Part shown: positions 1-64,000 of the stretch, one piece after another | Numbering within the stretch: position 1 is the first letter of the stretch | Layout of the letters: the number at the start of each line of letters is the position of its first letter | Assembly (NCBI GenBank): GCA_018004935.1 | Contig: JAGNBF010000005.1 | Span: 1-64,000 of the forward strand | Source of the DNA: Chloroflexota bacterium | GTDB taxonomy: Bacteria; Chloroflexota; Anaerolineae; Promineifilales; Promineifilaceae | DNA length: 64,000 nucleotides | Reading direction: 5' to 3' | Notes under the pieces: model-generated | Seen by the model: only the letters and a program-made list of their open reading frames with translations | Told to the model about the DNA's origin: nothing | The model's database searches: none | Made by a program: the position numbers and the translations under genes

Positions 1-3000
1 GAGACATTTTTAGGCACATTAGCCACCCTGTATGGCAGTGGTCAGGTCGTGGGAACAAAATTCGACGCCATGGGTATCTATGAAGGGGGTACTGTTACCT
101 ACAACACCGCCAATGGCAACCGTGTCCGGGCCGTACAAATGTATCCCCCCAATACCCATTTTGGTAAAGCTGGTGGCCTGGGGGATATTGAACTGCTAGG
201 AACTGCCGCGCCTATCGAAGTGGGCAACCGTGTCTGGCAAGACAACGACGGCGACGGCATACAAGACCCCGCCGAACCCGCCATTTCGGGTGTCACGGTG
301 AGTCTGTATGACACGACCGGAACCCAATTAGCCACAACCACCACCAATGGCAATGGTCTTTACTACTTCTCTAATATTCAAACAGTCGGCACAGTAGCGG
401 CACAAGTCAACCTCAGTGGCAACGATGCCGAACAACTGACCAATGCGCCAGGCACAACAACCATCAATGGTACAGACCTGGACATAGGTAATAACAACGC
501 CGTTGGAACACCGTACCACATCGGCTTACGGTTTACGGCTCTGGCCATTCCCGCCGGGGCGACCATTACATCAGCCTACATTCAGTTCGCCACTGACAGT
601 GATGGACCAAACAACATTGGGGCGACAGCCACCTTCAACATTGAAGGGCAGTTAATTGCCGATGCACCAGCCTTTACCGCGACAAACAACAATGTCACTG
701 GGCGTGCCCGCACCGTCGCCGATGTCAACTGGTCTACACCCACCTGGACAGGGACAGGCATTGTGGGTTTCAGTCAAAAAACAGCAGACCTGGCGACCGT
801 TGTCCAGGAAATCGTCAGCCTGCCCGGTTGGGCTTCGGGCAATGACATGGTTTTTATCATCAACAACTCGGCGGATCATCGTGAAGCTGAAACATTTGAT
901 GGCGTAGCCGCCAATGCCCCCCGCCTGATCATCAATTACACCGTGCGTCCGGCTACCTTCGTCAATTTGCAATACCGGAGTGACTATGAAATTCGGGTCA
1001 ATCTGAATCAAGCCCCCCTGAATGGCTTCTCCCCCGCCACACCGGACAACGATGCTACCAGCTTTGGCGACCTGCGCGACTCCGATGGGCAAAATCGGGG
1101 TGGTTATGTTGCCGCCAACTTCACCACCAGTGGCCCCGGCGACAATAACCATTCCCTCGACTTTGGTTTTGTGCCCCGCCTCACCCTGGGCGACAAAGTA
1201 TGGAACGACGAAGACAATGATGGGCAGTACGATTTGCCTGTCCGTATCGGCGATTTTGTCTGGTATGACCTGGACAATGATGGCCTGCAAGACAGTAACG
1301 AAACCGGTGTCAACGGTGTGCGCGTTATGCTCCATCGTTCCACCGATGCCGACTGTGCCACCCCGGCTCTGGCCCTTACCACCACCGCCCCCAATGGCTC
1401 TTACCTCTTCGACAACCTGGCTCCTGCCAACTACTTCGTCTGTTTCGACCTGACGACTCTGCCTGCGGGTTTTGCTCCCACCACCGCCAACGTCGGTGGG
1501 GATGACACCATTGATTCCGATGCGAACGCCTCCGGTCAAACCGCCGCCACTGGTGTCATGGCCGCCGGGCAACAAAACATGACCCTGGATATGGGTATTA
1601 TCAGCAACGGCTCTGTGGCTGTAGGCGACCACGTCTGGTATGACACCGACCGGGACGGCGTGCAGGACGCCGGTGAAACGATGGGTGTTCCCGGTGTGCG
1701 GGTAGCTCTCTACACCAACGGGCAAACCTGTGGTGTCAACATGCCTACCGCTACGACGGTTACGGATAACAATGGTTACTATCTGTTTGCCGGTCTGCCT
1801 GTGGGTAACTACTTCGTCTGCTTTGATCTGACCTCTTTGCCCACCGGTTATCAAGTGACCACACAAAATGCCGGGGGTAACGACGCCCTCGACTCCGATG
1901 CCAACCCAGCCACCGGGGCGACAGCTTCTACTGGAGCAATGGCTATCAATATGGCCAATATGAGCCTGGATATGGGTATCCGGGCTACCAATGCCACGAC
2001 CAACAGCCTGGGCGACAAGGTGTGGTATGACCAAAACCGGGATGGCGATCAGGACGGTACGGCGGAACCGGGTGCGCCCGCTGTGCGGGTGGAACTACAC
2101 CTGAATGGTGAAAGTTGCACTGACACCCCGCTGGCCGTGACCACAACCAACAGCCTCGGTATTTACAGCTTTGCCGGTCTGCCCGATGGTAATTACTTTG
2201 TCTGCTTTGACCTGACGACGTTACCAACCGGGTATCAGGTGACAACCCCTGACCTGGGCGGCGATGACACCCAGGACTCTGATGCCAACCAAACCACCGG
2301 CCAAACACCCTCTGTGGCTCTGGCAGGTGGAACCAGCAACACGACTCTGGATATGGGTATCCGTCGCACCGATGCCGGTAAGGTAGCCGTAGGCGACCGG
2401 GTCTGGCTGGATGCGGATCGGGATGGTTTGCAGGATGTGGGCGAACTGGGTGTGCCGGGTATACGGGTAGACCTGTACCAGAATGGGCAATCGTGTATGA
2501 CCGCGGCCGCGAACGGGGGTTACACCGCCAGTGGCACCGCCAGCGAATGGGAACATGGTATGGTTCCCACCACCCTCTGGCCCAACGCCTGTGCCGGGGG
2601 TTCCGGCCAATGTTGGGGCACAGACCTGGAAGGTGCCTATAGCAACACCAGTAACCAGAATGTGCAATCCATCGTGATGAACATTCCAGCCACAGCCACT
2701 GCCCCCATCAGTGTGAACTGGGATCAGGCTTTTGACCTCGGTACAGGCGATTCTGTTACGGCCCAATACCGTTGTAACGCTGGGGCATGGACAAATATGT
2801 TCACCTCGGCCAGTACGACTACCACCGCTTGGGCTAATCAAAATCAGGCGGCTACCTGTACGGCAGGTCAGACACTGGAAGTTCGCTTCAACCTGACCTC
2901 GGATGCTGGTACTACCGACGATGGTTATTACATTGACAACGTGCGGGTAACAGATGCCACCGCCACCGTACTGTACGTTGAGGATTTTGAAACCACCTTC

Positions 3001-6000
3001 CCTGTAGCCGGGGAGATCACCGACGCCAATGGCGACTACCTATTCACCAATCTGCCCACCGGCAACTACTTCTCTTGCTTCGCTTTGGCCGACATTCCCG
3101 CCGGTTTTGAAACAACCCTGCGCAATGTTGGGGCTGACGACACGGCCGATTCGGATGCGCTGAATACGATGGGTAATACTGCCAGCACCGGGGTAATGGC
3201 TATCGGCACGGCCAATCTGACGCTGGATATGGGCATTCGTGCCACCATCGCCAGCCCCGTTTCTGTGGGTGATTATGTCTGGTATGACCATGACGGTGAT
3301 GGCACACAAGATACCGGGGAGAGTGGTGTGGCCGGGGTGAAAGTGACCCTGTACGCGGCCGCGACCAATCGCGCCCTCGCCACCACCACCACCGGCCCGG
3401 ATGGCCTCTACCTCTTCACCGGCCTGCCCTCCGCCAGCTACTACGTCATCTTCGACCTCACCACCGTACCCGCTGGTTTCACCGTCACCACCCAGGATGT
3501 GGGTGCGGACACAGGCGACTCCGACGCCAACCCCACCACCGGTCAAACGGCCGCCACTGGGGTTATTGCCGCCGGTGGTTCCAACACCACCCTGGACATG
3601 GGTATCCGTCCCGCCGGAACTGTGCGCCTGGGCGACCGGGTCTGGTTGGATCGGGATGCTGATGGCCGCCAGGATGAAGGCGAACCAGGCGCGCCAGGTG
3701 TTACCGTCAACCTGCATCGTCAGGGCCAAAGCTGTACCGACCGCCCCCTGGGCACAACCGTGACCAACCAGAACGGCAACTACCAGTTTGCTAACCTGGC
3801 ACCTGGCAACTACTTCGTCTGCTTCGACCTCACCACCGTTCCCCCGGGCTTCACCCCCACTACCGCCAACAACCAGACAGATGATGGCGTAGACAGTGAT
3901 CCGGACAGTAGCGGCCGCACCGTTCCCACGGGCAATCTCACTGCCGGTCAGATAAACATGACCCTGGATATGGGTCTGATCAGCACTGGCAATGTCACCA
4001 TTGGCAACTACGTCTGGTTTGATGACAACATCAACGGCTTACAAGATACCAACGAAGCCGGAGTGACCGGTGTGAATGTCCGTCTTTATCGCAACGGCCA
4101 GACCTGTGGCGTGGATATGCCCCTGGCTGTCACCACTACCAACAGTGCCGGAGCCTACCTCTTCACCGGTTTACCAGCGGGTAGTTACTTCGTCTGCTTT
4201 GACCTCACCACCTTACCCGCGAGTTATGCCGCCACCACTCAAAACGTCGGCGGTGATGACACCCTTGACTCCGATGCTAACGTCACCACCGGCGCGACGG
4301 CCGCAACAGCCAGTTTGCCCATCGGCGGCTCCGATTTGACCCTGGACATGGGTATCCGTCCTACCATTGGGGCGGGGCTGATAGCCATTGGCGACCGGGT
4401 CTGGTATGACGACAACCGCAACGGACAACAGGATGCCGGGGAAAATGGTGTGCCGGGTGTTACCGTCAGTCTGCAAACAGTCGGTCAAACCTGCGCCGAC
4501 CCAGATTTGTTGACGACTACTACCAACAGCAATGGTTACTACCTGTTCAATAATCACGCTCCTGGCAATCGCTTCGTCTGCTTCAACCTGGCAACTATTC
4601 CCAGTGGCTATGTGGTAACGCTCCAGGATGCCACCGGCAACGATGGCAACGACTCGGACGCCAATCCCACCACCGGGCAGACCGGCAACACCGGCCCCAT
4701 CCCGGCCAACAGTGCCAATCTGACGATGGACATGGGTATCTACGCGCCTCTGCATGAGCTACCGCTGGCGGGGGTGACGGTGCAGATTTACGCGGCCGCG
4801 TCCACCTGTGGTGTCAATCCCTTCCTCACCCAGGTCACAACCGACGCCAACGGCAACTACGTCTTCCCCAACTTGCCCGCCGGTGATTACTATGTCCACA
4901 TCCCCGCCAGCAACTTCACCCCAGGTCAGGCATTGGAATACATGATCTCCAGCACCGGCAACGACCCCGCCCCCGACCCCGATGCCGACCCGGCCAACAC
5001 CGATGACAACGGCACGATGGTAGTCAGCGGAGCCTGTAACGGCGGTGTCAGTTCACCAACCGTCACCCTCACGGTCAACACCGAACCGACCAACGACGGT
5101 ACCACCGACCCCAACACCCCCGACCCCAGCCATAACCTGACGGTGGACTTTGGCCTGTTTGAGCCGATGTGTATTGGCGACCTGGTCTGGTTTGATGCCG
5201 ATAACAGCGGCACCGTCAATGGTGGCGAATATGGCCTCAATGGCGTTCTGCTCAACCTGTACCGGGACGTAAACGGCAACAACACCTTCGAGCCAGGGGG
5301 TGCGGATGGGGCGTCCATCGCTAACACCACCACCGCCCAGGTGGGTGGCGTGGATGGTTCTTACAGCTTCTGTAGCGTGCCCAAGGGCAGTTACTTCATC
5401 CAAATCCCCAACACCGAGTTCCAGGCGGGCGACTTGCTCTATCAGGCCAGCAGTAGCACGGCTAACAACGACCCGGAGACGACTGTTGTTGAGGATGATG
5501 ATAATGGTACTGACGGTGGTAACGCCGGAACCAACGGCATTGCTTCGGTCTTCCCGGTCACACTGGCCGTCCGCACCGAACCTACGGCTGACAACAACAC
5601 CAACGACAATGGCCGCCGGGATGCCAGCACCAACCAGACGGTTGACCTGGGTCTGTTTGCCCAGATGGATTATGGCGACCTGCCCACCACCTACAACAAA
5701 ACGATCTTCGGCGAAAATGGCCCCCGCCACCCCAATACCGGCCTCAGCCTGGGTACGCTGTGGGATGCGGATAACGACGGGCAAGAGAGCGCGGCCGCGA
5801 CCGGTGACGACACCACCGATGGCAATGATGACGAAGATGGGATCACCGTCAACTCTACTACCTGGGGTTTGGGCACAGGCAGTATAGATGTCACCGCTAT
5901 CACGGGTGGCTCCGGCTGTCTGGTAGGCTGGGCCGATTACAACGGCGACGGTGACTTTGGGGATGATATAGCCGATGGGAATGGTGCGGCCGCGCCAGAA

Positions 6001-6399
6001 CGTCTGTTTATCAGCTTTGTGAGCGGGGCGGGTACAATCAACTTCGCCACCCCCAACTCAACAGACAGTGGTGGAACCTTTGTCTACCCGGCGACCCTGA
6101 ACATGCGCTACCGGTTGTTCCCGGCCAACGATGCGGTGTTCGCGGCCGCGGGTCTCACGCTTGATGGTAACGGCTGTCCGGCTACCAGCAACACCACGGC
6201 GCAAATGGCCACCATTTCTATGGGTGGGGCCACCGGTGGTGAGGTCGAAGATTACCAACAAGCCTTTGGCCCCACGGCCATCAACCTGCGCCACCTGGCC
6301 GTGAACCAACCAACGGGGCTATGGTTCGTGTTAGGGTTGCTGGTTGCGGCCGCGGTCAGCACCACCTTCATCCTCCGGCGGCGCAATCCTCTTGCCTGA
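1..6399 (+). CDS. Giant SdrD_B-repeat surface protein, 5' end outside window
   Basis: The reading frame is open from base 1, so the gene begins upstream; a GTG at 49 is only an internal codon. About eleven SdrD_B/Cna-B-like beta-sandwich repeats of roughly 125 residues begin with a [VIL]G[DN]xVWxD head followed by a Ca-binding DxDxDG loop (heads near 220, 1186, 1246, 1621, 2008, 2389, 3265, 3628, 4000, 4387, 5173); the copy at 1186 is truncated and the one near 4750 lacks its head. Two unrelated blocks interrupt repeats: about 403-945 (DNRLRE/CBM-like beta domain ending LIINYTV) and about 2500-3010. The tail (5650-6270) is a GEVED domain (GGEVEDY), then one membrane span (6322-6378) and RRRNPLA. 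It is probably a cell-surface, calcium-stiffened stalk or adhesin anchored by the C-terminal helix. Function beyond this is unknown. Confidence 0.85.
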   Translation, partial: ETFLGTLATLYGSGQVVGTKFDAMGIYEGGTVTYNTANGNRVRAVQMYPPNTHFGKAGGLGDIELLGTAAPIEVGNRVWQDNDGDGIQDPAEPAISGVTVSLYDTTGTQLATTTTNGNGLYYFSNIQTVGTVAAQVNLSGNDAEQLTNAPGTTTINGTDLDIGNNNAVGTPYHIGLRFTALAIPAGATITSAYIQFATDSDGPNNIGATATFNIEGQLIADAPAFTATNNNVTGRARTVADVNWSTPTWTGTGIVGFSQKTADLATVVQEIVSLPGWASGNDMVFIINNSADHREAETFDGVAANAPRLIINYTVRPATFVNLQYRSDYEIRVNLNQAPLNGFSPATPDNDATSFGDLRDSDGQNRGGYVAANFTTSGPGDNNHSLDFGFVPRLTLGDKVWNDEDNDGQYDLPVRIGDFVWYDLDNDGLQDSNETGVNGVRVMLHRSTDADCATPALALTTTAPNGSYLFDNLAPANYFVCFDLTTLPAGFAPTTANVGGDDTIDSDANASGQTAATGVMAAGQQNMTLDMGIISNGSVAVGDHVWYDTDRDGVQDAGETMGVPGVRVALYTNGQTCGVNMPTATTVTDNNGYYLFAGLPVGNYFVCFDLTSLPTGYQVTTQNAGGNDALDSDANPATGATASTGAMAINMANMSLDMGIRATNATTNSLGDKVWYDQNRDGDQDGTAEPGAPAVRVELHLNGESCTDTPLAVTTTNSLGIYSFAGLPDGNYFVCFDLTTLPTGYQVTTPDLGGDDTQDSDANQTTGQTPSVALAGGTSNTTLDMGIRRTDAGKVAVGDRVWLDADRDGLQDVGELGVPGIRVDLYQNGQSCMTAAANGGYTASGTASEWEHGMVPTTLWPNACAGGSGQCWGTDLEGAYSNTSNQNVQSIVMNIPATATAPISVNWDQAFDLGTGDSVTAQYRCNAGAWTNMFTSASTTTTAWANQNQAATCTAGQTLEVRFNLTSDAGTTDDGYYIDNVRVTDATATVLYVEDFETTFPVAGEITDANGDYLFTNLPTGNYFSCFALADIPAGFETTLRNVGADDTADSDALNTMGNTASTGVMAIGTANLTLDMGIRATIASPVSVGDYVWYDHDGDGTQDTGESGVAGVKVTLYAAATNRALATTTTGPDGLYLFTGLPSASYYVIFDLTTVPAGFTVTTQDVGADTGDSDANPTTGQTAATGVIAAGGSNTTLDMGIRPAGTVRLGDRVWLDRDADGRQDEGEPGAPGVTVNLHRQGQSCTDRPLGTTVTNQNGNYQFANLAPGNYFVCFDLTTVPPGFTPTTANNQTDDGVDSDPDSSGRTVPTGNLTAGQINMTLDMGLISTGNVTIGNYVWFDDNINGLQDTNEAGVTGVNVRLYRNGQTCGVDMPLAVTTTNSAGAYLFTGLPAGSYFVCFDLTTLPASYAATTQNVGGDDTLDSDANVTTGATAATASLPIGGSDLTLDMGIRPTIGAGLIAIGDRVWYDDNRNGQQDAGENGVPGVTVSLQTVGQTCADPDLLTTTTNSNGYYLFNNHAPGNRFVCFNLATIPSGYVVTLQDATGNDGNDSDANPTTGQTGNTGPIPANSANLTMDMGIYAPLHELPLAGVTVQIYAAASTCGVNPFLTQVTTDANGNYVFPNLPAGDYYVHIPASNFTPGQALEYMISSTGNDPAPDPDADPANTDDNGTMVVSGACNGGVSSPTVTLTVNTEPTNDGTTDPNTPDPSHNLTVDFGLFEPMCIGDLVWFDADNSGTVNGGEYGLNGVLLNLYRDVNGNNTFEPGGADGASIANTTTAQVGGVDGSYSFCSVPKGSYFIQIPNTEFQAGDLLYQASSSTANNDPETTVVEDDDNGTDGGNAGTNGIASVFPVTLAVRTEPTADNNTNDNGRRDASTNQTVDLGLFAQMDYGDLPTTYNKTIFGENGPRHPNTGLSLGTLWDADNDGQESAAATGDDTTDGNDDEDGITVNSTTWGLGTGSIDVTAITGGSGCLVGWADYNGDGDFGDDIADGNGAAAPERLFISFVSGAGTINFATPNSTDSGGTFVYPATLNMRYRLFPANDAVFAAAGLTLDGNGCPATSNTTAQMATISMGGATGGEVEDYQQAFGPTAINLRHLAVNQPTGLWFVLGLLVAAAVSTTFILRRRNPLA

Positions 6400-6410
6400 A
6401 CCAATAAACC

Positions 6411-6540
6411 CATCACCCTGACGCTTCCCGGCAGGAAGGGAAAAAATCAATTTGGCCGTTTTTCGCAGGCGAATGTCCGCGAAAAACGGCCCTAAAAAAG
6501 TTCCCCGCCCCCGGGGGCGGGGTTAGGGGTGGGGGAACTT
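6411..6540. repeat. Family D double-hairpin element, copy D1
   Basis: Variable stem: left arm GGCCGTTTTTCGC (6454-6466) pairs exactly with 6479-6491. Constant stem CCCCGCCCCCGGGGGCGGGG (6503-6522). Ends are CCCATC-like on the left and GGGGTTAGGGGTGGG on the right, themselves roughly complementary. Confidence 0.8.
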
Positions 6541-6558
6541 CGAGTATGTCATCGCCCT

Positions 6559-6602
6559 AACAAAAACAGCCGATCAGGTGAACCTGATCGGCTGTTTTTG
6601 TT
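6559..6602. terminator. Bidirectional intrinsic terminator
   Basis: Near-perfect stem AACAAAAACAGCCGATCAGGT / ACCTGATCGGCTGTTTTTGTT with a 2-base apex; A-tract on one side and T-tract on the other. It ends transcription of the giant surface protein gene before the thiolase gene. Confidence 0.85.
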
Positions 6603-6689
6603 CACCACCATCACTCTGTGTGACCCAGTTGTGACTTTTACCCTTTACACTCATCCTGTTCTTGAGTGTGAAGTCTAGAGCAAAGGCCA

Positions 6690-6766
6690 GAGACAAAACC
6701 ATCCCCTGACTCCGTCCCCCGGGGCAGGGAACTTTTTAGGGCGCGGTCAGGAGACCGGTCACAACG
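6690..6766. repeat. Degraded repeat remnants (D fragment and inverted A core)
   Basis: Contains a partial CCCCCGGGGCAGGGAAC segment of family D and, at 6741-6765, the family A core in reverse orientation (GGTCAGGAGACCGGTC). No other signal is visible between the terminator and the thiolase RBS, apart from a lone TACAAT at 6840-6845 without a convincing -35. Confidence 0.55.
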
Positions 6767-6882
6767 ATATTCCGCTCAGCCACAGCGTAGACATACACCT
6801 CTAACTCAATTAAACGGCCCAATTCACCCCATTCGGTGATACAATGTTTGTATCCCGCATTTCCAATTTAGGAGAGTGTACC

Positions 6883-8121
6883 ATGAGTGATCACGCAAAT
6901 CCTCGTGACGCTGTCATCATTGGCGCGGCACGCACACCCATTGGTAAGTTTATGGGTGCTCTATCCCCTCTTTCTGCCCCTGAACTGGGGGGTATAGCCG
7001 TCAAAGCGGCTATACAACGTTCCGGTGTGGATCCCCACTCCGTTTATGAAGTCATTATGGGATTGGTTGTTGCCGCCGGAACCGGGCAGGCCCCGGCCCG
7101 GCAGGCGGCATTGAACGCCGGTTTGCCAGAAACAATCGGCGCGGCCGCAGTCAACAAAGTTTGTGGCTCCGGTCTCAAAGCCGTGATGATGGCCGCCAAT
7201 GGCATTCAGGCCCAAGAAGCTGATGTCTTTGTCGCCGGTGGTATGGAAAGCATGACCAATGCTCCCTATCTCCTGCCTAAAGGCCGTCAGGGAATGCGTT
7301 ATGGTCACGGGCAGGTAGAGGATGCCATTCTGAAGGATGCCCTCTGGTGTGCCTTCCAAGACTGGGCTATGGGCAATGCCGCCGACTTCATTGCACAACA
7401 ATTTGAAGTTACCCGAGACGAGATGGATACCTTTGCCCTAAGAAGCCACGAGAAAGCGGCCGCGGCTACGGCCAGTGGTGCCTTCAAAACCGAAATCGTG
7501 CCGGTTGAAATCAAAGGGCGCAAGGGTGTCACCATTGTAGACAAAGACGAGCCAATTCGGGCGGTCTTTAATAATGGTGGTTTTACTCTGGACACCAGCA
7601 AAGAACAGTTAGCCAAATTACCTCCGGCATTTGCCAAAGATGGTCAGGTAACGGCCGGTAATGCCCCAGGACTGAATGACGGTGCGGCCGCGTTGGTTCT
7701 CACCGCCTGTGCCGAAGCGGAACGTCAGGGCCTCACCCCCTTAGGGCGCATCGTGGGCTACACCCACGCCGCCGTTCATCCCCAATGGATTTTCGCCGCC
7801 CCGGCCCAAGCCGTTCCCCGGCTCCTCAAAAAAATCGGTTGGTCTATGGACGAAGTAGACCTGTTTGAAATCAATGAAGCCTTTGCCGCCCAAATCCTGG
7901 CCAATGGCGTAGATCTCCAACGTCAAGGGTTCAACTGGAATTGGGATAAAGTGAATGTACATGGTGGAGCCGTCGCTCTGGGTCATCCGGTAGGCGCGAG
8001 CGGGGCACGAGTGCTCGTTACCCTCATCCATGCGTTGCAACAACGGGGTTTGCGGCGCGGTATCGCTTCCTTGTGCCTGGGTGGCGGCGAAGCGGTTGCT
8101 TTAGCCATCGAACTGGAATAG
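6883..8121 (+). CDS. Acetyl-CoA acetyltransferase (thiolase)
   Basis: A 412-residue thiolase, the usual length for the degradative/biosynthetic thiolase II family. It condenses two acetyl-CoA or cleaves acetoacetyl-CoA in the cytoplasm. The nucleophilic Cys is C94 in NKVCGSGLKA; the second catalytic set is H368 in GHPVGASGA and C398 in CLGGGEA; NDGAAA is also present. The start is the ATG at 6883 because AGGAG lies at 6870-6874, 8 bases upstream; an upstream in-frame ATG at 6844 has no such site. It stands alone between repeats. It may serve fatty acid or branched-chain amino acid breakdown together with the 2-oxoacid dehydrogenase at 22-26 kb, which is inference. Substrate specificity cannot be read from the sequence. 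Confidence 0.93.
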   Translation: MSDHANPRDAVIIGAARTPIGKFMGALSPLSAPELGGIAVKAAIQRSGVDPHSVYEVIMGLVVAAGTGQAPARQAALNAGLPETIGAAAVNKVCGSGLKAVMMAANGIQAQEADVFVAGGMESMTNAPYLLPKGRQGMRYGHGQVEDAILKDALWCAFQDWAMGNAADFIAQQFEVTRDEMDTFALRSHEKAAAATASGAFKTEIVPVEIKGRKGVTIVDKDEPIRAVFNNGGFTLDTSKEQLAKLPPAFAKDGQVTAGNAPGLNDGAAALVLTACAEAERQGLTPLGRIVGYTHAAVHPQWIFAAPAQAVPRLLKKIGWSMDEVDLFEINEAFAAQILANGVDLQRQGFNWNWDKVNVHGGAVALGHPVGASGARVLVTLIHALQQRGLRRGIASLCLGGGEAVALAIELE

Positions 8122-8254
8122 TTGAGGAAGGAGAACAGGTCTGGCGTATTTCGCGCCACATGGGCTGGCGACCCTCAACCATTCGTAAATGGCGCAAGCG
8201 GGGTCAACTATAGTCAGAGGACCGCCACAGCCACGCAAAAGGTGTTAGCGATTT

Positions 8255-8300
8255 GCTGTGGCCGGTCTCCTGACCACACCACCCACGTTATTTCTGAACG
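8255..8300. repeat. Family A element, copy A2
   Basis: Core GCTGTGGCCGGTCTCCTGACC at 8255-8275, followed by an altered right arm (ACACCACCC). The rest of 8122-8333 shows no gene; an inverted repeat (CTGATC..AAGTGA / TCACTTGAGATCAG, 8301-8338) overlaps the end of the DUF892 gene. Confidence 0.6.
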
Positions 8301-8333
8301 CTGATCAAGTGATTTTTAGCTGCTCACTTGAGA

Positions 8334-8840
8334 TCAGGCTTCTGCTTGTTCGTTGATACCTTCACCGAGAATCGTGCCCATGGCGATATTATCCAGCTTT
8401 TGATCGGCTTCATATTCCTCATCCAAAATTTCCTGGATGCGATCAGCGACATCACTGTAGCCCAGGTTGTTGGCGTAGGCACGTAAGCCCCCGTAGCTGG
8501 CAATTTCGTAATGCTCCACTTTTTGGGCGGCAAGGATAAGGGCGGCATCTTTGGCCTGGCGATCCCCCTTTGTTTTGATGACGTGGTTTCCTTCTTCGAC
8601 CAGACCTTCCATCGCCACACATTTTTTATTGCCGGGGTTTTCGTCCATCTCTTCCAGGATAGTTTGTACGGTGGTCATGTGCTGACGGGTTTGCTCCAGG
8701 TGGTGTTGGAACGCTTTTTGGAGGGATGGATCGTTCGCGGCCGCGGCCATCTTGGGGAGCGCGTCCACCAGTTGTTTCTCCGCACTATACATATCTTTCA
8801 ACTGCTCCACATAAACGCTGTGTAGATTCTCCAAATTCAT
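8334..8840 (-). CDS. DUF892 (YciE/YciF-type) ferritin-like protein
   Basis: 168 residues, all-helical, matching the YciF/DUF892 ferritin-like family: opening NLENLHSVYVEQLKDMYSAE, paired Glu and His residues on helices (QHHLEQTRQH, QKVEHYEIASYGGL, LDEEYEADQKL) that would form a di-metal site in a four-helix bundle. The family is usually tied to stress response; the exact reaction is not established. A strong ribosome site, AAGGAG, lies 6 bases before the ATG. It is transcribed toward the thiolase gene and is a single-gene unit flanked on both sides by family A repeats. Confidence 0.9.
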   Translation of the reverse strand: MNLENLHSVYVEQLKDMYSAEKQLVDALPKMAAAANDPSLQKAFQHHLEQTRQHMTTVQTILEEMDENPGNKKCVAMEGLVEEGNHVIKTKGDRQAKDAALILAAQKVEHYEIASYGGLRAYANNLGYSDVADRIQEILDEEYEADQKLDNIAMGTILGEGINEQAEA

Positions 8841-8888
8841 CTTGTTCTCCTTTGTGCTAGTTGTTCAACAAACTTATTCCGTCGAATA

Positions 8889-8917
8889 GCTGTGGCCGGT
8901 CTCCTGACCGTGCCACC
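8889..8917. repeat. Family A core, copy A3
   Basis: GCTGTGGCCGGTCTCCTGAC followed by CGTGCCACC; folds as GTGGC-CGGTC / GACCG-(T)-GCCAC around a TCCT loop. Confidence 0.75.
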
Positions 8918-9015
8918 ACCTTCCAACCGACAAATCTTGTCTGTCGCACTACTAGGGTAAAAGTAGCGATCTCGTATGGCCTCGTGGGCATGGTTCAGGT
9001 CAGCTTTACAAATTT

Positions 9016-9065
9016 GTAGGACGATTTTGTAAATCGTCCAGTGGGCGATTTACAAAATCGCCCTA
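9016..9065. repeat. Family G 50-bp palindrome
   Basis: GTAGGACGATTTTGTAAATC at the left is mirrored by GATTTACAAAATCGCCCTAC at the right with a short GTCCAGTGGGC centre. A half copy is seen at 63940-63981. Confidence 0.75.
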
Positions 9066-9340
9066 CAAAATGTTAAGCATCGTTTGCCGACTTTTGAACC
9101 ACGCCGCCTGGTGTAATCATCAGCCACAGTCCGTAACTCGCCAGCAAACAGAACATATTACTGCTACCTTGAACATTAACAATCTGGGCCAGCAAACGGC
9201 ATAGCCTGAAGATATAAAAAGAGATACAAACTGGATATAGGGGGATTATTCCTCAAAGGTATACTGTGAAAGGGCATAATTTGACATTTTTTCGCCCTGT
9301 CGCCGTCTCCCTTTATCGTCGTGTTGGGTTTATCCAAGGC

Positions 9341-9475
9341 CACCCCCACCCCTAACCCCGCCCCCAGGGGCGGGGAACTATTTTCGGCTCGGTTTGGCGA
9401 GCAGACGCTCGCCAAACCGAGCCGTTGGGTTTCCCCCCTTCCCTCTGGGATCGAAGGGGGATGGGTCTTCAGTCC
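9341..9475. repeat. Family D double-hairpin element, copy D2 (reverse orientation)
   Basis: Constant stem CCCCGCCCCCAGGGGCGGGG (9356-9375); variable stem CGGCTCGGTTTGGCGAGC (9385-9402) pairs perfectly with 9407-9424 around AGAC. Right flank GATCGAAGGGGGATGGGTCTTC. Confidence 0.85.
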
Positions 9476-9609
9476 AAACCTACCAATCTGTTGCCGCTAA
9501 CAAAATGTCACTTTATGACCGTGGTAAGTATAACTATACACCTCAGAAACTGGGTTTTTCCCTTGTAGGGCATGAGTTGGCCCATCTGTAAAACAAGCCG
9601 GGCTATGTT

Positions 9610-9724
9610 TACAAAGGTCATTGGCCTGTGGTTTTAGCCTGTAGGGCTTGGTACTTAGAGCTTGGCGGTTTGACCGCCGGGCGGATTAACGGAACGCTTA
9701 CCGTTCAAATTGAGAATTGCTGAT
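9610..9724. repeat. Family I and family H repeat fragments
   Basis: 9612-9650 is a reverse partial copy of family I (compare 27316-27368 and 54411-54468). 9661-9722 is family H in reverse: GGATTAACGGAACGCTTACC then TTCAAATTGAGAATTGCTGA (compare 39111-39172 and 54343-54400). 9070-9340 holds no gene or recognisable signal. Confidence 0.65.
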
Positions 9725-9739
9725 ATATAACCACAAAAT

Positions 9740-9768
9740 TTGCATCTACCCTTGCCCTTTGCTAAAAT
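9740..9768 (+). promoter_or_regulatory. Promoter of tRNA-Pro
   Basis: TTGCAT (9740-9745), 17-base spacer, TAAAAT (9763-9768). The predicted start is a few bases before the mature tRNA 5' end at 9783. Confidence 0.6.
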
Positions 9769-9782
9769 TCACTCTTGCTCGT

Positions 9783-9859
9783 CGGGGCATGGCGCAGCCT
9801 GGTAGCGCGCTTCAATGGGGTTGAAGAGGTCGTGGGTTCGAATCCCGCTGCCCCGACCA
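9783..9859 (+). tRNA. tRNA-Pro(GGG)
   Basis: 77 bases with encoded CCA. Acceptor CGGGGCA/TGCCCCG, D stem GCGC/GCGC, anticodon stem CTTCA/TGAAG with loop ATGGGGT (anticodon GGG, T33), T stem GTGGG/CCCGC around TTCGAAT, discriminator A. Confidence 0.96.
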
Positions 9860-9891
9860 AACGTCACGTGATTTACGTGGCGTTTTTTTTT
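9860..9891 (+). terminator. Intrinsic terminator of tRNA-Pro
   Basis: Stem ACGTCACG (9861-9868) pairs with CGTGGCGT (9876-9883), one G-T wobble, followed by a run of T to 9891. It begins directly after the CCA. Confidence 0.8.
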
Positions 9892-9921
9892 GCCTGGGTT
9901 AAACTACTCATTAATAGCATC

Positions 9922-10422
9922 ATGGATGAATATAAACCCCCTCGCCTTCTCACCATTACCACCTTCACTCTTTTCTTGTTAGGAACCACTCTCTGCCTGG
10001 TCTCGCTGGCGGCGGAAATCTTAGGGGTGGACCTGACCCCAGGATTCGGCGTTGTGCAAATGTTCCAGTTATTACTGGGACTTACTTTTTTGATGGGGGC
10101 AGGTTATTTGCATATGGGAAGTATGCGGCCGCCGGGTACGCCTCGTTCCCTCCAGGCTGATATTGGCATCCGCCTAAGCGCTACCGGACTAATTTTTGCG
10201 TATGTTAGTGGCTTTTCCGATTTGATTGGCATTGGTACACACATCGAAGCCAATACCTTTGATCGGCCTTATGTGGGGCCTTTGCAATTGGGGGGTATTG
10301 TTCTAGGTGTCATATTAATCACAGTGGGCATGATTCTCTATTACACCAGTAGCCGCCACCAGAAAAAATCTTCTCTTAGTTTTATTCTAAAAGAAGACAC
10401 CAGCGAATCTCCCAAACCCTAA
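9922..10422 (+). CDS. Hypothetical four-helix membrane protein
   Basis: 166 residues, not recognised. About four hydrophobic spans are visible: LTITTFTLFLLGTTLCLVSL, VVQMFQLLLGLTFLMGAGYL, a third around SATGLIFAYVSGFSDLIGIG, and LGGIVLGVILITVGMILYY. The C-terminus is charged (SSRHQKKSS..EDTSESPKP), so it is likely cytosolic. The frame is also open upstream through the tRNA gene, so the ATG at 9922 (ahead of DEYKPPRLL) was chosen as the first start beyond the tRNA and its terminator. No clear ribosome site is visible. Neighbours give no functional hint. Confidence 0.75.
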   Translation: MDEYKPPRLLTITTFTLFLLGTTLCLVSLAAEILGVDLTPGFGVVQMFQLLLGLTFLMGAGYLHMGSMRPPGTPRSLQADIGIRLSATGLIFAYVSGFSDLIGIGTHIEANTFDRPYVGPLQLGGIVLGVILITVGMILYYTSSRHQKKSSLSFILKEDTSESPKP

Positions 10423-10448
10423 ACCCACCTGATCGGGTAAAACCAATA

Positions 10449-10477
10449 AAAAAAGCGGCCTCTTAAAGCCGCTTTTT
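10449..10477. terminator. Bidirectional intrinsic terminator
   Basis: AAAAAGCGGC (10450-10459) pairs with GCCGCTTTTT (10468-10477). It closes the membrane-protein gene on the left and could serve the gene ending at 10644 on the other strand. Confidence 0.8.
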
Positions 10478-10527
10478 CTGTTAATTTAGGACTTACTTTG
10501 GTGTCTTCCAATAAAGCGCGGTGCCGT

Positions 10528-10600
10528 TGATTGAGCCTGTCGAAACCAACGGCCTTCAACAAGCTCGGGCCTCGTTTGCCCCGAAATATTGAGAAGATGC
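10528..10600. repeat. Family F element fragment
   Basis: GAGCCTGTCGAAACC and CAACAAGCTCGGGCC form the degenerate inverted pair of family F; the right end AATATTGAGAAG matches the terminal repeat of the copy at 59755-59847. Confidence 0.55.
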
Positions 10601-10643
10601 CGTTGACAGTAAAAATACGGACATTTACTAACCCTTCTATCCG

Positions 10644-12011
10644 CTAACGCAAACCACTCAGTTGGAATGGTTGGTTTAAGATAGTGAGAAGCGCCTGACT
10701 TCCCGATGGTCTCTGAAACATCACTTGATAAACACTCGTCGTCCCCGGGTTCACTACCCAGGGGAAACCGGGATTGGTAGAAAGCAAGAGATAAACACCA
10801 CCATCGTCGCCATGCAAGGTCAAATCCGATTCGCTGACAACCAACGCCTGTTGTCCCAAATTTGTAATTTCTCCACTCATCATCACATTCGTTCCATCTA
10901 CCGATACTTCAACCGCCAGCAACTTGATTTCGGCAGATTGAGCGGTTGTCGCTTGATCCGCAAAAGGAATAGTGACCTCAATAAAGGCATTTGTATCGGT
11001 ACGGATAAGGCGCCAGCGCAGATTAGGACCACTTAATTCCAGAGGAATTTGATAACCAACAGTTGTTTGGGCCAGTTGGCTAGGATTCATTGAGCCGAAG
11101 AGGGCCGGATAATTTCCCAATGTACTGGCTACACCATTGGTGGCATATTGATTACCGAAGCTATCAAATAAAGCAGTGGTTAATAGGGTTGTGTCAAAGG
11201 CAATGGTGCCAATGTTCTGCACCTGGTATTCAATGAGATAGAAAGCAAATCCATTGGGAGCTTCTGGACGATTGAGTAAATGGGTAGCTCCGGTAACTGT
11301 GACCTGAAGATTACCCAGAGGAGCTGTTTCTCCGAGTTCAAAAGATGTGGGCAACTCAGTATTGTTACTGGCATTAGCTTCGGTAACAGCGTGGCGGCCG
11401 CGAATAACCAGCCGTTGATCCCCTTGTGTTCCCATGAGCACCAGGGTGATCCCTGGCTCATGCTGAGCAAACACATCCTGATCAGAAACTGATACTACTT
11501 CGCGGCTGTTAAAGTCAAACTGGAGCGTGTGATTTGCCCTTGTCGTCAGAATCAAATCATCCCCGGGCACGAGTCGGTCAAATAGGGCACGATTGTCTAC
11601 AGAATCAGGGACTCCCAGTACATAGTTGACTACGGTTCCGTAAATCCACAACGCCGTGTCAGCCTGATTACTGGCCGGAACCCATTGTCCCGTTGCCGGA
11701 ATCACCTGGGTTTGAACATTGAAAGTCTGACCCGCAACCTGGAGCGTAAGGGGACTATCTACCGTTAAACTAATCAAATCTGAAGAAATGATCGGGACAT
11801 CCACTACCGGCTGTCCCCCACTGCTAATGGCTCCCAGGGTTGGGGTAGCCACAACAGGATCATCTTGTTCACCTGGCGAAAGAATCAAGAAGGCAAAAAT
11901 ACACAAGAGCAAAAGACCACCAATGGTCGCCATAAGGCCAATAATAACCCCAAGGGAACGGCGATCTTGCAGTAATGTTCTGAATGAAGGGGATGGTCGC
12001 CCTGTTGACAT
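10644..12011 (-). CDS. Hypothetical membrane-anchored protein, DUF4352-like
   Basis: 455 residues. After a short cytosolic N-terminus (MSTGRPSPSF) there is one strong membrane helix, SLGVIIGLMATIGGLLLLCI onward (about residues 20-45). The remainder is exported and beta-rich. The stretch LGNLQVTVTGATHLLN through FAFYLIEYQVQNIGTIAFD resembles the DUF4352 immunoglobulin-like fold, and a similar second domain closes the protein (VEVSVDGTNVMMSGEITNLG). The start at 12011 was chosen because GGAAGGA lies 5-8 bases upstream; an alternative codon 7 residues earlier lacks one. Function is unknown. Confidence 0.8.
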   Translation of the reverse strand: MSTGRPSPSFRTLLQDRRSLGVIIGLMATIGGLLLLCIFAFLILSPGEQDDPVVATPTLGAISSGGQPVVDVPIISSDLISLTVDSPLTLQVAGQTFNVQTQVIPATGQWVPASNQADTALWIYGTVVNYVLGVPDSVDNRALFDRLVPGDDLILTTRANHTLQFDFNSREVVSVSDQDVFAQHEPGITLVLMGTQGDQRLVIRGRHAVTEANASNNTELPTSFELGETAPLGNLQVTVTGATHLLNRPEAPNGFAFYLIEYQVQNIGTIAFDTTLLTTALFDSFGNQYATNGVASTLGNYPALFGSMNPSQLAQTTVGYQIPLELSGPNLRWRLIRTDTNAFIEVTIPFADQATTAQSAEIKLLAVEVSVDGTNVMMSGEITNLGQQALVVSESDLTLHGDDGGVYLLLSTNPGFPWVVNPGTTSVYQVMFQRPSGSQALLTILNQPFQLSGLR

Positions 12012-12089
12012 AAATATTCCTTCCAAAACCACAGTTAAGTAATCGTTCGTTTTTAACTTAGTAATTGTCCAAGAATAACTTCCCGTTTT

Positions 12090-12262
12090 GCTGTGGCCGG
12101 TCTCCTGACCGTACCACCCAAGTTATTTTTAGACTCTCACTGAGCGATTTATTGGGGCCGATCTCCTGACCGTGCCACCTATCTTATTGCCGAACGATGG
12201 CTAAGTAATCGTTCGCAATTAACTTAGTGGTTTGCTGTAGCCGGTCTCCTGACCGTGCCACC
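12090..12262. repeat. Cluster of three family A copies (A4, A5, A6)
   Basis: Cores at 12090-12118, 12154-12179 and 12234-12262, each carrying CCGGTCTCCTGACCGT or CCGATCTCCTGACCGT plus CCACC. They are separated by short AT-richer linkers with TTAG/CTAA ends (for example AACTTCCCG before the first). Together with the family E copy next door they fill the whole gap 12012-12402. Confidence 0.75.
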
Positions 12263-12271
12263 TAACTTAAT

Positions 12272-12382
12272 GGTTCTTGGGGAATTCAGAGGGTTGACAC
12301 CAGATGTAGGGGCTGGCCTTGTGCCTGCCCCGTGTGGGGCAACCACAAGGGTTGCCCGTACTTCACGAAACCCCAAAGAACC
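12272..12382. repeat. Family E MITE-like element, copy E1
   Basis: Terminal inverted repeats GGTTCTTGGGGAATTC and GAAACCCCAAAGAACC; inner block GGGCAACCACAAGGGTTGCCC. About 111 bp, five copies in the window. Confidence 0.8.
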
Positions 12383-12402
12383 AACTTAATTTTGAGCGAA
12401 CC

Positions 12403-14256
12403 CTAAGGGATGCCAATTGGCAATGAGTTGGGGGCGACACGCACCCTCACTTCTCCCGCATTCCCACTGACAACCTGGTTAAAACTAAAGAAAGGCACAG
12501 TAACACGCACCGGCCCCGTGGCCGTCAATTGGCTGAACCGAATGGTTCCCGCTTCATTTGTGTAACCGAATACCAATAAAACTCCTGTAGATCCGTCGTA
12601 GACGGCAACAGCGGCTCCCATAATCCCTTCGGTCAATTCCGGGGTGAAGTTATTATTACTGTCATAATAAAGGGTGACATCCAAGACAATGGTTTGCCCT
12701 TGCCCGGCTCCCACAGGTGTGGCTGTGGGTAAGGGAGAAAACTGCACAACAGGGCGAGGCGTTTCCGTAGGCGGCGTAGGAAATGTAATGGGTGTAGGGC
12801 TGGGGGGAAACGTCGGGAAGATGAGTGGGGTTGCAGTAGGCACAGCGGGACCTCCGCCGCCCGTGGGTGGGCGAACGGTGGGGGTGCCCGTAACCGTCGG
12901 GGTTGGGGTAGGTGTCGCTACGGTAGCAGTACACCCCACATCATAGGTATAAGCGGCTGATTCTTCATAGATAATAGGCACTACGGGGCCAACCAGGACA
13001 TACAACCAACCGGTATAAGAGGATAAGAAAATAACCTTGCTGGCAGGGTTGCCTAACGTTTCATCATTATTACCAGCGATAAGATTACCATTATGATCAT
13101 ACAAGATCATATTGGTGTCATTAACTGCCGAGAGATTGTCGGTAAAACATGTGTAATAGACACCACCAAGAACCCACATGCGATAAAAATCATTATCGGG
13201 ACCTTCGCCATAGATAGGAACAAAGTTCATGGCCGTTTTGTTTTGGCCAATCCCCATCAGGCAGGCGCTACCACGATCGCCATTATATTCACAAGAATCA
13301 GAAGACCCAACGGCGGTAGGTGTAGGGCCAAATGTGGGTGTAGGGACAACTGTTTCTTCTACTTCCAGGCAATAACTTTTATTAGCCGGATCAGAAGGGT
13401 CCAGATTATGGACACGGGCATAGTAGTATCCATCGCTCCCGGGAGTAAAAAGAATTCGGGAGGCTTTGGGGTGGCTGGTATTAGAGGGATCGTCGTCATT
13501 TTCAGCCATGATGCCACCCTGGGTATTATAAAGTATTAGATAAGTATCTAGTCCCAGAGATAAGTCGTGGGTAAAAAGTTCATAGGAATAGCCCCCTTTG
13601 GCAAAGAAACGAAAATAATCATGATCCCCTACCGGCCACAGGCTATTGGCACATAAGCTACTCCCTGTGGATATGTTATAGGCGGAACTTAGTTGATTAT
13701 TGGGTTCGTAAGCGTCTACATAGATGGGGGTGGAGACGACAGCGGTGGGGGTACGGGTGGGATCATCATCGGTAATTGTCAGGGGAACATTAATATTGCT
13801 CCCAAGTGTAGCATTGACGGGGTTACTCAAAATAAGCCGTAAGGTTCGGGGGCCGGTATTTTCATTATTATTGATGATAGAAACGGCAAAAGTTTCACTT
13901 CTATCACCGGAGGTAAAAACAAGGACGCCACTGGTGGCATAATAGTCGGTGCCTGCCTGGGCTGACTCATCTTGTGTTTGATAGCTAATTTGCACCGTTT
14001 GGGTGCTGGAAATGTTCAGAGTGACATTGATGGAACGAGACCCGGCATTTTCAACAACGGTATAGGTAGGATCGCTGAAGCTTACGGTAGGCGTTGTTTG
14101 GGAATTACCCAGTGCAAAGAGCGTTTCCGAGGATGTGCCAGGCAATGGAACAAAAAGCACCTGGGGGAGAAGGGAAAAACGAAAGGTGTAAAGTGTCAGC
14201 AGAAGGGGCAATGTGATGATGGCCAAGCCCAAGCCAAAGCGTAAAGAACGTTTCAT
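12403..14256 (-). CDS. Secreted Calx-beta / PPC-domain protein
   Basis: 617 residues. N-terminal signal or anchor helix (RFGLGLAIITLPLLLTLYTF). About residues 53-170 form a Calx-beta domain (VSFSDPTYTVVENAGSRS, SVLVFTSGDRSETFAVSI pattern, ending ITDDD). Two bacterial pre-peptidase C-terminal (PPC) domains follow, the first opening DAYEPNNQLSSAYNIS with a DHDYFRF core, the second opening near SCEYNGDRGSACLMG. A Thr/Pro-rich linker (TPTPTPTVTGTPT..) then leads to a final beta domain of about 100 residues (VLDVTLYYDSNNNFTPELT) resembling Cna-B. No enzyme motif is seen, so a structural or adhesive envelope role is likely. It lies after clpP, separated by a perfect palindrome, and is probably transcribed on its own. 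Confidence 0.85.
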   Translation of the reverse strand: MKRSLRFGLGLAIITLPLLLTLYTFRFSLLPQVLFVPLPGTSSETLFALGNSQTTPTVSFSDPTYTVVENAGSRSINVTLNISSTQTVQISYQTQDESAQAGTDYYATSGVLVFTSGDRSETFAVSIINNNENTGPRTLRLILSNPVNATLGSNINVPLTITDDDPTRTPTAVVSTPIYVDAYEPNNQLSSAYNISTGSSLCANSLWPVGDHDYFRFFAKGGYSYELFTHDLSLGLDTYLILYNTQGGIMAENDDDPSNTSHPKASRILFTPGSDGYYYARVHNLDPSDPANKSYCLEVEETVVPTPTFGPTPTAVGSSDSCEYNGDRGSACLMGIGQNKTAMNFVPIYGEGPDNDFYRMWVLGGVYYTCFTDNLSAVNDTNMILYDHNGNLIAGNNDETLGNPASKVIFLSSYTGWLYVLVGPVVPIIYEESAAYTYDVGCTATVATPTPTPTVTGTPTVRPPTGGGGPAVPTATPLIFPTFPPSPTPITFPTPPTETPRPVVQFSPLPTATPVGAGQGQTIVLDVTLYYDSNNNFTPELTEGIMGAAVAVYDGSTGVLLVFGYTNEAGTIRFSQLTATGPVRVTVPFFSFNQVVSGNAGEVRVRVAPNSLPIGIP

Positions 14257-14321
14257 AAGGCAGTACCATCCAGGACTGAGAGCGGGTATTTACCGGTAAC
14301 TTTTTGCCGATTATAAAACAG

Positions 14322-14353
14322 AGAAGCGCGGCCGCAAATTTGCGGCCGCGCTT
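14322..14353 (-). terminator. Perfect 32-bp palindrome after clpP with two GCGGCCGC sites
   Basis: GAAGCGCGGCCGCAAA (14322-14337) is followed by its exact reverse complement to 14353. On the minus strand it is followed by TCTGTTTTATAA, a weak T-tract. It probably ends the tig-clpP transcript. Both arms contain the iterated palindrome GCGGCCGC (14328 and 14342). Confidence 0.6.
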
Positions 14354-14395
14354 CATTATTCACTTCTCATACTATCCGCCAGAGTAACAGGCCCA

Positions 14396-15070
14396 TTATC
14401 CAGTGGTGCTACCGTTCTTAGCCGCTGTTTTCGATGTGGGGGAAATCAAAACCTCATCCACAAGACCATATTCCTTCGCCTGTTCCGCCGTAAAGAATAT
14501 ATCCCGGTCCGTATCCCGTTCAATCCTTTCAATGGGTTGGCCCGTATGGAAACTCAAAATATCATTAAGCGACCGACGCAAACGGAGAATTTCATTCGCC
14601 TGAATCGCAATATCCGACGCCTGACCCTGCGCCCCACCTAAGGGTTGATGCATATGAATGGTCGCATTAGGCAAAGCCGAACGCATTCCTTTCGATCCCG
14701 CCGTCAGAAGGACAGTGCCAAAACTGGCGGTAAAACCTACGGCAACCGTGGCTACAGGGCAATCAATTTGCTGAATAGTGTCATAAATAGCCAGACCCGC
14801 ATACACCTGTCCGCCAGGGCTGTTAATGTAGAGCCGGATGGGGCTGGTGGGGTTATCATGCGCCAGGTACAGTAATTGCGCCACAATCAAATTGGCAATT
14901 TGATCGTTAATGGGCGTTCCCAAAAAGACAATCCGGTTACGCAACAATAAAGAATAGATATCATATGCCCGTTCCCCGCGCCCGGAGGTTTCGATCACCA
15001 TCGGTATCAACGAGGTTGGTATGGGCATCATCCCGGTTGGGGGAATGAGAGAATCAGGTATATTCATCAT
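14396..15070 (-). CDS. clpP: ATP-dependent Clp protease proteolytic subunit
   Basis: 224 residues. Serine protease that forms the tetradecameric chamber with ClpX/ClpA/ClpC and degrades unfolded or tagged proteins. The catalytic triad is S116 (FTASFGT), H141 (MHQPLGG) and D190 (DTDRD); spacings of 25 and 49 equal those of E. coli ClpP (97/122/171). The usual ASMG around the serine is ASFG here. The N-terminal about 25 residues ([20 protein letters not shown]) before [16 protein letters not shown] would be the propeptide or axial loop. Start at the ATG-ATG pair because AGGAG is 7 bases upstream; a start six codons earlier has none. Directly follows tig (98 bp gap), the usual tig-clpP order; clpX is not next. 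Confidence 0.97.
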
Positions 15071-15168
15071 GACGTTTCTCCTGTACAAAGGTTAATTTGT
15101 TACCAAGCCGGTAATCAGTTTTTCATGACCAGATAACTGGTGACTGCTCACCGGCAACTGGTCACGCC

Positions 15169-16578
15169 TTATTCCTCTTCAGATAAATCCGCACCTTCGG
15201 CTTCTACCACATCTGATAGATCCGGGGCTTTTCCTGAACGAATTGCCAACACCCGGTCGGCCACTTTTGTCATTAACAAATCACCGCTCAACATCCCAAA
15301 GCCCGAATCTGATTCGCTAAAGAAGCGGCGCATAGATTCTTTCAAAGATTCATCCAGATCACCATAACGTGATTCAAACACCTCATCTAATTCTTGAGGG
15401 TTGATCTGGAGTTTTTCCTGACGCACAAACTGGCGTAAAACAAGAGAGCGCCGAACCTGTTCTATGGCTGTTGTCTGCCAACTTTCACGGAGTAATTTTT
15501 CAGATCCCGCCTGAAGTTTCAGATAATCTTCCCATTGCCAGCCACTACGTGTGACACGGCTTTTCAGATCTTCTACCATACCATCTAATTCCATCTCGAT
15601 TGCCGCAGGAGGGTAAATGATAGAAGCCTGAGCCAAAAGATCATCCATCATAGCATCAATCATTTTATTTTTCGCACTCTCTTCAGCCGCTTTGCGTAAT
15701 TCGTCTTCTACGGCGGCTTTTAGCTCATCCAGGGTTTCATAATCCCCTTCTTCACGGGCCAGATCATCATTTAGTTCGGGTAAGGTACGGCTTTTTACTT
15801 CCAAAACGGTAATGGTAAATTGGCCTTGCCGTGGCTCCATATCTGTTTCCGTATGGTCGTGGTCGTGGTCGTGATCATGGTCGTGTTCTGGTTCGGCATC
15901 CATCGGTATGGTGATGGTGAACGTCTTGCTTTCTTCCGCCGCCAACCCGACAACCTCATCTACAAAGGCCTGACCAAAATAGACTTCGTTGGCAATCAAA
16001 GCAAAATCAATACGTTCCTCACTGAAGATTGTTTCCCCAGGTTCATCAGAGTTATCTACCACAACATGGCCATCCCCTTTTAAGGTTACAACATCACCGG
16101 GTTGGGCGGGTCTCTCTACTGGTTCTAAAACCTGATGCCGCTTTTGCACACGTTCCAGCGCCTCATTGAGCGCTTCTTCGGTTATCTCTACTTCTTCCAC
16201 TTCTTTTTGGAGATCGCGGTAATTTCCCAGGTCTACGATTGGTTCTAACGGCACCGTGAACTTAAGCACAAGTGGTTCTAGTTCCATGTCGTTAAATTGA
16301 CCAGGGGCATAAGGCTCCAATTGGGCCTGGGTGATGGCTTCTTTGTAAAGCTCTTGAACCATTTCCTCTACAGCTTCAGAGCGGATAGCTTCTTCACCCA
16401 AGTATTTGACAATGATTTGGTAAGGTACTTTGCCGCGACGAAAACCGGGAAAGTTCATTTTGGTAGATAATTTGCGGGCCTTTTCTAGCATGGCCTTCTT
16501 GACGCGGTCTTCGGGAACTGCGACCGTCAGGGAAAGTTGACGCTGGTCGTCTTCTTGTGTGTGAATCGTTAGTGTCAC
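15169..16578 (-). CDS. tig: Trigger factor
   Basis: 469 residues. Ribosome-bound chaperone for nascent chains. The N-terminal ribosome-docking domain carries FPGFRRGKVP (43-52), the signature loop that contacts L23. The PPIase (FKBP-like) domain spans about 155-262, and the helical C-terminal chaperone domain follows. Inside the PPIase domain is an extra alternating His-Asp run (residues 231-243, EHDHDHDHDHDHT), which could bind metal. The open frame extends 54 codons upstream through the tRNA gene; GTG at 16578 was chosen because AGAGGT precedes it by about 6 bases and the protein then begins VTLTIHTQED as in other trigger factors. It sits behind tRNA-Leu and ahead of clpP. Confidence 0.95.
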   Translation of the reverse strand: MTLTIHTQEDDQRQLSLTVAVPEDRVKKAMLEKARKLSTKMNFPGFRRGKVPYQIIVKYLGEEAIRSEAVEEMVQELYKEAITQAQLEPYAPGQFNDMELEPLVLKFTVPLEPIVDLGNYRDLQKEVEEVEITEEALNEALERVQKRHQVLEPVERPAQPGDVVTLKGDGHVVVDNSDEPGETIFSEERIDFALIANEVYFGQAFVDEVVGLAAEESKTFTITIPMDAEPEHDHDHDHDHDHTETDMEPRQGQFTITVLEVKSRTLPELNDDLAREEGDYETLDELKAAVEDELRKAAEESAKNKMIDAMMDDLLAQASIIYPPAAIEMELDGMVEDLKSRVTRSGWQWEDYLKLQAGSEKLLRESWQTTAIEQVRRSLVLRQFVRQEKLQINPQELDEVFESRYGDLDESLKESMRRFFSESDSGFGMLSGDLLMTKVADRVLAIRSGKAPDLSDVVEAEGADLSEEE

Positions 16579-16701
16579 GGCATACCTCTTTTCACGGGTG
16601 TTGAGATTTAACCACGGATGGTTTAGTATTTCTATTAGTTTTGTATAGGAGTTTTTCTTCAAAAAGAAAGGCGTTGCGTTGGCAACGCCCTCTTTTTTAA
16701 A

Positions 16702-16783
16702 TGGGGAAGGCGGGACTCGAACCCGCACACCTCGCGGCACATGATCCTAAGTCATGCTCGTCTGCCAATTCCGACACTTCCCC
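16702..16783 (-). tRNA. tRNA-Leu(UAG)
   Basis: 82 bases, long variable arm class. Acceptor GGGGAAG/CTTCCCC, anticodon stem CATGA/TCATG with loop CTTAGGA (anticodon TAG), variable stem TGCCGCGAGGTGTG, T arm CGGGTTCGAGTCCCG. CCA is not encoded. Confidence 0.95.
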
Positions 16784-16796
16784 GAGTAGGGGTAAT

Positions 16797-16825
16797 ATTA
16801 TACCACTGGCAAAGGCGTTGCCAAA
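16797..16825 (-). promoter_or_regulatory. Promoter of tRNA-Leu (and perhaps tig-clpP)
   Basis: On the minus strand TTTGGC, 17 bases, TATAAT (-10 at 16802..16797). The expected start is about 6-8 bases before the tRNA 5' end. No terminator separates the tRNA from tig, so read-through is possible. Confidence 0.6.
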
Positions 16826-16830
16826 GTTGC

Positions 16831-16859
16831 TTTGTGCCCTTGCTGTTGTGACGTACAAT
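16831..16859 (+). promoter_or_regulatory. Possible promoter of murJ
   Basis: TTTGTG (16831-16836), 17 bases, TACAAT (16854-16859); divergent from the tRNA-Leu promoter. Confidence 0.4.
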
Positions 16860-16940
16860 TCGCCTGGTTTTCTGTCTGATTGAGATTAAGAAAGTGGAAA
16901 TAGAGAGTTGGTTGGCCCGCGGCCGCGATACAGTCCCATT

Positions 16941-18539
16941 ATGAGTTCTTCCCCTACAAAAAAAGCTGGTAGTAATAGCAACGCGGCCGCACGCAGTCAG
17001 GTACTCATGGCCGCCGGGATCATGAGTATCACCACCGTTATCAGCCGATTATTGGGGCTGGTACGTGTGGCCGTCATCACCGCCGCCTTTGGCGCTGATA
17101 CCGTTGAAGCCAATGCCATCGCCATTGCCAGTCGCCTACCAGATGCCCTCTTTTTTATTATGGCTGGGGGGGCTTTAGCATCCGCATTCTTACCCACCTT
17201 TTCTGCTTATTTTGCCCACGACGATGAATCGGGGGGCTGGCGCCTTTTCTCTGCCGTTACCAATCTGATCACCCTGGTGATGGTTGTTGTCGCGGGCCTG
17301 ACCGCTCTCTTCGCTCCAGCCATCATCACTTTTTATGTGGGAGATCTCATAGAGCGACAGTCTGATTTTCTAGCCATGACCGTGCCCCTCATGCGCGTCA
17401 TGCTGTTAACCCCCATTATTTTTGGCATCAGTGGTGTTTTTATGGCGGCCCTCAACGCACGCCAACATTTCCTCTTGCCTGCATTAGCGGCCATTTTATA
17501 CAACGTGGGCATCATTCTGGGCATCATATTACTCGCTCCAAATGTGATGGGAATGGGGATTGGCACCGTGTTAGGAGCATTGGCCCATCTTCTGGTGCAA
17601 CTGCCAGGTCTACGCCAACAAAAAGCCCGATACACGCCTATCCTGACGCTCCGTGATAAAGGGGTTCAGCAGGTATTGAAGCTAATGGCTCCTCGTGTGT
17701 TGGGGTTATCTTTTAGCCAATTAAACCATCTGATTGTGCCTTTTCTGGCCCAGGGAATGATTTTGGGAAGTATTCCGGCCTTGAATTACGCCTGGCTTAT
17801 TGTCAACATGCCTCTGGGAATGATTGGGCAGGCGCTAGGGATTGCGGCTTTTCCTACTTTAGCCACGCTGGCGGCGCAGGCGGCTTATGAACCCATGCGC
17901 CGGATTCTAGCCGATAGTATACGGCTTATTATTTTCCTGGCTTTTCCCGCCACGGTGTTGTTAGCCGTTCTCAGCCGCCCTATTACTGCCTTTTTGTTTG
18001 AGCGTGGGGCTTTTGATGCCACAGCCACCACACTAGTCGCTGATGCGTTGTTTTTTTACATTCTGGGATTAACGGCTATGGCGATCATTGAGGTGTTGTC
18101 GCGGGCATTTTATGCCCTGGGCGATACGACCACACCTGTTCTGGCGGGGGCCGGACAAATGGTGGCTATGGTTTTACTTTGCCTGTGGCTCAGCCAGCAG
18201 GTTTTTCCGGGTCTGGGTTGGCCCGATTTTGGTGGTTTAGCCTTAGGGATCAGCCTGGCCAACTGGGTGGAGGTGGGGATCCTCGGGTGGTGGTTGAACA
18301 AAAAAATGAAGGGCATGGACGCGGCCGCGATTCTGGATGGAATGTGGCGTATGGGTTTCGCCAGCCTTATCATGGCCCTGCTTACCTGGTTCATGGGAAA
18401 ACAGCTAGAGTCGTGGGCTTTTCTCTGGCAACTATTAATAGCCAGTTCTGTTGGGGGTATTGCTTACTTGTTACTCTGCTTTTTACTCGGCGTCCATGAA
18501 ATCAAACAATTCTGGCATTATGCCCGCCGTCGCTTTTGA
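16941..18539 (+). CDS. murJ: Lipid II flippase MurJ (MVF family)
   Basis: 532 residues with about fourteen membrane helices. It flips undecaprenyl-linked peptidoglycan precursor across the cytoplasmic membrane. Family hallmarks are the opening SITTVISRLLGLVRVAVITA, the loop GADTVEANAIAIASRLPD (usual A-x-DAF-x-VAFRIPN region), FAPAIITFYVG, and LNARQHFLLPALAAILYN. The N-terminus before the first helix is a polar tail with an Ala triplet encoded by GCGGCCGC. The start is uncertain: ATG at 16941 (MSSSPTKK) has no ribosome site, while a TTG at 16908 sits after a weak AGAGAG and would add 11 residues including RPR from another GCGGCCGC site. Confidence 0.93.
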   Translation: MSSSPTKKAGSNSNAAARSQVLMAAGIMSITTVISRLLGLVRVAVITAAFGADTVEANAIAIASRLPDALFFIMAGGALASAFLPTFSAYFAHDDESGGWRLFSAVTNLITLVMVVVAGLTALFAPAIITFYVGDLIERQSDFLAMTVPLMRVMLLTPIIFGISGVFMAALNARQHFLLPALAAILYNVGIILGIILLAPNVMGMGIGTVLGALAHLLVQLPGLRQQKARYTPILTLRDKGVQQVLKLMAPRVLGLSFSQLNHLIVPFLAQGMILGSIPALNYAWLIVNMPLGMIGQALGIAAFPTLATLAAQAAYEPMRRILADSIRLIIFLAFPATVLLAVLSRPITAFLFERGAFDATATTLVADALFFYILGLTAMAIIEVLSRAFYALGDTTTPVLAGAGQMVAMVLLCLWLSQQVFPGLGWPDFGGLALGISLANWVEVGILGWWLNKKMKGMDAAAILDGMWRMGFASLIMALLTWFMGKQLESWAFLWQLLIASSVGGIAYLLLCFLLGVHEIKQFWHYARRRF

Positions 18540-18624
18540 GTCAATAGCCAGCAGTAGCAACATGACCGATAAGGGTTCACTTAAGATTAAGTAATGACTC
18601 CACTGAAAAAAGGTCAAAACAGTT

Positions 18625-18685
18625 AAAAGCCCGGTTTCTTTCTCTCTGGGAGCGACGGTTAGATTAGTCAGAAACCGGGCTTTTT
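18625..18685 (+). terminator. Intrinsic terminator of murJ
   Basis: AAAAGCCCGGTTTCT (18625-18639) pairs with AGAAACCGGGCTTTT (18670-18684) across a 30-base loop, then T. Confidence 0.75.
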
Positions 18686-18737
18686 GCAGTAGACTCAGTA
18701 ATTGTTCGGAACTACTAAGGGATCGCTCAAGATGAAG

Positions 18738-18840
18738 TTGGGTTCGTAAAAATATAACTTCCCGGGGAACGGTTACGGTTTCCGCAAACCTTTCGGGTCT
18801 TAACTTATTCTTTTACAGACCCTTAATCTTGAGCGAACCA
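18738..18840. repeat. Family B element, copy B1
   Basis: Left end GGGTTCGTAAAAATATAACTT then CCCGG, right end TTAATCTTGAGCGAACC. The core (GGTTACGGTTTCCGCAAACC) differs from copy B2 at 63494-63590, while the ends are shared. Confidence 0.7.
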
Positions 18841-18846
18841 TAATGA

Positions 18847-18873
18847 TAAAAAAAAGCCCGGTAAACCGGGCTT
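18847..18873 (-). terminator. Intrinsic terminator of the gene ending at 18896
   Basis: On the minus strand AAGCCCGG TTTA CCGGGCTT followed by a run of T (18855 down to 18848). Confidence 0.8.
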
Positions 18874-18895
18874 ATGTATCAAAGAAAAAGGAAGA

Positions 18896-19699
18896 TTATC
18901 GTTGTGAGGCCGCGCTGGTAGTAATCTGGAAATTACCTTCGACCATGAGTTTCCCATTGACCCAGACGCCTAGTGTGTACTGCCCGGCGGCAAAACCTTC
19001 TTCAGGATTCAAAAAGACATACCCAGGACCATCGTCGCCATAACGCCAAACTTCATTCCCCCCACTAATCAACTTTCCATCACGCATCCAAACCCAAGAC
19101 CAGGCCATACCATCGCTCATCGCTTCATAAGCAAAAGTGGCATACAACGTGTAGGACCCTTCACCAAAGGTACGGCCAGGGTTGATGGCTTCGTAACGAT
19201 CATTAACGTTGGTAGAAAAGGCTAACGTTCCCAATTCAGTGTTGTCTTGTAACGAAGCGGTAGGAGATATGGTGTTGTATTCGGTGGGTAGGGCGAAAGT
19301 TGTAGATGATGGGGAGACGGAAGGAGATATAGGAGGGTTATCTATAAGGGAAGAAGTGGGGCCTAAAACGAGGACGGTAGGTGGTGTTTCGGCTATTTGC
19401 ACCATTGCTTCATCGGTGACCGCTGCCGCGACCGGTTTATTATTTACCAGTATCGCCGACCGGGTGACCTCTTCTTCTGGTGTTTCCCAACCATATGCGG
19501 CAATGCCAGAGGCGAGAATCACTAAAATGAGTGAAGCCGAAGAATATTGTCGCAAACGTTTTTGGGCTTGCAGTCGCAGGAAAAAGTATGGGGATCGTTT
19601 CGCATCTCGCCACGAGCGCATTGTTTGTGCCAGTGTCACGAGTGCCAGTACGACGAATCCCCCCACTAACCAGGGAGTAACGGTGCCACTTAACTGCAT
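18896..19699 (-). CDS. Hypothetical membrane protein with exported beta domain
   Basis: 267 residues, not recognised. Two N-terminal hydrophobic helices: VTPWLVGGFVVLALVTLA (about 7-25) and SASLILVILASGIAAYGW (about 54-71), joined by a basic loop with RSWRDAKRSPYFFLRLQAQK. A Ser/Thr/Pro linker follows (about 110-150). The C-terminal 110 residues form a beta domain with AWSWVWMRDGKLISGG and AGQYTLGVWVNGKLMVEG, which looks like a carbohydrate- or protein-binding sandwich. No catalytic motif. Followed by its own terminator. Confidence 0.75.
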   Translation of the reverse strand: MQLSGTVTPWLVGGFVVLALVTLAQTMRSWRDAKRSPYFFLRLQAQKRLRQYSSASLILVILASGIAAYGWETPEEEVTRSAILVNNKPVAAAVTDEAMVQIAETPPTVLVLGPTSSLIDNPPISPSVSPSSTTFALPTEYNTISPTASLQDNTELGTLAFSTNVNDRYEAINPGRTFGEGSYTLYATFAYEAMSDGMAWSWVWMRDGKLISGGNEVWRYGDDGPGYVFLNPEEGFAAGQYTLGVWVNGKLMVEGNFQITTSAASQR

Positions 19700-20027
19700 A
19701 GAATATTTTTCTCTCTTCCCAAATCTCCCGACAAATCGAAGTCATTATAGCAGAGCCATTATCACAGGCAAACGCTCACCCTACTAACTACCTACTATTT
19801 GATGCTGTCACTCATTTGCCTCTTCTCTGCCTCCTCTATGAGGGGAGATTTTCTACCCTGAAGATGAGAGGAAAATGAGAGGCATCTGACGGCACGCAAC
19901 GAATTTTACTCGGCAAATTTACGTCAGGAATGAAGAATGAAGACAACCGTATTGCCCTGAGAGGTCTACCGGGTCAGAACATCATCAGGTAAACTCGTCC
20001 CGATATTACCTGCAAAGGAGCAAAAGA
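19700..20027. other. Intergenic stretch without recognised content
   Basis: Divergent gap of 328 bases between the membrane-protein gene and the EthD gene. No gene, tRNA or family A-I repeat is seen. The only notable signal is AAAGGAG at 20014-20020, the ribosome site of the next gene. Confidence 0.5.
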
Positions 20028-20354
20028 TTGTTTAAGTTTGTGGTTGTTTATCGGCGCGTAGATGATGAAGAGGTTTTGGACATCTTTTTTGCGCAGACAC
20101 ATTTGCGTCTGGCAGAACAGTTGCCCCAAGTCATCAAAACAGAGGTTAGTCGTATTCAGGGCAAACCAGGTGGGCAATCCCGCTTTTATCTGATGGTGGA
20201 ATCTTATTTCGCCACCAAAGAAGCATTTCAACAGGCACTGGTCAGTGAAACGGGATTCGCCTTGATGCAAGCCCTAAAACCTTGGGATGAGAACAAATTA
20301 TTGACCTGGTTCTATGCCGAAGCGTATGAGGCAGAGCATGCCGATGCCGGGTAA
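20028..20354 (+). CDS. EthD-family small protein
   Basis: 108 residues. The pattern FKFVVVYRRVDDEEVLDIFF, then HLRLAEQLPQVIKTEVSRI, and a C-terminal F-x-S-x-E-A-F-x-x-A run matches the EthD ferredoxin-like (dimeric alpha-beta barrel) family. Members include the EthD protein of ETBE degradation and many uncharacterised proteins; the chemistry here is unknown. The start is TTG at 20028, supported by AAAGGAG 7 bases upstream; no ATG fits. A single-gene unit between a membrane protein and a regulator. Confidence 0.8.
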   Translation: MFKFVVVYRRVDDEEVLDIFFAQTHLRLAEQLPQVIKTEVSRIQGKPGGQSRFYLMVESYFATKEAFQQALVSETGFALMQALKPWDENKLLTWFYAEAYEAEHADAG

Positions 20355-20425
20355 GTAGCGATGAGGATTGGATGGAACGGATGGAGCAGAGTCTCTCATC
20401 AGTAGGGGGTATGAGGATCTTAATT

Positions 20426-21886
20426 CTATTCACCCGTTTGGGCCGCAGGAATGAAGGCCCGGAAGGGGAAACGCTCATAAATATAGGTTTGCGATAAGAT
20501 ATTGTCGCCATCGCGGCCGCCTACCAGATATGCTTTGGATTCGATGCTCGTCAGGCCAAAATGCACCCATTGTGTGCGTACGGGCTGATCCGGCATATTG
20601 ATAACCTGCCAGGTTTCACTATTGGGATCGAACGTTTCCCCATGAGTTACTTCACCGCTTAACCCTCCGCCAAAAACATAAAGCTGATTGATGATAACAG
20701 CGGCTCCGGCGCCTCCCCGTGGGGATAGTAAAGAAGGGCATTCGTTCCAGGTTTGACTACCCGGTTCAAAACGGGCACACGTAGCTAGTTCATTCGTTCC
20801 GTTGTACCCACCAACCACATACAACTGGCCAGTCAGGAACCCTCCTGCCATAAAAGCGCGTGCTGTGGACAGGGCAGGAATAGGTCGCCAGGTATCTGTG
20901 CCGGGATCGTACACATAGCTTTCGGGCCGATAGGTGTCACCATTCCACCCACCGAAGAAATAGAGGAAACTACCATCGGTAAGGGCCAGACCACCCATTA
21001 CGGCCTGTGGCAACGCGGCCGCGGAACGCCAGGCTCCATTAGCCGGACTGTATACTTCCACCCGACCTGTCACAGTTCCATCTGCCAGTTGTCCCCCTAC
21101 CACATAAATTTCACCAAACAGGACCGCCGCGGCCGCGGCCGCGACAGGCGTCGGTTTGTCAGGGCCACTTTCCCAGGCGGCGGCATTCGGGCGGTATATG
21201 TACATTTGGGCCGCAAGCCCCTTGTCATTTTCCCCACCTATCACATAAACATCTAATCCCACAGCGGCCACTACCAGATGCACCTGGGGCGTGGGCAAAT
21301 CTACTCCAGCTAACCAGTGGGTATCTTCCCCAATCGCTTGCGGCAAGATAGTCGAAGCCGGAGTAGGCACGACAGGAGTAACCTGGCGCGAAGCCAACCA
21401 ACCAGGTAGCCAAAGGGCCAGAAACAAGAGAATCGCCAGACCAACAGTCACTGGAAGCCCCAGCCAAAGCCATCGCGGTACGGGTGAAGATGAAGCCGTT
21501 ATCGCCCCCACAGGTGAAACAGGCGGTTCAGCCACTGACTCTGGCATAGGTACCAGGTTTATGGGTGCGGGTGGAGATACATCTGCTGGTACTGGGGCTA
21601 AGGGGGAAAGTTCTTCCTCTTCTAGCACCAAATCATTTTCGGGGGGAATCGGTAACAAAGGGAGAGGCAGATTCGGCAAAGTCACCAATCCCTGCTGTAA
21701 AGCAATCATGGTGGCTTCTGTGCGCGAAGAAACACCTAACTTGGTATAAATCTTACGCACGTGAACTTTTACCGTATTCGGGCTGATAACCAGCTTATCG
21801 GCAATTTCTCGATTAGAAGCCCCTTTTATGAGCAAATCCAGGACTTCTAACTCTCGTTCACTGAGGGTTTCGTCTTGTTCCGGCAT
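20426..21886 (-). CDS. Membrane-tethered LuxR-type regulator with Kelch beta-propeller
   Basis: 486 residues. Residues 7-65 are a GerE/LuxR helix-turn-helix ([41 protein letters not shown]). A Pro-rich linker leads to one membrane helix (about 139-160, [20 protein letters not shown]). From about 190 to the end run Kelch repeats ([61 protein letters not shown]), forming an extracytoplasmic beta-propeller. The order suggests a sensor that binds a ligand outside and DNA inside, with no response-regulator receiver domain. An upstream TTG would add two residues. A TATAAT ends 8 bases before the ATG and no ribosome site is seen, so the mRNA may be leaderless. Divergent from spoVS. Confidence 0.88.
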
Positions 21887-21894
21887 CGCCAAAG

Positions 21895-21900
21895 ATTATA
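21895..21900 (-). promoter_or_regulatory. -10 box of a likely leaderless transcript
   Basis: TATAAT on the minus strand followed by CTTTGGCG and then the ATG at 21886; transcription would start at or within two bases of the start codon. The -35 match is weak. Confidence 0.45.
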
Positions 21901-21966
21901 GCCAGGGGATGAAATGGTGACGAATGGGCCAAAGCTGTGTCTATCTGGTGGGTATAGGTGATAATC

Positions 21967-21996
21967 TTGACAAAGGGTAAGGGTCATGCTTACAAT
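21967..21996 (+). promoter_or_regulatory. Promoter of spoVS
   Basis: TTGACA (21967-21972), 18 bases, TACAAT (21991-21996); leaves an mRNA leader of about 80 bases. Confidence 0.65.
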
Positions 21997-22084
21997 TTAA
22001 ACAATGTGAAAGCAAAAGCCTGCTTTCCTGCCTGAAGGTTTACATCAATTGGGGTGTGCCACAATTCTAGCCAGGAGGCGAATC

Positions 22085-22351
22085 ATGGATGTTATCAAAG
22101 TGTCGGCTCGTTCTCGCACCGCATCTGTCGCTGGCGCTATCGCCGGGGTGGTACGTGAAAGCAAAAAAGCGGAAGTGCAGGCTATTGGCGCCGGGGCTGT
22201 AAATCAGGCCGTCAAAGCCATCGCCATTGCCAGGGGATATCTGCTCGAAGAAGGTGTGGATGTCATTTGTGTGCCCTTTTTTGTGGAAGTAGATATTGAT
22301 GATCAGGAGCGCACGGCCTTGCGTATCCTTGTGGAACCACGAAAGAATTAA
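22085..22351 (+). CDS. spoVS: SpoVS-family (Alba-like) protein
   Basis: 88 residues, full length for the stage V sporulation protein S family: opening MDVIKVSARSRTASVAGAIA, then EVQAIGAGAVNQAVKAIAIA and a closing beta strand. The fold is Alba-like and nucleic-acid binding is inferred for the family; in Bacillus it affects spore coat development, while homologues occur widely in non-spore-formers. AGGAGG lies 6 bases before the ATG, which decides the start over an upstream frame extension. It has a good promoter and its own terminator, so it is a single-gene unit, divergent from the LuxR-Kelch gene. Confidence 0.95.
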   Translation: MDVIKVSARSRTASVAGAIAGVVRESKKAEVQAIGAGAVNQAVKAIAIARGYLLEEGVDVICVPFFVEVDIDDQERTALRILVEPRKN

Positions 22352-22370
22352 GTTATAGATAGGGTGCAAA

Positions 22371-22412
22371 ACAAAAGACCCGTCAACATTTCCGTCGACG
22401 GGTCTTTTTGTT
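22371..22412. terminator. Bidirectional intrinsic terminator
   Basis: ACAAAAGACCCGTC pairs with GACGGGTCTTTTTGT around AACATTTCC; serves spoVS (+) and the E2 gene (-), which converge here. Confidence 0.85.
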
Positions 22413-22428
22413 GTGTCTGATGGTGGTA

Positions 22429-23721
22429 TTAGCGCCAGCTTTCTACGATTTCTTTTAAGGTCGTTACAAAATGATCCGCGGCCGCGCCGTCCAAAATTCG
22501 GTGGTCAAAGGTAAAACTAACATAAGCAAGCGGGCGAATGGCAATGGCGTCATCTATGACCTTTACCCGTTTCTCAATTTTGCCTACGCCTAGAATGCCG
22601 CATTGAGGCTGATTGATGATGGGTGTGGCAAAAAGGCTACCTGAAACCCCATGATTGGTGATAGTGAAGGTTCCCCCCTGTACATCAGTTGGTTTTAGCT
22701 GTTTGGTACGGGCGCGTTGGGTCAAGTCATTTACCGCACGAGCTAACCCCAACAGGTTGTAATTATCGGCATCTTTGATGACCGGTACAATGAGACCTTC
22801 TTCAATCGCGGCCGCAAGGCCAATGTTCACGTTCCGCCGCAAAATCACTCCTTCGTCACTCCAACTGCTGTTCACCATCGGGTGGGCCTTAAGGGCCTGC
22901 GCCGTAGCCGCCACCAGATAGGCGGTAAAGGTCAGGTTGGCACCATCGCGGGCAAACGCATCTTTGTGGGCCGCACGATGTTTGCTCAGGGCGGCAAAGT
23001 CAAACTCAAAAACGGTGGTTACATGGGGGCTGACCCGTTTGCTCATTACCATGTGATCCGCAATGGCGCGGCGCATGTTACTCAGTGGGCTGACGGTATC
23101 GGCCAGGCCAGGGGTGGGAGAGGGTAAGGGGGCGGCAGGGATGGGTTTAGGGGCAACCAGGGGTGGAGTGAAGGGCACGGCAACAGGGGCAGGGGCAGGT
23201 TGGGGTGCGGCCGCGAGCGTTTCGGCATCTTCCGGTGGGGTTTCCAGATAGGCTATAACATCCTTTTTGGTGATACGCCCCTCGCGCCCAGAGCCGGGAA
23301 TACGAGTAAGGTCCAGGTCATGCTCGGCGGCCATCCGCCGGACGACCGGGCTGGCCCATTGGCCCAGGTTGCGCAAAGAGGAGCCAGCCTGACCGTTGTT
23401 GCCTTTGCCCGTGCCTGGAGTGGGTGTAGCCAGGGGGGATGCGGCCGCGGGACGCGTTGTAGCTGTTTCTCCGGTTACTTCTCCTGGTGCCCCAATATAG
23501 GCCAATACCGTACCAACTGGTACAGTTTCTCCCGCCCCAATCAGAATTTGCAGTAAAACACCTTCCACCTCGGCAGTGGCTTCTGTTGTGACTTTATCCG
23601 TTTCAATTTCTAGAATCGGTTCAAAGCGTTTGATTTTATCGCCCTCTTTTTTCAACCAGCGGGCGATTTGGCCCTCAATAACGCCTTCTCCCAAGACTGG
23701 CATGATGACTTCAGTAGCCAT
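22429..23721 (-). CDS. Dihydrolipoamide acyltransferase (E2) of a 2-oxoacid dehydrogenase
   Basis: 430 residues. Lipoyl domain at 1-80 with the lipoylated lysine K43 in ETDKVTTEA; Pro/Ala/Thr linker; peripheral-subunit binding domain at about 122-159 (ASPVVRRMAAEHDLDL, GREGRITKKDV); a second Pro/Ala linker; and the catalytic acyltransferase core from about 210, ending with the HRxxDG motif at 407-412 (FDHRILDGAAADHF). It transfers acyl groups from lipoamide to CoA and scaffolds the complex. The closest types are branched-chain and pyruvate E2; substrate is not decided by sequence alone. The E1 gene lies upstream on the same strand, 288 bp away with a repeat between, and no E3 is present in the window. 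Confidence 0.93.
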   Translation of the reverse strand: MATEVIMPVLGEGVIEGQIARWLKKEGDKIKRFEPILEIETDKVTTEATAEVEGVLLQILIGAGETVPVGTVLAYIGAPGEVTGETATTRPAAASPLATPTPGTGKGNNGQAGSSLRNLGQWASPVVRRMAAEHDLDLTRIPGSGREGRITKKDVIAYLETPPEDAETLAAAPQPAPAPVAVPFTPPLVAPKPIPAAPLPSPTPGLADTVSPLSNMRRAIADHMVMSKRVSPHVTTVFEFDFAALSKHRAAHKDAFARDGANLTFTAYLVAATAQALKAHPMVNSSWSDEGVILRRNVNIGLAAAIEEGLIVPVIKDADNYNLLGLARAVNDLTQRARTKQLKPTDVQGGTFTITNHGVSGSLFATPIINQPQCGILGVGKIEKRVKVIDDAIAIRPLAYVSFTFDHRILDGAAADHFVTTLKEIVESWR

Positions 23722-23801
23722 AATTACTCCTCATGGTATCTTCGCAAAAAAACAGGGGGGTATTCTTGTGGCCGCCCTGAGTGCGCGTCTAAAAATAAGT
23801 T

Positions 23802-23830
23802 GGGTGGCACGGTCAGAAGATCGGCCACAG
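23802..23830. repeat. Family A core, reverse copy A7
   Basis: GGTGGCACGGTCAGAAGATC followed by GGCCACAG; reverse of the family A core with two substitutions. Confidence 0.65.
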
Positions 23831-23922
23831 TAAAAGGGGAAGTTATTCTTAGACGGTTACTAAGGGACGGACATAAGCCTGTCTCTGCCCTGAATTGTGG
23901 AGAAGATACTCCTTGTTTTTAG

Positions 23923-24005
23923 GTAACGACTAAGGCTCTCGGGGGCTGAGCTTGTCGAAGCCTCGTGTTGCCTTCGACAAGCTCAGGCAACGGCTTAGTA
24001 GTTAC
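23923..24005. repeat. Family F MITE-like element, copy F1
   Basis: Ends GTAACGACTAAGG and GCTTAGTAGTTAC are near-perfect inverted repeats; inside, CTGAGCTTGTCGAAG (23946-23960) and CTTCGACAAGCTCAG (23972-23986) form a perfect stem. About 83 bp, between the E1 and E2 genes. Confidence 0.75.
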
Positions 24006-24009
24006 GTTT

Positions 24010-26436
24010 TTAGTAGAAAATAGGATAACGGGTCGGTTCGACTTCGTTCATCAGGTCGTATACAGTGCGGAAGATATCTTCGGTGTTCGGTTTAGAGAAA
24101 TAGTTACCATCTAAACCGTAGGCCGTGCGGTGTTCCTGAGCGGCCAGGGTACGTGGTTCCGAGTCGAGCCAGGCGTAACCCCCTTGTTTTTCCAGCACCT
24201 GTTGCATCATATAAGCCGAAGCCCCACCGGGTACGTCTTCATCTAAAAAGAGGATGCGATTGGTTTTTTGCAAGGATTGCACGATGGTTTGGTGAATGTC
24301 AAAAGGGAGAAGGGATTGCACGTCAATGATTTCCACTTCGATGCCCACCTGAGCCAGGGACGCGGCCGCGTCTAGAGCTAATTGGCAACAAGCCCCATAT
24401 GTCACCACTGTCACATCTGTACCAGTGCGTAAAATCTCTGGCACACCTGGGAGCAGGGTAAATTCGCCGATATTCTCGGGCAATTTTTCCTTCAGCCGAT
24501 AACCATTAAGCGGCTCCACCACCATTCCTGGTTCATCACCCAAGAGCAGGGTGTTATAGAATCCGGCCGCCTGCACCATATTACGTGGCACCAAAATATG
24601 CATACCTCGTAACAAATGAATGACGGCCGCCATCGGCGAACCAGCATGCCAGACCCCTACCAGCCGGTGCCCCCGGGTACGGATGATAACGGGGGCTTTT
24701 TGACCGCCAGCGGTGCGGTAGGAAAGGGTAGCGAGGTCATCTGAGAGGATTTGTAGGGCATAAAGCAGGTAATCCAGATATTGAATCTCGGCAATGGGGC
24801 GTAACCCCCGCAAGGCCAAACCGATGGCTTGTCCGGCGATAGTGGCTTCACGAATCCCCATATCGCTAATGCGGGTGCGGCCATATTTGCTCTGCAAACC
24901 GGCCAACCCCTGGTTCACATCACCCAGGAAACCTACATCTTCACCAAAGGCCAACACCCGGGGATCTCGCGCAAACATCGCATCAAAACAAGCATTTAAG
25001 ATACTGAATCCGGGCACCAGCGGCGCATCAGGGGCATAAATGGGTTTCACTTCAGGGACTAACAGGGTGGATTCCTGGCTCTGGGTGAAGAGGTAGGAGC
25101 TAAATCGCTCCCGATTGATTTGCTGTTGGGCCTGATACCAGGCAACAAGTTGATCCCGTGGGGTGGAGCTTTCCTGGCGGGTCAGAAGTAAGGCCCTATG
25201 CGCTACACTCATATAATCTTTGCGAGCCGGGGCATAAGGGGTCTCTTTGAGTTGGCGAGCCAATTTGCGGAGTTCGGCCGCCTGGGCAGATTGGGCTGTC
25301 AGGGCCTCAAGGAGACGCCCCGCTTCGGCCATCTCTTGGCGGATGGGTTCAACGGTCGCGTGCCAGGCTTTTTGTTGCAACTCATAAACAAGTTCCCGGT
25401 CTTCTGCTTCAATTTGGGCCAGTTCATCAGCGGTTATCAGCCCCTGATCGATCATCCAGGCGGCCATTTTTTTGAGGCAATCATTTTCAACTTCCCAGGC
25501 CAGGCGTTCTTTACTTTTGTAGCGCTCGTGACTGCCACTTGTGGAATGGCCTTGTGGTTGGGTAAGTTCGGTGATGTGAATAATGGCGGGGATGTGGCGG
25601 GCACGCGCGGCCGCGGCCGCGTCTTTATACACCTGTAGCAGTGCGGGATAATCCCAGCCACGTACCGTGTAGATCTCATACCCCTGGGTGGCTCCTGGCT
25701 CCCGTTGAAACCCCTGCAAAATCTCGCCAATGTTACTCTTCGTGACCTGATATTCATTGGGCACAGAAATGCCGTACCCATCATCATAAATGGAGATGAT
25801 GACCGGCACTCCCAACACACCAATGGCATTCACCGATTCCCAAAACAACCCTTCGGCACAACTGGCGTTGCCAATCGTACCAAAGGCCACTTCGTTGCCA
25901 TTGTGGGAAAACTGGGTCAGGTGCTTCAATTCGGCCAGCTCCCGGTAGAGTTTTGAGGCATACCCCAATCCCACAAGCCGTGGCATTTGCGACGCCGTGG
26001 GAGAGAGATCGGCGGAAGTGTTGGGGGTGTCCATTAAGTTTTTCCAACTCCCATCTGGATTGAGTAGGCGGCTGGCGAAATGAGCATTCATTTGCCGCCC
26101 GGCTGAGGCTGGCTCGTCCTTTACATCAGTGTTGGCATAGAGTTGGGTGAAAAAGGCTTCAATAGACATCATGTTCAGGGCAAACATGAGGGTTTGGTCT
26201 CGATAGTAACCAGAGCGAAAATCTCCTTTTTGGAATACTTTGGCCATCGCCAATTGGGGGAGTTCTTTCCCATCCCCAAAAATACCGAAATTGGCTTTAC
26301 CACTTAACACTTCACGCCGCCCTACCAGGCTGGCCTGTCGGCTACGATAGGCCAATCGGTAATCAGCCACAACCGCGGCCGCGTCAAACTGAAGGACTAT
26401 TTCCTCGTCTAGTTCATGTTCCATTCTCATTGTCAT
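24010..26436 (-). CDS. Fused E1 alpha-beta thiamine-dependent 2-oxoacid dehydrogenase
   Basis: 808 residues. The first about 440 residues match E1 alpha and the rest (from about EVKPIYAPDAPLVPGFSILN) match E1 beta (FGEDVGFLGDVNQGLAG, SDMGIREATIAGQAIGLALR, TYGACCQLALDAAASL, DVQSLLPFD). It decarboxylates a 2-oxoacid with thiamine diphosphate and reduces the lipoyl group of E2. Single-chain E1 of this type is known from branched-chain dehydrogenases. The thiamine-Mg motif is altered: the usual GDG is GNA (residues 189-191, GNASCAEG) and the closing NN is DD (218-219, IYDDGYGIS). A GAGGT ribosome site precedes the ATG. Probably cotranscribed with E2. Confidence 0.9.
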   Translation of the reverse strand: MTMRMEHELDEEIVLQFDAAAVVADYRLAYRSRQASLVGRREVLSGKANFGIFGDGKELPQLAMAKVFQKGDFRSGYYRDQTLMFALNMMSIEAFFTQLYANTDVKDEPASAGRQMNAHFASRLLNPDGSWKNLMDTPNTSADLSPTASQMPRLVGLGYASKLYRELAELKHLTQFSHNGNEVAFGTIGNASCAEGLFWESVNAIGVLGVPVIISIYDDGYGISVPNEYQVTKSNIGEILQGFQREPGATQGYEIYTVRGWDYPALLQVYKDAAAAARARHIPAIIHITELTQPQGHSTSGSHERYKSKERLAWEVENDCLKKMAAWMIDQGLITADELAQIEAEDRELVYELQQKAWHATVEPIRQEMAEAGRLLEALTAQSAQAAELRKLARQLKETPYAPARKDYMSVAHRALLLTRQESSTPRDQLVAWYQAQQQINRERFSSYLFTQSQESTLLVPEVKPIYAPDAPLVPGFSILNACFDAMFARDPRVLAFGEDVGFLGDVNQGLAGLQSKYGRTRISDMGIREATIAGQAIGLALRGLRPIAEIQYLDYLLYALQILSDDLATLSYRTAGGQKAPVIIRTRGHRLVGVWHAGSPMAAVIHLLRGMHILVPRNMVQAAGFYNTLLLGDEPGMVVEPLNGYRLKEKLPENIGEFTLLPGVPEILRTGTDVTVVTYGACCQLALDAAASLAQVGIEVEIIDVQSLLPFDIHQTIVQSLQKTNRILFLDEDVPGGASAYMMQQVLEKQGGYAWLDSEPRTLAAQEHRTAYGLDGNYFSKPNTEDIFRTVYDLMNEVEPTRYPIFY

Positions 26437-26678
26437 GCGTTTACCTCATGGGAAAATCATAGGTTCCGGGGCGGATGGGAGAGAGCGGCTATACCGTAAA
26501 GCATAAAACAGGAAATATAAGGTTTATGCCTTACGGTTCATGTTTCACGTTTTTAATAGCGTTGTCCCCGCGAAGGCCAACGAAACCAATGTGGGAATGT
26601 AGGATTTGCTCAGGGTAAATTAATTCTAACCTGTTGACAAGGTACAGGCACAAGAAGTATCTCTATGATGTGGAAAAC

Positions 26679-26714
26679 AAAAACCGGCAGGTGTTTCTCC
26701 ACCTGCCGGTTTTT
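26679..26714. terminator. Strong bidirectional intrinsic terminator
   Basis: AAAAACCGGCAGGTG (26679-26693) pairs perfectly with CACCTGCCGGTTTTT (26700-26714). It stands alone upstream of the E1 gene; it could stop transcripts from the lipoprotein gene at 27381-28037 or end a small RNA. Confidence 0.8.
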
Positions 26715-26730
26715 AGTATCGGACTTACGT

Positions 26731-26786
26731 GCTGTAGCTGGTGTTCCCGCCAAGTCACCCAACTTATTTTTGGACGCTCACTTAGT
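26731..26786. repeat. Family A variant, copy A8
   Basis: GCTGTAGCTGGTGTTCCCGC then CAAGTCACCCAACTTATTTTTGG; same flanks as other A copies (AACTTATTTTT, CTTAGTGGTT) with a diverged core. Confidence 0.55.
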
Positions 26787-26954
26787 GGTTCAGGCGGAAG
26801 ACCCATCCCCCCTACCCCCCTTCCCGGCGGAAAGGGGGGAATTTAACGGCGCGGTTTTTCGGGGCCTTCGCCCCGAAAAACCGCGCCCAAACAAGTTCCC
26901 CGCCCCTGGGGCGGGGTTAGGGGTGGGAGCCTCTGGGGCTAAATTGCTTTGGTA
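26787..26954. repeat. Family D element, copy D3a (tandem unit 1, 168 bp)
   Basis: Variable stem GGCGCGGTTTTTCGGGGC (26848-26865) pairs with 26870-26887 around CTTC; constant stem CCCCGCCCCTGGGGCGGGG follows. Begins GGTTCAGGCGGAAGACCCAT. Confidence 0.85.
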
Positions 26955-27122
26955 GGTTCAGGCGGAAGACCCATCCCCCCTACCCCCCTTCCCGGCGGAA
27001 AGGGGGGAATTTAACGGCGCGGTTTTTCGGGGTCTTCGCCCCGAAAAACCGCGCCCAGACAAGTTCCCCGCCCCTGGGGCGGGGTTAGGGGTGGGAGCCT
27101 CTGGGGCTAAATTGCTTTGGTA
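26955..27122. repeat. Family D element, copy D3b (tandem unit 2, 168 bp)
   Basis: Almost identical to unit 1; visible differences are one base at the loop edge (GGGGTCTTCG) and CCAGAC for CCAAAC. A direct duplication of the whole element plus its spacer. Confidence 0.9.
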
Positions 27123-27215
27123 GGTTCAGGCGGAAGACCCATCCCCCTTTGCCTTGGAAACCAAACCGAGCCGGAAATAATTCCCCGCCCCTGGGGGCGG
27201 GGTTAGGGGTGAGGG
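27123..27215. repeat. Family D element, truncated third unit D3c
   Basis: Starts with the same GGTTCAGGCGGAAGACCCAT but has lost the left arm of the variable stem; only AAACCAAACCGAGCCGG remains before the constant CCCCGCCCCTGGGGGCGGGG. The right arm resembles that of copy D2 rather than D3a/b. Confidence 0.75.
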
Positions 27216-27315
27216 TTTCTGACAACAAACGAAGCAACCGTCTAAAAATCACTTCCCTTTTTAGTAAGACTTGTCATAAAAACATACGTCCTACTTTCAT
27301 AAAACTGTACCAGGG

Positions 27316-27368
27316 GCTAAAACAACAGGCCAACGGCCTTCATAGCCATAACCCGGCCCGTTTTACGC
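27316..27368. repeat. Family I repeat
   Basis: GGCTAAAACAACAGGCCAAC through AACCCGGCCCGTTTTACG; second copy at 54411-54468. Confidence 0.7.
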
Positions 27369-27380
27369 GGGGCGGCCGCG

Positions 27381-28037
27381 TTACTCTTCTGCGGGCGGGG
27401 TAAATTTGAAGTTATCAAACTGAACCGTCACACCACCTTCACTAAAGGTTTCCACAAATACACCGATGTCACCAGTCGCATAAGTCGCATCCGTGACAGT
27501 GGCCACGTTTTCCCCATTGACATAAAAGCTCATATCGGCACCAGTGGCCTCTACTTTCAACAGGTTTATCTGGCCTGTGCCTTGTATGACAGCCTCTGAA
27601 GAAAACCAGCCATCTTGCACCAGGGGCTGAAAGTCAGAGCATCCATCCGCACAACGGGCTACCAACACATAACCATCACCACTCACCTCAAACAAATAGA
27701 AGGAGTTAGTTTCATTATCAATGCGGAACATCATGCCATACCCATTATCCAATGGGCCTGCGGTCTGCGTAGTTTCCAGTTCATAAGTGCCATCACCAAA
27801 GGTTTCACCTCCCGTAGACCAGAAAAACGCCTCAGGTACTTTGACAGCAAATTCAAAGACACCATTGGTGACATTACCAAAGGCTTCACTAGTATCATCG
27901 GAACCCCAGGTTCCCAAACTATCAAACTCTTCATGGTAAGGCCCACCACCCAGAGCACAGGCTAAACTCACCAATGCCAGAACCAGGATGAAAGCCAATG
28001 GCCAACGCAACGAACGAAATACAGGGTGTTTACTCAC
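27381..28037 (-). CDS. Lipoprotein with concanavalin-like beta sandwich
   Basis: 218 residues. A lipoprotein signal (SLRWPLAFILVLALVSLAC) has its lipobox cysteine at about residue 27. The mature part fits a jelly-roll/LamG or DUF1080-type fold: EEFDSLGTWGSDD at the start, DGTYELETTQTAGPLDNGYG, a Cys pair in RCADGCSD, and a closing VQFDNFKFTPP strand. Such domains usually bind glycans; no catalytic residues are evident. GTG start, supported by AAGGAG 7 bases upstream. Confidence 0.8.
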   Translation of the reverse strand: MSKHPVFRSLRWPLAFILVLALVSLACALGGGPYHEEFDSLGTWGSDDTSEAFGNVTNGVFEFAVKVPEAFFWSTGGETFGDGTYELETTQTAGPLDNGYGMMFRIDNETNSFYLFEVSGDGYVLVARCADGCSDFQPLVQDGWFSSEAVIQGTGQINLLKVEATGADMSFYVNGENVATVTDATYATGDIGVFVETFSEGGVTVQFDNFKFTPPAEE

Positions 28038-28133
28038 GTTTCTGCTCCTTATAGTTATTAAAAGTTAATGGGGCATTAGTGTATGCGTATTTAGCCTCAC
28101 AGGTCAATAAACCAAAATACTAATATTCCCCTT

Positions 28134-30140
28134 TTATTGAACTGCCTCGGCCACAATTTGAGCGACATCCTTAACCACCATCGCATTATCGGCCTTGCCG
28201 TTGGCATCATGCATCATGACAGCACAGAAGGGGCAACCGACGGCCACCACTTTGGCCCCGGTGTTCTTGGCTTCCCGATACCGGTTAATGTTGACGTTTT
28301 CTCGGCCATGCTCTTCTTCTTTCCACATTTGCGCCCCACCCGCTCCACAGCAAAATGAGTTGCTCTTGTTGCGATCCATCTCCAGCAAGGTCATGCCCGC
28401 CTTCGCCAACGCCGTGCGTGGGTCATCATAAACGCCATTGTGCCGCCCCAGGTAACAAGGATCGTGGAAGGTGACGGATTCTAACTGGTTGCCATTGAGC
28501 TTCAACGCCCCTTTACCCACCAGTTCGGCAATAAGCTGGGTGTGGTGGATGACTTCGTAATGGCCGCCATAACCGCCGTACTCCTTGCCGATGGTGTGCA
28601 GGCAGTGGGGGCAACTGGCAACGATGCGCTTCTTGTCCGCGCCAATGGCGTTTAACTTCTCGATGTTCATCGTCGCCATTTCAAAAAACAGGGCTTCGTT
28701 ACCAGCGCGACGGGCGGAGTCACCCGTGCAAGTCTCTTCTTCGCCCAAAATGGCGAAGTTGATCTTGGCGGCATTGAGAATGGTGGCGACGGAGCGGGCG
28801 ACTTCCTGAGCGTTGGGATCAAAGGCTCCGGCACAACCGACCCAGAACAATACCTCAAAATTGGGGTTTTCTTCGACGGTGGGCACGGGGAAGCTCAGGC
28901 TTTCCGTCCAGGCCATGCGGCTATCAGTGGCCTGCCAGGGGTTAGCCAGCCGTTCCATACCGGTGAACGCTCCCTTCAGTTGGGCCGGGAAACTACTTTC
29001 CATCATCACCTGATGGCGGCGCATGTCCATGATGTCAAACATCGGCTCGTTGCCGACGGGGCAGACATCCACACAGGCCCCGCAGGTGGTGCAGGCCCAT
29101 AACGCGCTTTCCGTGAGGGTCATCTCGAACAGGGAGATGGGTTCGGCCTGCCCGGAAGCCACGGCGACCATGTTGTTGCGCAAATAATACCGTTTGTTGA
29201 TTTCGATGGCGGCGGGGGAAAGCTCTTTGCCGGTGGCATAAGCGGGGCAGGCTTCCTGGCAACGGTTACACATGATGCAGGCGAAGGCGTCCATGACCTG
29301 CGTTTTGTGGAGATCAAAGATCGCGGCCGCGCCAAATTGCTCAATGCTCTCATCTTCAAAGTTCAGGGGTTCCAACGCGCCCAGGGCTTTCCGTTCGGGA
29401 CGAGTCATGAAGTTCAGCGGCCCCATAAACAGATGGGCATGTTTCGTGTACGGGAAGTAGGGAATAAACATCACCACCAACCCCACCGAAATCCACCAAC
29501 TGGCATGACGGGCAAACAGCAGTCCCGTCTCATCCCAACCCCCAAACCCATTCGCTACCACACTGGCAATCGGTTGCCAGCTATCCGCTCCCGCAGACGC
29601 CAGATAGAACGATTGCCCCAACAGGCGGAAGCCGATATGGAGCAAAATGAACCCACCCACTACCAGCGAATCGCGGGGGATGCCGATCCGGGCGTTGGGG
29701 TCTACTTTCACATTGTCCCGGATTTTCAGGGCGCGGTCGCCGACGATGAAGCGGCGGATGAGCATGTAAGCCACCCCTACCAGCACCAGGAAGCCAAATA
29801 TGTCGGCCACCAGGCGGTACACATCGCCGACCACGCCGGGAATGAAGAAGCCAGGGATGAGGGCTTCTAACACATCCACCAGGTTGACCAGGCCATAAAA
29901 GATAAAACCAAAAGCCACCAGATAGTGAAACAGGGAAGTCAGGCGGCGGTGGCGGATAATCCGGCCCTGGTTCAGCAGAGCCACCGCCCCGACAACCAGC
30001 CGCTGAAACAGATTATCCAGGCGCAGTTGCCCCTGGCCCTGCATGACAATATCGGCCATGAGCTTGAAGGTGGTGTAGGCGGCGGTAAGGCAAATAGCCA
30101 CCAGCAGGACAAAGAGAAGGCGTTCAATGGGGCTTAACAT
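28134..30140 (-). CDS. Membrane Fe-S oxidoreductase (HdrD/DsrK-like with NarI-like membrane domain)
   Basis: 668 residues. Residues about 1-260 carry about six membrane helices like the NarI/DsrM cytochrome b-type domain. Two [4Fe-4S] motifs follow, CIMCNRCQEACPAY and CTTCGACVDVCPVG. The C-terminal half has two CCG domains: WVGCAGAF..CTGDSARR..SCPHCLHT and FHDPCYLGRHNG..FCCGAGGAQMW..GCPFC, which in HdrB/HdrD bind a non-cubane cluster. It likely passes electrons between a membrane quinone pool and a soluble donor (electron-transfer flavoprotein or thiol); the partner is not in the window. Start at 30140 (MLSPIERLLF) because GAGGAAGAG precedes it; a start 13 codons upstream is less likely. Confidence 0.88.
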   Translation of the reverse strand: MLSPIERLLFVLLVAICLTAAYTTFKLMADIVMQGQGQLRLDNLFQRLVVGAVALLNQGRIIRHRRLTSLFHYLVAFGFIFYGLVNLVDVLEALIPGFFIPGVVGDVYRLVADIFGFLVLVGVAYMLIRRFIVGDRALKIRDNVKVDPNARIGIPRDSLVVGGFILLHIGFRLLGQSFYLASAGADSWQPIASVVANGFGGWDETGLLFARHASWWISVGLVVMFIPYFPYTKHAHLFMGPLNFMTRPERKALGALEPLNFEDESIEQFGAAAIFDLHKTQVMDAFACIMCNRCQEACPAYATGKELSPAAIEINKRYYLRNNMVAVASGQAEPISLFEMTLTESALWACTTCGACVDVCPVGNEPMFDIMDMRRHQVMMESSFPAQLKGAFTGMERLANPWQATDSRMAWTESLSFPVPTVEENPNFEVLFWVGCAGAFDPNAQEVARSVATILNAAKINFAILGEEETCTGDSARRAGNEALFFEMATMNIEKLNAIGADKKRIVASCPHCLHTIGKEYGGYGGHYEVIHHTQLIAELVGKGALKLNGNQLESVTFHDPCYLGRHNGVYDDPRTALAKAGMTLLEMDRNKSNSFCCGAGGAQMWKEEEHGRENVNINRYREAKNTGAKVVAVGCPFCAVMMHDANGKADNAMVVKDVAQIVAEAVQ

Positions 30141-30185
30141 GGTCTCTTCCTCTTTTGCAATGATGTTATGACAAACCAATGCGGA

Positions 30186-30446
30186 TCATACGAGGTAACG
30201 AGTTGGCTGGGCAAAGGATTGATTGAGAAGGGTAGCCTTACGGCGGGAAATATTGAGGATGACGAAATAATCGGCGGGGAAAATATAATCCTCACCACTT
30301 TCGTCAATCACCCGAAGATCGCCATCTTGCTCTACCCCTTCATCAGAAAGAACGCGGTATATCTTGTGACGCACCAGAGAGGCAGGGTATTCGCCGTTAT
30401 CCACACAAACAGCAAAACGGGTTGGATGAGTTGTTGTTTGGAGCAT
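30186..30446 (-). CDS. Conserved small hypothetical protein
   Basis: 86 residues. The pattern VCVDNGEYPASLVRHKIYRV, then DGDLRVIDESGEDYIFPADY and FVIL is shared by a widespread family of small uncharacterised bacterial proteins in my recollection; the fold is probably SH3-like beta barrel. No function is known. It lies 45 bp upstream of the Fe-S oxidoreductase start on the same strand, so the two may be one transcript. Confidence 0.7.
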   Translation of the reverse strand: MLQTTTHPTRFAVCVDNGEYPASLVRHKIYRVLSDEGVEQDGDLRVIDESGEDYIFPADYFVILNISRRKATLLNQSFAQPTRYLV

Positions 30447-30568
30447 AAAGCACCACCCAGAAACGAAAAGTGCGCAAAGTCTAGCACTGTTTGACGCAAT
30501 GCGCTATAACCCCGATCTATCGAGTAATCTTTGAAAAAGCGCAGTTTGGCCTAATTGTTGGCAGCCCC

Positions 30569-33500
30569 CTAAAAAGTCAAGACACTAGAAATAAGTCGTT
30601 CATTTTTATACTCAAATGGCGGATACAGTATTAGTTTGTCAATACGTTCTCTTTCAATAGATTGAGTTTCTTCGGCTCCCATAGCACGAATATCGGTGTC
30701 TTTTTTGCCTAAACCGCTTTGGGAAGTTCCCAATCTAAGACCGCGACCCTCTGAAGAAACATAATATCGCTCGTGTAAGGGACTGTCCCCTGAAGACTTA
30801 ATACCAAAAAGATAAAGTCGGGTTGGTGGCATATTCTGATCTGAAGTATTGTTCCATGTATCTAAATATTTCAACCGAAGTGAATCAATGTCTCCAACCG
30901 TAATTCCTGTTTGTGCTTTCCAACTTGTTAAAATAGTTATAGATACGTTCGATGGAACAGATTTCAATATATGAAGTTCATCTTGTGTGAAATAAGGATC
31001 ATAAATCTTCAAATACCCAACCACAGCACTTTGCAACCAATCTTTGAGAGCGGCTAATGCCTCTACTTGAGTACCAACAGAAAACAATTGTAGACTTGCA
31101 GGTGCTGGAATATTTTTATAAAAATACCCCAATTCACTCCTTTCACGTGAAAGTGTCATCCCAAGGTTCAAGGTAAAATAGAGTGAGTCAAGTAAACCAT
31201 TATATAAGTCCGTCAATGTTGCTACATTAGACATTTTTGTTTTGGTTAACTCGTTTTGAATTGACCAACTTAACAGGTTGTACACTTCTTCAAAGCTTGC
31301 ATTCAAAAATGAGTGGGTTGCTTCAAGAACAAACTTCTGGGGTAGTGTTTGGCCTTTTCCCGAACATAAAGAAATTAACAACTGTCCAGCTAATTCACTA
31401 TAAAGATGGTAATTTGATTCCTTATTTGAATCTTTCTCATCAACGATACGGGGTTCCTTTTTCAGTTTTTTTACTTCAAGTTTTTGTTCAAATTCATGCT
31501 TAAGCAAAGGGTTGTCAACAGTGGAAACTAGGCCTGCTGCAAACTCTGGATCAATCGTATTAGCTACTTCCAAAATTTTACCTGTAACTTCATCCTTGGC
31601 TCCATCCCAACTCCAGGCATTAAGAATAGCCATTGCCTCTTTTAGAAAAACCTTAGCGGATTTGTCTTGGTCTACTTCAGACCATGCTTCTGCAAGTGCG
31701 CTTAAACGACCACTTCGATCAATGACATTAGGAATGATATCTATTACCTGTTTAGCCTTCTCAAGCAATTGAGTAGCTAATTGCATATTACTCCAATACA
31801 TCTTTCTTCCTACCCAAGTTAAAACCAATGCTCGATCAGCAGAATTAGATATCTTGGTGTGGACATTATTGGCTATTTCCCCCCAGCTTAAAACAAGTTT
31901 TTGCCAAGCCTCATATGCTCTATGCGGCTTCTCGTTTTCGGTAGCACTGGATCGTAGCTGGGCGATGATTGCATAGGCAGCAATTTTGTAGCCTTCATGT
32001 CTAATATTATTTAGGTCTGGCAACTTCTTATCTATTAATTCTATCAACCTTCTACCTATACGTAGTGCTTGTTTCTCATTGAGGATGCACCTTTCAATTT
32101 TTTGACCCTTTTTGATCGTTTCTGTCTGAATGAGTGCATCAACCAAATATTCTGTGGATGTATAGAAAAATGTATCTGTACTAATGCGTTCCAACACATC
32201 ACAATATGTAGAGGCTCTTTGGTAATCCATATTAGCGTTTAAAGAATCAAGATCAACAGGATCGCCAATAGCGCAATTGGATAGTATATACTTGAGTACA
32301 CTCATCAAAGCCCTATCTTGATGGTAGGTAGAAATTCCTGATATTTCATCAAAAAGCAAAGAGCGTTCATACTCAAATAGGCAGGGACTAATTTGCACAA
32401 GAAGGTTCAGACGAGTTTCCTGATCCTGTAAATTATCTAGAACTGGTAAGATATTGTTCTTAACAATATCTTTAAACTCAGTATCCTTTTCTGCTAATTT
32501 CAGTCGCATTGCTAATTCAGCAAAAAGCAATCCTTTAATATGTGAGGACGGGATTGTTGAAATCATCTCCTGTATTTTCAGTTTACTGTTTTGATAAATT
32601 GCAGATGTGTTTTTCACAAGACTAGGCACACATCGAATCATCAATTGAAGGGTACCAATGAAAAGTTCGGCAAAAGTACCTTCATTGAGTATTGTTCCCG
32701 CTCTACACTCTCTTACTTTTTCAAGAAAGTTTCGAGCCCATTCGTTGTCGCTTTCTGCCACCAAAGTAACTAAATCAAATCCTAACTGTACGCGCTCCCA
32801 ACTTTGATCAATCGCATCCCAAGATTTTTTCATTTTCTCATACGACGAATGGGCTACTTTTCTGTCATGAGTACCATATATTTTGAGACTATAAGTATAA
32901 GCGAAACTGCTGGCTATAGGGTCTGTAATTGTCTGAATCTTCTCGGCAAACCTCTGAAATGAGCCACGGGCATGAAGCGGCATTGAGTTCTGTTTATTCG
33001 CTTTTGTTATTTGTTCAAGGACGTGAACATAAGTCCAATTACGCAAATCTTGTCTACTTATACTTTCTACAGTTCCAGCCAGAAAATCAAAATCTATCAA
33101 CTCAATTTTCCGGTCACAGTAAATAACCATGATACGGCTTTTCGCTAAGTCACGGTGTTGAGCAAAATTTAGCTTTTCCGCAAATTCCAGAGCCATCTGA
33201 GGATCATAATTAGTAAGTGGGCTCAACAGATGTCTAGTCAACGAGAGATGATCAGCTGATAAATCCAATAATTTGTTAAATTCTTCACGCAAACATTTCT
33301 CCAAGTAACTTCTCAAATCCAAATCGTCCGGTTTAATTTTAGGCAAACTCAACAACATTCGAGTCAGTCCGTAGCAACGGATGTCTGAATCAGTGACTTT
33401 TTCATCAAGATCATAAAAGGTCAAATAGAATCTATCAGTAGCTCTATCATCTTTGGCATTTTTAGCTTCTATATGCGCAAGTATTAATTCAAGGCGTACT

Positions 33501-35521
33501 TTTTCTTCGGCTGGATTCTGAATAGCTGTTTCTTTTAGAAGATCAATTCTTTCAACTAGTTCAGTGACTTCGTCAGTCAAACAATGTACTAGCGGCTCAG
33601 CAAATTGACGAAGATACCTAATAGAAAGGTTTGAGTCCGATGCAGTCATTATTTCAAGTGCTTCGCGAACAACATCAACTGCTTCAAAATTAGTGCGGTT
33701 CGAATTACACCAAGACCGCAATAAGAACACCTTTGAAGATACATCATCTATTTTTTTTGCTTCCGCCAACACTTTTTGTGCTGACATAGCTGCGACAACC
33801 GAAGAATTAGCTCGTGTAAAATCTTGTAGTTTTTTATCACTGATACGGGTTCTTAATGCATCGGCTTGATCATATCCATTATCCTCTAATTTTGCTGTGA
33901 GCATCGCAAGCAACAGATCAACTGTTTTATCTTTTGTATCTCTACCAACCAGCTTATTTACTAAGTCCGATGCTACCTGTGGATGAACATAAAATAGATC
34001 AGTGATGATTTCTAGCATTCTGTCCTTTGTGCTGTCAGTTATGTTAACTTGAGAAACAGATTGCTCTAGCCCAGAAAGAATAATTTCTGGAACACTCTCA
34101 CCCTCATGTATCATCCTATTGCCAATGCGAGCCAGAAGTTGTAGCCTATCTTCAGGCAGTAATGCTTGACTTGCTAATTTAAAACTATGCTCATAATCAT
34201 TCAGGGACAAGAAAGCATCTACTTCATTCCCCAAAACCACCTCACTTGTTATAGTGCTCAAAATACTACTCATCAACACGTATTTTGACATTGCTTGCCA
34301 ATCTTCATCAGATTTTGTGACCTCAGTAACAAGTTGAAGATTTCGGTTTAATAAGAACATATCTCTTTGTTCTTGAAGGGTTCGTGTCAAATACTCCGTA
34401 GTCACTAAATCTTTGATCACATCAAACCGCTTTGATTCTTTTAAAAGTATAGGCAATACCTCAAGGGATTGAAGATGATAAGGATCCGCAGAATAAAAAT
34501 CAATTAACCAGCTTTCTGCAATGCCTTGATGCTCCTTAAGTTTTTCTGCTACAAACTGTTTATGCGCATCAGTAACAAATCTAATCGTATCAGCACAATG
34601 TATAAAGGGTATTGGGGTAAAGAAATCTACTAAAGTTTCTTCAGGGGTTGCCACAATTTTAGATAAAGTAGAGGCAGTTAAGGGTATCCTAGAGTAAGCC
34701 AACACGGCTAAATGTTGCAAACGAGTAACGTCCCTTATTTTTAAGCTTTCCCAGTTACGTTCCAACAACTCCTTAAAACCTTTCGGCAACTGTTTAACTA
34801 CATCTTCGATCTCCTTTCCCGAAGCAAGTATTTCACGGCAAAGTTGATCCAAATAACCAGGCATACCATTGCATACCCCGAAAATGGCGTCTATCATCTC
34901 TTTTTCTAATTCAATGCTCGCAAGTTCGAAGTATTTTGCTGTATCCTGTTCAGAGAACAGTGGACAATTCTCTGATTCGTACTTAAAGTTAAAATTTTGA
35001 CCTGGCCGTGAACTTGCAAGGACATACACTTTGGAGTAGGGTTCTGAAGGAAGAAGGTAAGAAATATTCTCTTGCTCAGTTTTATCAGTTGTCCATTCCA
35101 AACCATCAATAACGAAAAAAAACGACCGGTCTTCCTTACGTGCCTTGCGACCAATTTGATAGTATAAGTCCCCGAATAGCCTTTTCAATTCCCTAAAATC
35201 AGACTTCTCTACTAAATCATCTTCTTTGCCCGTAAGTACTATCTGCATTTGCCTGCAAAGTTCTTGATAAAATCGTTTCGGTGTTGAAACATACTGGTCG
35301 GGTTTTACGAAAAAACAAAAGCAACTGTCCGAGTAAGTCCTAGCGAATTGAGCAAGTAGGGTGGTTTTTCCAGTGCCATCAGGAGACTGAACAATGATCA
35401 TTTTTCGTGAGTCTGAAAAACGATCGTGAATCCAATTAACCCAGTTGGTCCTCGAAATAAAAAATTCAGGGGGATTGGGAATTGTGAGGCTATACTGGGT
35501 AAGATCAACCATGTTGGACAT
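30569..35521 (-). CDS. STAND-type P-loop NTPase with C-terminal PLD/MIT_C-like domain; candidate defence protein
   Basis: 1650 residues. Walker A is SPDGTGKTT (46-54), Walker B FFFVIDGLEW (134-143), and a sensor strand VYVLASSRPG (165-174) follows, the arrangement of STAND/NACHT-like ATPases. A winged-helix-like segment continues to about 330. From about 350 to 1480 the chain is almost wholly helical, like the TPR/HEAT sensor region of STAND proteins. The C-terminal about 150 residues resemble the PLD-like MIT_C domain: IYDPYFTQDEL (from 1506), ITILTSWK, a HERYYV motif (H1583) in place of HxK, and LGTSQSGLGKKDTDI (1597-1611). By analogy with Avs-type proteins the helical part would sense an invader and the termini would act as effector; this is inference. 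It is AT-rich, lacks GCGGCCGC entirely and stands alone. Confidence 0.85.
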   Translation of the reverse strand: MSNMVDLTQYSLTIPNPPEFFISRTNWVNWIHDRFSDSRKMIIVQSPDGTGKTTLLAQFARTYSDSCFCFFVKPDQYVSTPKRFYQELCRQMQIVLTGKEDDLVEKSDFRELKRLFGDLYYQIGRKARKEDRSFFFVIDGLEWTTDKTEQENISYLLPSEPYSKVYVLASSRPGQNFNFKYESENCPLFSEQDTAKYFELASIELEKEMIDAIFGVCNGMPGYLDQLCREILASGKEIEDVVKQLPKGFKELLERNWESLKIRDVTRLQHLAVLAYSRIPLTASTLSKIVATPEETLVDFFTPIPFIHCADTIRFVTDAHKQFVAEKLKEHQGIAESWLIDFYSADPYHLQSLEVLPILLKESKRFDVIKDLVTTEYLTRTLQEQRDMFLLNRNLQLVTEVTKSDEDWQAMSKYVLMSSILSTITSEVVLGNEVDAFLSLNDYEHSFKLASQALLPEDRLQLLARIGNRMIHEGESVPEIILSGLEQSVSQVNITDSTKDRMLEIITDLFYVHPQVASDLVNKLVGRDTKDKTVDLLLAMLTAKLEDNGYDQADALRTRISDKKLQDFTRANSSVVAAMSAQKVLAEAKKIDDVSSKVFLLRSWCNSNRTNFEAVDVVREALEIMTASDSNLSIRYLRQFAEPLVHCLTDEVTELVERIDLLKETAIQNPAEEKVRLELILAHIEAKNAKDDRATDRFYLTFYDLDEKVTDSDIRCYGLTRMLLSLPKIKPDDLDLRSYLEKCLREEFNKLLDLSADHLSLTRHLLSPLTNYDPQMALEFAEKLNFAQHRDLAKSRIMVIYCDRKIELIDFDFLAGTVESISRQDLRNWTYVHVLEQITKANKQNSMPLHARGSFQRFAEKIQTITDPIASSFAYTYSLKIYGTHDRKVAHSSYEKMKKSWDAIDQSWERVQLGFDLVTLVAESDNEWARNFLEKVRECRAGTILNEGTFAELFIGTLQLMIRCVPSLVKNTSAIYQNSKLKIQEMISTIPSSHIKGLLFAELAMRLKLAEKDTEFKDIVKNNILPVLDNLQDQETRLNLLVQISPCLFEYERSLLFDEISGISTYHQDRALMSVLKYILSNCAIGDPVDLDSLNANMDYQRASTYCDVLERISTDTFFYTSTEYLVDALIQTETIKKGQKIERCILNEKQALRIGRRLIELIDKKLPDLNNIRHEGYKIAAYAIIAQLRSSATENEKPHRAYEAWQKLVLSWGEIANNVHTKISNSADRALVLTWVGRKMYWSNMQLATQLLEKAKQVIDIIPNVIDRSGRLSALAEAWSEVDQDKSAKVFLKEAMAILNAWSWDGAKDEVTGKILEVANTIDPEFAAGLVSTVDNPLLKHEFEQKLEVKKLKKEPRIVDEKDSNKESNYHLYSELAGQLLISLCSGKGQTLPQKFVLEATHSFLNASFEEVYNLLSWSIQNELTKTKMSNVATLTDLYNGLLDSLYFTLNLGMTLSRERSELGYFYKNIPAPASLQLFSVGTQVEALAALKDWLQSAVVGYLKIYDPYFTQDELHILKSVPSNVSITILTSWKAQTGITVGDIDSLRLKYLDTWNNTSDQNMPPTRLYLFGIKSSGDSPLHERYYVSSEGRGLRLGTSQSGLGKKDTDIRAMGAEETQSIERERIDKLILYPPFEYKNERLISSVLTF

Positions 35522-35756
35522 ATTTCCTCATCATTTAATTATTTAATACTATAAGACAATAAACTTACTATAGTGAATACCAAAACCGCGCATGTAAGTG
35601 ACAATATATTATCCAGACCGATTAAAGATGCAAATTTCTACTCCACTGGTTATATCCATTTGATTTCCATCCAACTTAGTTTGAGCTCTATCAAGCGTTA
35701 ATAAGCACATGCAAGCTAATTTTTACAGTCTAGCCATATACGGTAGCATTAAGGGT
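35522..35756. other. AT-rich divergent intergenic region
   Basis: Upstream of both the STAND NTPase (-) and the glycoside hydrolase (+). Minus-strand boxes such as TATAGT and a GAGGAA close to the ATG could serve the NTPase. No repeat family and no GCGGCCGC site is present, so the foreign segment probably extends to about 35,700. Confidence 0.4.
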
Positions 35757-37118
35757 ATGTGGAAAAAAATTCTGGTTATCCTCGCGGCCGCGCTCCTCAT
35801 CATCACCCTCGTTCCGCCCACCTTATCCCTGGCAAAGTTGACCGGGGAAGAAAAACCGGTGGCCCAGGTGCGCGGCTTGTGGCAATGGTGGTACTCGGTT
35901 TTGCGGCCGCAACCCCACCTCGCCCCCTCAGCCATCACCACCCACCCGGCCCGTCCCCCGTTTGGCGTCAACACCTTCCTGGAACAAGAAGCTCTGCCCG
36001 CAGTCCGCGACCAGGCGATGCAGATGATCCACGAGGCTGGATTTGCCTGGTTGCGCCAGGAGTTCCCCTGGTACGACATCGAAATTCATGGCCAGGGGGA
36101 TTTCAGTGACCGCCGCCACCTGGACACGGTGGGCGAAATTTCGGCCTGGGACAAATATGACAACATCGTAACTCTGGCCGAACAAAACAACCTGGAAATC
36201 ATCGCCCGGTTGAGTGCGCCGCCCGCCTGGAGCCGCGCCCAAGCACCAGAAGTGACCGGCGCGTTTGCCCCGCCCGACAATGTGGCCGATTATGGCGATT
36301 TTGTGGCTGAGGTGGTGGGGCGGTATCGCGGCCGCGTCACCTATTTCCAACTGTGGAATGAACCCAACATTTACCCGGAGTGGGGCGAACAAAACGTAGA
36401 CCCCGTCGCCTACACCGACCTGCTCTGCACCGGCTATCAACGGGCCAAAGAAGCTAACCCGGATGTCGTCATCATTGCCGGGGCGATGGCTCCTACCATT
36501 GCCCTGGATGGCCGCAACATGAACGACCTGATTTTCCTGCAACGGATGTATGACGCCGGAGCCGGGAACTGTTTCGATATTTTGGCGGCGCAGGGATATG
36601 GTCTCTTCTCCGGGGCTGGGGATCAACGGTTACGCCCGACGGTCATCAACTACCCGCACAACCTGCTTCTGCGCGATGTGATGGTGCGCAACGGCGACGC
36701 CGCCAAACCGATCTGGATCAGTGAAGTGGGCTGGAATGTCGTGCCGGATGGCATTCCGCCGGTGTTTGGGCAGGTGACGGAAGATTTGCAGGCGCAATAC
36801 GCGGTGGAAGCGTATCAACGGGCACAGACGGAGTGGCCCTGGGTGGGCGTGGTCAATACCTGGTTCTTCAAACGGGCCACCGACACGGAAAAAGATCAGC
36901 CGATGTATTATTTCCGGCTGGTGGAACCGGATTTTACCCCCCTACCGGTTTATGACGCGCTGAAAGGATATTTGCCCGATGCGGCCGCATCTCCCCCCAC
37001 ACCTCGTTCTGATTACTACTACACCTGGATGCGGTTGCGGCCGCTACTCGCCCTCAGCAGTGGCGCACTTCTCTTTTTCCTCACCTTACATTTCTGCACA
37101 CCTAAACATGAGGCGTGA
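35757..37118 (+). CDS. Membrane-anchored glycoside hydrolase, clan A (GH39/GH5-like)
   Basis: 453 residues. An N-terminal membrane helix (ILVILAAALLIITLV, about 5-22) anchors it, with the enzyme outside. The TIM-barrel has the two clan A glutamates: E202 in QLWNEPN (acid/base) and E323 in IWISEVGW (nucleophile). The substrate is not determined; a beta-glycoside is expected. The C-terminus carries a further hydrophobic helix (about 430-445, LLALSSGALLFFLTL), so both ends may be in the membrane. ATG at 35757 (MWKKIL) fits a signal-anchor; an in-frame start 16 codons upstream is possible. Fourteen bases separate it from the GT39-like gene, indicating an operon for surface glycans. Confidence 0.85.
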   Translation: MWKKILVILAAALLIITLVPPTLSLAKLTGEEKPVAQVRGLWQWWYSVLRPQPHLAPSAITTHPARPPFGVNTFLEQEALPAVRDQAMQMIHEAGFAWLRQEFPWYDIEIHGQGDFSDRRHLDTVGEISAWDKYDNIVTLAEQNNLEIIARLSAPPAWSRAQAPEVTGAFAPPDNVADYGDFVAEVVGRYRGRVTYFQLWNEPNIYPEWGEQNVDPVAYTDLLCTGYQRAKEANPDVVIIAGAMAPTIALDGRNMNDLIFLQRMYDAGAGNCFDILAAQGYGLFSGAGDQRLRPTVINYPHNLLLRDVMVRNGDAAKPIWISEVGWNVVPDGIPPVFGQVTEDLQAQYAVEAYQRAQTEWPWVGVVNTWFFKRATDTEKDQPMYYFRLVEPDFTPLPVYDALKGYLPDAAASPPTPRSDYYYTWMRLRPLLALSSGALLFFLTLHFCTPKHEA

Positions 37119-37131
37119 GACATAACCCGTT

Positions 37132-39105
37132 ATGAATGTCCCCCATCCCCCACAACCCCTCACCCCCACCCTCTCCCCCCAGGGCGAGGGTGCCAAAACT
37201 ACTCACTCTTCACTGTTCACTGTTTACTGCTTACTGTTTACTCTCCTCCTCGCCACCGCCCTGCGCTTCTACCACCTCGATACCCAATCGTTCTGGAACG
37301 ACGAAGGCAACAGTGCTCGACTGAGTGAACGCTCCATCCAACTCATCATCGAAGGCACAGCCAGCGACATTCATCCGCCGCTCTATTACCTGATTCTGCG
37401 CGGCTGGCGAGAACTGGTCGGCGAAACGGAATTTGGCCTGCGCTCCTTTTCGGCCTTTGTGGGAGTGGGATTGGTAGCTGTAACCATCGCCTGGGGGTGG
37501 GCGATGTGGGGACGACAGGCGTGGGGAGTCTGGCTGGCGGGGTTGTTTGTGGCTATCAACCCGCCCCTCATTTACTACAGCCAGGAAACGCGCATGTACG
37601 AGTTGTTGGCGTTTCTGGCATTGTTGGCGACGCTGATTTTATGGCGGTGGATGCGAGTTTCGAGTTTCAAGTTTCAAGTTTCGAGTTTCATGCTTTATGC
37701 CTTGACCATTACCGCCGGTCTCTACACTCACTACTTCTTCCCCACAATCATTCTCGTTCATGGCGTTATCATGGTCATTGTTGTGGGCCGCGATTTCTTC
37801 AATCGTCAATCGAAAATCGTCAATCGTAAATTGTTTTATTGGTTATTGGCTTTACTCGCCGCCGGTTTGTTTTACCTGCCCTGGTTGCCGATATTTTTGC
37901 GTCAGGCCAGCGGCCGCGACACCACCACCACCCCCGTTCTCACCTTTCTGCGCGACAGCACCCAATGGCTACTCCTGGGCGGCTTTACCTCACCATCGCT
38001 GGCCCTGGGAGCCATGTTGGTGGCCCTGATTTTGCTTGTTTTGGCCGTTAGCCGCTGGCCGTTGGCCGTTAGCAAAAACTTGCCAGCGGCCAGCGGCCAA
38101 TTGCCAGCGGCTATTCTCATTCCCCTAACCCTCATGCTCCTCGGTGGTTTGACCAAAGAGCCGTTTTATAAATTTATGCTGATGGCGATTCCGCCGTTGG
38201 CGCTGTTGTTGGGGATGGCGGTGCAGATAAGCGAGCGCAACTGGATTACACGGGGGATCAGTGTATTCGCGGCCGCGATCCTCACCCTCACCATGCTCTA
38301 TTCTTATCGCGAAATGGCCTTCAACCCCGCCTACGCCCGCGCCAACTACCGGGCCATCGCCCAACGCATCGCCCAGGACAACCATCCCAACGCCGGGATC
38401 ATCCTCAACGCCGCCAACCAATGGGAAGTGTTCACCTACTATCACCGTGAAGGCGCACTCACCTACCCTATCCCCCGGGGCATCAACGACCAGGCCACAA
38501 TCGAAGCCGAATTGGCTACCATTGCCGCCCGACATGATCGGTTATACGCCATTTTTTGGGGGGAAGGACCGGGTGATCCCAACCGGTATGTTGAGCGCTG
38601 GCTGGATGCCCATACCTTCAAAGCGGTAGATGAATGGCGAGGAGATGTGCGCTTCGTGGTGTATGCGGTGCCTTCTGCGGCCGCGACCGAACTCGCCACC
38701 CCCCTCAACCTCCACTTTGGTGATCACATCACCCTGCTCGGTTACACCTTGCCCGCAACCACCCTTACCCCCGGAGACATCATACAAATCACTCTGTTCT
38801 GGCAGACAGATGCCCCCCTGGAAACCCGCTACAAGTTGTTCTTGCATCTGTTGGACGCCAATGGGCAAATGGTCAATCAGCGAGACAGCGAACCAGGCGG
38901 CGGTCTGGCACTTACCACCACCTGGATTCCCGGCACCACCATCCCCGATAATCATGGTGTTCTTATTCCGGCCAACACCCCACCGGGCGACTATCACCTG
39001 CTTCTTGGCCTCTACGACCTCACCGATCCTACTCTCCGTCTACCCATCCGCAGTGAACTTTCCCCAGTTGATACTTTTCCTCTGGCCGTCATCCACGTCG
39101 AATGA
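37132..39105 (+). CDS. GT39/ArnT-like membrane glycosyltransferase
   Basis: 657 residues with about eleven to thirteen membrane helices. The catalytic acidic pair sits in the first loop (SFWNDEGNSARLSE), as in protein mannosyl- and ArnT-type transferases that use polyprenyl-phosphate sugars. IHPPLYYLILRGWREL and YYSQETRMYELLA are typical. The last about 130 residues form an exported beta sandwich (LHFGDHITLLGYTL, LFWQTDAPLETRYK). Several loops are encoded by short tandem DNA repeats: the N-terminus (PLTPTLSPQGEG, then SSLFTVYCLLFT), VSSFKFQVSSF, SKIVNRK and the Ala-rich AVSRWPLAVSKNLPAASG. The true start may lie after the repeat at 37154-37192. Likely cotranscribed with the hydrolase before it. 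Confidence 0.88.
   Translation: MNVPHPPQPLTPTLSPQGEGAKTTHSSLFTVYCLLFTLLLATALRFYHLDTQSFWNDEGNSARLSERSIQLIIEGTASDIHPPLYYLILRGWRELVGETEFGLRSFSAFVGVGLVAVTIAWGWAMWGRQAWGVWLAGLFVAINPPLIYYSQETRMYELLAFLALLATLILWRWMRVSSFKFQVSSFMLYALTITAGLYTHYFFPTIILVHGVIMVIVVGRDFFNRQSKIVNRKLFYWLLALLAAGLFYLPWLPIFLRQASGRDTTTTPVLTFLRDSTQWLLLGGFTSPSLALGAMLVALILLVLAVSRWPLAVSKNLPAASGQLPAAILIPLTLMLLGGLTKEPFYKFMLMAIPPLALLLGMAVQISERNWITRGISVFAAAILTLTMLYSYREMAFNPAYARANYRAIAQRIAQDNHPNAGIILNAANQWEVFTYYHREGALTYPIPRGINDQATIEAELATIAARHDRLYAIFWGEGPGDPNRYVERWLDAHTFKAVDEWRGDVRFVVYAVPSAAATELATPLNLHFGDHITLLGYTLPATTLTPGDIIQITLFWQTDAPLETRYKLFLHLLDANGQMVNQRDSEPGGGLALTTTWIPGTTIPDNHGVLIPANTPPGDYHLLLGLYDLTDPTLRLPIRSELSPVDTFPLAVIHVE
37154..37255. 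repeat. Repeat DNA captured in the 5' coding end of the GT39 gene
   Basis: CCCCTCACCCCCACCCTCTC with GGGCGAGGGT (37154-37192) is a half copy of the element at 63718-63796. The stretch 37207-37242 is a run of near-identical units ACTGTTTACTGCTTACTGTT. Confidence 0.7.
37654..37690. repeat. In-gene short tandem repeat (GAGTTTCAAGTTTC)
   Basis: About four head-to-tail units of GTTTCGAGTTTCAAG type, encoding VSSFKFQVSSF in a loop of the glycosyltransferase. Comparable in-frame repeats occur at 37799-37833 (AATCGTCAATCG units) and 38043-38110 (GGCCGTTAGCCGCTGGCCG and GCCAGCGGCCA units). Confidence 0.7.
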
Positions 39106-39110
39106 TAGCT

Positions 39111-39195
39111 CAGCAATTCTCATTTTGAACGATAAATGTTCCGTTAATCCGCCCAACGGTCAACGGGGCGTAGCACAGCCTTTCCAGGCTGTGCG
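39111..39195. repeat. Family H copy and adjoining hairpin
   Basis: 39111-39172: AGCAATTCTCATTTTGAACG then GTTCCGTTAATCCGCCC, shared with 9661-9722 and 54343-54400. Next to it GCACAGCCT (39173-39181) pairs with AGGCTGTGC (39186-39194). Confidence 0.7.
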
Positions 39196-39218
39196 CTCTC
39201 TATACAGGTGGAGCCGGG

Positions 39219-39242
39219 CTTCGACAAGCTCAGCCCTCGAGG
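39219..39242. repeat. Family F core fragment
   Basis: CTTCGACAAGCTCAG at 39219-39233 followed by CCCTCGAGGA. Confidence 0.6.
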
Positions 39243-39277
39243 ACGGGTATCGTTGCGATCATTTTTTGTTTTCACGA

Positions 39278-39381
39278 GAGGGCGAACAGCCTGAAAAGGC
39301 TGTTCTACAGTTTGGGCCATTTTTCGAGCATGCTCCTGGAGTCCAACGGTTAAAACCATGGGCTAAATTGAGAATTGCTGT
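39278..39381. repeat. Family C element, copy C1
   Basis: GAGGGCGAACAGCCTGAAAAGG hairpin region, TTTGGGCCATTTTTCGAGCA, and CTAAATTGAGAATTGCTG at the end. Second copy at 46316-46420 with the same order and about 104 bp length. No gene is present in 39106-39546. Confidence 0.75.
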
Positions 39382-39546
39382 CAAAGACACGAATTGTTGT
39401 ACCCATAACCAGAACCCTTTATACTTTCTCATTGGGTCTTCGATAATTATCTAATGTCGCGTCACTCACAATACAGAAGAAACCCATTCTGGCAAAGCTG
39501 TTCCCACAACTGAACAACATATCATTACAAAGGAGCATTCAGATTT

Positions 39547-40938
39547 ATGCGTCAATCACCCCTTTTCCGTTTTGGCCTGGGATTGGTTATGGTATTTATT
39601 CTCGTAACAACTGGTTATGTTCTGACCGCGGCCGCGCCCCAGGGTAGCGGCCGCATTAATTGTCTCAATGGTCTGGCCGGTACCTTCCCCTGCGCCAGTG
39701 TTGACATGCTGGCTCATCTCCCCCTGGACGCCATCGGGGCTGAAGACATCTCGGTGAAAGGCAATGACCACTGGGGCTGGACCGACCCCCAAACAGGTCA
39801 CGAATATGTTCTCTTCGGCCTCACAAACGGTACAGCCTTCATAGACATCACCGACCCAGAAAACCCTATCTACCTGGGCAAACTGGCCTCTCACGATGGG
39901 GCCTCCGTTTACCGCGATATCAAGGTCTACCAAAACATTGCCTACATCGTCGCCGATAACATCCCCGGGCATGGCCTTCAAATGTTTGACCTGACCCAAC
40001 TACGCACCGTCACTACCCCCCCCGTCACCTTCAGCGAGACCGCCCATTACAACGGCGTGGATTCCGTGCACACCATCTGGATCAACGAGGAAACCGGCTA
40101 TCTGTACGCTATTTTGCGTAATGCTGGCAGTGTTTGTAATGTAGGCATCCAGATCCTGAACCTGCAAAACCCCATCAGCCCCACCCTGGCTGGCTGTGTA
40201 GATGAAAGCGAAGCCCCCATCTCTACCGCTGAATGTCTGATCTACACGGGCCCCGATCAAGATTACCAGGATCACGAACTCTGTTTCCTGGCCAGCGATG
40301 ACAATGTCAGCATTGCCGATGTCAGTGACAAAAGCAATCCAGCCATTATTAGCCGCTTTACCTACCCGGGTATCATGCGGGCACATCAAGGATCCATGAC
40401 CGCCGACTTAACCTACTGGCTCATGGCAGATATGCACGATGAAATGCACCACGGCCACAATACCCGCACCTACATTTTCGATATCACCGACCTGGATAAC
40501 CCTGTGGTGCTTGGTCATTACCAACTCAGTACCTCAGCGATGGATCACAGCCTCTTTATTGTGGACAATCAGGTGTACGAGGCCAATTTGCGGGCCGGTT
40601 TACAGATTTTTGACATCAGCCAACTCCCCAGCCTTAATTTTGTCCCCGTAGGTTACTTTGATGTAGACCCTTCCAGCAACAGCACCACCATGAATGGGGC
40701 CTGGACGGTTTACCCTTTCTGGAATGACAATATCGTCACCATCAGCGATACCGAACTAGGGTTATTTATTACCCAACATACATTCAGCCCCACCGATGTG
40801 AGCCAGACAAGTTTTGGGGGAGTGGCAGGCCAGAACCTGGCCGCGTGGCTTCTGCCAGCCCTGATCTTCATGCTGGGTGGATTTTTCCTGGTGTATCGCC
40901 GCCAACAGGTAAATATACTGTCAAAGGATAACTACTAA
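39547..40938 (+). CDS. Choice-of-anchor B family (LVIVD-repeat) protein 1
   Basis: 463 residues. Signal or anchor helix at the N-terminus (FRFGLGLVMVFILVTTGYVL), then a beta-propeller with choice-of-anchor B motifs: HWGWTDPQTGHEYVLFG, NGTAFIDITDPENPIYLG, YRDIKVYQNIAYIVAD, HGLQMFDLTQL, DHSLFIVDNQVYEANLRAGL. The C-terminus is a membrane helix with positive tail (WLLPALIFMLGGFFLVYRRQ). It is an exposed, membrane-anchored protein of unknown ligand. The last two codons and stop (AAC TAC TAA) coincide with the terminal repeat of a family F element. First of three paralogues in a row. Confidence 0.88.
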   Translation: MRQSPLFRFGLGLVMVFILVTTGYVLTAAAPQGSGRINCLNGLAGTFPCASVDMLAHLPLDAIGAEDISVKGNDHWGWTDPQTGHEYVLFGLTNGTAFIDITDPENPIYLGKLASHDGASVYRDIKVYQNIAYIVADNIPGHGLQMFDLTQLRTVTTPPVTFSETAHYNGVDSVHTIWINEETGYLYAILRNAGSVCNVGIQILNLQNPISPTLAGCVDESEAPISTAECLIYTGPDQDYQDHELCFLASDDNVSIADVSDKSNPAIISRFTYPGIMRAHQGSMTADLTYWLMADMHDEMHHGHNTRTYIFDITDLDNPVVLGHYQLSTSAMDHSLFIVDNQVYEANLRAGLQIFDISQLPSLNFVPVGYFDVDPSSNSTTMNGAWTVYPFWNDNIVTISDTELGLFITQHTFSPTDVSQTSFGGVAGQNLAAWLLPALIFMLGGFFLVYRRQQVNILSKDNY

Positions 40939-41010
40939 GCCTGTTGCCTGAGCCTGCCAAAGGCAACGCAAGGCTTCGACAAACTCAGCCCTCGAGAGCG
41001 TTAGTAGTTA
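40929..41010. repeat. Family F MITE-like element, copy F2, overlapping a stop codon
   Basis: Terminal repeats TAACTACTAA (40929-40938) and TTAGTAGTTA (41001-41010) are perfect inverses. The left one supplies the end and stop codon of the preceding gene. Inside lie GCCTGAGCCTGCC and GGCTTCGACAAACTCAGCC. Confidence 0.75.
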
Positions 41011-41049
41011 CGCCGTTTTTGTGATCCGTCTCAGGATCGGTTTGTGCGG

Positions 41050-41190
41050 GGCCACCCCACCCCTAACCCCGCCCCCAGGGGCGGGGAACTTTTCTCGGCG
41101 CGGTTTGGGGGTGTCCGCCCCCAAACCGCGCCGGTGGGGTTCTCCCCTTCCCTCTGGGATCGAAGGGGGATGGGTCTTCAGCCCAAACCT
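41050..41190. repeat. Family D element, copy D4 (reverse orientation)
   Basis: Constant stem CCCCGCCCCCAGGGGCGGGG (41067-41086); variable stem CGGCGCGGTTTGGGGG (41096-41111) pairs with 41118-41133. Flanks match copy D2. Confidence 0.85.
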
Positions 41191-41321
41191 GCTCAGACTG
41201 TTGCCGCCAACAACTGGGGAAAAACCTGGTTTCTAAACCTGCTGGAGAGTTCCGCCTTGATGTACGAGCGCTTCTCTCGCTCTAAATTCCAGTACCGACC
41301 AAATAAGGAATTAACTTGCTT

Positions 41322-44300
41322 ATGATTCGTTTTGCCTCTCGCCCCACCCTTTTTTCTTTGGGAATGCTCCTGGTTCTTCTTTTTTTCACGAACCTGCCTC
41401 CCCACTTGTTGGCCCAACCTACTTCTCCGGCTACAGAAACCGAAACACCGACCATCCTGATGACCCATTTCCTGGCGGATCAACAACCGACAGAGTCATT
41501 GGCCCCTTTAGGGCTTACCCCTTGCGTGGGGGGACAGGCGGCAGGTTATCCTTGTGACAATGTGGACTTACTGGCGTTCTTGCCGCTGGCCTCCATTGGC
41601 GGTGGCGCGGGAAGTGCCAACTGGGGCTGGACGGATCCGGGTAGCGGCCGCGAATTTGCCTTGATGGGGCGTAGCAATGGCACAGCCTTTGTCGAAATTA
41701 CCAATCCCACGGCTCCCGTCTACCTGGGCAATCTACCCAGCCATACCGGAACCTCATCCTGGCGGGAACTCAAAAGTTACTCCCATTACGCCTTCATCGT
41801 TTCTGATCTGAATGGTGCCCACGGGATGCAGATTTTTGACCTGAACCAGTTACTCAATGTTGTCAATCCACCAGTGACCTTTAGTGAAACTGTCCATTAC
41901 AACAATATCAATAGCGGCCATACCATCACCGTGAATGAAGCAACTGGTTATGCCTACATTTCCGGCAGTAATACCTGCTCTGGCGGTTTGCACATGGTAA
42001 ACATTCAAAACCCCCTGGCCCCCAGCTTTGCCGGGTGTTTTAGCAGTGATGGATATAGCCATGATGTGCAATGTGTCATTTACCATGGCCCAGATAGCGC
42101 ACACCAGGGCAAAGAAATTTGTCTGGCTTACAACGAAGATACGGTCACGATTGTGGATGTCACCAATAAGGCGGCCCCGGTGCAACTCTCCCGTACCGGC
42201 TACACAGGTAGTGATTACGTGCACCAGGGGTGGCTCACAGAAGACCATGCCTACATGGTAGAAGATGATGAATTAGACGAACAGTCGTTTGGTCACAACA
42301 CCCGCTCCTATATCTGGGATGTGCGGAACCTGGATCAACCTGTACTCATGGGGTATTACCAGGCCACCACCCCTGCCATTGATCATAATCAGTTCTTTCT
42401 GGGTGATTTCCTCTTCCAGGCCAATTATCGGGCCGGGATGCGCATATTGGCAGGGCATAATATCAGCAATGGACAACTAAACGAAGTGGGTTATTTTGAT
42501 ATTTATCCAGCCAACGATAATCCTAACTTTAATGGGGCCTGGCATGTATATCCTTATTTCCCCAGTGGGGTAGTGATTGTCAGCGGCATCGAGCAGGGGT
42601 TGTTTGTCTTGCAACCTACGCTATCTCCAGATTATCACCTGCAACCTGCGACTACGGAGTTAGAAACCTGCCAGATGGATAGTGACAGCACCCAACTCGA
42701 TTTGACGGCAGTGTGGGGTTATAGTGGAACCGTGGCTCTTTCGGCACAGGGGTTGCCCCCAGGCGCGGCCGCAACCTTCAATCCCCCCTCTGTCATCGTT
42801 CCTGGTAACAGTCAACTCACGGTCAATGTCAGCAACACCACGGCGGGCAGTTATCCCTTCACCGTTACGGCTACGGATACCGCCATCACCCACACCGCCG
42901 ACCTCAATCTAAATGTCTTCAATACCTCTCCCGGCATTCCCACTCTGGTAACACCAGCCAACGGGGCCAGCGCCGTAAGTCGCAAACCAACGTTTAATTG
43001 GACCGCGGCCGCGGAAGCCCAAACCTACACTCTGGAAATAGACGACAATCCAACCTTCAACTCCATTCTTTTCAGCACCACCACCAGCCAGACAAGCTAT
43101 CCACTCACCACTGGGCTAGATCCTTTAACCACCTACTACTGGCGTGTACGGGCCAGTAATGGCTGTGGCCTGGGGGCAGATTCCGCCACCTTTAGCTTCA
43201 CCACACTGGCTGTACCATCCCTTCTGCTTGTTGACGATGACGATAATAGCCCCGATAGCCGGGCCATTTATACCGCCGCCCTTGACACACTGGGGCAAGA
43301 TTATGACATCTGGGATACGGCTATCTCCACCAACGAACCCGTTCTCTCGGATCTGGCTCCCTATAGCACCATCATCTGGTTCAGTGGTGATGCATTCAGT
43401 TCATCCAGCCCACGATCTGGTCCCACCGCCAACAGCGAAACCGCTCTGAGTACATGGCTCAATGCCGGAAATTGCTTCTTCCTGAGCGCCGAGGATTATC
43501 TTTATGATCGGGGCATTACCAGTTTTATGACCAATTACCTGGGGTTACAAACCGGCTCCAGCGACACAGGCGATTATGCCTCGGTGCATGGTCAGGGCAC
43601 AGTTTTTGGGAATTTGCCCTCAATGCCCTTGAGCTACGCCCCCGTTAGTGATTTTGCCGATCATTTGACGGCCAATGGCACAGCGGAAATAGCTTTACAG
43701 GGCAATAACAATAACACGGGGGCCATCAACAAAGAAAATGGTGTGTACAAAACAACCTTCTGGGGTTTTCCCTGGGAAGCGCTGGCCAACAATAGCGACG
43801 AACTGGCGACGTTGAGCACTTTTCTCCATTGGTGTGGGAATAGCTTTAATGTGACATCAGATAGCTCCGCGGCCGCGGCCCCTGGCACCACCCTGGTACA
43901 TACATTCGTACTGGAAAACCTCAACAATACCGATACCTACACCCTCACCCTCAGCGCGGGCAATTGGAATACCACATTATTGACCCCTTCACCAGTAACA
44001 GTAAGCGGCAACACAACGGCTACCCTACACGTGCAAGTTCACATTCCGACAATCGTGACACCTCCCAGCGAAACGGATACCTTTTTCCTGACGGTACAAT
44101 CAGGCAACAACCCCAATGAAGTGGAAATCGTTAATGGAACAACGGAATCATCCCCTTACGCGGCCGCGTTGACCCCCACATCCCTCATCTCAGCCACCGC
44201 CGGGGCCACCATCACACACACCTTCACCCTCAACAACAACAGCGCCTGGCCTGATAGTTTCACCCTGGCAGTTACAGGGCATAGCTGGTCCACCACCATC

Positions 44301-44513
44301 ATCAACAATAACCCAGTCACTCTAAACAGTGGCGATAGCACCACAATTGCCCTCGCTGTCACCATACCCACGGGCAATCAGGACAGTGGCGACACCTTCA
44401 TCCTCACCGTCACCTCCCTGAATGCCCCAAACCTTATTCTGACCGCTACCGGCACAACTCAGATAATCACCTTCCATGATTTGTATCTGCCCATTCTTTA
44501 CCAACTCGATTAG
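41322..44513 (+). CDS. Choice-of-anchor B protein 2 with Fn3-like and beta-sandwich tail
   Basis: 1063 residues. Signal helix (TLFSLGMLLVLLFFTNLPPH), then the choice-of-anchor B propeller (about 60-430: CVGGQAAGYPCDNVDLLAFL, NWGWTDPGSGREFALMG, DHNQFFLGDFLFQANYRAGM). After it come an Ig-like domain (GYSGTVALSAQGLPPGAAAT), a fibronectin III-like domain (PTLVTPANGASAVSRKPTFN), a Rossmann-like segment (LLLVDDDDNSPDSRAIYTAA, WFSGDAFSSS) and two C-terminal beta sandwiches (VLENLNNTDTYTLTLSAGNW, FTLNNNSAWPDSFTLAVTG). No C-terminal anchor is evident, so secretion is likely. AAGGAA precedes ATG at 41322 and a TTG two codons earlier. The propeller is much closer to protein 3 than to protein 1. Confidence 0.88.
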   Translation: MIRFASRPTLFSLGMLLVLLFFTNLPPHLLAQPTSPATETETPTILMTHFLADQQPTESLAPLGLTPCVGGQAAGYPCDNVDLLAFLPLASIGGGAGSANWGWTDPGSGREFALMGRSNGTAFVEITNPTAPVYLGNLPSHTGTSSWRELKSYSHYAFIVSDLNGAHGMQIFDLNQLLNVVNPPVTFSETVHYNNINSGHTITVNEATGYAYISGSNTCSGGLHMVNIQNPLAPSFAGCFSSDGYSHDVQCVIYHGPDSAHQGKEICLAYNEDTVTIVDVTNKAAPVQLSRTGYTGSDYVHQGWLTEDHAYMVEDDELDEQSFGHNTRSYIWDVRNLDQPVLMGYYQATTPAIDHNQFFLGDFLFQANYRAGMRILAGHNISNGQLNEVGYFDIYPANDNPNFNGAWHVYPYFPSGVVIVSGIEQGLFVLQPTLSPDYHLQPATTELETCQMDSDSTQLDLTAVWGYSGTVALSAQGLPPGAAATFNPPSVIVPGNSQLTVNVSNTTAGSYPFTVTATDTAITHTADLNLNVFNTSPGIPTLVTPANGASAVSRKPTFNWTAAAEAQTYTLEIDDNPTFNSILFSTTTSQTSYPLTTGLDPLTTYYWRVRASNGCGLGADSATFSFTTLAVPSLLLVDDDDNSPDSRAIYTAALDTLGQDYDIWDTAISTNEPVLSDLAPYSTIIWFSGDAFSSSSPRSGPTANSETALSTWLNAGNCFFLSAEDYLYDRGITSFMTNYLGLQTGSSDTGDYASVHGQGTVFGNLPSMPLSYAPVSDFADHLTANGTAEIALQGNNNNTGAINKENGVYKTTFWGFPWEALANNSDELATLSTFLHWCGNSFNVTSDSSAAAAPGTTLVHTFVLENLNNTDTYTLTLSAGNWNTTLLTPSPVTVSGNTTATLHVQVHIPTIVTPPSETDTFFLTVQSGNNPNEVEIVNGTTESSPYAAALTPTSLISATAGATITHTFTLNNNSAWPDSFTLAVTGHSWSTTIINNNPVTLNSGDSTTIALAVTIPTGNQDSGDTFILTVTSLNAPNLILTATGTTQIITFHDLYLPILYQLD

Positions 44514-44596
44514 TGGTTGATCTTCTCCTACTCCATAATCACGCCAAAAGATCCCAAACCATCTCAACCCAGATTTATCCAACAAGGAGTCATACA

Positions 44597-46258
44597 ATGA
44601 AGTTCTACAATCGGCCCGTTCTTTTTCTGGCACTATTCCTGGCCATTGTCGGGTTTGCCATTAGCACCATGAGGGTGCTAAACGCCCAGGAATCCCCCCT
44701 TCCCGCCCCAGAATCAGACCTGGTAGCATATATCAATGCCGGTTTAGCGCGGGATCACCAGGAGCCAGACCAATTAACCCCGCTCGGGGCAACACCCTGT
44801 GTTGGCGGCACTGCGGCCGGTTATCCCTGCCAAAATGTAGATTTACTTTCCTTCATGCCCCTTAATACAATTGGAGGCGGAGAAGGGAGCGCCAACTGGG
44901 GATGGACAGACACAGTTACCGGTCGTGAATTCGCCATCATGGGGCGAAGTAATGGCACAGCTTTTGTCGAAATCACCAACCCCACAGCGCCTGTTTACCT
45001 GGGCAATCTGCCCTCCCACACCAGTAGTTCATCCTGGCGCGAACTAAAAACATATTCCCACTACGTCTTTATCGTCTCCGATAACAACGGTTCTCATGGT
45101 ATGCAAGTGTTCGATCTTGGCCAACTACTTGCCGTCACCACTCCCCCGGTCACATTTAGCGAATCAGCCCATTATGCCGGTGTGGGAGCAGGCCACACCA
45201 TCACCGTCAACGACGACACCGGTTATGCTTATATTTTAGGCAGTAATACCTGTTCCGGTGGCCTACATATGGTCAATGTACAAACCGCCTTATTACCTAC
45301 CTTTGCCGGTTGTTTTAGCAGTGACGGTTATACCCATGACGCCCAATGCGTCATTTACAATGGTCCCGATGTGGCCCACCAGGGCAAAGAAATCTGTTTT
45401 GCCTACAATACCGACACCCTGACCATCGTAGATGTGACCAATAAAAGCGCTCCGGTGCAAATCTCCCGTACCGGTTATACCGGTCGTGGTTACACCCACC
45501 AGGGCTGGCTTACCGACGACCAGCAATACCTGACCCTGGACGATGAGTTAGATGAAAATAATTTTGGGCATAACACCCGTACCTATATGTGGGATGTGCG
45601 CAACCTGGATGCGCCCACGATGATGGGATATCACCAGGCCACAACCGCCGCCATTGATCACAATCAGTTCTTCCTGGGTGATTACCTCTTCCAGGCCAAT
45701 TATCGGGCCGGGATGCGCATCCTCGATGGCACAAATATTGCCAATGGGCAATTAGCCGAGATTGGTTACTTTGACATTTACCCGGCCAATAACAATGCCA
45801 GCTTCAACGGGGCCTGGCACGTGTACCCCTACTTCGCCAGCGGGGTCGTCATCGTGAGTGGGATCGAGCAAGGCCTGTTCATGCTGGATCCCCACTTACC
45901 AAACGAACCCAACTACCTTGCCCGGCTCCTGAATACCGCCAGCACAGCCAATGCCGCGCCGGGGCACCATGCCACACATAGTTTTGTGATAGAAAATCTG
46001 GGTGATGAGGATAGTTACACGTTGGCGATCAGTGGCAATGCCTGGTCTACTACCCTGATGACCGGTTCCCCCATCACAGTCACGGCTGGGGTGACGGCCA
46101 CGATTGAAGTAGAAGTACATGTACCCGCGGCCGCGGCCGCGAACCACGATACCTTCACCCTCACCCTTACCTCAACCCATGATGCCAATCTTGTCATGAC
46201 TGCAACCGGCATCACCAGCTTCAATCAGGTATTCTTCCCCGCTCTGATCAAACCTTAG
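44597..46258 (+). CDS. Choice-of-anchor B protein 3
   Basis: 553 residues. Signal helix (VLFLALFLAIVGFAISTM), the anchor-B propeller (CVGGTAAGYPCQNVDLLSFM, GWTDTVTGREFAIMGRSNGT, DHNQFFLGDYLFQANYRAGM), and one C-terminal beta sandwich (FVIENLGDEDSYTLAISGNA) matching the last domain of protein 2. It looks like a shorter duplicate of protein 2 that lacks the middle domains. AAGGAG 7 bases before the ATG fixes the start, 83 bp after the stop of protein 2, so the two are probably one transcript. The double GCGGCCGC at 46127 encodes AAAAA in the tail. Confidence 0.88.
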   Translation: MKFYNRPVLFLALFLAIVGFAISTMRVLNAQESPLPAPESDLVAYINAGLARDHQEPDQLTPLGATPCVGGTAAGYPCQNVDLLSFMPLNTIGGGEGSANWGWTDTVTGREFAIMGRSNGTAFVEITNPTAPVYLGNLPSHTSSSSWRELKTYSHYVFIVSDNNGSHGMQVFDLGQLLAVTTPPVTFSESAHYAGVGAGHTITVNDDTGYAYILGSNTCSGGLHMVNVQTALLPTFAGCFSSDGYTHDAQCVIYNGPDVAHQGKEICFAYNTDTLTIVDVTNKSAPVQISRTGYTGRGYTHQGWLTDDQQYLTLDDELDENNFGHNTRTYMWDVRNLDAPTMMGYHQATTAAIDHNQFFLGDYLFQANYRAGMRILDGTNIANGQLAEIGYFDIYPANNNASFNGAWHVYPYFASGVVIVSGIEQGLFMLDPHLPNEPNYLARLLNTASTANAAPGHHATHSFVIENLGDEDSYTLAISGNAWSTTLMTGSPITVTAGVTATIEVEVHVPAAAAANHDTFTLTLTSTHDANLVMTATGITSFNQVFFPALIKP

Positions 46259-46315
46259 GGGTATCTTCTCAAAATTTCGGAGCGACCGAGGACTGAGTTT
46301 GTCGGAGAAGGATGG

Positions 46316-46420
46316 GTAGGGCGAACAGCCTGAAAGGCTGTTCAACGGCTTGGGCCATTTTTCGAGCATGCTTTTGGCGGGCAACGGTTTTAACCGTTGG
46401 TTAAATTGAGAATTACTGAC
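46316..46420. repeat. Family C element, copy C2
   Basis: GTAGGGCGAACAGCCTGAAAG hairpin, GCCATTTTTCGAGCATGCTT and TAAATTGAGAATTACTGA; same order as C1. Confidence 0.75.
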
Positions 46421-46467
46421 GATAGGTTTTTCGGGTTAAACTTTTAGGGATGTATAATACAGTTTCC

Positions 46468-46572
46468 GGTTCTTTGGGGTTTCGTGGGGTACGGGCAACC
46501 CTTGTGGTTGCCCACATGGGAGCATAAGGTCAGCCCCTACATCTGGTGTCACCCTCCTGAATTCCCCAAGAA
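46468..46572. repeat. Family E MITE-like element, copy E2
   Basis: Ends GGTTCTTTGGGGTTTC and GAATTCCCCAAGAAT; inner GGGCAACCCTTGTGGTTGCC. Confidence 0.8.
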
Positions 46573-46644
46573 TCTATTTTCCTTTCGTTATACTTACCAC
46601 GGCCATAAAGTAACATTTTGTTGGCGACAACAGCCTGGTAGGTT

Positions 46645-46745
46645 TGGGCTGAAGACCCACCCACCGGCGCAGTTGGGGGGCGTCTGCCCCCCAACTGCGC
46701 CGAAAAAATTCCCGCCCGTGGGGGCGGGGTCAGGGGTGGGTTTAG
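46645..46745. repeat. Family D element, copy D5
   Basis: Variable stem CGGCGCAGTTGGGGGGC (46665-46681) pairs with 46686-46702 around GTCT. The constant stem (CCCGCCCGTGGGGGCGGGG) is slightly decayed. Confidence 0.8.
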
Positions 46746-46924
46746 CCCCGAACAAACCGATCCTGAGACGGGTTACAAAAACAGGGTCTCATTTCCGCTA
46801 TAATGGTTGAACGGGTGGCGATTATTGAACGACTTAAATCGCTACGCTCTGAGAAAATATCCGATTTATACCCTTTGGCAGTATAATGAAATGAGGCTTT
46901 ACCTTGTCACTCAATCACAAGTGT

Positions 46925-47905
46925 ATGATACCCAACTATCCTCAACGTCTCTCGCTTGCTCACCTGCCCACCCCCTTACACCCTCTGGAACGTCTGACGC
47001 ACCATCTGGGTGGTCCCCGTTTATTCATCAAACGGGATGATCAGACGGGTCTGGCTGGCGGGGGCAACAAAACGCGCAAATTAGAATTTCTCCTGGCAGA
47101 AGCCCTGGCCCAAGGGTGCGATCATCTCATCACCGTTGGTGGGCCACAAAGCAATCATTGCCGTCAAACTGCGGCCGCGGCCGCACATTATGGCCTTTCC
47201 TGTAGCCTTGTCTTTAATGGCGACCCCCCTGCCACCCTCACCGGCAATCTCCTTCTCGACAGACTCCTGGGAGCACATCTTTACTGGTCCGGCTCGCGGC
47301 CGCGGGCCGAACGTCTACAAGAGGTCATTGTTGAAGTCAAAAAGATGGGCCGAAACCCATTCGTCATTCCCCTCGGTGGCTCCAATGTGATGGGAGCGGC
47401 AGGTTATGTACTGGCAATGGAAGAGTTAATGAGCCAGGTTGCGGCCGCGGAACAAAACATAGACTTCATCATTGTTGCCAGCAGTAGCGGGGGTACACAG
47501 GCCGGTATGACCCTGGGCGCACATATTTATGGTTTCCATGGTCAGATCATCGGCATCAGCATTGATCATGAGGCCAGCGACTTAAAAATGCACGTGGCCG
47601 CACTGTCTACCGCTACAGCCACCCATCTCGGGCTGGGCACCCTCTCTGTAGTAGACCGTATAGAAGTCAACGATGATTATCTTGGGGAAGGTTATGGGGT
47701 TTTGGGAGAAGTGGAACGAGAAGCGATACAAATGGTGGCCCAATTAGAAGGCATCTTACTTGATCCCGTTTACACCGGGCGAGCAATGGCCGGTTTGATC
47801 GATCTGATTCGTTGGGGAGCCTTTACCCGGCGACAAACCGTCCTCTTCTGGCACACGGGAGGTGCTCCCGCCCTCTTCGCTTACGGCGAAAAACTTCTCC
47901 GCTAA
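46925..47905 (+). CDS. PLP-dependent D-cysteine desulfhydrase / ACC deaminase family enzyme
   Basis: 326 residues, fold-type II PLP enzyme. The PLP lysine lies in GGGNKTRKLEFLLAEA, with ITVGGPQSNHCRQTAAAAA and SSSGGTQAGMTLGA as the cofactor phosphate and substrate loops. The family members deaminate or desulfhydrate D-cysteine (pyruvate, H2S, ammonia) or open the ring of ACC; QSNHCRQTAA fits D-cysteine desulfhydrase more than ACC deaminase, but this is uncertain. A TTG seven codons upstream is also open; no ribosome site is clear for either. A TATAAT lies at 46882-46887. Single gene, flanked by family D repeats on both sides. Confidence 0.85.
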   Translation: MIPNYPQRLSLAHLPTPLHPLERLTHHLGGPRLFIKRDDQTGLAGGGNKTRKLEFLLAEALAQGCDHLITVGGPQSNHCRQTAAAAAHYGLSCSLVFNGDPPATLTGNLLLDRLLGAHLYWSGSRPRAERLQEVIVEVKKMGRNPFVIPLGGSNVMGAAGYVLAMEELMSQVAAAEQNIDFIIVASSSGGTQAGMTLGAHIYGFHGQIIGISIDHEASDLKMHVAALSTATATHLGLGTLSVVDRIEVNDDYLGEGYGVLGEVEREAIQMVAQLEGILLDPVYTGRAMAGLIDLIRWGAFTRRQTVLFWHTGGAPALFAYGEKLLR

Positions 47906-47918
47906 AAAGGGGATCAAT

Positions 47919-47975
47919 TTCGGGTGCGGTTTGGTGGGCGGACGCCCACCAAACCGCACCCGTTGGGTTTCCCTC
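47919..47975. repeat. Family D variable stem, copy D6
   Basis: CGGGTGCGGTTTGGTGGGCG (47921-47940) pairs perfectly with 47943-47962. The constant stem is missing. It lies between the convergent PLP-enzyme and jag genes and may act as a terminator, though without T-tract. Confidence 0.75.
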
Positions 47976-48094
47976 TCGGATTTGACGAATTTATGACCTA
48001 CCTCTGGATGTAGCACCGCCTTTCCCAGCTGTGCGTCCTCTGGTGACAACCCAAAACGCCAAACTCCAAAGAAGGTTTTCTCCGACAAACCGAC

Positions 48095-48967
48095 CTAACG
48101 CTCCGGATAAATCCGTACCCGGCGGCGATCCCCAGTACCCGTACTTTGAGTATACACCCCTTTAAAATTACGCAAGGCCATATGAATGGCCCGGCGTTCA
48201 TGGGGGGGCATGGGTTCAAGAGTTACCGGGCGGCGCTGTTTAGTCACTTTACGAGCCATTCGCTCCGCCAGGCGAGCCAGAGCCTCTTTGCGCCGTAGCC
48301 GATACGATTCCACATCCAGGGTAAAAGTGGCTTTGCGTTGCAGTTTATGGCTTACCATCAGGCGAGCTATAAACTGAATGGAATCCAGAGTTTCCCCCCG
48401 TTGTCCAATCAACATCCCCAGATCATTGCCCGTCAGGTTAACCATGTTAATCTGCCGCCCCGTCATATCATCCGGCTCAGAAACAGTCACCTGGATGTCG
48501 GCAATAATACTGAGGTAGTTGAGAATGGTTTGCACCACCTCTGTAACCGCGGCCGCTTCTGCGGCCAATTCAGCTTCAGAGAGAGGTCCCTGTTCTTCAA
48601 CCTCTTCCTCACTTTCTTCATGTTCTACGACTGTAGGTTTGGGTTTGGGAGTAGGAGTAGGAGTAAGTGGGGGGGGAGGCGCGGCCGCGACTGGGGGTTT
48701 TACCGGAGCCGTCACCACCGGGGCAGGTCGAGCTGGGGGTTCAACGGGGGACAAACGGGTAGGTGCAACTTCAGGCACAACCGCTGTAGCCGTTAGCCGC
48801 ACCAGTGCGGGGCGTCCACCCAGGCCAAACAGCCCCCGACTGCCCTCATCTAAAATGTCAATTGCTACTTCATCACGATTCAGCCCCATTTCCGCCAGCC
48901 CTTTGGCAATGGCTGAATCCACATCTGTACCTTTCATTTCGATGGTTCGTTTGCTGGTCATATTCAT
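48095..48967 (-). CDS. khpB: Jag/KhpB RNA-binding protein
   Basis: 290 residues. N-terminal Jag_N domain (EMKGTDVDSAIAKGLAEMGL, GLFGLGGRPALVRL), a Pro/Ala/Glu-rich linker of about 90 residues (PTPTPKPKPTVVEHEESEEE), a KH domain with GMLIGQRGETLD, and an R3H domain (MPPHERRAIHMALRNF). KhpB pairs with KhpA to bind RNA and affects cell elongation in Firmicutes; this role is known from relatives, not shown here. It is last in rpmH-rnpA-yidD-PQQ-yidC-jag, 105 bp after yidC. The linker is longer than usual, and two GCGGCCGC sites fall in it. Confidence 0.93.
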   Translation of the reverse strand: MNMTSKRTIEMKGTDVDSAIAKGLAEMGLNRDEVAIDILDEGSRGLFGLGGRPALVRLTATAVVPEVAPTRLSPVEPPARPAPVVTAPVKPPVAAAPPPPLTPTPTPKPKPTVVEHEESEEEVEEQGPLSEAELAAEAAAVTEVVQTILNYLSIIADIQVTVSEPDDMTGRQINMVNLTGNDLGMLIGQRGETLDSIQFIARLMVSHKLQRKATFTLDVESYRLRRKEALARLAERMARKVTKQRRPVTLEPMPPHERRAIHMALRNFKGVYTQSTGTGDRRRVRIYPER

Positions 48968-49072
48968 TTCTCACTATCCACTGATGGCAAAACCAGACGC
49001 AAACAAAACACGCATTCTGTCTTAGTCAGAGGCAAGTACGCCCCACAGTCTGAAGAGTTACCGCTGTTTTAT

Positions 49073-49951
49073 TTACCGTTTACCGGTTTGTCCTTTCTTT
49101 TTGGCTTGTTGTTTACGTGTAGCTGTGCGCCCATTAGTTGAAGGCTGATTCTTGCTGGCTTCGACTTTTTTAGCTGGTTCTTCACCATCATCGGCAAAAA
49201 TAACTTGAGGTTTAGGACGGGATGCCGCTTCTTCTTTCAGGCGTTGCATATGCTGTCTGGTAATGTACCCCTGGCCAATACCGATCAGGTTGGAAACAAT
49301 GAAGTAAATGGATAGACCAGAGGGGAAACTCAAGGAAAACATGCCAAACATGAGGGGCATGGTGTAAAGCATGGAACGGGACATTGCGGCCGCGGGGTTT
49401 TCTTGCTCACCTTGCGCCGGGGCCGTCGGCGCGGGCATAGATAATTTCTGTTGCAGGTACATTCCCCCACCCACCAAAATGGGCAGAATATACCACGGAT
49501 CCGGCTGAGCCAGATTCAGCCACAAAAATTTATTGGCAATCGGTAATAATTTAGACAGGTCTACCAATCCGGTACGCAAAGAGAGTTCATACAAATCCAA
49601 AGGAGTTGAACCCAATGTATACTGAATCGCCCGATACATCCCGATAAGAATGGGGAACTGCACCAACGTAGGCAAACAACCCATCAAGGCATCAGCCGGG
49701 TTGTAACCAATCCGCGCAAATTCCTCTTGCATCTTCTGCGGGTTATCCCGATATTTTTTCTGAATCGCCTGAATTTGCGGTTGCATTTCCTGCGTTTGAA
49801 TCATAGAACGCTGTTGGCGCAGATTCAACGGCATCGTAATGAGGCGAATAATGATTGTAAAAACGGTGATCGCCAGGATGTAATTGTGTCCCAGGAATTG
49901 GTACAGAAGCAAGAGGCTTTCTGTCAAAAGGTTGTAGAATGCATCAAACAT
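49073..49951 (-). CDS. yidC: Membrane protein insertase YidC
   Basis: 292 residues, the short Gram-positive-like form without a large periplasmic domain. Five membrane helices; the conserved hydrophilic-groove arginine is R36 (TIIIRLITMPL). The cytosolic hairpin (QQRSMIQTQEMQPQIQAIQK) and CLPTLVQFPILIGMYRAIQY match the family. The tail is basic (AKKKGQTGKR), suited to ribosome contact. It inserts membrane proteins alone or with SecYEG. It lies 29 bp after the PQQ-propeller lipoprotein gene. Confidence 0.95.
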   Translation of the reverse strand: MFDAFYNLLTESLLLLYQFLGHNYILAITVFTIIIRLITMPLNLRQQRSMIQTQEMQPQIQAIQKKYRDNPQKMQEEFARIGYNPADALMGCLPTLVQFPILIGMYRAIQYTLGSTPLDLYELSLRTGLVDLSKLLPIANKFLWLNLAQPDPWYILPILVGGGMYLQQKLSMPAPTAPAQGEQENPAAAMSRSMLYTMPLMFGMFSLSFPSGLSIYFIVSNLIGIGQGYITRQHMQRLKEEAASRPKPQVIFADDGEEPAKKVEASKNQPSTNGRTATRKQQAKKKGQTGKR

Positions 49952-49980
49952 GTGAACTCACCTTATAACCCCATTGAGGG

Positions 49981-51150
49981 TTATTCTGCTGGGACATACT
50001 CCCAATTCAAATCACCATTTTCCTGATTATACACGTTTACCTGAAATTGGTTGTCGAAACGGGCACCGGTCTTTATGACAGCTACCAGATTATCCTGAAC
50101 CAAAACGGGTACGGTAAAAATAGGACCAGGGGTTGTTTTGCGCCATATTTCCGCACCATCTTCTTTATCCAAGGCGAGAATCTCTCCGGTCAACTCGTCC
50201 AGGTCGGTTGAATCACCAATGGTGGCGGCAAGGTAAAGACGTTCACCATTCACAACCGGGGTGGCTTGAATATGTTCAGTGACTTGTTGTTGCCATAATT
50301 CGGCTCCGGTCAGAGCATTTACGGCATAAACATTCCCTGCTCGATCCGCAAAGTAAAGGGACTCCCCTTCTAAAACGGGTGCGCCCCACAACCAATCTTT
50401 AGCCGGGAAACTCCATACCTCACTGCCATCCTCTAAACTGAGGGCATGGACATGGCTATCGAAACCGGCGACATAAATCAGGTCTGGGCCAACTGCCGGA
50501 GCGGAAGGAATCGCGGCCGCGAACTCATGTTGCCACAATTCTTCGCCACTATCAGCCGCAATAGCATACAGGTGTTTATCCAATGAAGTGAGATAAACCA
50601 CCCCATCCTGATAGGCTGGTTTACCCCAAATGGCATGTTCGGCGGCGAAACTCCACTGCACCGAGCCATCTTCTACATCCAACGCGTATAAAATCCCATC
50701 AGCCGTCCCAATGAAGGCTTGAGTTTCCGTCAACAAAGGGGGTGCCACAATACGGTCTCGCGCTACACCACTCACAGGGGGCCACAATTGATCGGGTGAT
50801 GATTCCTGCAAGTTTTCTAAACCGTAAATAGAAACGGTAATACTAGAGGAAAACGTGCCCCCAGACGCCCCAAAATCCCCCAAGATCATGCGATCTCCGG
50901 CAATAGCCGGGGAAGCAAAAAAGCCGGCACGACCGGCTTCTGGGGGGTATGTCCAGAGAAGTTCTTCGCTGGCAACATCCAGAGCATAAATGATGGGGCC
51001 AGCAGTAATATAGACGTTTTGATTATCAGTACTTAGACCCGGCCAGTTGTTGTTACCACCAACAGCCTGACCACAGGCGGCCAGAACCAGGGCCATAAGC
51101 AAGAATATAAAGAAAACAGACCGCATACGCGGCCGCGGTTGTGCGTACAA
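49981..51150 (-). CDS. PQQ/BamB-like beta-propeller lipoprotein in the yidC operon
   Basis: 389 residues. Signal VFFIFLLMALVLAACG gives a lipobox cysteine. The mature protein is a beta-propeller of PQQ-like blades (VYITAGPIIYALDVASEELLW, TADGILYALDVEDGSVQW, SLDKHLYAIAADSGEELW, AGFDSHVHALSLEDGSEVW, DRAGNVYAVNALTGAELW). Blades resemble BamB, so a scaffold or assembly role at the membrane is plausible. TTG at 51150 was chosen because GGAGG lies 7 bases upstream; an ATG ten codons earlier overlaps yidD by 17 bases, and an ATG at residue 9 is a further option. Insertion between yidD and yidC is unusual. Confidence 0.85.
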   Translation of the reverse strand: MYAQPRPRMRSVFFIFLLMALVLAACGQAVGGNNNWPGLSTDNQNVYITAGPIIYALDVASEELLWTYPPEAGRAGFFASPAIAGDRMILGDFGASGGTFSSSITVSIYGLENLQESSPDQLWPPVSGVARDRIVAPPLLTETQAFIGTADGILYALDVEDGSVQWSFAAEHAIWGKPAYQDGVVYLTSLDKHLYAIAADSGEELWQHEFAAAIPSAPAVGPDLIYVAGFDSHVHALSLEDGSEVWSFPAKDWLWGAPVLEGESLYFADRAGNVYAVNALTGAELWQQQVTEHIQATPVVNGERLYLAATIGDSTDLDELTGEILALDKEDGAEIWRKTTPGPIFTVPVLVQDNLVAVIKTGARFDNQFQVNVYNQENGDLNWEYVPAE

Positions 51151-51163
51151 CAAAGGACCTCCC

Positions 51164-51373
51164 TTAGGGAACAGGGTCATACCCCCCTGGATTAAATGGG
51201 TGACACCGGGAGATGCGCTTCACCGCCATCCAGCCCCCTTTCAGAAAACCATATTTGGCAATGGCTTCGTATCCGTAATGGGAACAGGTTGGCGTAAAGC
51301 GACAACTGGGGGGAAATAAAGGAGAAATAAACCGCTGATAAAAGCGAATAAGGAATAGGGCAATTTGTTTCAT
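51164..51373 (-). CDS. yidD: Membrane protein insertion efficiency factor YidD
   Basis: 69 residues, full length. Typical [30 protein letters not shown], and a closing [20 protein letters not shown] small amphipathic membrane-associated protein that helps YidC-dependent insertion. Its start overlaps the stop of rnpA by four bases (ATGA), so translation is coupled. Confidence 0.96.
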
Positions 51374-51738
51374 GGCCCACTTACACCTTTATCCGCCGTC
51401 GGCTGGAGGAGATGTGCCCGTTGGAGAAGTTGTACCGCGGCCGCAAAAACTTCTTCGTAATTGGCTTGTGCCGTTTTATCACGAGCCACGATCATACAAT
51501 CCCAACCTGGGGCAATCTGGTTCAGGCAATGGCGTGTGGCTTCCCGCAACAAGCGCTTGGCCCGATTACGTTGCACCGCTTTGCCCACACGGCGCCCGGC
51601 CACAAAAGCAAAGCGGGTCTGTTGTCGTTGGTTGGCCAGCACATAAAGTGTGGCCAGAGGGTGATGCCAATGTTTACCCTTCTGCCGCACGGCACTGATT
51701 TCTGCTGTATGCCGCAGACGATAAGGGGCTGGCAACAT
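51370..51738 (-). CDS. rnpA: Ribonuclease P protein component
   Basis: 122 residues. The RNR signature is [19 protein letters not shown], with [14 protein letters not shown] before it. It supports the RNase P RNA in cutting tRNA 5' leaders. It starts 20 bp after rpmH, the classical order, and overlaps yidD at its end. Confidence 0.96.
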
Positions 51739-51758
51739 CCTCTAGCCTCGGGACAGCA

Positions 51759-51983
51759 TCAACCCTTACCACCAGTTGCTGATTTGACAGAGCGGTAAGC
51801 AGTGGCTTTGCTGGCCTTCCAGTTAATCCGTTTCACATGTTCATTCATGCTGACGGTGAGCTGGTGGCGGCCTTTAGCCCGGCGGGCTTTCAGAACATTA
51901 CGACCATCCTGGCTTTTCATACGGGCACGAAAACCATGTACCCGCATACGACGACGAATTTTTGGTTGATAAGTACGTTTCAT
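51759..51983 (-). CDS. rpmH: Ribosomal protein bL34 with C-terminal extension
   Basis: 74 residues. The first 44 ([20 protein letters not shown] ... KGRHQLTV) are a complete bL34. A further 30 residues ([20 protein letters not shown] and a tail [10 protein letters not shown]) follow, while most bL34 proteins end at 44-47. The extension is basic, consistent with rRNA contact. It heads the operon and has an attenuator-like leader. Confidence 0.95.
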
Positions 51984-51997
51984 CTCTCTGCATCTCC

Positions 51998-52021
51998 AAA
52001 AAAATAGGGCTTATCGCCCTA
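51998..52021 (-). terminator. Intrinsic terminator inside the rpmH leader (attenuator candidate)
   Basis: On the minus strand TAGGGC GATAA GCCCTA followed by seven T. It lies between the promoter at 52064-52092 and the rpmH start at 51983, so transcripts must pass it. Confidence 0.65.
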
Positions 52022-52038
52022 AGAGTTTGCCACAATCA

Positions 52039-52059
52039 TGCCTTTTTCCATAAAAGGCA
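52039..52059 (-). promoter_or_regulatory. Hairpin at the 5' end of the rpmH leader
   Basis: TGCCTTTTATGGAAAAAGGCA on the minus strand (stem of about 8 pairs), close to the predicted transcription start at about 52056. Confidence 0.5.
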
Positions 52060-52063
52060 GGGA

Positions 52064-52092
52064 ATTATACCTGAGGCGAGCAGGGGTAGCAA
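52064..52092 (-). promoter_or_regulatory. Promoter of the rpmH-rnpA-yidD-yidC-jag operon
   Basis: On the minus strand TTGCTA (52092..52087), 17 bases, TATAAT (52069..52064). Confidence 0.7.
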
Positions 52093-52108
52093 ATGGGGTA
52101 TAGCACCA

Positions 52109-52196
52109 CTTAGGGTTCGCCCGTAAATAACTTTGGAACTGGCTGTGTCCGGTCTTCTGGCCGCGCCACCTAGCTTAATCTTGAGCGAACCCTAAG
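52109..52196. repeat. Family A MITE-like element, complete copy A9
   Basis: Perfect 12-bp terminal inverted repeats CTTAGGGTTCGC (52109-52120) and GCGAACCCTAAG (52185-52196), with the family A core between. This 88-bp copy defines the element ends; the same ends recur at 12391-12412, 18824-18840 and 63491-63502. Confidence 0.8.
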
Positions 52197-52247
52197 AGTA
52201 ATTGCCGACTCGGCTTTCCCCTCTCAACTCTAGAGACAAGAAGTTTT

Positions 52248-52370
52248 GGGTCTTCGGGATTTCAGGGGGTTGACACTATCTGTAGGGGCAACCCTTGTGG
52301 TTGCCCTTGGCGGGGCAGGCACAAGGCCAGCCCCTACATGTAGCCACACCCCGCGAATTCCGAAAGAGCC
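52248..52370. repeat. Family E MITE-like element, copy E3
   Basis: GGGTCTTCGGGATTTC at the left, GAATTCCGAAAGAGCC at the right, and GGGCAACCCTTGTGGTTGCC inside. Confidence 0.75.
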
Positions 52371-52459
52371 GAAGTTTTCTCAAGGGGGCAAAAGGGACGG
52401 CAAAGCATCTCCTTTTACCCCCAGATCAGGTTCCTTTCCCAAACCAGGGGAGCATCTTT

Positions 52460-53050
52460 CTATTGACCAGCGATGGAATGCGGCCGCGATATGCCGTTGC
52501 CATAATACCCATGCGTGTGCGCCACAATACGCCGCTGTTGTTCAGTTTGCAACCGGTGGATGCGCCGTTGCAGATAAGGGGAGAAGTAACCAGCATAACG
52601 AGCCTGGAGATCAGGCAACATCCAATCATTGCCGGTGACGCGGCCGCGACAGTTCAGCTCACCACAGGCACAAGTAAACTCATCATAGGGCACACTATCA
52701 CTCATGGCATAATCAAAACAGACCTCTTCGCCAGGATAAATATCCCGCAGAGCCACCACCGAAATCTGTCCACTCAGCCCCGCATTGGGGTTACAAGAAT
52801 GGTTGATAAAATCCCCCCCTTCCGGCTCCGGGGTCAACAAAAAGGCATTTTCATCTACCTGAACCGCATATTGCCGTTCAGCGTGATCCACTTGCTGAAT
52901 CTCTTCCAGATTCATAATGACCCCACCCCAAACAATGAGTAAATCCCCAACAGGGATAAAGGTGCGGGCAAACAAACCATGACTGCCTTTTTGATCAAAG
53001 TTCCGGGCTTCGATTTTGGACGAAAGGTAATGGGTATGGGTTAATTTCAC
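52460..53050 (-). CDS. SET-domain protein 1
   Basis: 196 residues. SET core: SHGLFARTFIPVGDLLIVWG, the NHSC motif in GDFINHSCNPNAGL, GEEVCFDYAMSD, then a post-SET zinc cluster CACGELNCRG. These are the SAM-binding and active-site features of lysine methyltransferases. A C-terminal tail of about 45 residues carries YAGYFSPYLQRRIHRLQTEQ. The target is unknown; bacterial SET proteins may modify ribosomal or DNA-associated proteins. GCGGCCGC encodes part of CRGRV. A second SET gene lies 245 bp upstream on the same strand. Confidence 0.9.
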   Translation of the reverse strand: MKLTHTHYLSSKIEARNFDQKGSHGLFARTFIPVGDLLIVWGGVIMNLEEIQQVDHAERQYAVQVDENAFLLTPEPEGGDFINHSCNPNAGLSGQISVVALRDIYPGEEVCFDYAMSDSVPYDEFTCACGELNCRGRVTGNDWMLPDLQARYAGYFSPYLQRRIHRLQTEQQRRIVAHTHGYYGNGISRPHSIAGQ

Positions 53051-53294
53051 TGCTTTTTGCTCCTTATATTAGCTGGATGTTAGCTGGAGTTCAGAGCCAG
53101 GATAAAAAATAGAACCAACTCATTCTATTTAATAGCCAGCGCCAAACGCCGAAAGATGTAAGTTGTGTTGTTGCCAGCGGCAACGAATAAGCCCGGACCT
53201 CTCCAGGCGCGATCAAAGAAGGCCAGACGCAATGTCTCATCACCAGCCGCTCAAATGCTGGCAATGGGACAGGTCAAGGCATAAGACCTGGCCC

Positions 53295-53855
53295 TTATGG
53301 CCTGGCCTCTAGCACCGGTCTGTGATGTCCATTTGTGTGTTCTTTTTGGTATTGCTGATGGATGCGTCGTTGCAGGTAAGGCGAAAAGTACCCGGCATAT
53401 CGCTTTTGCAGTTCTGGGCGTTGCCAATCATTACCACTAACGCGGCCGCGACAACTAGCCGTACCACAACCACAATCAAACTCATCGTAAGCCGAGCCAT
53501 CGCTCATGGCATAGTCAAAACAGATTTCCTCACCCGCCATAATGGCCCGTAAAGCGACCAACGACACATTACCCTGCAAACCCGCATTGGGCTGGCAGGA
53601 ATGGTTAATCATCTCCGCCGGATCGTCCGGGCGCAGTGGCACCTGAAATATGTCCTCTTCTACCTGGAGACTGTGCTGACGGGCATGGGGAGGAAGCTGG
53701 TGGAATTGCTCCCCGGTTAGCATATAGCCACCCCAAACAACGATGAGTTCCCCTTTTTTTAATGGCTCTTGGGCATAAATGCCATATCCCCCCTTATCTG
53801 GATGCTGGCGCATTTCCAGTTTAGGTGAGAGGTAATTGCCAGGTAATTCAGTCAT
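53295..53855 (-). CDS. SET-domain protein 2 (paralogue)
   Basis: 186 residues. Same layout: GGYGIYAQEPLKKGELIVVW, NHSCQPNAGL, GEEICFDYAMSD, post-SET CGCGTASCRGRVSGNDW, and the shared tail RYAGYFSPYLQRRIH. Clearly a duplicate of protein 1, yet diverged. Start at 53855 (MTELPGNYL) because AGGAG lies 8 bases upstream; the frame is open a further 37 codons. GCGGCCGC again falls in the CRGRV codons. Gap 53051-53294 between the two holds only the ribosome site of protein 1. Confidence 0.9.
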   Translation of the reverse strand: MTELPGNYLSPKLEMRQHPDKGGYGIYAQEPLKKGELIVVWGGYMLTGEQFHQLPPHARQHSLQVEEDIFQVPLRPDDPAEMINHSCQPNAGLQGNVSLVALRAIMAGEEICFDYAMSDGSAYDEFDCGCGTASCRGRVSGNDWQRPELQKRYAGYFSPYLQRRIHQQYQKEHTNGHHRPVLEARP

Positions 53856-54091
53856 CTGTATCACTCCTTGCTGGTTTGTGCGGCCGCGCCGTAAGCAAAC
53901 GTAACCAGAGGAACGTCCGTTGACGCGAATGGCTTGATTGTTGGGGCATCGGTTCATTGTCACCATATGAAATCCCCAGTAGATGATTTCCTTTTTCAGA
54001 CATACAACCTCTCCTTACTAAGGGCCGATAAACAGGGTTAGCGTGAGCCTTGCAACTCTCATCATCGGTTATTTCCCGGCACCAACCCAAT

Positions 54092-54110
54092 AAAAAACAG
54101 GGCTACCCTG
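54092..54110 (-). terminator. Possible intrinsic terminator, minus strand
   Basis: CAGGG TAG CCCTG followed by six T on the minus strand. The stem is short (5 pairs). It would stop transcripts entering from the YhhN gene ahead of SET 2. Confidence 0.4.
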
Positions 54111-54342
54111 ACCACCTAAATGGGTAAGCAAAAATACCTTGCGGGTATTGCGTATTGCATAGGGCGCGTTACACCTCACTATTTTGTGCAAAGCGGCCTA
54201 TGGAGTACGAAGACCAGAAAAGAACTTTCGCCACGCGGGGGTCAGAATGCCCTGTTCTCGTGTTTTGCGAATGTACGTTAGAATGTTACCTGATTTTGGA
54301 GTGAATACAAGTATCGTCTCTGCACGACAGCAATTCCCCTTG

Positions 54343-54468
54343 TGAACGGTAAGCGTTCCGTTAATCCGCCCGGCGGTCAAACCGCCAAACTCAACGTACC
54401 CGGCCCTACAGGCTAAAATAGCAGGCCAACGGCCTTCGTAGTCATAGCTCGGCCCGTTTTACGACCAG
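54343..54468. repeat. Family H then family I repeats
   Basis: 54343-54400: GAACGGTAAGCGTTCCGTTA then ATCCGCCCGGCGGTCAAACC. 54411-54468: AGGCTAAAATAGCAGGCCAA then CGGCCTTCGTAG and CTCGGCCCGTTTTACG. The stretch 53856-54340 upstream shows no gene. Confidence 0.7.
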
Positions 54469-54502
54469 GCGGCCTCTACTTTTTTAGAGACTCAGGTCAA
54501 AC

Positions 54503-54630
54503 TGACCCTCCCCCCTGCCCCTTCACGCGGGAAAACCCCATTCGGGTCATTTTTCGCGGGCGTCCACCCGCGAAAAATGACCCAAGAAAAAGTTCCCCAC
54601 CCCTGGAGGCGGGGTTAGGGATGGGAGAAG
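54503..54630. repeat. Family D element, copy D7
   Basis: Variable stem GGGTCATTTTTCGCGGG (54544-54560) pairs perfectly with 54567-54583. The constant stem CCCCACCCCTGGAGGCGGGG has decayed. Confidence 0.75.
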
Positions 54631-54679
54631 CTCGATACCGGTATTAATTTATTAGATCTCAATAGCTGTACCACTCTTA

Positions 54680-55297
54680 TCATCGGGTACTGCCTAAAGC
54701 AATGCCGAGTTGCCCCAGGTAGTAAGTAATCATAATGAGGTAATGGGCGTAGGGAAGAGGATGACGAAATTTGTCTATGGCGATGAAGGAGTCAGAAAGC
54801 ATAAAGAGGACGGCCCCAGGCAAGAGGATAGGAAAGGGCTGGGGGTGAAGCGCGGCCGCAATGCCCATCAGGGTAATCACAACCATGTACAGGAGAACTG
54901 GCCCTCTTAGTTTACCCAAAGCGGGAAATAGCCAGATCCCTAGCGCGGCCGCGTACCCCACCAGGAGTAAAACAGGCACAGTCAAGCGAAACGCCGTCAC
55001 AGCCTGAGTCAGCCCCGCCACATAAAAGAGATGCCCTACCAGGAATAACCCCAACCCTACTACAAAATATTTCTTACGATCCAGAGCCAGGGCCACATCT
55101 CCCCCCGCCGAGAACAGCAACCCCAACGCAATCAAGCTACCGCCTATACCCTGCTGTTGCAGGAGCACATACGCCGCCAGGGCCAAGATAGGTATAGCTT
55201 TCACCACAAAATGACCGGTATAGGGGGCACGCGACATGGTAAGCAAGTATGCGGCCGCGCCCACCACAAAGAGCATTAGGAATGGAGTGCTTGACAT
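54680..55297 (-). CDS. YhhN/TMEM86-family membrane protein (putative lysoplasmalogenase)
   Basis: 205 residues with about seven to eight membrane helices. Family signals: VVKAIPILALAAYVLLQQQG, GLLFSAGGDVALAL, FVVGLGLFLVGHLFYVAGL, PGAVLFMLSDSFIAID, YYLGQLGIALG. TMEM86B and some bacterial relatives cleave the vinyl-ether bond of lysoplasmalogen; activity here is inference. Start at the ATG 55297 (MSSTPFLML); the frame upstream runs through a family E repeat, so a longer product is unlikely. No ribosome site is obvious. Confidence 0.85.
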   Translation of the reverse strand: MSSTPFLMLFVVGAAAYLLTMSRAPYTGHFVVKAIPILALAAYVLLQQQGIGGSLIALGLLFSAGGDVALALDRKKYFVVGLGLFLVGHLFYVAGLTQAVTAFRLTVPVLLLVGYAAALGIWLFPALGKLRGPVLLYMVVITLMGIAAALHPQPFPILLPGAVLFMLSDSFIAIDKFRHPLPYAHYLIMITYYLGQLGIALGSTR

Positions 55298-55349
55298 AGG
55301 GTTAGTTGCCAATAGGCGGGTTTCATTTCCGTTGAGAGGAAGAAAATAA

Positions 55350-55456
55350 GTTCTTTGGGGTTTCGTGGGGTACGGGCAACCCTTGTGGTTGCCCCCCACG
55401 GGGCAGGCACAAGGCCTGCCCGTACATCGGCTGTCCACCCCTGAATTCCCAAAGAC
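55350..55456. repeat. Family E MITE-like element, copy E4
   Basis: GTTCTTTGGGGTTTC and GAATTCCCAAAGAC ends; inner GGGCAACCCTTGTGGTTGCC. Confidence 0.8.
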
Positions 55457-55458
55457 TC

Positions 55459-55560
55459 ATTATTCAACTCCTTTGCAACACACCCTTTGCCAAGAGGCGT
55501 GCTTCAAATGAGTTAGAGGTGAACGGAGGTCGGCTTGATCACCTGAATAGTTACCAACAA
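55459..55560. repeat. Repeat shared with 63890-63947
   Basis: ATTATTCAACTCCTTTGCAA then CACACCCTTTG, and CACCTGAATAGTTACCA; the same words occur in changed order at 63890-63947. Confidence 0.5.
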
Positions 55561-55575
55561 AAAACATTTATCGCC

Positions 55576-57516
55576 CTATGGGGCCAGATTTTCAATTTCT
55601 ACCGGTTCAACCGGATCGGCCAGGACGAATTTAAAAATGCGGCCATAAAAATAAAGTTCAGCATCCAGGGCGCGTTTAATATTTTTGGCCTGACGAAACC
55701 CATGTTGTTCCCCGGCAAAGGGAACATAGGCCACAGGTAATCCTTTCTGGCGTGCGGCCGCGAGCATCATCTCCGCCTGACTGGGTGGTACTACGGCATC
55801 ATCCAGCCCCTGAAACATAATGAGTGGGCAAGAAAGCTTGTCGGCCGCATGAATAGGCGAACGCTCCCGATACAAATCGGCTCGTTCCGGGTATGGCCCT
55901 ACCAGACGATCCATATAACGGGATTCAAATTTGTGGGTTTCGCGGGCCAGGGCTTCCAGGTCTGCCACCCCAAAATGACTGGCTCCAGCCCGAAAAACCT
56001 GCCGGAAGGTGAGAGCAGATAGGGTTGTGTAACCTCCGGCGCTACCCCCACGAATCGCCAAACGTTGTTCATCCACATCCCCTCGTTGCCCCAAAAACAA
56101 AGCCCCGGCCACACAATCATCCACATCCACAATGCCCCAACGCCCATTCAGGGCCTGGCGGTAGGCTCGACCATATCCCGTACTGCCCCGGTAATTGACA
56201 TCCAACACAGCAAAACCCCGGCTCGTCCAAAATTGAATCCCCAGACTATAGGCGGCTGATGAGGCTCCAGTAGGGCCACCATGACTGAACACCAAGAGGG
56301 GTGGCTTTTCACCAGCGGGTCCGGTGCAATCCTTATTCGTGGGGGCATAATAGAAACCATGAGCAATCGCGCCATCTGTGGTGGGGAATTCGATAGTTTC
56401 GGGAATGGAAAGGTAGCCAGGGTCCACCAGATCGGGGCTGGCGTGGCGCAACACTTCCAGGCGGCGGGTTTGGGTGTCGAAGAGGGCGATAACGGTGGGC
56501 GCGGCCGCGGAACCACCAATAAACGCGACTCGCCCACCCTGCACCTGTATACCACTTAACACAGTATACGGCAGGTTCACCGCCATGAGTTCCCCGGTAA
56601 TACTATCTAATTGAACCATCCGAATGATGTTTTGTTCATTGACTAAACACCAGAGGTTACCTGTCCCATCAAACCCATAGGTAGACATGCCAAACTGCCA
56701 CTGCGGTTCACCAAATTCCCCAGCTTTAGGATGCAAGGGTTCGACGATACCTTGATGCCAGCGATACAGATTCCACCATCCACTCTGCCGATCTGAAACA
56801 AAATGCAAAATACCTTCGGGCGACCACGAGGGCTGAAAAACTGATTCTTCTTCACCTCCGGCCACAAAAACCGGTGTTCCTAATGTGCCATCAGACTGCA
56901 CGGGTGCTACCCATAACTCTGTGCCATCCCAGGGCATATTGGGATGGTTCCAGGTGAGCCAGGCCAGCCATTGACCATCCGGGCTGATAGCCGGTGACGC
57001 ATAAAAATCATTACCCCCCGCCAGGATTTGTCCTTCATTCGTGCCATCCAGAGCCACACGCACCAGAGTATTCACCGCATGCTGGTCTGAATGGGTATGA
57101 TCTTCACGGATTGCCAGCAAGCTATTATGGGTCGGATCTACCAGATAATCAGCAAAGCGGAGTTGCCCATCTTCTGTGAGGGGAACAGGTGTTTCGCCAA
57201 CACGTTGGCGGTAAATCAGTTGATCGGCAAAATTGGTGAAGTAAACGACACCGTTATGAACGGTATAGGAAGCACCCCCGTATTCATGAACGCGAGTATA
57301 CACGTTAAACGGGGGCGGCGTGACATCATGGGTCAAGCCATCTGGTGTATACCGGACAAGGACATAACGACCACCTTCTCGCGGCCGCATTTCTAGCCAG
57401 TACACATCCTCACCATCCAGCATAACCCCTCCCAGACCAATCGTTTCTGCTACGATCAAATCGGAAGTAATGGGGGATTTCCATGAACCAAATGGGGCCA
57501 TCGTTCGTTGTGACAT
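55576..57516 (-). CDS. S9-family prolyl oligopeptidase / dipeptidyl aminopeptidase
   Basis: 646 residues. The N-terminal about 370 residues are a beta-propeller (WD40-like/TolB-type blades: GQWLAWLTWNHPNMPWDGTE, ILHFVSDRQSGWWNLYRW). The C-terminal alpha/beta-hydrolase domain has the serine in IRGGSAGGYTT, the aspartate near FQGLDDAVVPPSQAE and the histidine in GEQHGFRQ. No signal peptide is seen, so it is probably cytosolic and trims oligopeptides. ATG at 57516 (MSQRTM) follows GGAAAG; a GTG three codons upstream is less likely. Confidence 0.93.
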   Translation of the reverse strand: MSQRTMAPFGSWKSPITSDLIVAETIGLGGVMLDGEDVYWLEMRPREGGRYVLVRYTPDGLTHDVTPPPFNVYTRVHEYGGASYTVHNGVVYFTNFADQLIYRQRVGETPVPLTEDGQLRFADYLVDPTHNSLLAIREDHTHSDQHAVNTLVRVALDGTNEGQILAGGNDFYASPAISPDGQWLAWLTWNHPNMPWDGTELWVAPVQSDGTLGTPVFVAGGEEESVFQPSWSPEGILHFVSDRQSGWWNLYRWHQGIVEPLHPKAGEFGEPQWQFGMSTYGFDGTGNLWCLVNEQNIIRMVQLDSITGELMAVNLPYTVLSGIQVQGGRVAFIGGSAAAPTVIALFDTQTRRLEVLRHASPDLVDPGYLSIPETIEFPTTDGAIAHGFYYAPTNKDCTGPAGEKPPLLVFSHGGPTGASSAAYSLGIQFWTSRGFAVLDVNYRGSTGYGRAYRQALNGRWGIVDVDDCVAGALFLGQRGDVDEQRLAIRGGSAGGYTTLSALTFRQVFRAGASHFGVADLEALARETHKFESRYMDRLVGPYPERADLYRERSPIHAADKLSCPLIMFQGLDDAVVPPSQAEMMLAAARQKGLPVAYVPFAGEQHGFRQAKNIKRALDAELYFYGRIFKFVLADPVEPVEIENLAP

Positions 57517-57694
57517 ACTTTCCACTTTCCTGATTAATTAAACACGAGCAAGATTAGATCATAAGCATACAGCTATTTTTTACCTCGTCAAAAATATTCT
57601 ATGCGAATTGTGGGGCATAAATGTTCGGAAATAATATGGATGGCTCAGTCAGGGGACTAACCACAGCAAACCGCAAAGAAGTCGTAAAGGTATT

Positions 57695-57797
57695 GGGTCT
57701 TCGGAATTTCAGGCGGGTGACACCATCTCATCTGTAAAGGCCACCCTTGTGCTTGCCCTCGATGGAACAGGCGCAAGGCCAGCCCCACATAGAGGGA
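57695..57797. repeat. Family E element, decayed copy E5
   Basis: GGGTCTTCGGAATTTCAGG left end and a diverged interior (GCCACCCTTGTGCTTGCCC, GGCGCAAGGCCAGCCCC); the right end is lost. Confidence 0.6.
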
Positions 57798-57807
57798 GTA
57801 TAAAAAT

Positions 57808-58914
57808 TTAATACTGCCGAAAAAAATCGATCATCCGTTCCTGGAAAAGAGCATCGGCGGCCCCGCGAAAGGTGTGGGGCACGCCCGAATAAGCAAAACA
57901 TTCCACCGGATGCTGTATAGCCTGCAACGCCTGACACAATTGCTCTGACCAGATATATGGCACCGTTTGATCATCCAGGCTGTGATGAATGCTAATAGGA
58001 ACCTGGAGCCGCTCCAGATGATAAATAGGAGAGATCGCTGACAACATTTCCGGCGAAGCATTCAGTTCAAACGTGCCGGTTTCTCCATTCGTCCATTGTT
58101 GTATCTGTTGGAAATTCATTCCTTCATCACCACTCATCGAACCGTATAACACCAGGGCACGTACGGCCTCTGGCCATACCGTAACCGCTCGCAAAGCCGC
58201 CCCCCCGCCCATGCTGTGGCCCATCAGATGAATGTAATCGCCCTGGGCACGGCGCAAAATACCATAGGGATCCTGACTCTGAGTTTTGATAATGCCGATC
58301 AGATTGAGCAAATCTATGGCATAGCCAACACGAAACGGGTTTTCGCCTTCGTCTGAGGGAGGAAAATTACGCAGGTTGGGATGAAAGACGAAGTAACCTG
58401 CTTCAACCAGGGTCTCAACATAACGGCGTGTGTAGGCAATCGTTTCGTATTCGGCCGGGGGAATGTACCCATGTACGACAATCGCCACCGGAAAGGAGTC
58501 CCCTTCTGCCGGAACTGTCATGTACCCGTAAATGGTTAGGCCATCGCTGGGGTAAGTAATGATGTATTGTTTGTAGCTATCATTTTCCTCTACGACAGCC
58601 ACAACATCTATCTCGCCACCGCCATAAGTACGCTGGGCGAGGGCCTCAATGGTGTACTGGCTATACAGGTTAGGAGTGGGTGTAGGGGTAGGGGTAGTTG
58701 TAGGTGTGATTGTGGACAACGGCACCGGGGATGGGGTTGCCGTATGAGGCAAGGTTGGAGCGGGTGGGGAGGGGGAAAGAGAAGGGGTGATAAACGCGGC
58801 CGCAACCGGCTCTCCCGTTTCCGTCACTATATTCGCCGCTGTTGGCGTATCAACAATACCCACCTGCCCACAGGCGGTCAAAAAAATAAACAGGGAAAGG
58901 AAAATAAATTTCAT
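57808..58914 (-). CDS. Alpha/beta-hydrolase lipoprotein
   Basis: 368 residues. Short lipoprotein signal (FIFLSLFIFLTAC) with Cys at 15, a Thr/Pro-rich linker (about 45-83), then an alpha/beta-hydrolase of the S9/dienelactone type: GYMTVPAEGDSFPVAIVVHG, nucleophile in LMGHSMGGGAA, aspartate near SLDDQTVP and histidine in GVPHTFRG. It is surface-exposed and probably cleaves peptides or esters; the substrate is unknown. Transcribed just downstream of the S9 peptidase's start side, on the same strand but separated by a family E repeat. Confidence 0.88.
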   Translation of the reverse strand: MKFIFLSLFIFLTACGQVGIVDTPTAANIVTETGEPVAAAFITPSLSPSPPAPTLPHTATPSPVPLSTITPTTTPTPTPTPNLYSQYTIEALAQRTYGGGEIDVVAVVEENDSYKQYIITYPSDGLTIYGYMTVPAEGDSFPVAIVVHGYIPPAEYETIAYTRRYVETLVEAGYFVFHPNLRNFPPSDEGENPFRVGYAIDLLNLIGIIKTQSQDPYGILRRAQGDYIHLMGHSMGGGAALRAVTVWPEAVRALVLYGSMSGDEGMNFQQIQQWTNGETGTFELNASPEMLSAISPIYHLERLQVPISIHHSLDDQTVPYIWSEQLCQALQAIQHPVECFAYSGVPHTFRGAADALFQERMIDFFRQY

Positions 58915-59125
58915 GCCCCAAGTTTATCCCAACTATTATCACTTTGGTTTATGGGGAATGTGGAGGTCAGGGCGATTGCCTCATGTTTTACCGAATTTAT
59001 TGCTTTTGCCGTCAATCCTCGGCAAAATCGTCTGTAAGGGATTTGAAAATGGTGGCGCTACCGGGTTTTCCCAGGAAGAGGCGGACTTTGAGGGTGGGTT
59101 CTCGGTAGAGCTGAGGGAAAACCAC

Positions 59126-59716
59126 ATGAAATTACTGATTGCTACCCACAACCAGGGTAAGGTACGGGAATTGGGAGAAATATTAGCCGATTCAGGGATC
59201 GAATGTGTTCGCCTGGATGATGTGGGTATTACGGATGATGTGGAAGAAACAGGGGCCACGTTTACGGAGAATGCTATTTTGAAGGCAGTCGCTTACGCGG
59301 CCGCAACGCAACTCCTCACCTTAGCCGATGATTCTGGGCTGGAAGTGGATGCGCTCAATGGGGGACCAGGGATTTACACCAAACGGTATGGCGAAGGTGG
59401 CCCTTTCCTTTATAGTCGTCTCTTGCAAGAAATCACCACCGTGCCCGATGATCAAAGGTCTGCCCGCTTCCGGTGTGTGGTGGCTCTGGCTGATAAGGAT
59501 GGTTTGATTGGTACGGCACAGGGAACCTGCGAGGGGATGATTACCGACGAGCCGAAAGGGAGCGGCGGCTTTGGTTATGATCCGGTGTTTTTCCTGGCCG
59601 AACATAACCAGACAATGGCTGAGCTGTCCTCCGAAGAAAAACATAAAATCAGTCATCGCGGCCGCGCCATTGCCGCTATTTTGCCCCTCATTCATCAAAT
59701 TGCCACTTCATCATAA
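59126..59716 (+). CDS. rdgB: XTP/dITP diphosphatase (RdgB/HAM1)
   Basis: 196 residues, usual length. MKLLIATHNQGKVREL opens the protein; LADDSGLEVDALNGGPGIYT carries the catalytic metal ligands; FGYDPVFF and SHRGRAIA bind the nucleotide. It removes non-canonical purine nucleotides (ITP, dITP, XTP). The frame is open far upstream, but ATG 59126 with GAGGG upstream matches the family start. GCGGCCGC encodes the GR of SHRGRA. Confidence 0.95.
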   Translation: MKLLIATHNQGKVRELGEILADSGIECVRLDDVGITDDVEETGATFTENAILKAVAYAAATQLLTLADDSGLEVDALNGGPGIYTKRYGEGGPFLYSRLLQEITTVPDDQRSARFRCVVALADKDGLIGTAQGTCEGMITDEPKGSGGFGYDPVFFLAEHNQTMAELSSEEKHKISHRGRAIAAILPLIHQIATSS

Positions 59717-59754
59717 GGGTTATACAACTTCCGGCTTAGATCTGACAGGGGTAA

Positions 59755-59847
59755 CTTCTCAATATCTCGCGGGAAACGTAGCCTGAGCCTGTCGAAGGTG
59801 GTTGGTTTCGGCAAGCTCAACCAACGACACCCTGTTTTATTGAGAAG
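59755..59847. repeat. Family F-like MITE, copy F3
   Basis: Perfect terminal repeats CTTCTCAATA (59755-59764) and TATTGAGAAG (59838-59847); inner GAGCCTGTCGAAGG and TCGGCAAGCTCAACC. Just upstream 59713-59754 shows a partial family B left end. Confidence 0.7.
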
Positions 59848-59888
59848 ATAGTGACAGGTTTCCCAATTTGATCTGGCACAGCCAAAAA

Positions 59889-59930
59889 TAAAAAGCCGCC
59901 GCTGAGTCTTTACTCAGCGGCGGCTTTTTT
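59889..59930. terminator. Strong bidirectional terminator
   Basis: AAAAAGCCGCCGCTGAGT pairs with ACTCAGCGGCGGCTTTTT around CTTT; serves convergent rdgB and the LysM gene. Confidence 0.9.
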
Positions 59931-59952
59931 GATGATGATGGGCTTCTTTTGT

Positions 59953-60930
59953 TTAATTGCCGCCAGGAATCACCAATGTTTGCCCGGGGAAAATGACATA
60001 CGGGGCGGCGATGTTATTCGCGGCCGCGATGTCTGTCCACACTACGCCATAACGCAGGGAGATAAGGAAGATTGTCTCGCCTGATTGAACGACGTGAGTA
60101 AATTGTGGGGTCGGGCCAGGGGTGTTGCTGGGAACCTTGAGAACCTGTCCGGGGTAGATTAAATTGGGATTGACCAGGCCATTGGCCTCGGCGATCTGCA
60201 CCCAACTGACGCCAAACGCGGCCGCGATCTGGCCTAAGGTATCACCTTGCCGCACGGTATAGAGAACTTCCGTGGGTACCGGCGTGGCTGGCGGTGTGCC
60301 CGCCGCCGGAATCTTAATCGTCTGGCCTACGACTACATAATTGGGGTTGGTGATGTTGTTGTACTGCGCCAAAACAGCCCAGGAATAGCCGTACTGTAAA
60401 CCAATTCGGTATAGATTTTCACCGGGCTGGATTACATGGGTTACTTCAGTGGCAGGAGGTGTGCCTGCGGCCGCGACCGTGGCGGCAGGTGCAGGGGGAG
60501 TGGCAGTGGGGGTAGGCGTGGGGGTTGCGGCCGCAGATCCACCAGAAGCGGTGGTCGCCGTTGGCGTAACGGCTGTACTCGCCACTACAGGAGCCGTTGT
60601 TGCCGTAGCCTCAGTTCCGGTTGTGGGAGTAGTACCCGTAACAACCTCACTGCCAATGGTAGCTGTAGCGGCGGCAGGTACCTCAGGTGTTGCCACCCCA
60701 TCAGTAGGTGTGGTAGCCGTCACAACACCTGTATTATCCGCAGGGATCGTACTTGTTATGACGCCAGTATTATCAGCGGTGACGGTGCCGGTAACCGCCC
60801 CAGAGACCGAGGGATCAGGTGTAGGGGTCTCATCGGCTCCAGGTCGAGCCGGACGGGTACAGGCCACCATGATCATGGTCAATAAAACGATTAACATAAT
60901 AATGAACCATCTTTCAAAACGAGCTTTCAT
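59953..60930 (-). CDS. LysM-repeat lipoprotein
   Basis: 325 residues. Signal FIIMLIVLLTMIMVAC with lipobox Cys at 24. A low-complexity Thr/Ala/Pro/Val linker spans about 30-160. Three LysM domains follow, each about 45 residues: THVIQPGENLYRIGLQYGYS, YTVRQGDTLGQIAAAFGVSW and THVVQSGETIFLISLRYGVV. LysM binds peptidoglycan or chitin-like glycans; no catalytic domain is attached, so it may anchor or sense the wall. GGGAGG lies 6 bases before the ATG. Four GCGGCCGC sites fall in this one gene. Confidence 0.9.
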   Translation of the reverse strand: MKARFERWFIIMLIVLLTMIMVACTRPARPGADETPTPDPSVSGAVTGTVTADNTGVITSTIPADNTGVVTATTPTDGVATPEVPAAATATIGSEVVTGTTPTTGTEATATTAPVVASTAVTPTATTASGGSAAATPTPTPTATPPAPAATVAAAGTPPATEVTHVIQPGENLYRIGLQYGYSWAVLAQYNNITNPNYVVVGQTIKIPAAGTPPATPVPTEVLYTVRQGDTLGQIAAAFGVSWVQIAEANGLVNPNLIYPGQVLKVPSNTPGPTPQFTHVVQSGETIFLISLRYGVVWTDIAAANNIAAPYVIFPGQTLVIPGGN

Positions 60931-61121
60931 TATAAACCTCCCTCATGCCATATCGTTACGATTGGGCAACAACCCACAGGCAAGTAACAGATCTATGCTT
61001 TATCTCCAGTGTGAACTTTCCATAATATAACATGGTTTGAATATTACGTAAAGTAGGGGCACGGTTATAAATTAGCCTGAATCTCGCCACCGACCGGGCA
61101 GATTTTTAATCGTTCAGGGGA

Positions 61122-61544
61122 TTACCACAACTCTGAACCGCTCAGAATATCACCAAAAGCGGTAGCCGCTCGGGCAATGGCCATGAGCACCAGACCCATT
61201 TTGGCTCCTTTTGTGACCATTGTTGCCAGGGCGGCGTTTTGGTTAATGGGATAAACAATGATAGCCCCATCTTGGCCTTCAATTAACAAACGTTGCATCT
61301 GTCCTTGAGCGAGGCGAGCCAGTGTTTGTTCCCCCAGGCCGATGAGGGCGGCGGCCATTGCGGCCACCTGTGAGGTTGAAGACATTTCTACGGCTGTAAA
61401 CAAACTGGTTTGCTCACTAGGCGGATAAGCGGCAACAACGAATCCCTCTACACTAACAATAACAGTGCCTAGAATACCCGGTACCGTTTCGGTCAATTGC
61501 CGTAAACGGTCTTCCAAAATATTAACGCGATAAATGTTGACCAT
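61122..61544 (-). CDS. Roadblock/LC7-domain protein
   Basis: 140 residues. Fold type: RLRQLTETVPGILGTVIVSV, EGFVVAAYPPSEQTSLF, MAAALIGLGEQTLARL, QRLLIEGQDGAIIVYPINQN. In bacteria such proteins (MglB-like) are GTPase-activating partners of small Ras-like GTPases in polarity or gliding; no GTPase gene lies in the window. ATG at 61544 fits the family start; the frame extends 12 codons further. Confidence 0.85.
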   Translation of the reverse strand: MVNIYRVNILEDRLRQLTETVPGILGTVIVSVEGFVVAAYPPSEQTSLFTAVEMSSTSQVAAMAAALIGLGEQTLARLAQGQMQRLLIEGQDGAIIVYPINQNAALATMVTKGAKMGLVLMAIARAATAFGDILSGSELW

Positions 61545-61678
61545 GTAAGCCCCATGTGGGAAACGTAGAACAACGAGCACGGGCCGTAAAACCTGTTTTA
61601 CGGCCTATACACTTGCCTTACATCAATCCCTGAATAGACCAGCTCAGCTTGAGTCAACCCTCTGGATACTGCCAGGGT

Positions 61679-63325
61679 CTATTTGAGCATGGGAATTTTG
61701 ATACCTCGTTCGTGGGCCACATCTATGGCCCGCTGATAACCGGCGTCCACATGGCGGACGACCCCCATACCGGGATCAACAGTGAGAACCCGTTCCAGGC
61801 GTGCGGCCGCGGCCGGGGTCCCATCAGCGACAATCACTTGTCCCGCGTGTAAACTATAACCAATACCCACTCCGCCGCCATGATGAAAACTCACCCAGGT
61901 AGCACCACTGGCCGTATTGATGAGCGCATTCAAAATCGGCCAGTCACCAATGGCATCAGACCCATCAGCCATTTTTTCTGTTTCCCGGTTGGGGCTGGCA
62001 ACAGAGCCAGCATCCAGATGATCTCGGCCAATCACAATGGGGGCCTTTACCTTACCTTGTGCTACCAGTTCATTAAATAGTAATCCAGCTTTGGCCCGTT
62101 CGCCATAACCTAGCCAACAGATACGAGCCGGTAAACCCTGAAAATGGACTTTCTCCTGGGCCAATTTGATCCAACGGTGCAAAGGCTCATCTTCGGGGAA
62201 TAGCTCTAGAATTGCCTGGTCAGTCACATAAATATCTTCGGGATCTCCACTCAGGGCCACCCAACGGAAGGGGCCTTTGCCTTCACAAAAGAGGGGACGA
62301 ATGTAGGCGGGAATAAAACCCGGGTAACTGAAGGCCTCTGTGAGGCCAGCATCATAAGCGCGTTGGCGCAAATTATTGCCATAGTCAAACACAATCGCAC
62401 CCCGTTTTTGCATCTCCACCATTGCCGCACAATGTTGAGCCATGCTTAGCCCAGACAGGCGCATAAACTCGGCCCGATCCTGGTCACGTAGTTCTTTGCC
62501 TGCGGCAAAACTTAAGTTATGGGGGAAATAAGCCAGGTAATCATGGGCCGAAGTCTGATCGGTGACGATGTCGGGGATGGCATTTCGTGCTACCAAAGCC
62601 GGGAAAACATCAGCGGCATTGGCAATGAGGCCAATGGAACGGGGCAGGCCGTTTTCGGTGTAGTAACGCACACGGGCAAGGGCATCTTCCAGATCTTCTG
62701 AGACTTCATCCAGGTAGCGATGCTCCAAACGTCGGCGTGCCCGCCATTCGTCTACCTCTACGATGAGTCCTACCCCTTCGTTCATCGTGACCGCCAGGGG
62801 TTGTGCCCCCCCCATTTCGCCCAGACCGGCGGTGAGAACCCATTTGCCTTTGAGAGAAGACCAACCGGCCGCTTTTGCCGCGGCCGCGAACGTTTCATAG
62901 GTTCCCTGCAATATTCCTTGCGTGCCAATATAAATCCAGCTTCCGGCTGTCATCTGGCCGTACATGATCAACCCTTCGGCTTCCCAGCGATCAAAATTTT
63001 CTTGCGTGGCCCAATGGGGAACCATGTTGGAGTTAGCAATCAGGACACGGGGAGCATCAGCGTGGGTACGGAATACCGCCACCGGTTTTCCACTCTGCAC
63101 TAGCAAGGTTTCGTCGTTTTCTAGCTGACGCAGGCTTTGCAAAATAGCCTCAAAAGCGGGCCAATTACGGGCGGCGCGGCCGCGGCCGCCATACACAATC
63201 AAATTGTCGGGATCTCCGGCCACTTCCGGGTCCAGATTATTTTGCAACATGCGGTAGGCCGCTTCCTGCAACCAACCTTTACACGTCAGCGTCGTGCCTC
63301 TGGGTGCGCGTATCATCCTGCTCAT
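61679..63325 (-). CDS. hutU: Urocanate hydratase
   Basis: 548 residues, full length. Second step of histidine degradation: urocanate to imidazolone propionate, NAD-dependent. [17 protein letters not shown] opens the family pattern, and [14 protein letters not shown] carries the conserved active-site cysteine. NAD contacts appear as [15 protein letters not shown], and [19 protein letters not shown] is the C-terminal signature. hutH, hutI and hutG are not in the window. AAGGAT lies 9 bases before the ATG. The overlapping double GCGGCCGC at 63176-63189 encodes GGRGRAAR. Confidence 0.96.
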
Positions 63326-63452
63326 ACATTTGTTATCCTTGTACTCAAGTGGGGAAATTGGGATAGAGTAACCCTAACCTGGACTAGCCAGAATTAAAGA
63401 GATTTTTGCGGATCTTTCTGTTCACTACCTATTTGCCTGAACTATTACAACA

Positions 63453-63486
63453 ATTATAGTATGGGCCAGGGTAATTGCATACCCAA
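63453..63486 (-). promoter_or_regulatory. Possible promoter of hutU
   Basis: TATAAT on the minus strand (63458..63453) with a weak TATGCA 17 bases upstream; leaves a leader of about 120 bases. Confidence 0.4.
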
Positions 63487-63490
63487 TTCC

Positions 63491-63590
63491 CCTTAGGGTT
63501 CGTAAAAATATAACTTCCCGGTTTAGACCTGACAGGTTTCCGAAAACCTGTCAGGTCTTGACGGAACCTAATCTTTTACAGGCCCTTACT
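63491..63590. repeat. Family B element, copy B2
   Basis: CTTAGGGTTCG left end and AAAATATAACTTCCCGG as in B1. Core AGACCTGACAGGTTT (63525-63539) pairs perfectly with 63544-63558. Core differs from B1 and from family A. Confidence 0.75.
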
Positions 63591-63616
63591 GGCAGGGCGA
63601 TTGCCTACTCACCACA

Positions 63617-63700
63617 ATGAACCCATCCCCCTGACGATTCCCGATTTTGGGAAGGGGGAACCCACTCGGCGAGCAAAATCGGGGGCGATTGTTGATTAAA
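63617..63700. repeat. Family D element, decayed copy D8
   Basis: CCCATCCCCCTGACGATTCC left part and GCGAGCAAAATCGGGGG on the right; only a partial stem CCCGATTTTG/CAAAATCGGG remains. Confidence 0.5.
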
Positions 63701-63717
63701 TGATTGTATCTATACAG

Positions 63718-63883
63718 CCCCTCACCCTAACCCTCTCCCCAGGGAGAGGGAACTAACTCTCCTCTCCCGAAGCGGGAGAGGGGCCGGGGGTGAGGGTCAG
63801 CGGTTTCACCTTCTCATTCCATGCTTGGCGTCCCGTAGGACGCAAAGCGTCCCAGAGGGAATTCCCACGCCGAGCGTGGGAAT
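63718..63883. repeat. Terminal cluster of palindromic repeats
   Basis: 63718-63796: CCCTCACCCTAACCCTCTCC ... GGGGCCGGGGGTGAGGG, an 80-bp imperfect palindrome of a type widespread in bacteria. 63838-63852: GGACGC AAA GCGTCC. 63861-63883: ATTCCCACGC CGA GCGTGGGAAT. Confidence 0.7.
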
Positions 63884-63939
63884 AAGTTGTGACACCTGAA
63901 TAGTTACAATTATTCAACTCCTTGGAAACACACCCTTTG

Positions 63940-63981
63940 GTAAATCGCCCCGTGGACAATTTACCAAATTGTCCTACAGAT
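63940..63981. repeat. Family G half copy
   Basis: GGTAAATCGCCCCGTGGACA then ATTTACCAAATTGTCCTACAG; compare 9016-9065. No gene is visible in 63326-64000. Confidence 0.6.
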
Positions 63982-64000
63982 TTTCATTCCTCTGGGTGCG

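Follow-up and report, generated by a model that had tools for sequence, protein, structure and literature searches.

Bacterial ribosomal protein leaders of the L10, L20 and S10 type act by intrinsic termination. The rpmH gene (encoding bL34) heads a widespread operon together with RNase P protein and membrane-insertion genes, and to our knowledge its control has been little described. A general description of ribosomal protein leaders that act by intrinsic termination is available (PMC7247131), and the main text of that study, which reports 20 new leaders, names neither L34 nor rpmH. For streptococci, the passage of a further report dealing with the rpmH 5' UTR describes conserved sequence and structure and suggests regulation, with no function assigned there (PMC6431027). 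Beyond this remark, no description of an rpmH or L34 attenuator was found in the open-licence literature searched. The rpmH leader presented in the current work is a new, undescribed leader of a known kind, that of the predicted intrinsic-terminator attenuators.

The leader is located in the window (i.e. the whole stretch of 64,000 nucleotides analysed here), where rpmH opens an rpmH-rnpA-yidD operon that is followed by yidC and jag (gene order by Pfam: rpmH, rnpA, yidD, PQQ-type beta-propeller, yidC, jag; Table 1). The initial annotation had described a promoter, a 5' hairpin and an intrinsic terminator ahead of rpmH, and all of these elements were retrieved on the minus strand at the positions it had given. 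The rpmH ATG is at 51983 and the predicted transcript start is near 52058. The leader fold corresponds to a z of -2.5 against shuffled sequences, and promoter-like consensus matches in the region amount to two, with 2.1 expected; taken alone, the promoter consensus match is thus at background for the region and unremarkable.

Table 1. Elements of the rpmH leader and genes of the rpmH locus, with positions in the window
Feature	Position	Strand	Basis or remark
rpmH promoter, TTGCTA-17-TATAAT	52064..52092	-	sequence; site shared with relatives
5'-terminal hairpin GCCTTTTATGGAAAAAGGC, GCCTTTT-ATGGA-AAAAGGC, 19 nt, at predicted transcript start	52040..52058	-	sequence; relatives weakly enriched
Linker, 18 nt, 5' hairpin to terminator	52022..52039	-	sequence and length not conserved
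Predicted terminator stem-loop, TAGGGC-GATAA-GCCCTA, -9.5 kcal/mol	52005..52021	-	pairing and covariation in family
Terminator U-tract (T7)	51998..52004	-	nearly invariant in family
Shine-Dalgarno (SD) region GGAGATGCAGAGAG, adjoining U-tract	51984..51997	-	
GGAG (SD)	51994..51997	-	
rpmH, bL34, 74 aa (44-aa L34 domain and C-terminal extension)	51759..51983	-	PF00468, E 8.5e-22
rnpA, RNase P protein, in rpmH operon	51370..51738	-	PF00825
yidD, in rpmH operon	51164..51373	-	PF01809
Beta-propeller protein of PQQ/BamB type, gene flanked by yidD and yidC	49981..51180	-	PF13360/PF13570
yidC (60 kDa inner membrane protein)	49073..49951	-	PF02096
jag/khpB	48095..48967	-	PF14804, PF13083, PF01424

Two features of the surrounding genes were also observed. 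The C-terminal extension of bL34 past its 44-aa domain (51759-51849, minus strand) contains a 20-residue motif, and the length of the protein is 72-82 aa in all 50 family members, 57-58 aa in the sister family and 45 aa in many others. Directly upstream of the rpmH promoter, two similar SET-domain-type ORFs are present in tandem (52460-53050 and 53295-53966, minus strand), the SET domain being confirmed by Pfam in the first of the two only.

Conservation in relatives, on which the initial annotation had made its reading depend, was borne out by a comparison of 52 genomes of the same Chloroflexota family, 50 of which contain an rpmH match. A hairpin followed by a U-tract is located directly before the SD in 43 of these 50 genomes, and this standard element is found in at least one member of 19 of the 21 rpmH-bearing genera. 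The 6-bp stem is paired at 96% across 42 distinct family sequences, as compared to 17-62% in slid controls, and four of its six pairs display changes on both sides (e.g. C-G to A-U or U-A, and G-C to A-U). Most genera retain CAGGGC/GCCCTG as the stem sequence, variants such as AAGAGC, AAGGGC and CCAAGAG, among others, occur in some, and across the family the T7 is nearly invariant with a fixed spacing between stem and U-tract. Two further genomes carry a displaced hairpin and U-tract: in L019 the hairpin and T7 are kept approximately 150 nt upstream of the ATG with repeats in between, and in L022 a different hairpin with AT7 is located approximately 70 nt upstream, so that the predicted terminator persists in both without touching the SD. 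The L019 repeats comprise two copies of the palindromic GGGCGAT(T/C)TTGGAAAATCGC between terminator and rpmH start, as if inserted.

A strict terminator test (stem of 5 bp or more and a tail with six or more T among 7 nt, ending no more than 40 nt from the start codon) was passed by 40 of the 50 family rpmH genes and by 0.44% of dinucleotide shuffles. None of 80 rpmH genes in the remaining families of the class passed it, nor did any of 65 ORF starts in the window (minimum ORF length 120 aa; some of these ORFs are presumably not real genes). A covariance model of the element scored 35.6 bits at rpmH and 22.9 bits at the next site in the genome to which the window belongs, rpmH being its only strong match there, and the search of relatives proposed by the initial annotation returned the rpmH copies as top matches in each other family genome sampled; among the class genomes sampled, the highest scores likewise belonged to the rpmH copies of this family. 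Weaker pattern or covariance matches elsewhere were considered as further copies and rejected, those inspected being ordinary terminators or chance occurrences. The predicted terminator before rpmH is, by these measures, conserved with covariation in the family.

The layout around this element is also shared. Among the 47 relative leaders scored, TATAAT is present at the matching position in 43 and TTGACC in 31, and the whole leader measures 75-186 nt. The attenuator-like order proposed from the window (promoter, terminator, SD) is thus kept in relatives; the family comparison shows conservation of the predicted promoter, of the putative terminator and of their order, together with covariation of the stem. 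Since the standard family cases leave only 8-28 nt, SD included, between U-tract and ATG, there is no room for a promoter in this interval. The transcript start necessarily lies upstream of the terminator, as the initial annotation had assumed, which implies that every rpmH mRNA must read through the hairpin.

This requirement for read-through makes transcription attenuation of the rpmH-rnpA-yidD operon the simplest and best reading of the leader, to which we assign a probability of roughly two in three. RNA polymerase would start approximately 75 nt before rpmH and would generate first the 5'-terminal hairpin and then the intrinsic terminator, the U-tract of which abuts the SD. A fraction of the transcripts would stop at the terminator, yielding a leader RNA of approximately 60 nt, and rpmH would be carried only by the read-through transcripts. 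Polymerase is presumably stopped in vivo by the predicted terminator, and the extent of read-through would be set without a sequence-specific leader site, i.e. by elongation speed, pausing, Nus factors or as a fixed throttle. The 5'-end hairpin, which is weakly enriched in relatives (mean shuffle rank of 0.33 and KS p of 2e-4, without correction for relatedness), would most simply represent a protective 5'-end stem. No conserved antiterminator was found, so that the predicted attenuator may be regulated or may simply leak at a constant level: in relatives, the terminator arms match the upstream leader scarcely better than background (mean p of 0.37 for the 5' arm and 0.55 for the 3' arm), with a slight excess for the 5' arm (KS p 0.002, relatedness ignored).

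A more specific form of control, in which free bL34, or a different product of the operon such as RnpA, attaches to the leader or to the terminator hairpin and promotes termination when in excess, is suggested by the gene and the layout, both of which match known ribosomal protein attenuators. The retention of CAGGGC/GCCCTG in most genera, perhaps beyond what a terminator needs, and the C-terminal extension of bL34 throughout the family are compatible with such an autogenous leader. However, the stem is altered in the genera with variant sequences, and no conserved aptamer or protein-binding structure was found in the relatives' leaders upstream of the terminator, the stretch that follows the 5' hairpin having no shared sequence and a widely varying length. 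Furthermore, the organism's own 23S rRNA does not contain an AGGGC..GCCC hairpin, and simple mimicry of 23S rRNA by the terminator hairpin was rejected on this basis. Rfam returned no leader match at the gathering score and, under relaxed thresholds, weak matches far below their cut-offs, consistent with the initial annotation having recognised no known leader family. Its suggestion that the leader perhaps senses free bL34 or a protein resembling L20 finds no support, there being no conserved aptamer, antiterminator or simple 23S mimic. A terminator can evidently be strongly conserved in the absence of any ligand-binding aptamer. Autogenous control of this type is thus considered improbable, and the same low standing is given to the wider proposal that autoregulation by bL34 or RNase P protein, with the terminator hairpin as binding site, has evolved repeatedly in the class with different hairpins. 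A constant read-through, or one governed by general elongation factors, is preferred over a dedicated ribosomal protein sensor or aptamer.

The hairpin may also function on the finished mRNA by keeping the SD free, by providing a standby site with a U-rich S1 site or by protecting from RNases, its likeness to a terminator being secondary. The U-tract adjoins the SD in most relatives, and strong hairpins at the equivalent place occur without any U-tract in genus g22 and in the sister family. In five of six g22 genomes the standard element is replaced by an 11-14 bp GGTGGCGCGAT hairpin (GGTGGCGCGAT..ATCGCGCCACC, upstream of rpmH in L005, L012, L138, L139 and L142), whereas all four sister family genomes contain CAACAGGGCCG..CGGCTCTGTTG or close variants before the SD. 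The g22 pattern was found in three genomes, each with 1-4 copies of it, and was consequently rejected as a high-copy, abundant repeat. These cases indicate that a hairpin before the SD may act without termination, and it is mainly because of them that confidence in attenuation is held back. Against a role confined to the finished mRNA stand the near-invariant T7 at its fixed distance from the stem and the retention of hairpin and T7 away from the SD in L019 and L022. The SD is, in addition, neither masked nor opened consistently (median 0.47 unpaired), and SD sequestration was rejected accordingly. An mRNA-level role of this kind appears unlikely, to about the same degree as autogenous control.

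Considerably less probable is attenuation through a leader peptide, whereby translation of a short ORF would control the terminator. The window does contain an ORF that ends at the terminator stem (ATG-GAA-AAA-GGC-ATG-ATT-GTG-GCA-AAC-TCT-TAG), but an SD-preceded ATG or GTG ORF ending before rpmH is present in only six of 47 leaders. Some of these ORFs consist of only 1-4 codons, and the peptides are unrelated save for those of L002 and L016, a close pair with amino acid changes between them; a leader peptide is not conserved among the 47 leaders and is hence disfavoured. A chance hairpin, or a terminator of the upstream SET-domain gene, which is co-directional with rpmH, is refuted by the conservation data, since a promoter lies in between and conservation goes with rpmH across the family genera.

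Other families of the class were covered by an exploratory survey, for which the hairpin criterion was loosened after the outgroup sequences had been seen. A longer hairpin with a T-rich tail downstream of a TATAAT-type promoter was present in 16 of 80 rpmH upstream regions, distributed over nine families and unrelated in sequence, at a shuffle rate of 0.17%. For rpmB as control the count was one of 60 (Fisher p 0.001 versus rpmH, relatedness ignored), where leaders may be shorter and a promoter was seen in only 35 of the 60. Three families display a recurring GC-rich hairpin and U-tract of their own, i.e. f16 (L204, L216, L228), f33 (L220, L225, L273) and f23 (L233, L235, L238). These hairpins are unrelated to that of the window and are candidates for separate leader families.

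With respect to the rpmH leaders of f16, f18, f23, f33 and others, the window's leader shares with them a hairpin downstream of the rpmH promoter, whereas their sequences are unrelated and their terminator-like hairpins mostly lie 37-75 nt before the ATG, that of the window's family abutting the SD. A family-wide terminator between promoter and SD, together with unrelated ones in other families of the class, points to attenuation having arisen repeatedly as a solution for this operon in Chloroflexota, and the stop-signal-like hairpin that nearly all relatives keep would constitute a built-in brake on each rpmH message. The streptococcal case (PMC6431027) likewise concerns the 5' UTR of rpmH, but in a distant phylum and, in the passage concerned, with no mechanism or terminator stated. 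The L10-, L20- and S10-type leaders differ from the rpmH leader, which is without a conserved protein-binding aptamer or alternative fold. Common to both are the ribosomal protein operon and the order of promoter, leader, terminator and SD, an arrangement in which a conditional terminator would be expected.
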